Part shown: piece after piece, positions 1 to 29,682 of the stretch | How the letters are laid out: each line of letters begins with the position of its first letter | Numbering within the stretch: position 1 is the stretch's first letter | Virus record (IMG/VR): IMGVR_UViG_3300044950_000174 | Span: 1-29,682 of that record | From: a virus | Direction: 5' to 3' (one strand) | DNA length: 29,682 nt | Notes under the pieces: model-generated | The model's database searches: none | The model's input: the letters and a program-made list of their open reading frames with translations, nothing else | Told to the model about the DNA's origin: nothing | Program-made: the position numbers and the translations under genes

Positions 1-1979
1 CCAAAAGATGCTTGTAGTGCGCTTTCGTCAATATCATCTTCAATGATATCTGAATCATCATTTGGTTTAGCCATGCTAGGTTTACCGTGTTGTGATCCTG
101 CGGGAGCACCTACATCTTTTTGTATCTTTTTCAATAGTTCTTCATCACTACCATGACCCAATTTATCTAATACTTTACCACCAAAAGTCTTAACAGCATC
201 CTTAACTTTATCAAACATACCTTCATCTGTACTCATTAAATCAGATTCTTGTAAACCGTTTTGTTGTAATATTTTAGTAATCTTAAAATATATATCTTTT
301 ACTTGGCTGCGTGTTTTAGGACTCATATCGTCCGGAGTAGCATACGCCATTACTTTTTGTAACATACCTAATTGATTTTTAAGTTCTTGTGCATCATCAT
401 ATGATACTTTTAAATCAGGTACTCGCTTGATATCATAACCAAATACTCTAGCCTCATCCATATCTTCTTCTTTAAAGATACCTAAATCTTTTCCACCCTT
501 CATAAAGTTGCCGCCTGGGTCACTAGGATTACTTCTTGCTAATTCTTTTGCTTTAACATCAAACTCAGGCTTCTTGCCAGTTGGTGTTACACCTGCATCT
601 TTTTGTAGTTTTCTAATTAGGTCTTCTTCATTGCCGCCGCCCAATTTATCAAATACTTTACTTCCAGCTTTTTTAACGGTGTCCAATATACCTTCATCCA
701 TACTACCCAATGAACGCTCTACTTGTTTTACCCAACCGCTTACATCACTTGAACCAATTTCTTCAACGTCACCTACAAAATCTGCAACATCGGCAATAGC
801 AGCCAATACTTTATCAGGACCGTGCTTTAATAATTCAGGATGTTGACGTATGATACGGCGAGTTATTGCACTTACTACTGGATCGTCAATATCATCTTCC
901 GATTCTTCCAAATCAAATGCTTTTAAATTCTTAGCATCTGTTCTAACATTGTGTCCAAGTGTTTCAGCACCAGGGGCTTCTGTTAAACTATCTGCCCATT
1001 CACTTAATTCACCGACTTCTTTCATCTCTGCTACTTTCTTTTGTAGCTTATTCAATATTGGCATTACACTTTCAATACGTGGATCTAATGTCTCTTGTAC
1101 AAATAACTCATTTAAGTTGTTTTCTTCAACTTCGTCTTCCATCAATGACGGTGTCCAGCTTTCAAAGTAAGTATTGTAACCACGATGACCAGTCATTCTA
1201 CTTAATGTTTCACGTAGACCTTGATAGTGATTGATACCTTCATTTACTAAACGTTGTGCAGATTCATTGAATTGACCATTACGTGTGGCACGAACAAATG
1301 CACCCATCTTTTGATATTCTTCTACCAAACTAGTAACGTGATTCCAACGTTCACCGTGCGGCTTATCACCTTCAGCAATTAATCGACCATATACTCTAGC
1401 GACACCTGGCTTAATAGTTGGAGCTAAGAATCTTTCACCTTCACTATTCTCTAAAAAGATTTTAGCAATATTACGATAACGTTGCTCACCTTCTTCAATT
1501 TGGCGAGTGTGCTGTATTACAATCTTTACATTTGGCACAGCGTCATTGTAGCTTGCCTTTTTACCCATTGGGTAATAACCTTCAGATATTCTTTCTTGCT
1601 TTTTCATATATTCCCTTTTTGCCATATCGTGTTTCAAATGGTCAACATTCTTTAACTCAAAACTCAATTGATATTTTTGAGAAAAACGCTTCAATTGATT
1701 TAAAACTTTATACCAAGACTCATCTTCCCCGTGAGTTTCTTCTTTTTCACTATCAGCTACCTCATCACTATAGTATATACATAATTTGTGCATTCCGTCA
1801 ATAGAGATAGTTACTTTACCGTAATCTTCTCCGTCTTTGATGAAGTTGAATTGAAATACTTCTGCTTCTTCAGGGGTAGGAATTTCCTTACCTGAGGTGT
1901 CAAGCATAGTAGGATCGAATCCTTTACTTTGTAAAAGTTCGAATAACGAGCGGTTTAATGATTCTGAATTTTTTGGCAT
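1..1979 (-). CDS. Large phage protein of unknown function, C-terminus cut by window edge
   Basis: An open frame runs without a stop from ATG at 1979 to the window edge, giving 659 visible residues that begin MPKNSESLNRSLFELLQ. I do not recognise the family. The protein is highly charged and mostly helical in character, with no signal peptide or membrane segment. Two stretches, about residues 426-466 and 582-626, are related copies: both run DEG..D.VK, then FDKLG or LDKLG, then an acidic turn, then [LI]QKD[AV]G. The gene starts 17 bases after the terminase stop, and a GATAAATA late-promoter octamer fills the gap, so late expression and a virion, head or packaging role are plausible by position. 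That is an inference. The start has no Shine-Dalgarno sequence. Confidence 0.8.
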   Translation of the reverse strand, partial: MPKNSESLNRSLFELLQSKGFDPTMLDTSGKEIPTPEEAEVFQFNFIKDGEDYGKVTISIDGMHKLCIYYSDEVADSEKEETHGEDESWYKVLNQLKRFSQKYQLSFELKNVDHLKHDMAKREYMKKQERISEGYYPMGKKASYNDAVPNVKIVIQHTRQIEEGEQRYRNIAKIFLENSEGERFLAPTIKPGVARVYGRLIAEGDKPHGERWNHVTSLVEEYQKMGAFVRATRNGQFNESAQRLVNEGINHYQGLRETLSRMTGHRGYNTYFESWTPSLMEDEVEENNLNELFVQETLDPRIESVMPILNKLQKKVAEMKEVGELSEWADSLTEAPGAETLGHNVRTDAKNLKAFDLEESEDDIDDPVVSAITRRIIRQHPELLKHGPDKVLAAIADVADFVGDVEEIGSSDVSGWVKQVERSLGSMDEGILDTVKKAGSKVFDKLGGGNEEDLIRKLQKDAGVTPTGKKPEFDVKAKELARSNPSDPGGNFMKGGKDLGIFKEEDMDEARVFGYDIKRVPDLKVSYDDAQELKNQLGMLQKVMAYATPDDMSPKTRSQVKDIYFKITKILQQNGLQESDLMSTDEGMFDKVKDAVKTFGGKVLDKLGHGSDEELLKKIQKDVGAPAGSQHGKPSMAKPNDDSDIIEDDIDESALQASF

Positions 1980-1983
1980 AATG

Positions 1984-1991
1984 TATTTATC
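1984..1991 (-). promoter_or_regulatory. T4-type late promoter octamer (GATAAATA)
   Basis: The minus strand reads GATAAATA, one base from the T4 late consensus TATAAATA. It ends 4 nt before the ATG of the gene starting at 1979. The spacing is so short that the message would be leaderless or nearly so if this is the promoter in use. Confidence 0.5.
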
Positions 1992-1996
1992 TAACT

Positions 1997-3544
1997 TTAA
2001 CCCATAACAGCATAGAAGGGCAATGGCATTATAACTTCATTGTGGTCTCTGATTTGGTTCTCTAAATCATAATGAAAGTCACTTAATTGCTGTAGCATAC
2101 GTGTAACTAATAAGCTAGCCATAATCAAGTCATCGGTATCACCTATTTTAGCGGCATAACTACCACCGTGTGCTACAAACGCTTTTAATTCACTGATAAG
2201 ACTACGACTATTTACAGTCATTTTCTTGCTCTCAACTAATGTTTTGAACTTAGCGCAACTTGCTAGTTTGCTTTTGTTAGTTGTATTGAATCCCCTACGA
2301 CCTTTACCTACTTCGCTGATAAAGATACCTGGAATGTTTGATTCACCATATTCGTTTAATGATACGATAGCGGCTTCTCCGATTCCATTACATTCAATAC
2401 TGTAATAGATGTTGTTGGGTTCATTGGTGCACTCAGCTATATGTTTGTTAATTTGTGCTAATAATTTAATCTGACTAGGAATATCTGTTTTATTATGTTT
2501 CCATTCACCTACTTGAGTAGTAGTATTTGCTTCAAAGATTTGAATAGCTGACGGGTCACCGCCTGTACCAAGACTTGGATCTAATCCTACACAATAAATA
2601 TTGCCTTTTGTAGGTTTCTTATACCAACGAACTTGTCCTATGCGACTGACAGGCTCAATGCCTTCCATTGCAATTAATGTATTTGGATTAATCAATGTCT
2701 CATCAGCAATAATGAACTCACAACCAATCTCTCGGTTGAAACGATCCTCACCAAGCTGTGACTTCATTTCGGCAGCCCACTTATCATCTCTGCCTGGCTG
2801 TTCACTCCAATGCGCTCTGTACGCTCTGAATCCGTTAACTCCTACTTCAGTAGTGTTACCAAAATCATCTTCAGTTTTGTTGGCACCTTTCCAAATGAAC
2901 GCAAATTGATCCTCGTCACTGTTTGGTGTGCTTGTGATAATAGCTTTACCACCGGTTGATAATGTAGGTGTAATAGCTGTCCAGAATTCTTTAGCGATAC
3001 TTGGTCTAACGAATGCAAACTCATCTAAGTATAATAGTGTAATAGACATACCACGACCTGTATTTTCAGTAGTTGTTGCACTTACTATACGACTACCGTT
3101 CTCAAAGTCCAATGATCCTTTGTTGTATGTTGTAACACCTGCTTTAATATGATCGGGACAGTTCTCGTATGCATAACGAATACGTTGCATAATCTCCTGA
3201 GCACCAGTATACTTATGTGCCGCAACTAAAATAGTACTATCAGGTACAAACATTGCGTACCAAAGTAGATATCCTGCGGCTGATGTTGATTTACCTGATT
3301 GTCGAGGCATTAAACTAATAGAGTAACGATAGTTGTGATATGTTTCAATCAGTCGTTTTTGATAGGGCCAAGGATGATAGACCATACTACCTTTAGTAGG
3401 ATGTTGTATCATAAAGAAGTTATCCATAAAATATAGATAACCTGTATCTGGGTCACAGCATTTGATAAAATCCTGTAGTTCTTTATCAGTTTTAAAAACT
3501 GTTTTAGTGTAAGGATTCTTTACTAGTGATGGTGCATTACTCAT
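1997..3544 (-). CDS. terL: Terminase large subunit (T4 gp17-like packaging ATPase/nuclease)
   Basis: This is the DNA-packaging motor ATPase and headful nuclease, which docks on the portal of the prohead. The N-terminal ATPase shows Walker A PRQSGKST (residues 80-87), Walker B ITLLYLDE (168-175) and the coupling motif IITSTPNS (202-209). The RNase H-like nuclease follows with acidic residues in GLDPSLGTGGD (D322, D330), SIECNG (E384) and GDTDDLIMA (about D470-472). At 515 residues it is shorter than T4 gp17 (610) but has both domains. The ATG at 3544 has no Shine-Dalgarno sequence and lies 6 nt after a TATAAATA octamer. A terminator separates it from the methyltransferase upstream. This gene is the strongest evidence that the window is a tailed phage. 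Confidence 0.96.
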   Translation of the reverse strand: MSNAPSLVKNPYTKTVFKTDKELQDFIKCCDPDTGYLYFMDNFFMIQHPTKGSMVYHPWPYQKRLIETYHNYRYSISLMPRQSGKSTSAAGYLLWYAMFVPDSTILVAAHKYTGAQEIMQRIRYAYENCPDHIKAGVTTYNKGSLDFENGSRIVSATTTENTGRGMSITLLYLDEFAFVRPSIAKEFWTAITPTLSTGGKAIITSTPNSDEDQFAFIWKGANKTEDDFGNTTEVGVNGFRAYRAHWSEQPGRDDKWAAEMKSQLGEDRFNREIGCEFIIADETLINPNTLIAMEGIEPVSRIGQVRWYKKPTKGNIYCVGLDPSLGTGGDPSAIQIFEANTTTQVGEWKHNKTDIPSQIKLLAQINKHIAECTNEPNNIYYSIECNGIGEAAIVSLNEYGESNIPGIFISEVGKGRRGFNTTNKSKLASCAKFKTLVESKKMTVNSRSLISELKAFVAHGGSYAAKIGDTDDLIMASLLVTRMLQQLSDFHYDLENQIRDHNEVIMPLPFYAVMG

Positions 3545-3550
3545 AGTGAG

Positions 3551-3558
3551 TATTTATA
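3551..3558 (-). promoter_or_regulatory. T4-type late promoter octamer (TATAAATA) for terL
   Basis: The minus strand has a perfect TATAAATA 6 nt before the terL ATG, just after the terminator of the preceding gene. It is the most consensus-like late promoter in the left part of the window. Confidence 0.65.
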
Positions 3559-3563
3559 TCCGT

Positions 3564-3587
3564 AAAAAAACGGCAGAGCCGTTTTTC
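3564..3587 (-). terminator. Intrinsic terminator after the methyltransferase
   Basis: A 9-bp stem (AAAAACGGC with GCCGTTTTT, 3-nt loop) lies immediately after the stop at 3588. On the minus strand it ends in a T run. The flanking A and T runs would let it act in both directions. Confidence 0.8.
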
Positions 3588-4277
3588 TTATTTGATATCT
3601 AACGGTCTTTGTTTAGTGACCATAATACAGTAGAACTTCTCTCTAGCTGTGTAATCTTCACCCTGTTCATTCTTACCCTGAATATCAAACTCTAAGTTAT
3701 TGAATACATTAATATCAAATCCACAACGTGTGATTAATGCCGCTAATTGATTTTGACCTAGAATACTATAATGATTTAGATTCCATTCGTGTTTACGGTC
3801 ACAGTCGGGAGCAGGAACTTCAATGTAAAGTTTGCCGCCTTGTTTCAATAGACGATTGTATTCCATTAAACTAAAGATAGGATATGGACTGTGTTCTAGG
3901 GCGTGACGTAAGAAAATGAAGTCAACACTCTCATCGTAGTATCCGTCTTTTTGCGGGATAAAACTCAAATCATATTTTGCAATTGTATGACCTTTACTTT
4001 CACACAGTGCAATGTCTCCTGGGCTTAATGTAACTCCAGTCACATTAGTATAACCACGTTCTTTCATTCCATCTAAGAAATAACCCGGACCGCATCCTAA
4101 ATCTAAGATTTTAGCATTTTTAGGTAAATTGAGTGGATCAACATATTTTGTAATCATCTCTTTAGTGAGATTTTCGTGCATTTGACTATTTCCCTCATCA
4201 TAAATGTGGGCAGTATATAGCCATTCGTTGTAAAATTTTAACTTGATTAAGTCTAGTGTGTTGTTGATATCAATCAT
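3588..4277 (-). CDS. Class I SAM-dependent methyltransferase
   Basis: This 229-residue protein has the SAM-binding motif I ILDLGCGPGYFLDG at residues 57-70, an acidic strand-2 position near VTGVTLSPGD, and a motif resembling HALEHS before the post-motif region, typical of the Methyltransf_11/23 superfamily. The acceptor cannot be told from sequence; small molecules, sugars or lipids are all possible. It sits between the candidate head proteins and terL and ends in its own terminator. A 9-bp inverted repeat (4276-4284 with 4307-4315) encloses the ribosome binding site TAGGA and the first two bases of the ATG, so translation may be gated by structure. Confidence 0.85.
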   Translation of the reverse strand: MIDINNTLDLIKLKFYNEWLYTAHIYDEGNSQMHENLTKEMITKYVDPLNLPKNAKILDLGCGPGYFLDGMKERGYTNVTGVTLSPGDIALCESKGHTIAKYDLSFIPQKDGYYDESVDFIFLRHALEHSPYPIFSLMEYNRLLKQGGKLYIEVPAPDCDRKHEWNLNHYSILGQNQLAALITRCGFDINVFNNLEFDIQGKNEQGEDYTAREKFYCIMVTKQRPLDIK

Positions 4278-4315
4278 TGAGAATCCTATAAATTATACAC
4301 TTACTTATTCTCAAT
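4276..4315 (-). promoter_or_regulatory. Inverted repeat that could occlude the methyltransferase ribosome binding site
   Basis: On the minus strand ATTGAGAAT (4315-4307) is complementary to ATTCTCAAT (4284-4276), with a 22-nt loop. The second arm includes A and T of the start codon, and TAGGA lies in the loop next to it. Confidence 0.45.
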
Positions 4316-4328
4316 ACTGATGGTGAAA

Positions 4329-4703
4329 TTATTTTTTATAGCCCTTAAAAGGTTTTACAATACTTTGGGTGTTAGTAGATGACAGTTCTTCACTATCCAT
4401 ATCACCTTGATTTAAATCTTTATATTCTAAACCGGCAGCTTTATATGCTAATTTAAGCATAGCTTGTTCTTCTTTAGTATAAGGATGTGCAGTGTTGTGT
4501 TTACCTACCCAACTTTCTGCAGGCATATCGATTGGGTTTATCCCGTCACTACTTGCCACAGCCATCATTAAACGATTTAAATCATATTGTCTATCATAGC
4601 TGTCTATTTTCTTTGAAAAAATATTTAAGCCGCGGGTAGATTGTTGTTGATGTTTAGTTATTTTACCAACCTTGGCTTCGGATATAAATTCATTTGCTCT
4701 CAT
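4329..4703 (-). CDS. Small protein with T4-like capsid-targeting N-terminus (candidate internal head protein)
   Basis: This 124-residue protein starts MRANEFISEAKVGK. T4 internal proteins carry a similar capsid-targeting sequence (MKTYQEFIAE), which is removed by the prohead protease at an I/L-x-E site; here FISE would fit such a site. The C-terminus is basic (KPFKGYKK) and resembles the tail of the next upstream gene (LKGFKGYKRR). The rest is a charged polar domain I do not recognise. Its ATG overlaps the upstream stop by 4 bp (4700-4703), so the two are translationally coupled. Packaging in the head and injection with DNA is an inference from the shared N-terminal tag and the location beside head and packaging genes. 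Confidence 0.72.
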   Translation of the reverse strand: MRANEFISEAKVGKITKHQQQSTRGLNIFSKKIDSYDRQYDLNRLMMAVASSDGINPIDMPAESWVGKHNTAHPYTKEEQAMLKLAYKAAGLEYKDLNQGDMDSEELSSTNTQSIVKPFKGYKK

Positions 4704-5077
4704 CTTCTCTTGTATCCCTTAAAGCCTTTTAAAGGGCTAGCTATACCGGTGTCAGATGTTTCTTCACTATCTTTACTTGTAACTAATACTTTACTACCCT
4801 TAAGACCCATTTCACCTAAAGCAAAATCAATATCATCGGCTACACCTGGATTCATGTAACCAGAAACTAATTGATTTTCTCCCCAAACAGAATCCTTATC
4901 CATTTTAGGTATATCACCATTACGTGCGGCCTTTGCACCTGCCAATGCTACAGCAAACCTATATTGCAAATATGCATTTTGATTTTGTAATTCTGGTATA
5001 ACCCAAGTAGAGGGCATAGGTTTAGTAATCCTGTCAGGCAAATCACTTTGCTCAGTTATAAATTCTTTTGCTCTCAT
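4700..5077 (-). CDS. Second small protein with capsid-targeting-like N-terminus
   Basis: This 125-residue protein starts MRAKEFITEQSDLPDR, sharing the MRAxEFI[ST]E tag with its downstream neighbour. The tag includes an I-x-E sequence that fits a T4 gp21-type prohead protease site. The body contains a helical alanine-rich stretch (FAVALAGAKAARNGD, about residues 42-56), and the C-terminus is basic (PLKGFKGYKRR). The middle parts of the two proteins show only limited likeness, so they are either diverged paralogues or unrelated cargo carrying the same sorting tags at both ends. It begins directly after the stop of the fibre-like gene at 5078. The molecular function of the mature part is unknown. 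Confidence 0.72.
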   Translation of the reverse strand: MRAKEFITEQSDLPDRITKPMPSTWVIPELQNQNAYLQYRFAVALAGAKAARNGDIPKMDKDSVWGENQLVSGYMNPGVADDIDFALGEMGLKGSKVLVTSKDSEETSDTGIASPLKGFKGYKRR

Positions 5078-5740
5078 TTAATTTTCGGTTGTTATGATAT
5101 CATTATTTTCTGTACCCATGACAGAATTAGCATATCCATTAAGAGCAATATCAACACCCGGGACAGGATCACCGAGAAATGTTACTTGTGATGCGATAAA
5201 GTGTAATATATATGCATTGGCAATTGGGTTAGCTAAAATTCTAACATTCCCACTACTTACATCCATATTGTATCTAGTCAATGCGTTACCCGCAAAGGTC
5301 ATAGCATAACCAGTGAATTTTACTGCGTCATTGTTATTTGTAAGCTGTGCTGAAATAGTAATATCTTGACTATCGGGTGTTCCTGGATCACTAGAACGAA
5401 TTTGGAACATACCTTGCGTAAATCTATTTGCAGGGTATTCATAGATAACTTGACCCTGAGTTACTCCGCTTGTATAAGTATTGCTAGTGTTTACTGTAGT
5501 AAAGAATAGATTACTAAAGTTATTATTAATTTTTCCAAATGCTACACGTAATGGATCACCTAAACCATCGTTGGGAGTTGCACCAATATTGATATACTCT
5601 TGTGCTCCGTATGGGCCGTCAGTTGTTGAGAATGTGAATAACTGTGGCTCTACTACCTCCAATGTTGTAATAGCTGACGCATTTACAATTTCCGGAGTAA
5701 TTTGAGGTAAACTACTTACGTTGATAACTTTTTGTGTCAT
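5078..5740 (-). CDS. Phage virion or fibre-like protein
   Basis: This 220-residue protein contains the block INIGATPNDGLGDPLRVAFG at about residues 51-70, followed by KINNNFSNLF. This signature recurs at the start of virion surface, tail-fibre and baseplate-associated proteins of T4-like and pelagic phages. The remainder is rich in Thr, Asn, Ser and Gly with alternating hydrophobic residues, consistent with a beta-rich structural domain (for example TISAQLTNNNDAVKFTGYAM). No enzymatic motif is seen. A GATAAATA octamer overlaps the preceding stop codon, and AGGAAT provides a ribosome binding site before ATG 5740, so this gene has a normal leader, unlike several neighbours. The exact location in the virion is not determined. 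Confidence 0.68.
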   Translation of the reverse strand: MTQKVINVSSLPQITPEIVNASAITTLEVVEPQLFTFSTTDGPYGAQEYINIGATPNDGLGDPLRVAFGKINNNFSNLFFTTVNTSNTYTSGVTQGQVIYEYPANRFTQGMFQIRSSDPGTPDSQDITISAQLTNNNDAVKFTGYAMTFAGNALTRYNMDVSSGNVRILANPIANAYILHFIASQVTFLGDPVPGVDIALNGYANSVMGTENNDIITTEN

Positions 5741-5761
5741 TATAATTCCTAGACTATAATG

Positions 5762-5769
5762 TATTTATC
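5762..5769 (-). promoter_or_regulatory. T4-type late promoter octamer (GATAAATA)
   Basis: The minus strand reads TGATAAATAC, overlapping the TGA stop of the lipoprotein gene. It lies about 21 nt before ATG 5740 and leaves room for the AGGA ribosome binding site, a normal late-promoter geometry. Confidence 0.55.
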
Positions 5770-6058
5770 AGTTTCCAAACATACCTTTGGGTTGCTGGAT
5801 GATAACTTGACGTTTACTACGTTGGATTTCTTGTAGTGCTTTGATAGCTTGTATCTTCACTTCGTTGTCTGAACTCTTAACCATCTCAGTTAAGGCTGCT
5901 ATACGTGCGGCTTCTGCTACAGTAGCATCTCTACTTAATGACTTCTGTGCTTCTACATAGACTGGATAGTTGTCTACTGTTGCACAACCTGTCAATAAAC
6001 ATAATGCTAATAATATGCTACTATTTTGCAATGTTATCATAGATTTTCTTTTGTGCAT
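5768..6058 (-). CDS. Small lipoprotein downstream of the spanin genes
   Basis: From ATG 6058 the product is 96 residues with a lipoprotein signal peptide: a positive n-region (MHKRKSM), a hydrophobic core (ILLALCLL) and lipobox LTGC with Cys25. The mature part is helical and charged (AEAARIAALTEMVKSSDNEV) and ends in GMFGN. Alternative starts are 6079 (longer, adding DGKIGT) and 6040 (shorter, losing the positive n-region). I favour 6058 for the signal peptide. It overlaps the end of the o-spanin gene in another frame and is probably expressed with it. It may be an accessory lysis or envelope lipoprotein; I do not recognise the family. Confidence 0.68.
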   Translation of the reverse strand: MHKRKSMITLQNSSILLALCLLTGCATVDNYPVYVEAQKSLSRDATVAEAARIAALTEMVKSSDNEVKIQAIKALQEIQRSKRQVIIQQPKGMFGN

Positions 6059-6284
6059 TGTACCAATCTTGCCATCCATCTACTTTTGCACTGCATTCCC
6101 AATACAATGAATAGTTATGAACAACTACCTTCATCATTTCAGTAATAGCTACTTTATCACCCTCAATCTTTTTGAGGTCTTCACACTTCTTCATTAATTC
6201 AGGAGTAGCATTAGGAAACTTTTGAACTACAGGAACTGTCGTAGAACAGCCGGCTAATAATAGAGCAATTAAGAGATATCTCAT
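6021..6284 (-). CDS. Outer-membrane spanin lipoprotein (o-spanin, Rz1-like)
   Basis: This 87-residue lipoprotein has an N-terminal signal MRYLLIALLLAGC with lipobox Cys13. The mature part (about 74 residues) has the pattern found in annotated o-spanins of T4-like phages: TPELMKKCEDLKKI, then a VVHNYSLYWECSAK segment, then GWQDWYN. It is proposed to sit in the inner leaflet of the outer membrane and bind the i-spanin to fuse the inner and outer membranes at lysis. The start ATG overlaps the TGA stop of the i-spanin by 4 bp (6281-6284), the usual coupling of spanin pairs. Confidence 0.82.
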   Translation of the reverse strand: MRYLLIALLLAGCSTTVPVVQKFPNATPELMKKCEDLKKIEGDKVAITEMMKVVVHNYSLYWECSAKVDGWQDWYNAQKKIYDNIAK

Positions 6285-6739
6285 TTTGTTGCTCCTTTGT
6301 TCAATTCAGCGGCTTGATTGTGTAAGTCTATGAACTCTTTAGGTACAGGACAGTTTTCAATATACTTGATAACTTCTTCTTTCTTAATGACTTCTTTATC
6401 AATGTACTTGATAATGTCACGACCCTTTTCACGGATGATTTTAGTCTTTTCTACGACTTTTTCTTGGATCTCTACATTCGTAGTAGCTGATTTTGCTTCA
6501 GCTTGTGCTACTTTGGCTTCCATCTCTTTAACTCTAAGTTCCCATTCTTTATAGTCGGCTAAGCCGCCCTCAAGATAGACACCCAAGACTAGCACAAGTA
6601 AACTAATGACTTGTATTGCTAGTTTATAAGTTTTGACAAAAGGAATGAATCCTAGGACGAATCCTGCTATTGTGCCCAAAATACCCAATCCAAAGATTGT
6701 ATGTATTGCGGCTTCGGGTAGTATTGATAATATCCACAT
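6281..6739 (-). CDS. Inner-membrane spanin (i-spanin, Rz-like)
   Basis: This 152-residue protein has two N-terminal hydrophobic segments (about residues 12-35 and 40-57), then a long charged coiled-coil-like region (about 62-128, rich in E, K, V and I heptads), and ends with NCPVPKEFIDLHNQAAELNK, a tail reminiscent of Rz proteins. i-spanins anchor in the inner membrane and span the periplasm to contact the o-spanin. The two membrane segments are unusual for a classic single-pass Rz but occur in larger phage i-spanins. The ATG lies 5 nt after a perfect TATAAATA octamer with no clear Shine-Dalgarno. No holin or endolysin is recognisable in the window. Confidence 0.8.
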   Translation of the reverse strand: MWILSILPEAAIHTIFGLGILGTIAGFVLGFIPFVKTYKLAIQVISLLVLVLGVYLEGGLADYKEWELRVKEMEAKVAQAEAKSATTNVEIQEKVVEKTKIIREKGRDIIKYIDKEVIKKEEVIKYIENCPVPKEFIDLHNQAAELNKGATK

Positions 6740-6744
6740 ACACT

Positions 6745-6752
6745 TATTTATA
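6745..6752 (-). promoter_or_regulatory. T4-type late promoter octamer (TATAAATA) for the spanin cassette
   Basis: A perfect TATAAATA on the minus strand, 5 nt before ATG 6739. It is back to back with AATAAATA on the plus strand at 6755-6762, forming a divergent late-promoter pair. Confidence 0.6.
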
Positions 6753-6754
6753 CG

Positions 6755-6762
6755 AATAAATA
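6755..6762 (+). promoter_or_regulatory. Late promoter-like octamer (AATAAATA) for the plus-strand radical SAM gene
   Basis: AATAAATA differs by one base from the T4 late octamer. It ends 8 nt before ATG 6771. No Shine-Dalgarno is visible between them. Confidence 0.45.
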
Positions 6763-6770
6763 ATATAACA

Positions 6771-7736
6771 ATGAAAAAACTGATAAAAATAGAATCTGTA
6801 AAAACTACTCCTTTTAAAAAAATTGATTGGAAATTAGGTAATGTGTGTAACTATGATTGTGCATACTGCTACCCACTAGAAAAAAACGGTAGTTTACCGT
6901 TCGTTGATATAGCTACAAATAAGGCAGTTGTAGACAAATTATGTGATATGTATTCCGGAGAAAAAATACTGTTCAATTTTACCGGTGGAGAGCCTACTCT
7001 ATATCCAGAATTATACGAACTGTTATCTTACATAAAGAAGAAAAATTCTGAGCATTTTATAAGACTCATAACTAATGGTAGTAGAACGTTAAGATGGTGG
7101 AATGAGTTTTTAGAAGATCCAGTAGTAGATAATATATTATATACTTTTCATTATAGTCAGGTCAAAGATGTTGACAAATTTATTGAAGTAACAAACGCTA
7201 TTCAACACAAAGAGATAGAAGGATTGATATTTTTTACAAGCACCGATGTTGACTTTGATTCAATACAAGAAAAATTTGAGTATATATCTGACAGAGTAGG
7301 GATAGAATGTCATTTGAAGAAAATACACGGACCTATTTTGAACAAATATAGTTCTTCACAAGAACAAATATTACAAACTACCCGTGTTAAACATGGAAAA
7401 TTAGCTAGTACAAAAAAGAAACATAATAAAGAGTTCAAACATCACGGTAAACTATATTACAATGATGGGACTGACGAACTTATAAAAGACCCTCAACTTA
7501 TTTTTATCAATAATCAAAACAAATTTTTAGGTTGGGAATGCTCTATAGGTATAGACAGACTGGTAATATTAGTTGATACCGTATATCGAGGAGTGTGTAA
7601 AGTTGGTGGACCAATAGCATCTATTTTAGATGATTTTACTCCATCAACTAAACCAGTATTGTGTAACATAAAAACTTGTACTTGTGGTGGAGAATTTTTT
7701 GAAACAAAAAACCAACGTATCGTAATTAATTATTAA
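6771..7736 (+). CDS. Radical SAM enzyme with C-terminal cysteine cluster
   Basis: This 321-residue protein carries the [4Fe-4S]-SAM motif CNYDCAYC (C26, C30, C33), the downstream FTGGEPTLYPE strand and LITNGSRTLRWW, all typical of radical SAM cores. The last ~75 residues hold five further cysteines (in GWECS, GVCK, LCNIKTCTCGG), which suggests an auxiliary Fe-S cluster of the SPASM or twitch kind. It is related to the convergent gene at 7747-8721. I chose ATG 6771 rather than an upstream in-frame start because the longer version would read through the divergent promoters and into the spanin gene. The substrate is unknown. It is one of only two plus-strand genes in the window. Confidence 0.85.
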   Translation: MKKLIKIESVKTTPFKKIDWKLGNVCNYDCAYCYPLEKNGSLPFVDIATNKAVVDKLCDMYSGEKILFNFTGGEPTLYPELYELLSYIKKKNSEHFIRLITNGSRTLRWWNEFLEDPVVDNILYTFHYSQVKDVDKFIEVTNAIQHKEIEGLIFFTSTDVDFDSIQEKFEYISDRVGIECHLKKIHGPILNKYSSSQEQILQTTRVKHGKLASTKKKHNKEFKHHGKLYYNDGTDELIKDPQLIFINNQNKFLGWECSIGIDRLVILVDTVYRGVCKVGGPIASILDDFTPSTKPVLCNIKTCTCGGEFFETKNQRIVINY

Positions 7737-7746
7737 AGGAACAGTA

Positions 7747-8721
7747 TCAATTTTTATATTTCTTAGTATATAAATTACCAGAACAATAACAAGATTCATA
7801 TGGGCATTTTACATATTCATCAATAAATGATACTTCATCTACATCCAAGTCAGCAATTATACCGGATATTTTACAATCCATTTGTCCTCGTCTACACAAA
7901 TTATTTTCTACGGTTAATACATCATTATTAACATTACACATCCAATTTAAAAAATGATTTTGATTTTGTTTAATTAATTCTTGTGCTCCACTAAACACTT
8001 CAACCGTATCATTATCGTATGTGATAGCAATTTTATTTTCATATTGATTTTCTAATGGTATATCTGATTGGGTTTTATTTAATTTTTTGCCAAAATATGA
8101 TTTTTTGATATATTCTATCTGTGAGTCTGTCAGGTTTAACTTTATATCGTAATGATCAGGGGAATTCATATGCTTGATTTCAATTTTACTGGCTGTATTT
8201 TCTAGTAAAAAACCGAGTGATTCCATTACCAAATCCATAGTAGTATGTGTATTTGTATGTGTTATAAAACAATTAGTTTTTGTAGGTTCATCGTGGAATA
8301 GATTTAAAACTTCTGCTACGTGTTTATAATTGGTTGTTTGTTCGGGATGATATGTAATATACAATGAATCTAAAATTTTTGAATCTTTGCATTCTTTCCA
8401 CCATCTCAATGTTCTGCTCCCATTAGTGATTAAACATACATAAGCCCCTTTAGCTTTTAAGTAAGACATTAATTCAATAAACTCAGGGAATAATGTGGGT
8501 TCACCACCTGTCAATATAAACCAAGGATTAGGACCAGTTGCATTAAGTAATTTGTCTACATACATTTTATAGGTATCTAGCGATTTCCATCTTCTATCTC
8601 CTATCTTGTGTTCGGGTCCACAAAAAGAACAATTATAATTACAAACATTATGTAAAGACCATTCAATAGTTTTATGAAGTGTGGGTCTTACTTTTTCTGA
8701 TGCTATGGGAATTATATTCAT
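7747..8721 (-). CDS. Radical SAM enzyme, paralogue of the convergent plus-strand gene
   Basis: This 324-residue protein has CNYNCSFC (C27, C31, C34), ILTGGEPTLFPE and LITNGSRTLRWWKE, the same order and spacing as the gene at 6771-7736. It also has a C-terminal cluster CPYESCYCSG and additional cysteines (WMC, NLCRR, DCK) for an auxiliary cluster. The two genes converge with only a 10-bp gap and no terminator. The start is ATG 8721, 4 nt after a TATAAATA octamer that also forms the end of the aminotransferase gene (codons Tyr-Lys-stop). Because it follows the aminotransferase and epimerase genes, it may act on the same sugar or amino-sugar product, but this is inferred only from position. Confidence 0.85.
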   Translation of the reverse strand: MNIIPIASEKVRPTLHKTIEWSLHNVCNYNCSFCGPEHKIGDRRWKSLDTYKMYVDKLLNATGPNPWFILTGGEPTLFPEFIELMSYLKAKGAYVCLITNGSRTLRWWKECKDSKILDSLYITYHPEQTTNYKHVAEVLNLFHDEPTKTNCFITHTNTHTTMDLVMESLGFLLENTASKIEIKHMNSPDHYDIKLNLTDSQIEYIKKSYFGKKLNKTQSDIPLENQYENKIAITYDNDTVEVFSGAQELIKQNQNHFLNWMCNVNNDVLTVENNLCRRGQMDCKISGIIADLDVDEVSFIDEYVKCPYESCYCSGNLYTKKYKN

Positions 8722-8724
8722 AAG

Positions 8725-9780
8725 TTATTTATAAAACTCATAAACTTTATCAATTACATAATCAACTTCTGCATCGGTCAATTCAGGATACATAGGTAAA
8801 CTCAATACTCCCCGACTTAGCATTACACTGGTACTCAATAAATCCGGCTTCGTTAAATTCTTTCCTGTAGGTAAATCACCCAATACATACTCATAATGAA
8901 CTTTACTATCTATTCCGTGTTCTTTTAGATGTGATTGTAATCTGTTTCTATCATCTAAGTATACTACAAACTTCTGATGTGCGTGAGGATCTTTAGTATC
9001 TGACAAGCACCTTAGGGGTAGTTCACTAAATTTATCACACCAGTACTTTGCTATATCACCTCTACGCTTTTGCCACTCATCAATATACTTTGCACGAACC
9101 ATAATCTGAGCACAATCTTGTTCACTCATCTTGCTATTAGTCCCTACATCGTGGAATGCAGGCTTGTTATTATCTCTATGTGTTGCGGCAAACAAATATA
9201 ATTGTTCGTCATTAGTAACAATAGCACCACCGTTGCCTGAGCTTGGTAAGTTCTTTGTGGGGTCGAAACTGATAGACATACCACTACCAACATCGCCGTC
9301 ACAAACTAACCAATGTTGTGCTCCGTCTACTATAACAGCATTTGCACTAGCATATCCTGCAATTGGCCATGGCTTACGACCAGCATAGCCCATCACACAC
9401 GTATATCCCTTTAGACTATTCTCTACATCAATAACACCGTTCTTATCTGTATCAACTAACTCTACATCCCAACCAGCACTTAATACCGAGTTCAATGTTG
9501 CCGGATAAGTTAAGTTAGGAATACGAATCTTAGGAGTATTTTTAAATGTATCTAAGTGTTTCTTTTTCTTATAACGTGCAATAATCTCTAATGCTTGTGT
9601 ACCACTATGAACTGTTACCGCATACTTTGTTTTAGTGCGATGTTTCAACCATTCTTCAAACGAACGAGTATAATGTCCACCTACAAGTTGTCCATCTTTA
9701 AGGGCCCGGTGAGTTGCATCAAGCAACTCTTCACCGATGTTCTTATACTGTCTTGCTAGACCGAAGTGAGGGATTTGCAT
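8725..9780 (-). CDS. DegT/DnrJ/EryC1/StrS-family PLP aminotransferase
   Basis: From ATG 9780 the product is 351 residues. It contains the family landmarks: VHSGTQALE near the N-terminus, VDGAQHW (the Asp that contacts the PLP ring nitrogen), and SFDPTKNLPSSGNGGA with the Schiff-base lysine in PTKN. These enzymes usually transfer an amino group to a keto sugar on a nucleotide carrier. An in-frame TTG at 9792 would add four residues (MGKK), but ATG 9780 is favoured. It overlaps the small upstream gene by about 25 bp and follows an NAD-dependent sugar epimerase, so a nucleotide amino-sugar pathway for a surface or virion glycan is a reasonable inference. Confidence 0.88.
   Translation of the reverse strand: MQIPHFGLARQYKNIGEELLDATHRALKDGQLVGGHYTRSFEEWLKHRTKTKYAVTVHSGTQALEIIARYKKKKHLDTFKNTPKIRIPNLTYPATLNSVLSAGWDVELVDTDKNGVIDVENSLKGYTCVMGYAGRKPWPIAGYASANAVIVDGAQHWLVCDGDVGSGMSISFDPTKNLPSSGNGGAIVTNDEQLYLFAATHRDNNKPAFHDVGTNSKMSEQDCAQIMVRAKYIDEWQKRRGDIAKYWCDKFSELPLRCLSDTKDPHAHQKFVVYLDDRNRLQSHLKEHGIDSKVHYEYVLGDLPTGKNLTKPDLLSTSVMLSRGVLSLPMYPELTDAEVDYVIDKVYEFYK
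8726..8733 (-). promoter_or_regulatory. T4-type late promoter octamer (TATAAATA) embedded in the aminotransferase stop
   Basis: A perfect TATAAATA is formed by the last two sense codons and the stop of the aminotransferase gene. It ends 4 nt before ATG 8721. Confidence 0.5.
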
Positions 9781-9953
9781 TTTTTTGCCCAAGCTATATA
9801 TCCACCATTAGCAACAGACCATGGGCAATACTGTTCCCACAATGCCTTTGATTGGTCAGGATGTTCTTTCATCAACTTGTCTATATTGATTCTAGATTTA
9901 TATCCATTTAGAGTCCAATCGTGAACTTTCAATGCAGTTTCTAATTCATTCAT
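9756..9953 (-). CDS. Small hypothetical protein
   Basis: This 65-residue protein begins MNELETALKVHDWT and is rich in Trp and Tyr (WTLNGYKS, ALWEQYCPW, GGYIAWAKKC). It has no signal peptide or membrane segment and no motif I recognise. Its start overlaps the epimerase stop by 4 bp (ATGA-type junction) and its end overlaps the aminotransferase start, so it is embedded in the sugar-modification operon. A small accessory role there is possible. The overlaps argue that it is a real gene. Confidence 0.6.
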   Translation of the reverse strand: MNELETALKVHDWTLNGYKSRINIDKLMKEHPDQSKALWEQYCPWSVANGGYIAWAKKCKSLTSV

Positions 9954-10918
9954 TTTATTTTATCCTGCCAGTAACTTGATGTACTAAGCCAATCATAATA
10001 TTTTTGAAAGCCTTCTTCTACATCTACTTTAGGATCATATTCAAAGTCTCTACGAGCGGCATCAATGTTCAACGCACCACGACTTGGGAAGTCTGCGTCT
10101 TTGTCTTTAACTACCAATGTCCCGCCACCAGCTAACTTCAATGCTAGTTGTGCGGCTTCTAACAATGTACGACTGTGACTCTTTGTGATATTATATGTCT
10201 TGTTCTCTGTATTATCGCTTAATGCGGCAGCAACAATACCATCTGCGGCGTCATCAACATAAGTAAAGTCTAATGTTTCATTAGCACCATTAACATTCAA
10301 TGTGCCTCCACGCATTGCTGTTAACATAAACTTGGCAATCACACGATCCTCAACATCTAACGGACCATAGACAGCACTTGGACGAATGATTGTGTGACTA
10401 AAGCATTTACGACGGCTATAGTCTTTAACAAGATGTTCACCTGCTAGTTTCATAATGCCATACTGTCCCTGTGGCTTACAGTTATAATCTTCTGTTACAT
10501 CATCAGTGAAGTCTCCGTACACCATTGAGCTACTGATATAAACAAATTTCTTTACTTTATGTTTCTTGCTTACTTCACACAAATTCAATAGACCTTCCAT
10601 CATCGTTTTTGCTCCCATAGTTGGATTAGCATTAACAACTTTTTGTCTTGGGAAGCTAGCCATATGAATTACTATATCAAAGTTGTATCTACCAAATAAC
10701 CAATCGATACTTTCACTAGAAATGTCAATAGCGTGAATACTGCCGGGTTGAATTTTCTTCAACCTTTCTGTCATTAGATAGTCAATTTCATCTTGCGGGA
10801 TGATACCGTAGTTAGTTCGTATATCAGTAATCGCAACACGGTGCCCCATACGTTGTAATCTATCTACTACGTTATGTCCTATAAGTCCTAATCCACCTGT
10901 AACTAGTATATTACTCAT
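9950..10918 (-). CDS. NAD(P)-dependent nucleotide-sugar epimerase/dehydratase (extended SDR)
   Basis: This 322-residue protein has the Rossmann dinucleotide motif TGGLGLIG (residues 7-14), the YISSSMVYG segment, the catalytic Tyr153-x3-Lys157 in YGIMK, and IIRPSAVYGP, all features of GalE/RmlB-type extended short-chain dehydrogenases. The likely substrate is a nucleotide-activated sugar, but which one cannot be told. It precedes the small 65-residue gene and the aminotransferase with 4-bp and ~25-bp overlaps, consistent with a short pathway making a modified amino sugar. Its start overlaps the end of the 109-residue upstream gene by 8 bp. Confidence 0.9.
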   Translation of the reverse strand: MSNILVTGGLGLIGHNVVDRLQRMGHRVAITDIRTNYGIIPQDEIDYLMTERLKKIQPGSIHAIDISSESIDWLFGRYNFDIVIHMASFPRQKVVNANPTMGAKTMMEGLLNLCEVSKKHKVKKFVYISSSMVYGDFTDDVTEDYNCKPQGQYGIMKLAGEHLVKDYSRRKCFSHTIIRPSAVYGPLDVEDRVIAKFMLTAMRGGTLNVNGANETLDFTYVDDAADGIVAAALSDNTENKTYNITKSHSRTLLEAAQLALKLAGGGTLVVKDKDADFPSRGALNIDAARRDFEYDPKVDVEEGFQKYYDWLSTSSYWQDKIK

Positions 10919-11240
10919 ATTTTAATTTCCAAAATGTTAATTGTTTGTGTGTTAGATATGCTCTAATCTGATATACATAACTATAATCGTATAGGTCATT
11001 GTTACGATGCCAACTGGGTGTAGGATTAGAGTTTTCCATTATCCACTTACCAGCTTCTGTTTGTTGCCATTCATATATAGGTTGTGCTACATACAAATCA
11101 GGATCTTCAACATCACCCATTCTAATAGTATGAACTACCTGAGTAATAGATACTGATTCTTCTCCTGTGTCAGATACTTGTACCTGATACTTAGGTCTAT
11201 ATTCAGTATCAGACTGCCATTGTTGCTTTGATAGGGCCAT
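10911..11240 (-). CDS. Conserved-looking hypothetical phage protein
   Basis: This 109-residue protein is aromatic-rich and includes QPIYEWQQTEAGKWIMENS, PTPSWHRNNDLYDY and a C-terminus LTHKQLTFWKLKYE. It has no signal peptide, membrane segment or catalytic motif that I recognise. It begins 32 bp inside the end of thyA in another frame and ends 8 bp inside the epimerase, so it is part of the continuous overlapping run. Its function is unknown. Confidence 0.7.
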   Translation of the reverse strand: MALSKQQWQSDTEYRPKYQVQVSDTGEESVSITQVVHTIRMGDVEDPDLYVAQPIYEWQQTEAGKWIMENSNPTPSWHRNNDLYDYSYVYQIRAYLTHKQLTFWKLKYE

Positions 11241-12108
11241 GACTTTGATAGTTCTCTAAATGTATGTCTGCCATTGTGATTTCAAAGATATTAGTCTTTG
11301 ATGCGTTTAACATCAATGTAGGCAATGGATATGTTTCACGTGTTAGTTGTTCTTTGACTTGTTCAATGTGGTCTTTATAGATATGTGTATCACCTGTGCT
11401 GATTACAAGTTCACCTACTTTTAGACCACAGTGATGTGCCAATAGATGTGTAAGTAATGCATAACTAGCAATATTAAAAGGTAAACCCAAGAACACATCA
11501 ACACTACGCTGATACATATGGCAAGAAAGTTCTTTATTTTTGTTGACATAGAATTGACTCATAACGTGACAAGGGGGCAATGCCATTTCGTCTAACTCGC
11601 TCACGTTCCAAGCACTTAGTATGTGCCTGCGCCCATTAGGATCTTCAGTTAATCCTTTAATGAGATTTGCCAATTGGTCGATTTCAATCTTGTCAACTGC
11701 GAGGCGTGTACCACCCTTGTGCGCTTTACCCATATCTTTTTCGACACGGTATTTGTTCCAGTGACGCCATTGTACCCCGTAGACACGACCGAGATCGCCT
11801 TCGAATTGTGCTTTCGATTTCCAATACGATGCCTCTGCATTCGGGGTCCAGATAGTAACCTTTCCTTCACTTGTACCGTGGGTGATCTCTGCCAGTCTAC
11901 GTTCATCACTACTGCCTTCAATAAACCAGAGAAGCTCACCAACGCAAGCTTTCCAAGCAAGTTTCTTAGTAGTGACTGCGGGAAAGCCCCTACGCAAATC
12001 AAAGCGAAGATGACGTCCAAAAACACTATGGGTACCAATACCAGTTCTGTCATCTTTAATTTCTCCATTGTCTAGTATGTCTTGTAGTAATTCGTGATAT
12101 TGTTTCAT
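11209..12108 (-). CDS. thyA: Thymidylate synthase
   Basis: This 299-residue ThyA-type enzyme methylates dUMP to dTMP with methylene-tetrahydrofolate. Key residues are visible: the phosphate loop DRTGIGT (R21), RRHILSAWN (R160/R161), the nucleophile in ALPPCH (C180), and LPFNIASYALL with the Asn that selects dUMP over dCMP, plus STGDTHIYKDH near the C-terminus. The Asn argues against a dCMP hydroxymethylase. The length is slightly above E. coli ThyA (264). It supports phage DNA synthesis in an AT-rich genome. The start overlaps the methyltransferase stop by 4 bp, and the end overlaps the next gene by 32 bp. Confidence 0.97.
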   Translation of the reverse strand: MKQYHELLQDILDNGEIKDDRTGIGTHSVFGRHLRFDLRRGFPAVTTKKLAWKACVGELLWFIEGSSDERRLAEITHGTSEGKVTIWTPNAEASYWKSKAQFEGDLGRVYGVQWRHWNKYRVEKDMGKAHKGGTRLAVDKIEIDQLANLIKGLTEDPNGRRHILSAWNVSELDEMALPPCHVMSQFYVNKNKELSCHMYQRSVDVFLGLPFNIASYALLTHLLAHHCGLKVGELVISTGDTHIYKDHIEQVKEQLTRETYPLPTLMLNASKTNIFEITMADIHLENYQSHGPIKATMAV

Positions 12109-12689
12109 TCTTTAATCCTTATTGACCACATTGTGCTATTTTGATAAAATGTCGCAGTGGTTTTATACATTACTTGAAGAAGTTTAACGTTAGTAATAAC
12201 GTCAGGATAACGGTCATGATAATCATGACCGCATATCAATCCATCTTCTTTCATAAAATTTTTAAAATAAAGAATACTTTTTAGATCACTAGGATTTGTA
12301 TGGGCCGCATCTATGAATAATAGGTCAATCTGTTCGCCTGCATACGGATACACTATTTGTTCATTTTCTAGTTTCAATAGAGTAATATTTGGATAGTCTT
12401 TTGTGTTTTTTAAAAACTCTTGTTCTTTATTATACACTTTACCTAATTGCCAAAAGTCACCAGCTGGAAAATAACACTGCACTGTGTTTGGGTGTGTCCA
12501 ATCTTGAAAATAATCTATACAATAGATTTTTACTGAAGGATATGCTCCTTCAGCAAATGCTACAGCCGATCTACCAAACCATGAACCTAATTCAACAATT
12601 ACCCCATTTTTTGGAACAGTTCTAGCCCACTCATATAGGATGTCTAAGTCTTTTTTAGATGTTAACCCAGGTACAGAGTATGATTTCAT
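12105..12689 (-). CDS. Class I SAM methyltransferase (Methyltransf_24-like)
   Basis: This 194-residue protein has the SAM-binding motif VELGSWFGRSA (about residues 32-42), an acidic strand-2 end in YCIDYFQDW, and LLFIDAAHTNPSDLK, a DxAH signature of the Methyltransf_24/cephalosporin-hydroxylase-like group, followed by GLICGHDY. Members often modify glycans or O-linked groups, and its placement upstream of the sugar operon fits that, though the substrate is not determined. It is coupled to neighbours by 4-bp overlaps at both ends. Confidence 0.82.
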   Translation of the reverse strand: MKSYSVPGLTSKKDLDILYEWARTVPKNGVIVELGSWFGRSAVAFAEGAYPSVKIYCIDYFQDWTHPNTVQCYFPAGDFWQLGKVYNKEQEFLKNTKDYPNITLLKLENEQIVYPYAGEQIDLLFIDAAHTNPSDLKSILYFKNFMKEDGLICGHDYHDRYPDVITNVKLLQVMYKTTATFYQNSTMWSIRIKE

Positions 12690-12982
12690 AATTTACCTAA
12701 TAGTCTGTCTGTCTCTGGTTGTACGGTGTCTGCAATACTTTGAACATTGAGAACAAATTCTACACTCACTATTAATTCATCTAGTTCATCTAGTCTGCGA
12801 CTGACTGCTTCTTCTATTTGGTCTGGGTCCAATCCTTGTGATAGAAATTTTTGAATATTGATAGTCTGTTGTTTTTTACCTTGAAGTTTGATAATCAACT
12901 TCTTAATAAACTCTACAGGTATTTTATTCTTTTCTACATCTTCAAGGATATGTTCCCATTTTGAAATGAATTCTGGTGACAT
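12686..12982 (-). CDS. Hypothetical phage protein
   Basis: This 98-residue helical acidic protein starts MSPEFISKWEHILEDVEKN and has KKQQTINIQKFLSQGLDPDQIEEAVSRR in its middle. I do not recognise a family. The stop of the upstream gene and this ATG share one base at 12982, and its stop overlaps the next ATG by 4 bp, which supports a real, coupled gene. No membrane or export signal is seen. Confidence 0.7.
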   Translation of the reverse strand: MSPEFISKWEHILEDVEKNKIPVEFIKKLIIKLQGKKQQTINIQKFLSQGLDPDQIEEAVSRRLDELDELIVSVEFVLNVQSIADTVQPETDRLLGKL

Positions 12983-13647
12983 TAGACACTAACTTTTGCT
13001 CTTGGTTTTTTAACTTTAACTGGTTTTGTTTCTATAACTGCAGGTTGTGCAATAGTAGGATCCAAACTTTTTGCCTCATCGGTCAAACGCTTTGCTTCCG
13101 CTAGTAAGCCTTTAGCTTCACGTTCCATTTTTTGTGCTTGCTCTAAACGCTGTTTAGCTAATGAAGCATCACCCAATGCATCACCGGTTGGTGTTACTGG
13201 GTTTTGATTACCGCGCATTCTACGAACTACATCAGCTGGATCTTGCATTCCACGACTGTCATCCAATTCTTGTAAACGCTTAACTGCGCTTTCACCTTGT
13301 TGCATCTCATCTAAAATCTTATTCAATTCATCTAATCGAATTGTTTGATTTGGTGATGGTGTCATAACAATTGCTGATGTTTGAACCTTCTTTAGTTGAC
13401 CTTCTAAGTGCAATACCTGTAGAATTGGTCTACCATCTTTAGCATATGTTCTATTCAATGCATCTGCTAAATGCTCGCTATTTTGTCCAATATCACTCTC
13501 AATGCATTTGATGAGTGGATCGTGAACGTGCTGATTTAATGTCTCTGTATATGTGACCAAGCACATATGAACTTCATTAGGCACTTCTCGAAATACTATT
13601 GCGACTTTCCTATCTCCGTGTTTACCAACGTGTCGTGTAAAACTCAT
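12982..13647 (-). CDS. Hypothetical phage protein with C-terminal coiled coil
   Basis: This 221-residue protein has an N-terminal folded-looking part (MSFTRHVGKHGDRKVAIVF and VHMCLVTYTETLNQHVHDPL), then a helical segment, and a predicted coiled coil at about residues 165-195 (AKQRLEQAQKMEREAKGLL). The tail is basic and Lys/Pro/Val-rich (VKVKKPRAKVSV). I do not recognise the family. It has a strong ribosome binding site (AGAGGAGAAC) and starts a new overlapping run after a 63-bp gap with a possible AT-rich promoter. It ends 1 bp inside the next gene. Confidence 0.72.
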   Translation of the reverse strand: MSFTRHVGKHGDRKVAIVFREVPNEVHMCLVTYTETLNQHVHDPLIKCIESDIGQNSEHLADALNRTYAKDGRPILQVLHLEGQLKKVQTSAIVMTPSPNQTIRLDELNKILDEMQQGESAVKRLQELDDSRGMQDPADVVRRMRGNQNPVTPTGDALGDASLAKQRLEQAQKMEREAKGLLAEAKRLTDEAKSLDPTIAQPAVIETKPVKVKKPRAKVSV

Positions 13648-13710
13648 AGTTGTGTTCTCCTCTTATATAAGCTTAAGATATTTAATAGATATTTGATATG
13701 CTGAATTTTT
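13648..13710 (-). promoter_or_regulatory. Short AT-rich leader upstream of the gene at 13647, with possible -10
   Basis: This 63-bp gap contains the palindrome CTTATATAAG (13662-13671) close to the GAGGAG ribosome binding site, and AT-rich half-repeats ATATTTAATAGATATTT further upstream. TATATAAG could serve as a -10 or a diverged late octamer. No clear -35 or terminator is seen. Confidence 0.3.
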
Positions 13711-13956
13711 TTACGACCACTTGAGTTCGTAAAATGTAGCATCTGTGGGGTTTTCAAAGGCGATATTACCCAAATAATATTCTACTAAAAATAGTTGACT
13801 GGTCTGTATAATACAAAATCTACCCTTAAGGTTATCTAGTACCCATTGTTTAGAATCTATTGTCAATGGGGTAGAAGCTAATATAAAATGTTTTGGGCAA
13901 AAGTCTACCTGTCTTTTACCAAACCAAATGTAGGGATCAATCTTATATTCAGTCAT
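13711..13956 (-). CDS. Small hypothetical protein
   Basis: This 81-residue protein starts MTEYKIDPYIWFGKRQVDFC and contains GRFCIIQTSQLFLVEYYLG. It has no recognised motif, export signal or clear membrane helix. The ATG overlaps the upstream stop by 4 bp (13953-13956), and it is the last gene of the run that begins with the VWA protein. Its function is unknown. Confidence 0.62.
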   Translation of the reverse strand: MTEYKIDPYIWFGKRQVDFCPKHFILASTPLTIDSKQWVLDNLKGRFCIIQTSQLFLVEYYLGNIAFENPTDATFYELKWS

Positions 13957-14384
13957 CTAGTTAAGGTGTCTAACATCTTGTATTTCTCCCAAGCTTCAAT
14001 TACTGAAGGTGTTGAGTTATCATTGGTAGGGACAACTTGCATCCACAATCCTTGACCAAGCTTTGCTGGATGATTATAATCATAATGATGACCGGATTTG
14101 CGTCCTTCATTATCAAATACTCTAGGTTGATGTATCTTACCCGAGTAATATAATCTAGTAGCTAATTCTTTTACTTTGATCAAATCATAATCACTTAATT
14201 CATTTAGTGTAGAGCGCCGTTGATAAGGATTACCTTCAGCGTAATATTGTTCTACTACCTGCATAAACGTATCGTATGTAGGACACATTGTACGTGTTAT
14301 AATAAACATAACATCATTCTCGGACACTTCGTTATGCATAAGACTAACTAAGCAACCACCGAGGCTTGTACCAATATACATCAT
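13953..14384 (-). CDS. Conserved-looking hypothetical phage protein
   Basis: This 143-residue protein starts MMYIGTSLGGCLVSLMHNEV and includes FIITRTMCPTYDTFMQVVEQ, then HYDYNHPAKLGQGLWMQVVP. The C-terminal half is polar and aromatic. I recall no function for this pattern and see no catalytic signature. It is linked to both neighbours by 4-bp overlaps, within the run following the VWA gene. Confidence 0.68.
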   Translation of the reverse strand: MMYIGTSLGGCLVSLMHNEVSENDVMFIITRTMCPTYDTFMQVVEQYYAEGNPYQRRSTLNELSDYDLIKVKELATRLYYSGKIHQPRVFDNEGRKSGHHYDYNHPAKLGQGLWMQVVPTNDNSTPSVIEAWEKYKMLDTLTR

Positions 14385-14755
14385 ACAATCATCTTTCTAT
14401 TTTGTTTAACGTAATCACTGTAAACTTGTTTGCCATTCTCTCTAATCCATTCAACAACGGGTTGAGGATCAACCTCAAATGCTGTTTTGAGTTCGTCATA
14501 CTTTAACGTGCTATTAAATTCATAAATCTCATACGCACGTTGACTATTTACCTTTGCACGTAGTAGCATCATTTGTAATGGTATACCTAATGGCTGATTA
14601 GGGATTCGTTCTTCTTTAAGAATAGCAACAACTTTTTGTTTTTCCCATTCGTTGTACTTGCTCATATGCAAATCAACATCGTGTAGACTTTCAAGACCTA
14701 GCATATCCCACATTGCTAGATAGTGTTTAGTTTTCTTCTTTCTTAAGTATGACAT
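14381..14755 (-). CDS. Hypothetical protein
   Basis: This 124-residue, strongly helical, basic protein starts MSYLRKKKTKHYLAMWDMLG and contains NEWEKQKVVAILKEERIP and VEWIRENGKQVYSDYVKQNR. The composition could suit a nucleic-acid or protein-binding role, but I see no diagnostic motif. It begins 29 bp inside the upstream gene and ends with a 4-bp overlap. Confidence 0.65.
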   Translation of the reverse strand: MSYLRKKKTKHYLAMWDMLGLESLHDVDLHMSKYNEWEKQKVVAILKEERIPNQPLGIPLQMMLLRAKVNSQRAYEIYEFNSTLKYDELKTAFEVDPQPVVEWIRENGKQVYSDYVKQNRKMIV

Positions 14756-14969
14756 ATAACATTTCTGCTTTGTTAATAGCGTTTGCTAATGAAGGTTCGG
14801 TTTCTGCTAGTTTAAGAATTTCTTTCCACTGATACCATTTTGTAATATAATTTTGTGTAGTATCTTCTACAATCATTGTACGGGCCGACGATCCACTCTT
14901 ACGTGAGTAGACCGTCTTACCACCATCTGGGCTTTCGTAAATAATTATTTCTTCACTGGATTTAATCAT
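14727..14969 (-). CDS. Small hypothetical protein
   Basis: This 80-residue acidic protein starts MIKSSEEIIIYESPDGGKTV. A short beta-hairpin-like N-terminal part (IIYESPDGGKTVYSRKSG) is followed by helices (WKEILKLAETEPSLANAINK). I do not recognise it. Its ATG overlaps the end of a 36-codon membrane-peptide gene by 8 bp, and its end overlaps the following gene by 29 bp. Confidence 0.63.
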   Translation of the reverse strand: MIKSSEEIIIYESPDGGKTVYSRKSGSSARTMIVEDTTQNYITKWYQWKEILKLAETEPSLANAINKAEMLYVILKKEEN

Positions 14970-15072
14970 CTACATCTTTCATCATTCCCAAGAATCTAAT
15001 TAAGGCAATAACAAAAAGCCAACATAAGCCTAATATAAGTATTGAAATTATAATATAGTCAAGCCAACTCAT
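14962..15072 (-). CDS. 36-residue single-pass membrane peptide
   Basis: A short frame fills the gap between the VWA gene and the 80-residue gene. It starts with ATG at 15072, sharing one base with the VWA TAA stop, and ends at 14962, overlapping the next ATG by 8 bp. The peptide starts MSWLDYIIISILILGLCW and continues through a long hydrophobic stretch (residues about 6-27) to a charged tail GMMKDVDD, consistent with one membrane helix and an acidic cytoplasmic end. The exact junctions at both ends argue that it is translated. Its function is unknown; a partner of the VWA/MoxR system is possible. Confidence 0.62.
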   Translation of the reverse strand: MSWLDYIIISILILGLCWLFVIALIRFLGMMKDVDD

Positions 15073-16349
15073 TATTTTTCATCATAGATAGCATAAGTAC
15101 CGAATGGGGGATTCGGATTCTTATCACCATGAATGATCCAAGTTGTATCACAATAATCTGCATCACCCCAACTACCACAGGGATATCCATCAGTGAATAC
15201 AATCAATCGTTTGGGATCAATCGCATTCTCTTTCAAGTACGTAAAGATACAGTCAAAGTCAGTACCACCACCGCCCATTGGCTCATATTCTTCAATACTT
15301 TCCATATTCTCACTAGAGAAATCTTTCGGATTATATGTATCAGTATCAAAGCAGAATACGTGGACCTTATAACCATCAAACGCATCCATCATACCACCAA
15401 TTTCACCTAAGAATTGTTGGGCTTGTTTGTTGCTAATTGAACCTGACATATCAATAGATACGACAACATCAATTTCCTCTCCCGGTGTCATACCGGGCAT
15501 AATAGCATCCATATGCCAACCTCTGCGTGAGGGACGCATCCAACTGTAATCTGTACGAATAGCACTTGTCAGATTAGTTTGAATCAGTTCACGCCAAGGC
15601 ATAACTGGGTTAGTATGTTGACGGATCAATCGTTCGACACCTAAGGGCAACTGACCTGCTTCTGCACTTTGTGCGGCATTGATAATAGCTTGCTTAACTT
15701 CCTGACGTACACGTTCACGTTCCTCAGCACTCATTGAGGGACGTTTGCCTTTACCCTCTTTATCCCCATCACCTTCATTGTCACCGTCTCCGTCACCATC
15801 CATATGATCGTCAATCATCTGATCCAATAAATCTTCAATAGAGATTTTCTGAACGTTTTTCATCAAATCATCATAGATAGCTTCTGCGGCTTTACCATCA
15901 TATTTTGATTCATACAAACAAGGTACAGTAGTAATGAATTGGCCAACTTTGTGACGTTTCAAATCTGCATTGACTGCATAGTCATCGGCAATGTTCCAGA
16001 TTTCAGGATCACGATTATCACGGCGACCCATATGATCATACACAACGTGTAACACTTCGTGACCAACTAAAAATTCAACTTCTTTCGGCTTCAACATCAT
16101 AATGAAGCGACTATTATAATAAAACTTCTGACCATCAGTTGCCGCAGTACTACACCATAGATCGGCATTAACCAATTGCATACGTGTGGCAAGATTACCA
16201 AAGAATGAATGACGTAATAGTAAACCAATACGTGCGGTTACTAAACGTTCACGTGCCAGTGCATCAATTTTGCTATCTGTAGGTCCTACAAGATTCTCAA
16301 ATTTCTTACTGCGGCTACGTTTTTTAGTGGGATTAAGTACTTCGCTCAT
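15072..16349 (-). CDS. VWA-domain protein with N-terminal metallopeptidase-like domain (DUF2201-type)
   Basis: This 425-residue protein has two domains. Residues ~30-170 resemble the putative metallopeptidase domain that precedes VWA in this family, with the zinc motif HEVLH (H97, E98, H101) and ADDYAVN after it. A low-complexity acidic linker (DGDGDGDNEGDGDKEGKGK, ~183-201) follows. The C-terminal VWA domain has a MIDAS motif DMSGS (D300, S302, S304), GGGTD (T363) and FTDG (D387). Such proteins work with MoxR AAA+ ATPases as remodelling or insertion chaperones, and a MoxR gene lies just upstream at 16604-17704. A consensus sigma70 promoter and AAAGGACC ribosome binding site precede ATG 16349. 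Confidence 0.85.
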   Translation of the reverse strand: MSEVLNPTKKRSRSKKFENLVGPTDSKIDALARERLVTARIGLLLRHSFFGNLATRMQLVNADLWCSTAATDGQKFYYNSRFIMMLKPKEVEFLVGHEVLHVVYDHMGRRDNRDPEIWNIADDYAVNADLKRHKVGQFITTVPCLYESKYDGKAAEAIYDDLMKNVQKISIEDLLDQMIDDHMDGDGDGDNEGDGDKEGKGKRPSMSAEERERVRQEVKQAIINAAQSAEAGQLPLGVERLIRQHTNPVMPWRELIQTNLTSAIRTDYSWMRPSRRGWHMDAIMPGMTPGEEIDVVVSIDMSGSISNKQAQQFLGEIGGMMDAFDGYKVHVFCFDTDTYNPKDFSSENMESIEEYEPMGGGGTDFDCIFTYLKENAIDPKRLIVFTDGYPCGSWGDADYCDTTWIIHGDKNPNPPFGTYAIYDEK

Positions 16350-16375
16350 ATTGGTCCTTTACTGTTTATGTGTCT

Positions 16376-16404
16376 ATTATAGCAGAATTTCTATTTATTG
16401 TCAA
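16376..16404 (-). promoter_or_regulatory. Consensus sigma70 promoter for the VWA gene
   Basis: On the minus strand TTGACA (16404-16399) and TATAAT (16381-16376) are both perfect and 17 bp apart. The -35 overlaps the TGA stop of the 50-residue gene. Confidence 0.85.
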
Positions 16405-16553
16405 ATTGACAAGCCACGATAACCTGCATCAAATGCAATACGTGCGTAATCCTGTGCGGACTCAATAGCATACAAGGCCATTCCTTGGTCCTTTGATAAA
16501 CCTTTTGCTCGGGCACTTTGTCCCAATGCGTAAAAATATTTCTTACCTGACAT
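16401..16553 (-). CDS. 50-residue hypothetical protein
   Basis: This short gene lies between MoxR and VWA. It starts at ATG 16553 behind a strong AAAGGAATATA ribosome binding site and ends at TGA 16401-16403. The peptide begins MSGKKYFYALGQSARAKGLS and is predicted helical, with no membrane segment or export signal (KDQGMALYAIESAQDYARIA). The stop codon is part of the -35 element of the next promoter. The MoxR terminator ends within its ribosome binding site region. Its function is unknown. Confidence 0.68.
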   Translation of the reverse strand: MSGKKYFYALGQSARAKGLSKDQGMALYAIESAQDYARIAFDAGYRGLSI

Positions 16554-16563
16554 TATATTCCTT

Positions 16564-16598
16564 TAAAAAAAGGGTGAGCATATTGCTACACTCACCCA
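16564..16598 (-). terminator. Intrinsic terminator after the MoxR gene
   Basis: Stem GGGTGAG/CTCACCC (16591-16597 with 16572-16578) is followed by seven T residues on the minus strand. The T run abuts AAAGGAA, the ribosome binding site of the 50-residue gene, so readthrough would be needed to express that gene from upstream. Confidence 0.75.
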
Positions 16599-16603
16599 TA
16601 AAA

Positions 16604-17704
16604 TCATTCACCAGCTTGCACAATGTACTTGCCGTATTTCTTATGAAACTCATCAAAGTTTTTCAACTGACTTGGCTCAATCGGCAACTTGTAAGTTTTC
16701 AATGCAATTTTTGCACCCATTACAACTAACTCAGTTTCAAAGTTTGCCATAATGTAATTAAAGAAGTTGTCAGCCATTTCGTGGAACTTCTTACTGTCCA
16801 CTTTCTTATTCTCTAATGCATCACGCAATTCATAGCACATTGAAATAGTCAATGAGTACATAGCAGAAATTTCTTTAACTGCAAGGTCCTTAACTTTGCC
16901 TGACAAAATGTCAGAGGGCTCGGGCATACGACCTGCAACTTTGCGGTGTGCCGCAAACTTAACAGCAAGACCTTCACCAACTGCACCACTAATCAAATTG
17001 AACAATGTATCTGTATCAGTGTCATCCTCGTCATTCAACAAGTCACTAACAAAACACCAGCTACGTGGTGTAGCAAATGCACGTGAACTAGATTTGCCAT
17101 CAAACTCATACAGGTCCTGTTTAGCGAATGATAGATAACCCACAACGTCCTTGTGAATAGCTTTATTCACAGCCCAAGTCTGCCAAGCAGTAAAGTCGGC
17201 TCGCATTTCTAAGTGTAAGAAACGATTAGCGAGGGGCATCGGCATACGATATGTAACACCTTTGTCGCTATCACGATTACCTGCCGCAACGATAACAACA
17301 TTATCAGGTAGTACATACTTACCAACTCTACGATTCAAAATCAACTGATAGCCTGCTGCCTGAACTGCGGGGCTTGCACTATTCATTTCATCTAAGAATA
17401 GAACAACGATCGGGTATTGACTTGCTAATTCATCATCGGGTAAGTCAACTGGTGCCGCCCAATCCATTTTATTAATATCACGATTGAAGTATGGGATACC
17501 ACGAATATCAGTAGGTTCCATTTGTGCCATACGCAAGTCAATCATATGACCGCCTAGTTCTGCCGTAACTTCTGCTACAACTTCACTTTTACCGATGCCG
17601 GGCGGACCCCACAAAAAGAGTGGACGTTTTGCCTTGAAAGCTTTAAGAATAGCTTTGCGGGCTTGAACTGACGTAATCGTCAGATTATCTGATACTGATG
17701 CCAT
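16604..17704 (-). CDS. MoxR-family AAA+ ATPase
   Basis: This 366-residue ATPase has Walker A WGPPGIGKS (residues 32-40), Walker B VVLFLDEMNSA (D105/E106), sensor-1 VIVAAGNRDSD (N143) and an arginine in MPLANRF (~R162). MoxR ATPases pair with VWA proteins to remodel or activate target complexes; the metallopeptidase-like/VWA gene lies a short distance downstream, so the two are likely partners. Targets in a phage are unknown. It has a good ribosome binding site (CAGGAG) and two candidate sigma70 promoters, at 17736-17764 and 17838-17866. Confidence 0.9.
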   Translation of the reverse strand: MASVSDNLTITSVQARKAILKAFKAKRPLFLWGPPGIGKSEVVAEVTAELGGHMIDLRMAQMEPTDIRGIPYFNRDINKMDWAAPVDLPDDELASQYPIVVLFLDEMNSASPAVQAAGYQLILNRRVGKYVLPDNVVIVAAGNRDSDKGVTYRMPMPLANRFLHLEMRADFTAWQTWAVNKAIHKDVVGYLSFAKQDLYEFDGKSSSRAFATPRSWCFVSDLLNDEDDTDTDTLFNLISGAVGEGLAVKFAAHRKVAGRMPEPSDILSGKVKDLAVKEISAMYSLTISMCYELRDALENKKVDSKKFHEMADNFFNYIMANFETELVVMGAKIALKTYKLPIEPSQLKNFDEFHKKYGKYIVQAGE

Positions 17705-17735
17705 TAGATGCTCCTGTTGAAAATTTGATATATGA

Positions 17736-17764
17736 AGTATAGTCTAAAACTGATTTATTGTCAA
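17736..17764 (-). promoter_or_regulatory. Sigma70 promoter proximal to MoxR
   Basis: The minus strand has TTGACA (17764-17759), a 17-bp spacer and TATACT (17741-17736). It shares TTGACAATAAATC with the other early promoters here. Confidence 0.8.
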
Positions 17765-17827
17765 ATATTGAGTTGTTGTTTATTTACAACATCTATCCAT
17801 TTGATTAACTAGTCAGTTTTCTATCTT

Positions 17828-17841
17828 CAATACTAGTATTG
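17828..17841. promoter_or_regulatory. 14-bp perfect palindrome over a -10 element (possible operator)
   Basis: CAATACTAGTATTG is a perfect palindrome that overlaps the TACAAT -10 of the distal MoxR promoter. This placement would suit a dimeric repressor. A chance AT-rich palindrome cannot be excluded. Confidence 0.35.
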
Positions 17842-17866
17842 TATCACCGATTCGATTTATTGTCAA
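17838..17866 (-). promoter_or_regulatory. Distal sigma70 promoter upstream of MoxR
   Basis: The minus strand has TTGACA (17866-17861), a 17-bp spacer and TACAAT (17843-17838), placed directly after the stop of the 98-residue gene. A transcript from here would carry a long leader containing the proximal promoter. No small gene is seen in 17765-17837. Confidence 0.75.
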
Positions 17867-17867
17867 A

Positions 17868-18164
17868 TTACGGCAGTTTTGTGTATGCTCTACTCAGCAT
17901 AGTTTGCAATAGAGTGCTGGCCCTGCTTACGTTAAAATTTTCTTGACGATAGTGCCATTTTTTCTTACGTTCTGCTATTTCAAGTATGTCCATTAGTTGA
18001 TACTTGTCTTTTAGATTGTTTGTACCCATAAGCATTTTCTGCATATCTACAATATCTAAACTGTACTCTACCCATTTCATTGTACTATCGATTCTTTTCT
18101 TGGGAATCATTAGTGGCCCATCGATTGATTTTGTGTACTTCAATACATAATTTGCTATCTTCAT
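17868..18164 (-). CDS. Hypothetical protein, likely early
   Basis: This 98-residue basic helical protein starts MKIANYVLKYTKSIDGPLM and contains KKRIDSTMKWVEYSLDIVDM and AERKKKWHYRQENFNVS. No motif is recognised. It has its own consensus sigma70 promoter (18192-18220) and an AAGGACC ribosome binding site, so early expression by host RNA polymerase is likely. A small basic early protein could be a host-takeover factor, but this is speculation from context. Confidence 0.68.
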   Translation of the reverse strand: MKIANYVLKYTKSIDGPLMIPKKRIDSTMKWVEYSLDIVDMQKMLMGTNNLKDKYQLMDILEIAERKKKWHYRQENFNVSRASTLLQTMLSRAYTKLP

Positions 18165-18191
18165 AATAGGTCCTTAGTTAAGTGAAAGACT

Positions 18192-18220
18192 ATTATAGAC
18201 CCAAAATGATTTATTGTCAA
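18192..18220 (-). promoter_or_regulatory. Perfect consensus sigma70 promoter
   Basis: The minus strand has TTGACA (18220-18215) and TATAAT (18197-18192), 17 bp apart. It begins 2 bp after the stop of the 84-residue gene. Confidence 0.87.
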
Positions 18221-18221
18221 G

Positions 18222-18476
18222 TTATTTCATTAGATTTGCCATCAATACTAGTTTTTCTAAGTGATTGATAGCTTTGTTTATAACATCCACTCTGTCATCA
18301 AGCATAGAGTATTTGCCCGTTCTACGTAGATTGACTTCCAGTTTACTTAATTCACTTACCATTTTGTCAATGTTTTTGTGCATACGATGCAAGTCTGGAT
18401 TGTAACCAATGCCATTCATTTGACTGCTTATGTCACTGCTTACTTTATTCCAATCTAATGCACGTTCTATTTTCAT
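18222..18476 (-). CDS. Hypothetical small helical protein, likely early
   Basis: This 84-residue protein starts MKIERALDWNKVSSDISSQM and is nearly all helix in the second half (MHKNIDKMVSELSKLEVNLR, VDVINKAINHLEKLVLMANL). I see no known motif. No Shine-Dalgarno is clear. A weaker sigma70-like promoter (TTGACT, 17 bp, TAAAGT) lies between the porin terminator and its ATG. It belongs to the set of compact units each with its own promoter. Confidence 0.65.
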   Translation of the reverse strand: MKIERALDWNKVSSDISSQMNGIGYNPDLHRMHKNIDKMVSELSKLEVNLRRTGKYSMLDDRVDVINKAINHLEKLVLMANLMK

Positions 18477-18482
18477 ATCAAC

Positions 18483-18511
18483 ACTTTAACATAGTATGGA
18501 TATTTAGTCAA
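18483..18511 (-). promoter_or_regulatory. Sigma70-like promoter for the 84-residue gene
   Basis: The minus strand has TTGACT (18511-18506), a 17-bp spacer and TAAAGT (18488-18483). The -10 is weak. It directly follows the porin terminator. Confidence 0.55.
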
Positions 18512-18537
18512 CAAAAAAGGCACCGTAGTGCCTTTTA
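18512..18537 (-). terminator. Intrinsic terminator after the porin gene
   Basis: On the minus strand AAAAGGCAC pairs with GTGCCTTTTTT across a short CTACGG-type loop. Over 26 nt it is identical except for one loop base to the terminator at 19545-19570. Confidence 0.85.
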
Positions 18538-18553
18538 TTTTATCTCATTGAGA

Positions 18554-19435
18554 TTAGAAGCGATGTGTTACACCAACTCCAACTTGTTTTACGTCATTTG
18601 CTGTACCTGTAGCATCAACATTACGATAGTTAACACCCACCGCAGTACGCTTACTGAAGTTATAATCAGCACCCATTGCATAAGCTTTTACATCAGTGTT
18701 TGTTTTACCATAGCTTGCTTTAGCAGTTACTCGGCCAAATTGTTGACTTGCGCCAAACAAATCACCGGTACGTGCTACGGCACCTTTGTCATCACTATGT
18801 GAGTAAAATACTTGTGTATTGCCTAACTTTGCGCTACCAGCATACACTGTGCTTTGCTCAATACCTTGAGTATATTGTGCAACTGTTGCATTAATGCCAA
18901 ACAATTTTGCACTTGCACTATAGCTACTTGCTTCTGTACCTACACCATTTTGTGTGCGGTCATAAGTTGCAGTTACACCTTTGATTGGTGTTAATGCAAA
19001 GAATGTACCATTGCTGATACGTAGACCACGCAAGTTATGTACGTCACCAGCTACGCTACCATACAATGTGCCAAAAGCGTCATTGTTAGTAATTGCCAAG
19101 AAGTGACTGTGTAGATTGCGACCTAAATCGATGCTACCCATCTTGTTTGATAAACCAATTGTTGATTGGCGATCACCAAGTTTAGTATCTGCACCAGTGA
19201 TAGGATCATTGGCTCTTAAACTTGTATCTAATACTACACGAGCCTTCATACCACCAATGTTTTCATTTACTGAAATAGTGATGTTGCTTGTTGGATCAGT
19301 AGCTAGAGTTGTTTTGCTAGTAGCACCAATTTCAGTATTGTCAACGAATGTGCTGATTTTACCATTTAAATTAACTTGTGCTGTAGCAACCATTGTTGTT
19401 GCTGCCAATAATGTCGCTATTGCGATTTTCTTCAT
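18554..19435 (-). CDS. Gram-negative outer-membrane porin (betaproteobacterial type)
   Basis: This 293-residue protein has a Sec signal peptide (MKKIAIATLLAATTMVATA then QVNLNGK) and a mature beta-barrel pattern of alternating polar and hydrophobic residues (VNLNGKISTFVDN, TVAQYTQG, TAVGVNYRNV), ending in the aromatic C-terminal signature VGVTHRF used by the Bam machinery. The conserved segment MGSIDLGRNL and early barrel strands match the porin family common in Burkholderiales. It is somewhat short for that family. A porin is very unusual cargo for a phage genome. A TATAAATA octamer and strong AAAGGAAAA ribosome binding site precede it, and near-identical terminators flank it. It could change outer-membrane permeability or receptor presentation in infected cells. 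Confidence 0.88.
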   Translation of the reverse strand: MKKIAIATLLAATTMVATAQVNLNGKISTFVDNTEIGATSKTTLATDPTSNITISVNENIGGMKARVVLDTSLRANDPITGADTKLGDRQSTIGLSNKMGSIDLGRNLHSHFLAITNNDAFGTLYGSVAGDVHNLRGLRISNGTFFALTPIKGVTATYDRTQNGVGTEASSYSASAKLFGINATVAQYTQGIEQSTVYAGSAKLGNTQVFYSHSDDKGAVARTGDLFGASQQFGRVTAKASYGKTNTDVKAYAMGADYNFSKRTAVGVNYRNVDATGTANDVKQVGVGVTHRF

Positions 19436-19457
19436 AAGATTTTCCTTTAAAAATAAA

Positions 19458-19471
19458 CCTGATTTCTCAGG
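19458..19471 (-). other. Small hairpin in the porin mRNA leader
   Basis: CCTGA-TTTC-TCAGG forms a 5-bp hairpin between the late-promoter octamer and the ribosome binding site. It may protect or shape the 5' end of the porin mRNA. Confidence 0.35.
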
Positions 19472-19480
19472 CTAGACTAA

Positions 19481-19488
19481 TATTTATA
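19481..19488 (-). promoter_or_regulatory. T4-type late promoter octamer (TATAAATA) for the porin gene
   Basis: A perfect TATAAATA on the minus strand lies about 45 bp before ATG 19435, leaving a normal leader with a strong ribosome binding site. Confidence 0.65.
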
Positions 19489-19544
19489 GTGATTTTTATT
19501 GTTGATATAAAATAGTTGTTTGCGTAATAACGTATGCTTTATGG

Positions 19545-19570
19545 CAAAAAAGGCACCGAAGTGCCTTTTA
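19545..19570 (-). terminator. Intrinsic terminator after the DUF4214 gene
   Basis: Stem GGCAC/GTGCC with A and T runs on both sides, followed by TTTTTT on the minus strand. It is a near-copy of the terminator at 18512-18537. Confidence 0.85.
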
Positions 19571-19583
19571 ATAGTAGTATAGA

Positions 19584-20486
19584 TTACGCTACGAACGGAG
19601 TGTATTCGATACCAGTTGTTGCTAGTCCAACTAAACCAATAGTTGTTTCAAATGCGGCTAACTCACTTGCGGCTACTAAAACATCTGCTTGACTTAGATT
19701 ACTAGAAGTCATCCAAGTTGTGTATTCTGTAACTTGTGCTAATGTAGCATCAGTACCAAATACGTTTTTGTAAACGTGCTTGATAAATGTTTCATTGCTA
19801 ACACCACCGGCGTCAGTTTTGTAAGTATCAGTAGCGAGCAAGGCTGTTGCTAATTCTTTGTTAGTCCAACCTGCATCAGCAAGATGTATACCAATGCCTT
19901 TGTATGCATTAGTTACATCTGTTGTACCTAGTGCGGCTGCTAGTAATGCGTAAACATCACCTGCACGACCTGCGGCATCAAATGCGATACCTTTGTTGTC
20001 AAACACAACACGCTCATGGTCTGCTAATGTAAATGTAACATTAGTTGCGACTGTGCTTGCGGCTGTAATTTTGTCTGCTGTCTTAGTAATTGTGAAGTCT
20101 GTGCTTGCGCCATTTAGTGTGTATGTGTCAATGCCGGTAGTACCGGTTACATCAACAGCAACATCAACAGTGCCATCACCAACACGACCTGTACCAACAG
20201 CACCGAACGTAGCAATCTTACCTAATGTACCAACTGTCGCAACAGTTAATATCAGGTTGTTTGTAACGTTCACACCGCCAAGTGCAGAACCGAGAATAGT
20301 GATTGTATCACCGGCAACATAGCCAGAACCAGCACTTGCGGCTAGACTGTCTAAACTTGCTGTGTAAACACCGTTAGTTTTTACTACGTCAAAAACTGCA
20401 TCGACGCCTGCACCACCTGTCAAACCTGTAACGTTTTGATATGTTGCATTAATCGGCTTGTCTTTAATTGTAATTGTTGTTGTCAT
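19584..20486 (-). CDS. Surface-protein-like chimera: fibre-type repeat plus DUF4214 domain
   Basis: This 300-residue protein has no classical signal peptide. Residues ~25-90 resemble the Gly-rich beta repeat of phage fibres and bacterial surface proteins (SGYVAGDTITILGSALGG, then a TVATVGTLGKI strand). Residues ~118-172 match the motif common before C-termini of type I-secreted proteins (DTYTLNGASTDFTI, TLADHERVVFDNKGIAFD). Residues ~176-285 look like a DUF4214 pair: VYALLAAALG and FIKHVYKNVFGTD with WMTSSNLSQADVLVAASE. This build is typical of secreted S-layer or adhesin proteins in aquatic betaproteobacteria. In a phage it may be a virion decoration or a host surface factor. A sigma70 promoter and a CRP-type site lie upstream. 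Confidence 0.75.
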   Translation of the reverse strand: MTTTITIKDKPINATYQNVTGLTGGAGVDAVFDVVKTNGVYTASLDSLAASAGSGYVAGDTITILGSALGGVNVTNNLILTVATVGTLGKIATFGAVGTGRVGDGTVDVAVDVTGTTGIDTYTLNGASTDFTITKTADKITAASTVATNVTFTLADHERVVFDNKGIAFDAAGRAGDVYALLAAALGTTDVTNAYKGIGIHLADAGWTNKELATALLATDTYKTDAGGVSNETFIKHVYKNVFGTDATLAQVTEYTTWMTSSNLSQADVLVAASELAAFETTIGLVGLATTGIEYTPFVA

Positions 20487-20520
20487 AAATTTTCCTTTTT
20501 TATATAAAAATAACTCAATA

Positions 20521-20550
20521 AGTATATAGTATTTCTACTACCCCTGTCAA
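20521..20550 (-). promoter_or_regulatory. Sigma70 promoter for the DUF4214 gene
   Basis: The minus strand has TTGACA (20550-20545) and TATACT (20526-20521) with an 18-bp spacer. TATATA at 16 bp is an alternative -10. An AAAGGAAAA ribosome binding site follows near the ATG. Confidence 0.72.
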
Positions 20551-20569
20551 TACTAATATTTTACGCAGG

Positions 20570-20585
20570 TGTGACTGAAATCACA
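20570..20585. promoter_or_regulatory. CRP-type operator (TGTGA-N6-TCACA)
   Basis: TGTGA, CTGAAA, TCACA is a perfect match to the CRP half-site consensus with its 6-bp spacer. Its centre (20577.5) is about 61-62 bp upstream of the start point expected from the -10 at 20521-20526, the class I activator position. No CRP gene is in the window, so a host CRP/FNR-family protein would be the reader. Confidence 0.6.
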
Positions 20586-20637
20586 CGTTTAGCCGTAAAA
20601 ATCAACAATTTTCTTAATTCAACAGTATTTTTTACCC

Positions 20638-20645
20638 GATAAATA
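20638..20645 (+). promoter_or_regulatory. Late promoter octamer (GATAAATA) for the plus-strand radical SAM gene
   Basis: GATAAATA lies 17 nt before ATG 20663, with TTAAGG as the ribosome binding site in between, a normal leader geometry. Confidence 0.55.
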
Positions 20646-20662
20646 TCTATTTAAGGCAACAG

Positions 20663-21703
20663 ATGAGTAAAAAAATTTACACAAGAACCATTAATCCAGA
20701 CGGGGCAAGATTTTGTAACTCGCCTTGGAATACTGTATCTATTGCAAACGATACTAGGCCAGGTAGACCTCGACCAGGTGACGTTGAAATGTGTTTGTGT
20801 AGAGATTGGCAAACATCAGAACCTATAGGAAATATATTTGATAAACCGTTATCTGAAATATTCAACGATGTTATTGCAACAAAATTTAGAAACACAATAC
20901 TAGACCAATCTTTTAGTTATTGCGATACTAATATTTGTGGTAGGTATTGGGAAATGCCAAAGGTAGCATCGCTTGATTATGAAATTAATAAAATTAAAAA
21001 AACATTGCCTACTAACTTAGCACTAGGATTAGATTCTAATTGCAATTTATCTTGTGCTAGTTGTCGTAGTGAGAGTATATTCAGTCCTCAAATTGACGAG
21101 TCTGCTTGGCAAATTTTAACAAAATTGTCAGATGAGTATAAAGACTTTCAAGAACCTACCGAGATTAGCATAGACAGTAGTGGTGACATATTTGCGAGTG
21201 CTGTCTGGAGGAAATATTTAAATGGTAATAACATACCAAAATGTTTTAGATTTAGAATTACTACTAATGGCAATCTTATAACAAAAAATTTAGACCTAAT
21301 TGAAAATATTAAGGATCAGATTTCTGAAGTAACTGTTAGTTTAGACGCAGGTACTAGTGACACTTATAAAGAGGTTAGAGGTGGAAGTTTTAAGTTAGTA
21401 GTAGAAGGTATAGAAGCATTAGTAGGTATGGGAATTAGAGTAGGTACTCAATTTGTATTACAACAAAAAAATCACAAAGAAATAATAATTTACAGAGACT
21501 TAGCTAATAGTTTAAAAGTCAATTGGATAGGGCTAGCACAGATAGTACATTGGTTCCATATGTCTCCTGAATACTGGAATGCAAATAAACTTGAAGATAA
21601 TCCTAATATTGATTACAAATTGTTAGTTGAATCATTGCGTGAATTTTCTACCACATATAACGGAACAATGAGTGGTGGACTTTTAAAATTGATAAAAGAA
21701 TAG
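20663..21703 (+). CDS. Radical SAM protein with N-terminal SPASM/twitch domain
   Basis: This 346-residue protein starts with a cysteine-rich SPASM/twitch-like domain: FCNSPWNTVSIAND (C18), VEMCLCRDW (C44, C46), IGNIFDKPLSEIFND, then SYCDTNICG (C87, C92). The radical SAM core follows with CNLSCASC (C127, C131, C134), RITTNGNL and VTVSLDAGTSDTYKEVRGG. The auxiliary domain thus precedes the core, the reverse of most SPASM enzymes; this order is known from a family of twitch-domain radical SAM proteins also found in phages. The substrate is unknown, and peptide or sugar modification are both possible. It is on the plus strand, convergent with pstS. Confidence 0.85.
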   Translation: MSKKIYTRTINPDGARFCNSPWNTVSIANDTRPGRPRPGDVEMCLCRDWQTSEPIGNIFDKPLSEIFNDVIATKFRNTILDQSFSYCDTNICGRYWEMPKVASLDYEINKIKKTLPTNLALGLDSNCNLSCASCRSESIFSPQIDESAWQILTKLSDEYKDFQEPTEISIDSSGDIFASAVWRKYLNGNNIPKCFRFRITTNGNLITKNLDLIENIKDQISEVTVSLDAGTSDTYKEVRGGSFKLVVEGIEALVGMGIRVGTQFVLQQKNHKEIIIYRDLANSLKVNWIGLAQIVHWFHMSPEYWNANKLEDNPNIDYKLLVESLREFSTTYNGTMSGGLLKLIKE

Positions 21704-21720
21704 GGCACCAAGTGCCCCAC
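21700..21720. terminator. Shared hairpin between convergent radical SAM and pstS genes
   Basis: GGGCAC-CAA-GTGCCC starts inside the TAG stop of the plus-strand gene. On the minus strand it is followed by a T-rich stretch (TATTCTTTT), so it should end pstS transcription. On the plus strand no T run follows. Confidence 0.65.
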
Positions 21721-21743
21721 CCGTACTCTATCTTGTGTGCGGT

Positions 21744-22751
21744 TTATTTGATTTGTGTCCAAACTCGTTCGCGGATCTGCTTTGTTAGTGCATCCGGTAA
21801 TGGTACATAATCTAAATCTATAGCATCTTTCTTACCATTCTTAAATGCCCAGTCAAAGAACTTTAGTACTTCATCACTATTGGATTTGCTCTTTGGCTCT
21901 TTGTACATAATGATGAAACTAGCAGAACTTACTGGCCAAGCATTAGGATTCTTTTGGTCTACAATACTTAATCCCATACCAGGAACACTGAACCAATCAG
22001 CACCATCTGCCGCGGCTGCAAATGTTAAGTCATCCGGTGACACATACTTGCCACTCTTGTTCTGTAACTGTAGAAACACCATATTGTTTTTCTTAACATA
22101 GGCATACTCAACATAACCAATTGATCCTTTGATACGATTTACATTAGCCGCAACACCTTCATTGCCTTTGCCACCTACACTATTTGGTGACGGCCATTTA
22201 ACTGCGGCACCACGACCTACTTTAGCTAGCCACTCTGGACTAACAGTGGCAAGATAGTCTGTCCAATTAAAAGTTGTGCCACTACCATCAGCACGATGAA
22301 CCACTGTGATCAGTTCGTTAGGCAAATTTTTGCCTGGATTCAATGCCACCAACTTAGGATCATTCCATCTAGCAATAGTACCCATGAATACTTCAGCCAT
22401 TACAGGTCCTGTAATTTTTAGTTCGCCGGGCTTGATACCGTCTAAGTTAACTACTGGAACAGTGCCGCCAATGATTGCCGGGAACTGAACTTGTCCGTTC
22501 TTGTCTAGGTCTTCACCTTTGACTGGAGCATCAGTTGCACCAAAGTCTACTGTCTTTGCGTTGATTTGTCTAATGCCACCTGAACTACCAATGCTTTGAT
22601 AATTTAAACTGTTACCAGTGGCTTTCTTATATCCTTCAGCCCATTTAGAATAGATAGGCATTGGAAAAGTCGCACCAGCACCTGTTATGTCTGCGCCAAC
22701 TGCGACTGTTGATATTAACAATGCACTTAATAATGCTGTTATTTTTTTCAT
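21744..22751 (-). CDS. pstS: Periplasmic phosphate-binding protein PstS
   Basis: This 335-residue protein captures phosphate in the periplasm for the host PstCAB transporter. It has a Sec signal peptide (MKKITALLSALLISTVAVGA), the mature start DITGAGATFPMPIYSKW, and the phosphate-site loops GSSGGIRQI, DFGATDAPV and RADGSGTTFNWTDYL, with a full-length C-terminus. ATG 22751 follows a strong AAGGAG ribosome binding site and fits the signal peptide; a 27-residue longer in-frame start would place the Pho box inside the gene. No pst permease genes are present, so it would serve the host transporter, as phage-borne pstS is known to do in marine cyanophages. A leader hairpin (22763-22783) partly covers the ribosome binding site. 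Confidence 0.95.
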   Translation of the reverse strand: MKKITALLSALLISTVAVGADITGAGATFPMPIYSKWAEGYKKATGNSLNYQSIGSSGGIRQINAKTVDFGATDAPVKGEDLDKNGQVQFPAIIGGTVPVVNLDGIKPGELKITGPVMAEVFMGTIARWNDPKLVALNPGKNLPNELITVVHRADGSGTTFNWTDYLATVSPEWLAKVGRGAAVKWPSPNSVGGKGNEGVAANVNRIKGSIGYVEYAYVKKNNMVFLQLQNKSGKYVSPDDLTFAAAADGADWFSVPGMGLSIVDQKNPNAWPVSSASFIIMYKEPKSKSNSDEVLKFFDWAFKNGKKDAIDLDYVPLPDALTKQIRERVWTQIK

Positions 22752-22762
22752 GTAATAGTCTC

Positions 22763-22783
22763 CTTGTGTGTTTATTACACAAG
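22763..22783 (-). promoter_or_regulatory. Leader hairpin overlapping the pstS ribosome binding site
   Basis: CTTGTGT and ACACAAG pair across a 7-nt loop. The second arm includes AAG of the AAGGAG ribosome binding site, so translation may depend on opening it. Confidence 0.4.
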
Positions 22784-22800
22784 TATTTACTTCAGGAATT

Positions 22801-22818
22801 GTGACAGGAATGTGACAA
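22801..22818 (-). promoter_or_regulatory. Pho box upstream of pstS
   Basis: On the minus strand two 7-nt direct repeats, TTGTCAC and CTGTCAC, are separated by ATTC, exactly the layout of the PhoB box (CTGTCAT, 4 nt, CTGTCAT). A TAAATACT -10 candidate lies about 10 bp downstream. Host PhoB would be the activator under phosphate limitation. Confidence 0.82.
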
Positions 22819-22830
22819 TTGTGTGAAGCC

Positions 22831-22856
22831 AAAAGAAAAGGGCAACTAGTGCCCTA
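22831..22856 (-). terminator. Intrinsic terminator after the tmRNA gene
   Basis: GGGCA-CTAGT-TGCCC is followed by TTTTCTTTT on the minus strand. It lies about 20 nt beyond the predicted 3' end of the coding piece. Confidence 0.8.
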
Positions 22857-22869
22857 TCTGATTTTCTGT

Positions 22870-23175
22870 TACGAGGTATGTCTTACCCTAAGCGGCGTTT
22901 AGGCTGCTAATGCGAACTGTGAGTCGTTTGCGTTTACTTTTGTGCTTCTATAGTCGGGAACCCCCAACCCTAACGGCTTCTGCTTTGCCGAGCTGTCCAC
23001 TAATTTACTTGTTGCCCTGTCGAATCTAGGTCAGGCCCATCATAAAGAAACTAGGTTGTCATTTCGTTAAAAATGAAAAGTAAAATAACTATTATTACTA
23101 TCCACTTGCTGAAATTTTCCATTATATTCCTTTATGGTGGACCTGGGGGGATTCGCACCCCCGTCCAAGACACTT
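22870..23175 (-). ncRNA. ssrA: Circularly permuted (two-piece) tmRNA, tag ANDSQFALAA
   Basis: tmRNA frees stalled ribosomes and adds a degradation tag. Here the order along the transcript is reversed. The acceptor piece comes first: GTGTCTT (23173-23167), T arm GGGGG-TGCGAAT-CCCCC, CAGGTCC, discriminator A, and encoded CCA ending at 23135. A 96-nt intervening segment follows. The coding piece then starts GGGCCTGACCTAGATTCGAC at 23038. GGGCCTG pairs with CAGGTCC over 7 bp (one G-U), and GTGTCTT pairs with AAGACAT (22884-22878) over 7 bp (one G-U), rejoining the two pieces. The tag frame (22899-22931) encodes ANDSQFALAA and a TAA stop. Outer ends are approximate, and no clear promoter is seen. 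Confidence 0.93.
23051..23122 (-). CDS. 23-residue membrane peptide ORF inside the tmRNA intervening segment
   Basis: Four bases after the encoded CCA end of the acceptor piece comes AAAGGAATATAATG, a strong ribosome binding site and ATG, followed by 23 codons and a TAG. The whole frame lies in the segment that would be cut out of the permuted tmRNA. The peptide starts MENFSKW, continues with a hydrophobic stretch IVIIVILLFIF, and ends NEMTT, suggesting a very short transmembrane peptide. The same 14-base AAAGGAATATAATG context starts the 50-residue gene at 16553. There is no homology evidence; such a short frame could be chance, but the initiation signal is among the best in the window. Confidence 0.5.
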   Translation of the reverse strand: MENFSKWIVIIVILLFIFNEMTT

Positions 23176-23207
23176 TTCTCTTTGCTTCATACAGCAATAA
23201 CTTTTAT

Positions 23208-25199
23208 TTAATCCCACTTACCATTACCAATGTAATGATACTTAAAACTTAAATCATACTTGTCATTGAACTCATTGCTAATAGCACCTTGTTCATTCCA
23301 AGTCAGTACTGGTTCTCTAGTAGGATCAGATAACATTATAATACGTTTGTAAGAATTTGTCTCTTTCTTTGGGTGAATATTGTGATACTCCCAAGGTCTT
23401 TCGGGCTGTTGAAATGCGTAATCACAATCAGCTAGCCAATTACCATTCTCGTCAATGCTAAATTTTATCTTAGCACTAAAATTATCACCCAATGAACTAC
23501 TGAATTCTTTTGTGTCCATTTCAGGATCAAATATAATTTCAGTCTCAAATGCGCCACGTGTCTTGTACATTATGTAGAGTGATGCCCACACTTCATTCAC
23601 AACTGAGTCAGCAAATGCACTTATGTTTGGTTTACAAATATTAAAATCAATATCTTCATACGTGTAATCGTTTGCTATCGAGTCTGATTTGAAATCTATC
23701 TTGTAATGTGATTCTAACTTTCTAACTGTCAGTGGTACATTATCTTCAAGTACAAAATTATTCAAAAAGATATTAAAGGTTTTAATTCTAATTAGTCGGT
23801 GAATCTTTGAATTCTTAAAGTCATTTGTAATCCAAGTACCTAAATATTGTACAGGAGATATATTATACTTTGGTCTGTTCTGCCCTAACAAATTATCTTC
23901 TGCTACAAAACATCCTAATCCAGAAGCAACGAAACTAACATTATAATTACGTATTCTCCATAACAAGGTCATAGTATGTAAGAAGTCTATTGGTTCTTCA
24001 GTGGGGAATCCAAATATAAGCATAACTGTTCCAGTCATACCTACAGTTTTAGAATCTCTAAAATTACGTTCAATCTCATCGTTAGTGATACCTTTATCCA
24101 TATCACGTAATACTTTGTTAGATCCAGACTCAACTCCATAACCAAAGTTAGTACAACCTGCAGCCGCTAAATCTTTATAAAAGTCTAGATCCATTCTACC
24201 ATCGCAACGTGCCCAGCCTGTCCAGTTAATTTTCATTTCACTGGCAATCACTCCTTTAGCAAAACCACGTAACTCTTTTAAGTTACCGTTTACTAAACTA
24301 TCTAAGAACCAAAAGTTATTGATTCCCCTGTCGTATAAGCCACGCACTTCATCTAACACACGCATTGCTTGTCTATCTCTGTACTTCCAAAAGTGTGTTT
24401 CATCACAGAATGTACATTTAACAATACATCCTCTACTAAATTCCATAGTGACACCATTTGGAAATTTATACTGATTGAAGTCAAAATCGCTATAGTCAGG
24501 TAAAGGTAATTCATCTAAACTAATACGCTGGTCAATCGCTTGTGATAAAAATTGTGTATCTTTGTGTCTAACGCCCGATTCAATTTCGCCCAATACGTGT
24601 AGTAATAACTCTTCACCTTCACCGGCTACTAGATAATCTACGTGAAAGTCAAAGAACGTGTTACTACGATTAGCAGAAGGTCCGCCAATCATTATCATTA
24701 GATTAGGTAAACGCTTTTTCAATTCTTGTGCCATTGTTGTAACAGCCATCTTGTTACATTCGTATACACTAAAGCCAACAACAGTAGGGTTGAGTTCTAC
24801 TACTTTGTCAACATACTTCATTATCAATGGATCAAGATTATTTTTTATTTCACACTGATAAGCATCAGCGTGTGTCCATTTAAACATATAAGGATCATAC
24901 CAAGGATCATAATCTAGTCCCCAATTTTTACTGTCTTGAAATGCCGCAACATTTAAATCAAAGGCGTGTGTCTTATATCCTGCATTGCGTGTTAAGCCAA
25001 CAAGTCTAGCAACATTGTATGGAGCCATAGCAACAGACCATTCAGGTAACATTAAAAAGCATACACTTGTATTACGTGTAGCATAATCGACTTTTACCTC
25101 AGTAAGTCCTTTTCTAGGCGTTTGTCTGGCATAGGGTAGTAGTGCCGCTAAAATGCGTTTGTCTTTATCGGCGTAATCGTTGTATGGTTCTGTTGACAT
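23208..25199 (-). CDS. B12-binding-type radical SAM protein
   Basis: This 663-residue protein has an N-terminal Rossmann-like region of the cobalamin-binding class (about 45-210: SVCFLMLPEWSVAMAPYNVA, VVGFSVYECN, IMIGGPSANR, YLVAGEGEE), then the radical SAM core with FSRGCIVKCTFC (C258, C262, C265), WFLDSLVNG, NFGYGVESGSNKVLRDMDKG and MLIFGFPTEEP. The last ~200 residues are an extra domain I do not recognise. A classic DxHxxG cobalamin ligand motif is not evident, so B12 use is uncertain. Enzymes of this type perform methylations or rearrangements on unactivated carbons. It sits between the tmRNA and the repeat protein with an 8-bp gap to the latter, and is likely co-transcribed with it. Confidence 0.85.
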   Translation of the reverse strand: MSTEPYNDYADKDKRILAALLPYARQTPRKGLTEVKVDYATRNTSVCFLMLPEWSVAMAPYNVARLVGLTRNAGYKTHAFDLNVAAFQDSKNWGLDYDPWYDPYMFKWTHADAYQCEIKNNLDPLIMKYVDKVVELNPTVVGFSVYECNKMAVTTMAQELKKRLPNLMIMIGGPSANRSNTFFDFHVDYLVAGEGEELLLHVLGEIESGVRHKDTQFLSQAIDQRISLDELPLPDYSDFDFNQYKFPNGVTMEFSRGCIVKCTFCDETHFWKYRDRQAMRVLDEVRGLYDRGINNFWFLDSLVNGNLKELRGFAKGVIASEMKINWTGWARCDGRMDLDFYKDLAAAGCTNFGYGVESGSNKVLRDMDKGITNDEIERNFRDSKTVGMTGTVMLIFGFPTEEPIDFLHTMTLLWRIRNYNVSFVASGLGCFVAEDNLLGQNRPKYNISPVQYLGTWITNDFKNSKIHRLIRIKTFNIFLNNFVLEDNVPLTVRKLESHYKIDFKSDSIANDYTYEDIDFNICKPNISAFADSVVNEVWASLYIMYKTRGAFETEIIFDPEMDTKEFSSSLGDNFSAKIKFSIDENGNWLADCDYAFQQPERPWEYHNIHPKKETNSYKRIIMLSDPTREPVLTWNEQGAISNEFNDKYDLSFKYHYIGNGKWD

Positions 25200-25207
25200 T
25201 ATTATAT

Positions 25208-28200
25208 TTAACTCTTATTGTACTTAGTATCGAATTTAGCTCTTAACCAAGGCCAATCATAGCTTAAACGTAACAACTCTAAATCACCGTTTACTTCTTT
25301 ATAATATTCTACAGCGTCTTTGGCACCGTTAATACTGTATTCAGAAAAACTACCTTCTCCAACAGTTAACCAAATCTTCAATCTATTCTCGCTAATGTAT
25401 GAATCATCTGCACATAATTTTAATGCTTCTCTAAATGCAGTACGCCAGGTACTCCAAGCGTCAGTATTGAATACTGCTATACCACTATTCTGTTGTACAA
25501 CTTCGTGTTCATCATCCAATGTAAAGTCAAGACCTCTACCACTGTTAGCTAATGTAATCTTCTTGTTATAAGCAATCATAGCCTGATGACCATATTCTAG
25601 TTTATTAACTGGGTTGGTTGCGTGAAAGATATAATGCTTAGGTAACTGCAATCTATCTGGTTGCCAATTCCAATCAAAATTCTCATTCACATATAGTTTA
25701 GCAAACACAGTAAACATCCAAGGTGTGTTGCTTGCCTCAGCGGCAGCGTGATAGGCGGCAACACGACCATTTACTCCGTCAACCCTAACAACACGATTGG
25801 GTAGATTCTTTGTGACTTTAAGTAATCGTTGATAATTATCTTCTGCACCAACTTCTCCGTTACTTAAGAATACAATATCTAATGGCTGAGATTGAGTTAG
25901 TTTAAAGTTAGTAGTGATGTATGGATAATCATACAATTCTCTTTTAACATAGCCTTTAGCTTCTTTAGGCACAACAATTCGTGTACCACCGGTGCTAGTA
26001 ATTTTAATAGTCTTATGTTTAATGTCCCATAAACTCATGGGTTCATTATCGGTTACTTTGATTTCTTTATTGTCGGACGTGATATACGTAGCATAAGGCC
26101 AATTATAATCACTATGAATAGTAGAGACATGGGTATCGCTTTCAGAAATAATAACGGGTTCAGGTAAACGCTTAACACGCATATGATTATTATAGTTTAC
26201 TTTTCTATAATCTTCAAGTGTTTCCATCGTATCCATCAACTCACGTAAACGGTTAACATCCACTAAGAATGTGTCACCAAACTTTTGTTTATCGCTAGGG
26301 AATACGTGTAGTTGTTCTCTAGCAAACGGGTCGCAAATATATTTAAAGTCAAAATTGTTGTAGTCGCATATAGAACTACAAACCCAAATATAATGTTCTT
26401 TTTTATTGGGTACTGCTTTTAATATCTGCTTAAATGTATCAAAATAACTGTTACTGTATGGTACAGTAGTTAGTGCTTTGCCTGTTGTTTTTTGTTTTAG
26501 TGTATCAATAATTAATGGTGTTTCTATGTTACCATGGTCAATTACAAATACATCGTACAAACAATCAGTGGCTGTTGCTCTACGATTCTTAACAAAATTT
26601 AATGTAGATAAATGTTCAATGATTTTAATATACTTTGTATCTTCACCAAACGTATCTCTATTAACCATAAAGGTTGTGCCCCAATGACTGTACTGAGTTC
26701 CAAACACGTGAACTAATGACATTTGCCAAGGGTTAGGGTAGTAGTCAAATTCAAACTCAGTGTAATCTAATTCACTGTTCAATATCCAACATAGTTTAGT
26801 TGATGATTTGTTAAGACAACGATTTATTGTTTCTACCCACGAATTTAAATAACGAGTTTTTTGTAATTTAGGAAAACGTTGTTGTAATGCTAAGAATCTT
26901 TGTTGTGACTCTGTATTGCTTTTATCTACAAAAAACATATCCAATGTGGTTCTAATGACTAGACTGTTATCTTCAATGTAGTTTATATCTGTAAAGCCTT
27001 CACGGTACAAGGGTGCATTAACAAAGTAAGTTTGTGTATTAATGTTTTCACTAGTACCAAATGCGTGAACATACTTAATTTGCTGTATGTCTGGGCGCCA
27101 TTCAAAATTGAAATCACTGTAATCAATGTCGGTGTTCAATGCCCAAAACACTTCATCTGGATGCAATATAATTAAGTCTTCCAGTGTTGTTTCAATATAA
27201 TATCTATTGAATTCAATACCAGTATCAACAGATTCTGGTCTTTCTAAATGAACTATCTCAGTAGAACCAGGTACTATGTACTTAGGACCATCATTCTCAT
27301 CAATGATTGTACCAAATTGATAAATGTATGGTGGGCTAGTAGCATCTGGATGCCAACTAAAATCAAACTTAGTGATATCTATTCCAACCGAAGCTTCCCA
27401 GTTCGTCATATCGGCAGAGACTATTGATTTAGGAAATTCTACAAATTTAACTTCATCTGCACCTTCAACAATAAATTGAGGCCCGTGTGTCTTAGCCCAT
27501 TGAGTACCAAACTGGTATATATACGGGGGATCCTTAGGATTGGGCCTCCAAGAGAAATCAAAAGCTTTTAACGCTTTAGGTATAACAAATAATTCAGGTT
27601 TATTAACAAGTGTAGCTACTATATCGTCTATAAACTTTTCTTGTGTTGCACCCGGTTTATGTAATCTAACAGTTGGCATTATAGTGCCGGGGTATTGTTT
27701 GTTACCGAATACATATGTGTACGGTTGCTCTGTTGGATTAGGTCTCCAACTGTAATCAAATTTTTCAATATCTTCTAATACTTCCCACCCTTCAGTATAT
27801 GCTGATGCTGTAACTAAAATATCCGTTACGTATTTTATTTCAGTCGCACCTTCAACAACATATCTTACTGTAGGTTCTAATTCTGCTCTGTTCCACTGAT
27901 TACCAAATACATATATGTACGGAGGGTCATTGGGATTAGGTCTCCAGCTATAGTCAAAATTGTCTACTGGTATAATTGTTTCCCAATTGTCAGTGGGGCT
28001 TGCTGTTGCAATAATATCAGTAATAAATTTTCTATTAGTTGCACCTTCAACTGTGTATTCTAATGTGGGTTCTGTAATAGCATCGTGCCATTGATTACCA
28101 AATACGTATATATAGGGTTCTTCAGTATCATCTGGATGCCAAGAGTAATCAAAATTATCTACTTCTACTAATGTTTTCCATCTAGCAGTATCAGGGATTG

Positions 28201-29299
28201 CTGTAGCTTTAATATCATCTACATATTTAATATCTGATAAAGAGGTAGTATGTTTGATATATCTAGGTCCACCTGTCTTTTGCCATTGTGTACCAAATTG
28301 ATATATAAAATTTTCTTCTGTGCTATCAGGATGCCAACTAAAATCAAATTTACTGTCATCTATGTGTTCTGGAATAAACCAATCAGATTTATTAGCTATT
28401 GATTTTGCAATTGGATTACTAACGTATTTGAGTTCTGTAGCACCTTCAACGATGTATCTAGGTCCACCTGTCTTTTGATGCTGTGTACCAAATTGATATA
28501 TAAGAGGTGGATCAGTTGGATCTGGATGCCAAGTAAAATCAAATGAGTCTAACTCAATGTTTTCAGGAATCTCCCATTTATCTTTTACAACCGATATCGC
28601 TTTAGCTTTTGGTGTTATTTCATATTTGAGTTCAGTGGCACCGTCAACGATATATCTAGGTCCACCTTTACTTTGATGTTGTGTACCAAATTCATATATA
28701 AAAGCCCCGGCAGTGTCGTCAGGGTGCCAGCTAAAGTCAAACGTACTTGAATCAATATAGTCTGGTATTTCCCAATTAGTTAAATTAGATAGTGCTTTAG
28801 ATATCTGCACATCCATGTATTTAATTTCAGTAGCACCATCAACTATGTAACTAGGTCCACCTGTCTTTTGATGCTGTGTTCCGAATTGGTATATGAATGG
28901 AGGATCAGTTGGGTCTGGATGCCATTTAAAATCAAAAGATAACTTGTCTATAAACTCAGGAATGTTCCAATTACTAACAATAATTTCTTTTCTATCTAAT
29001 GGATTTACATCACCACGATATACTATAATCTCACTATCACCCTCTGAACACAACCAAGTTCCGCTATCTTTTTGATAACGACTTGGCCACACATTGTTGT
29101 GTTCACTAGTCCAAACATCTTCATCGTTTAAAAAATCAAAATCAAAATCCCAATCAAAACCACGATAATCACAAAATTCATTGATTATCCAAAAGTGTTC
29201 TGTTGTACATTGTTGTTTAGCGTCAGCTAAATCAAGTGCGTGTCTTTCCCTGGGGTGGACGTTAGGCTTTTCACCGAAATAAAATACATCTCTTAACAT
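25208..29299 (-). CDS. 1363-residue tandem-repeat protein with glycosyltransferase-like C-terminus
   Basis: Residues 111-690 hold nine tandem modules of 63-67 residues with the pattern W-x-I-P, F-D-[FY]-S-W-[HR]-P-[DN], PP-x-IY-x-FG[TN]Q, and a GAT-E-x-KY end. Three further diverged modules lie at about 719, 838 and 972 (FWALNTDIDYSDFNFEWRP, CWILNSELDYTEFEFDYYP, IWVCSSICDYNNFDFKY). The C-terminal domain (about 1138-1300) starts DIVFLSNGE, has VNGRVAAYHAAAEASNTPW, and repeats the module idea in NENFDWNWQPD; it reads like a GT-A glycosyltransferase fold, but I cannot confirm this. No signal peptide is present. The neighbours are a carbamoyltransferase and a B12-type radical SAM enzyme, which suggests a modification pathway. 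Confidence 0.78.
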   Translation of the reverse strand: MLRDVFYFGEKPNVHPRERHALDLADAKQQCTTEHFWIINEFCDYRGFDWDFDFDFLNDEDVWTSEHNNVWPSRYQKDSGTWLCSEGDSEIIVYRGDVNPLDRKEIIVSNWNIPEFIDKLSFDFKWHPDPTDPPFIYQFGTQHQKTGGPSYIVDGATEIKYMDVQISKALSNLTNWEIPDYIDSSTFDFSWHPDDTAGAFIYEFGTQHQSKGGPRYIVDGATELKYEITPKAKAISVVKDKWEIPENIELDSFDFTWHPDPTDPPLIYQFGTQHQKTGGPRYIVEGATELKYVSNPIAKSIANKSDWFIPEHIDDSKFDFSWHPDSTEENFIYQFGTQWQKTGGPRYIKHTTSLSDIKYVDDIKATAIPDTARWKTLVEVDNFDYSWHPDDTEEPYIYVFGNQWHDAITEPTLEYTVEGATNRKFITDIIATASPTDNWETIIPVDNFDYSWRPNPNDPPYIYVFGNQWNRAELEPTVRYVVEGATEIKYVTDILVTASAYTEGWEVLEDIEKFDYSWRPNPTEQPYTYVFGNKQYPGTIMPTVRLHKPGATQEKFIDDIVATLVNKPELFVIPKALKAFDFSWRPNPKDPPYIYQFGTQWAKTHGPQFIVEGADEVKFVEFPKSIVSADMTNWEASVGIDITKFDFSWHPDATSPPYIYQFGTIIDENDGPKYIVPGSTEIVHLERPESVDTGIEFNRYYIETTLEDLIILHPDEVFWALNTDIDYSDFNFEWRPDIQQIKYVHAFGTSENINTQTYFVNAPLYREGFTDINYIEDNSLVIRTTLDMFFVDKSNTESQQRFLALQQRFPKLQKTRYLNSWVETINRCLNKSSTKLCWILNSELDYTEFEFDYYPNPWQMSLVHVFGTQYSHWGTTFMVNRDTFGEDTKYIKIIEHLSTLNFVKNRRATATDCLYDVFVIDHGNIETPLIIDTLKQKTTGKALTTVPYSNSYFDTFKQILKAVPNKKEHYIWVCSSICDYNNFDFKYICDPFAREQLHVFPSDKQKFGDTFLVDVNRLRELMDTMETLEDYRKVNYNNHMRVKRLPEPVIISESDTHVSTIHSDYNWPYATYITSDNKEIKVTDNEPMSLWDIKHKTIKITSTGGTRIVVPKEAKGYVKRELYDYPYITTNFKLTQSQPLDIVFLSNGEVGAEDNYQRLLKVTKNLPNRVVRVDGVNGRVAAYHAAAEASNTPWMFTVFAKLYVNENFDWNWQPDRLQLPKHYIFHATNPVNKLEYGHQAMIAYNKKITLANSGRGLDFTLDDEHEVVQQNSGIAVFNTDAWSTWRTAFREALKLCADDSYISENRLKIWLTVGEGSFSEYSINGAKDAVEYYKEVNGDLELLRLSYDWPWLRAKFDTKYNKS
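27230..28970 (-). repeat. Nine in-frame tandem repeats, period about 198 bp
   Basis: The module starts fall near residues 111, 176, 242, 307, 374, 439, 505, 571 and 634 of the large protein, a spacing of 63-67 codons. Modules 1-4 share GTQ[HW]Q.[KT]GGP.YI, modules 5-7 share YVFGN, and modules 8-9 return to the first type. The subfamilies point to stepwise duplication. Confidence 0.9.
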
Positions 29300-29307
29300 A
29301 CATATAC

Positions 29308-29682
29308 TTATGATATAACTTTTACATTATATAGTTTTTCAAAGCGATCCGCATCATTTCGGTCATTTACCATTGGCTCACCTCGTATGTTTAAGCTTGT
29401 ATTAAGTAACATTGGGCAACCAGTTAGTAAATACCATTTCTCTAATAGTTCTCTTATTCCACTACCATCGTTCGGGACAGTCTGAACACGGCTAGTCCCA
29501 TCGTGATGGACGATAGCAGGAAATATGTGAGGATGCCTACAGCGAGCGATGACTTGCATATACCTACTGTTATCAAAACCACGAGGCATATCAAAGTACA
29601 TATCAGCACGTTCTTCTAAAATGATAGGGGCAAATGGTCTAAACTTTTGTCTGCGTTTAATTTCATTTACTTTGTCCTTTAT
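29308..29682 (-). CDS. Carbamoyltransferase, C-terminal part (cut by window edge)
   Basis: The frame is open from the window edge to TAA at 29308 (124 residues visible). It contains the Carbam_trans_C signature RPFAPIILEERADMYFD, then PHIFPAIVHHDGTSRVQTVP, WYLLTGCPMLLNTSLNIRGE and PMVNDRNDADRF. Members of the NodU/CmcH family transfer a carbamoyl group from carbamoyl phosphate to a sugar or other hydroxyl. The N-terminal half lies outside the window. The stop is 8 bp before the ATG of the repeat protein, so the two are probably one transcript. Together they suggest carbamoylation of a glycan or nucleotide sugar. Confidence 0.92.
   Translation of the reverse strand: MKDKVNEIKRRQKFRPFAPIILEERADMYFDMPRGFDNSRYMQVIARCRHPHIFPAIVHHDGTSRVQTVPNDGSGIRELLEKWYLLTGCPMLLNTSLNIRGEPMVNDRNDADRFEKLYNVKVIS

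Follow-up and report, generated by a model that had tools for sequence, protein, structure and literature searches.

The window analyzed in this study (the whole stretch of 29,682 nucleotides, IMG/VR record IMGVR_UViG_3300044950_000174) is a 29.7-kb fragment of a phage genome, and its minus strand carries a circularly permuted tmRNA gene. The half with the acceptor strand, T arm, and CCA end lies upstream of the half with the tRNA-like 5' end and the tag. Positions 23196-22899 (minus strand) were a full match to the Rfam model tmRNA_permuted (RF04321, model positions 1-213) with 117.2 bits against a cut-off of 47, while beta_tmRNA (RF01850), the best-scoring Rfam clade model, matched at 23248-22834 (minus strand) with 93.4 bits against a cut-off of 84. 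E-values for the tmRNA models over the window were 1.5e-22 and 2.6e-27. At gathering thresholds, the Rfam search of the window returned tmRNA families only, with no riboswitch and no other RNA family. ARAGORN also called a permuted tmRNA (tmRNA*) with the tag ANDSQFALAA. The permuted tmRNA proposed in a preliminary description of this DNA is thus confirmed by RF04321, by ARAGORN, and by the presence of all named pieces on the minus strand, and the permuted-tmRNA covariance models matched with the pieces in the order that the description had predicted. The gene reaches slightly beyond the proposed extent of 22870-23175, to the lower P2 strand at 23195 and to a terminator at 22855-22839 (minus strand).

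The upstream acceptor piece (23135..23195, minus strand, as are all parts below) was delimited by the RF04321 and RF01850 alignments, ARAGORN, and 97% identity in a 342-kb relative. According to the Rfam alignments, it starts with the lower P2 strand GCUGU, followed by the P2 strand UGUCUUG (23172-23166) and GAC. The T stem-loop (23162-23146) reads GGGGG-UGCGAAU-CCCCC, with the loop UGCGAAU and G55 at 23156. It is followed by the acceptor 3' strand CAGGUCC (23145-23139), A73, and the encoded CCA (23138-23135). The CCA therefore ends at 23135, ahead of G1 at 23038, which bears out the claim that T arm and CCA precede the 5' end and the tag. Between them lies an intervening segment of 96 nt (23039..23134) that is predicted to be excised, based on its 54% identity to the relative, its closing helix, and its fold. 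In the precursor fold, the ends of this segment pair over 9 bp and extend the acceptor stem, with UGAU directly before G1.

The 5' part of the second piece (22932..23038) was assigned by Rfam alignment, pairing, and covariation. It begins with the acceptor 5' strand GGGCCUG (23038-23032), which pairs 7/7 with CAGGUCC, G3.U70 included. The D-loop ACCUAGAUUCGAC (A18 at 23027, UUCGAC) was read by eye and from the Rfam alignment. The P2 strand CAGGGCA (23019-23013), pairing 7/7 with UGUCUUG, and the lower P2 strand ACAGC (22996-22992) follow, and hairpins lead to the resume codon. The tag frame called by ARAGORN (GCA AAC GAC TCA CAG TTC GCA TTA GCA GCC TAA, 22931-22899) comprises the resume codon GCA, the peptide ANDSQFALAA, and the stop TAA; the ALAA ending had been anticipated correctly. 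By its parts and by comparison with the relative, it is an intact, maintained permuted tmRNA gene.

Downstream of the tag, the last hairpin has as its loop the segment CCUCGUAACAGAA (22865..22877), conserved in many phage tmRNAs. The stem that closes this hairpin is reduced in the window tmRNA and in the viral loci L049, L103, and L057, and is present in most relatives. An intrinsic terminator, AGGGCACUAGUUGCCCU (22855-22839) with a T-rich tail (22831..22855 in total), separates the tmRNA from pstS; four terminator-like sites were found against 0.5 expected from shuffles. A search for a promoter belonging to the tmRNA gave weak sigma-70-like matches only and no clear candidate. The T4 late promoter TATAAATA was rejected as a candidate, as the window showed no enrichment for it (97 near-matches would be expected, and 74 were present) and none lay directly at the tmRNA. 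The minimum free energy of the whole gene was modestly low (z -1.8), which is expected of a pseudoknotted two-piece RNA and is not positive evidence.

The neighboring genes are pstS, encoding a phosphate-binding protein (21744..22751, minus strand, Pfam PF12849), and, upstream, a radical SAM/B12-binding gene (23208..25199, minus strand, PF04055 and PF02310). Packaging and spanin genes, described earlier as lying beside the tmRNA, are not adjacent, with the terminase about 19 kb and spanin-like genes about 16 kb away. As a guide to relatives, the radical-SAM gene was discarded, since it gave a single distant match without a tmRNA. Several radical-SAM-like genes occur in the fragment (6633-8721, 20663-21703, 23208-25199), two identified by Pfam and two by resemblance only. 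A Pho-box-like site, TTGTCACATTCCTGTCAC (22818-22801, minus strand), precedes the phage pstS with a score of 11/14; it is only noted here, because the score is no better than that of two unrelated places on the other strand of the window. Further minus-strand genes encode a Gram-negative porin (Porin_4, 18554-19435), a protein of 1363 aa with many DFSWHPDPT..FGTQ-type repeats and no Pfam match (25208-29299), and, side by side, an AAA ATPase and a DUF2201 metallopeptidase/VWA-like protein (15072-17704); this MoxR-VWA-like pair is also conserved in the 342-kb relative.

Covariation and tag conservation in viral relatives

Scanning IMG/VR with a degenerate T-arm pattern yielded at least 120 loci, most of which ARAGORN calls permuted tmRNAs. 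Among the matches listed, 81 unique viral sequences formed the covariation set, entry to which required the pattern of T arm and acceptor 3' side and at least 6/7 acceptor pairs. The acceptor was paired at 100% against 85% with random partners (maximum 89%, 2000 shuffles), a figure that is partly produced by this selection. P2 was paired at 90% against 68% with random partners (maximum 73%) and, because P2 pairing was not selected for, it carries the weight of the test. The two 7-bp pairings of the preliminary description therefore hold in the window and covary across the viral relatives. Acceptor positions 4 and 5 alternate between C-G, G-C, U-A, and A-U with several compensated variants, and G3.U70 and ACCA are kept in 81/81 sequences.

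The closing helix of the intervening segment reached at least 6 bp in 72% of 80 viral segments, compared with 26% when partners were swapped, and 57/80 segments end in TGAT. Such paired ends fit what would be expected of a processed precursor. Between the window and its nearest relative, L049, the mature parts are 97, 88, and 91% identical and the intervening segment 54%, which at the sequence level is a pattern of purifying selection.

D-loop nucleotide 18 and T-loop nucleotide 55 switch together, being either G18/U55 or A18/G55 in 194 of 196 viral, alpha, beta, and one-piece tmRNAs (one member of the U55 class has C55). The two apparent exceptions retain the UAG motif and were re-read as D-loops with one extra base. 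When the columns for nucleotides 18 and 55 were removed before tree building, the supported branches gave nine independent contrasts, and all or almost all of them pointed the same way (p about 0.004, sign test). A18/G55 occurs in the window (23027 and 23156) and in all alphaproteobacterial rows, while 7/7 sampled bacterial beta sequences have G18/U55, unlike the window. This covariation of nucleotides 18 and 55 is read here as a tertiary contact in the elbow of the tRNA-like domain. Burks and colleagues noted the T-loop U to G change in the Caulobacter tmRNA (PMC1168896); the coupled 18/55 change was not found in the searchable literature, which is a weak negative.

The tag itself is widespread in phages. 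The ANDSQFALAA pattern with a TCN serine occurred in at least 119 viral contigs and in 0 of 84,980 bacterial and archaeal species genomes, with the viral loci as positive control. The version with an AGY serine was searched in the viral contigs, where it was absent. Among the viral matches listed, all have an alanine codon (GCA or GCT) ahead of the pattern, all but one, which runs off its locus, have a TAA or TAG stop, and the tag appears in 15 synonymous spellings. ARAGORN called 75 of these loci permuted and none one-piece, with no call for 44, many of which are truncated because the retrieved sequence ends within them. Some viral permuted tmRNAs (L065, L069, L089, L040, L106, L020) have predicted tags of 24-31 aa, e.g., ANADTFDFSAMSFTGNTVRGAANESRFALAA, and very long predicted tags sometimes end in a normal-looking tag.

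Phage context, known tmRNAs, and the likely host

The nearest matches to the terminase in the window come from large T4-like phages, at about 49-51% identity. L049, the nearest tmRNA, lies on a 342-kb viral contig (G003), whose proteins match those of the window with identities of 68% for terL, 86% for pstS, 80% for DUF4214, 73% for AAA, 59% for DUF2201, 67% for the epimerase, and 45% for DegT. The order of six features (tmRNA, DUF4214, AAA, DUF2201, epimerase, and DegT) is shared between the two contigs. On G003, the tmRNA comes after 25 tRNAs within about 10 kb (28 tRNAs in the contig) and encodes the identical tag. Terminase and synteny support the earlier claim that the gene is phage-borne. 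A bacterial or chimeric origin of the contig, with the tmRNA as a bacterial gene, might be suggested by the bacterial look of pstS, porin, and metabolic genes, but it is extremely improbable in view of the terminase, the shared order of the six features in a viral contig, and the absence of the tag in TCN-serine spelling from the bacterial genomes searched. Among the isolated jumbo phages nearest by terminase, PA5oct, GAP32, Atu_ph07, and Vibrio 2.275.O had no match to a permuted tmRNA, and Phosso had one (see below).

Permuted tmRNAs of phages are already known, and the window gene adds a member. Buchholz and colleagues reported that phage Melnitz has a two-piece tmRNA; of the 18,146 phage genomes in their count, 402 carried tmRNAs, with 133 unique structures, of which 53 were two-piece, and 50 of the 53 came from marine or aquatic samples (PMC9004378). 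The gene is therefore less surprising than the preliminary description implied. The tmRNA database holds 79 phage sequences (PMC11915505), and mycobacteriophage tmRNAs together with a TLD-only RNA of DS6A were reported earlier (PMC4131195). Methylophilales phage Melnitz and Pelagibacter phage Mosig are, like the window, T4-like aquatic phages with a complete permuted tmRNA, for which a role in rescue or tagging has been proposed as it is here (PMC9004378). Their tmRNAs are alpha-type (Mosig has the tag GEDNFALAA and scores best with RF01849), whereas that of the window scores best with beta_tmRNA and encodes ANDSQFALAA; they also have a glutamine riboswitch (PMC9004378), while none was matched in the window at gathering thresholds. 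The mycobacteriophage tmRNAs of the Bxz1 group and the DS6A RNA (PMC4131195) are likewise phage-borne ssrA, but the former are not described as permuted and the latter has no tag.

Among isolated phages, Alcaligenes phage vB_Af_QDWS595 (L269, NC_070849) and Xanthomonas phages X1 (L002, OQ427096, 121009-121337) and Rb1 (L268, PQ569993) carry permuted tmRNAs like the window, with beta_tmRNA again the top-scoring model for QDWS595 (93.8 bits). They differ in having the G18/U55 elbow and the tags ANDNVYAAAA, VAANDADYSVARYA, and ANDDNFRPALRLAA, as opposed to A18/G55 and ANDSQFALAA. These three and Caulobacter phage CcrRogue (L270, NC_019408) have no annotation of the gene in their deposited records. 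Sinorhizobium phage Phosso (L259, PV764938, 349596-350198) carries an alpha-type permuted tmRNA. With the betaproteobacterial permuted tmRNA (RF01850), the window gene shares gene order, P2, and tag context, but the seven bacterial beta sequences sampled combine their G18/U55 elbow with ANDE- tags, compared to ANDS- in the window.

In a tree of about 165 alignment columns, from which cyanobacterial sequences were left out, the window and L049 were sisters (99/96) within a viral-only set of 16 (97/88). In a quick tree, the permuted tmRNAs of bacterial beta type were nested among the viral sequences; as a tree with all viral rows in one clade fits as well or better and was not rejected (AU p 0.67), the nesting was dropped as a claim. 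It is conceivable, though doubtful, that phages hold a long-lived lineage of permuted tmRNAs with tags of their own, independent of the one-piece genes of their present hosts, and that this lineage is the source of scattered bacterial permuted tmRNAs such as those in a minority of Burkholderiales.

Burkholderiales are proposed as the host group, with PstS as a proxy. The phage PstS is 60-74% identical to that of several Burkholderiales genomes. Among the nine genomes with the closest PstS, eight have a one-piece tmRNA and the ninth has no full match; the tags in the eight are ANDERFALAA (six), ANDESFALAA, and ANDERYSLAA. Only 7/200 Burkholderiales genomes passed the beta_tmRNA cut-off. If PstS is a fair guide, the phage tmRNA probably differs from that of its host in both form and tag. 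The one-piece genes and other tags of the closest-PstS genomes thus make the present host an improbable source of the phage gene, and they also speak against the reading of the gene as a functionless passenger, a host ssrA acquired by chance, e.g., at an integration site. While ssrA is a common integration site and its fragments occur in prophages (PMC9004378), this origin is very improbable for a whole gene with covarying stems and a pattern of selection, located at the same position in a distant relative and with a tag whose TCN-serine spelling is in none of the bacterial genomes searched.

Predicted role during infection

Intact anatomy, covariation, the pattern of purifying selection, and a conserved place in a phage lineage can all be read directly from the sequence, and the gene very probably provides a large T4-like phage with a functional two-piece tmRNA of its own. 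Ribosome rescue with host SmpB is its most likely role, where processing, charging, SmpB use, activity, and benefit are extrapolated from the tmRNA family. In the minus-strand transcript, the acceptor half would precede the tag half. Two cuts by host tRNA-processing enzymes, one behind the encoded CCA (23135) and one ahead of G1 (23038), would release the 96-nt segment and leave two pieces held together by the acceptor stem and P2. Host AlaRS would charge the RNA with alanine via G3.U70. SmpB was absent from the 20 phage records searched, in a search that matched the control genomes, and would therefore have to be supplied by the host; with EF-Tu, it would bring the charged RNA to ribosomes stalled on truncated mRNA. 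Translation would restart at GCA and append ANDSQFALAA, the ribosome would be released, and the tagged chain would pass to ClpXP/ClpAP. The likely gain is ribosome recycling while infection makes many broken mRNAs, alongside the tRNAs that the phage itself encodes.

The chief rivals to rescue are selection for tagging and interference with host trans-translation. In the first, a variant of the rescue reading, host proteins would be marked for degradation, or the tag would be handled differently by host adaptors, so that tagging rather than rescue is selected. A phage-specific tag common to many phages fits this possibility, which its authors suggested for Melnitz (PMC9004378). It is unlikely here, as tmRNA acts on any stalled ribosome, no sign of substrate choice was seen, and the C-terminal ALAA is unchanged. 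In the second, the phage RNA would compete for SmpB, AlaRS, or stalled ribosomes and so lower or redirect trans-translation in the host, a mode of action that has been proposed for the TLD-only RNA of mycobacteriophage DS6A. An expressed TLD-like RNA does inhibit tmRNA (PMC4131195; PMC11915505), and the phage tag is unlike those of the likely host group. However, at least 119 viral contigs keep an intact tag frame with its resume codon and stop, none of which a decoy would need, and the tag ends in ALAA, the usual protease signal. The intact, conserved tag thus argues against interference, which is even less likely than selection for tagging.

The window gene adds a clean beta-like example to the known tmRNAs of aquatic phages. 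Phage contigs commonly encode the exact tag ANDSQFALAA, which, with a TCN serine, occurs in none of the bacterial and archaeal species genomes searched. Should phages introduce a complete rescue RNA with its own tag into hosts whose tmRNA differs, that tag would serve as a built-in label, and tagged peptides from infected cells would directly reveal phage-driven trans-translation. The finding also bears on the origin of the patchily distributed permuted tmRNAs of bacteria.
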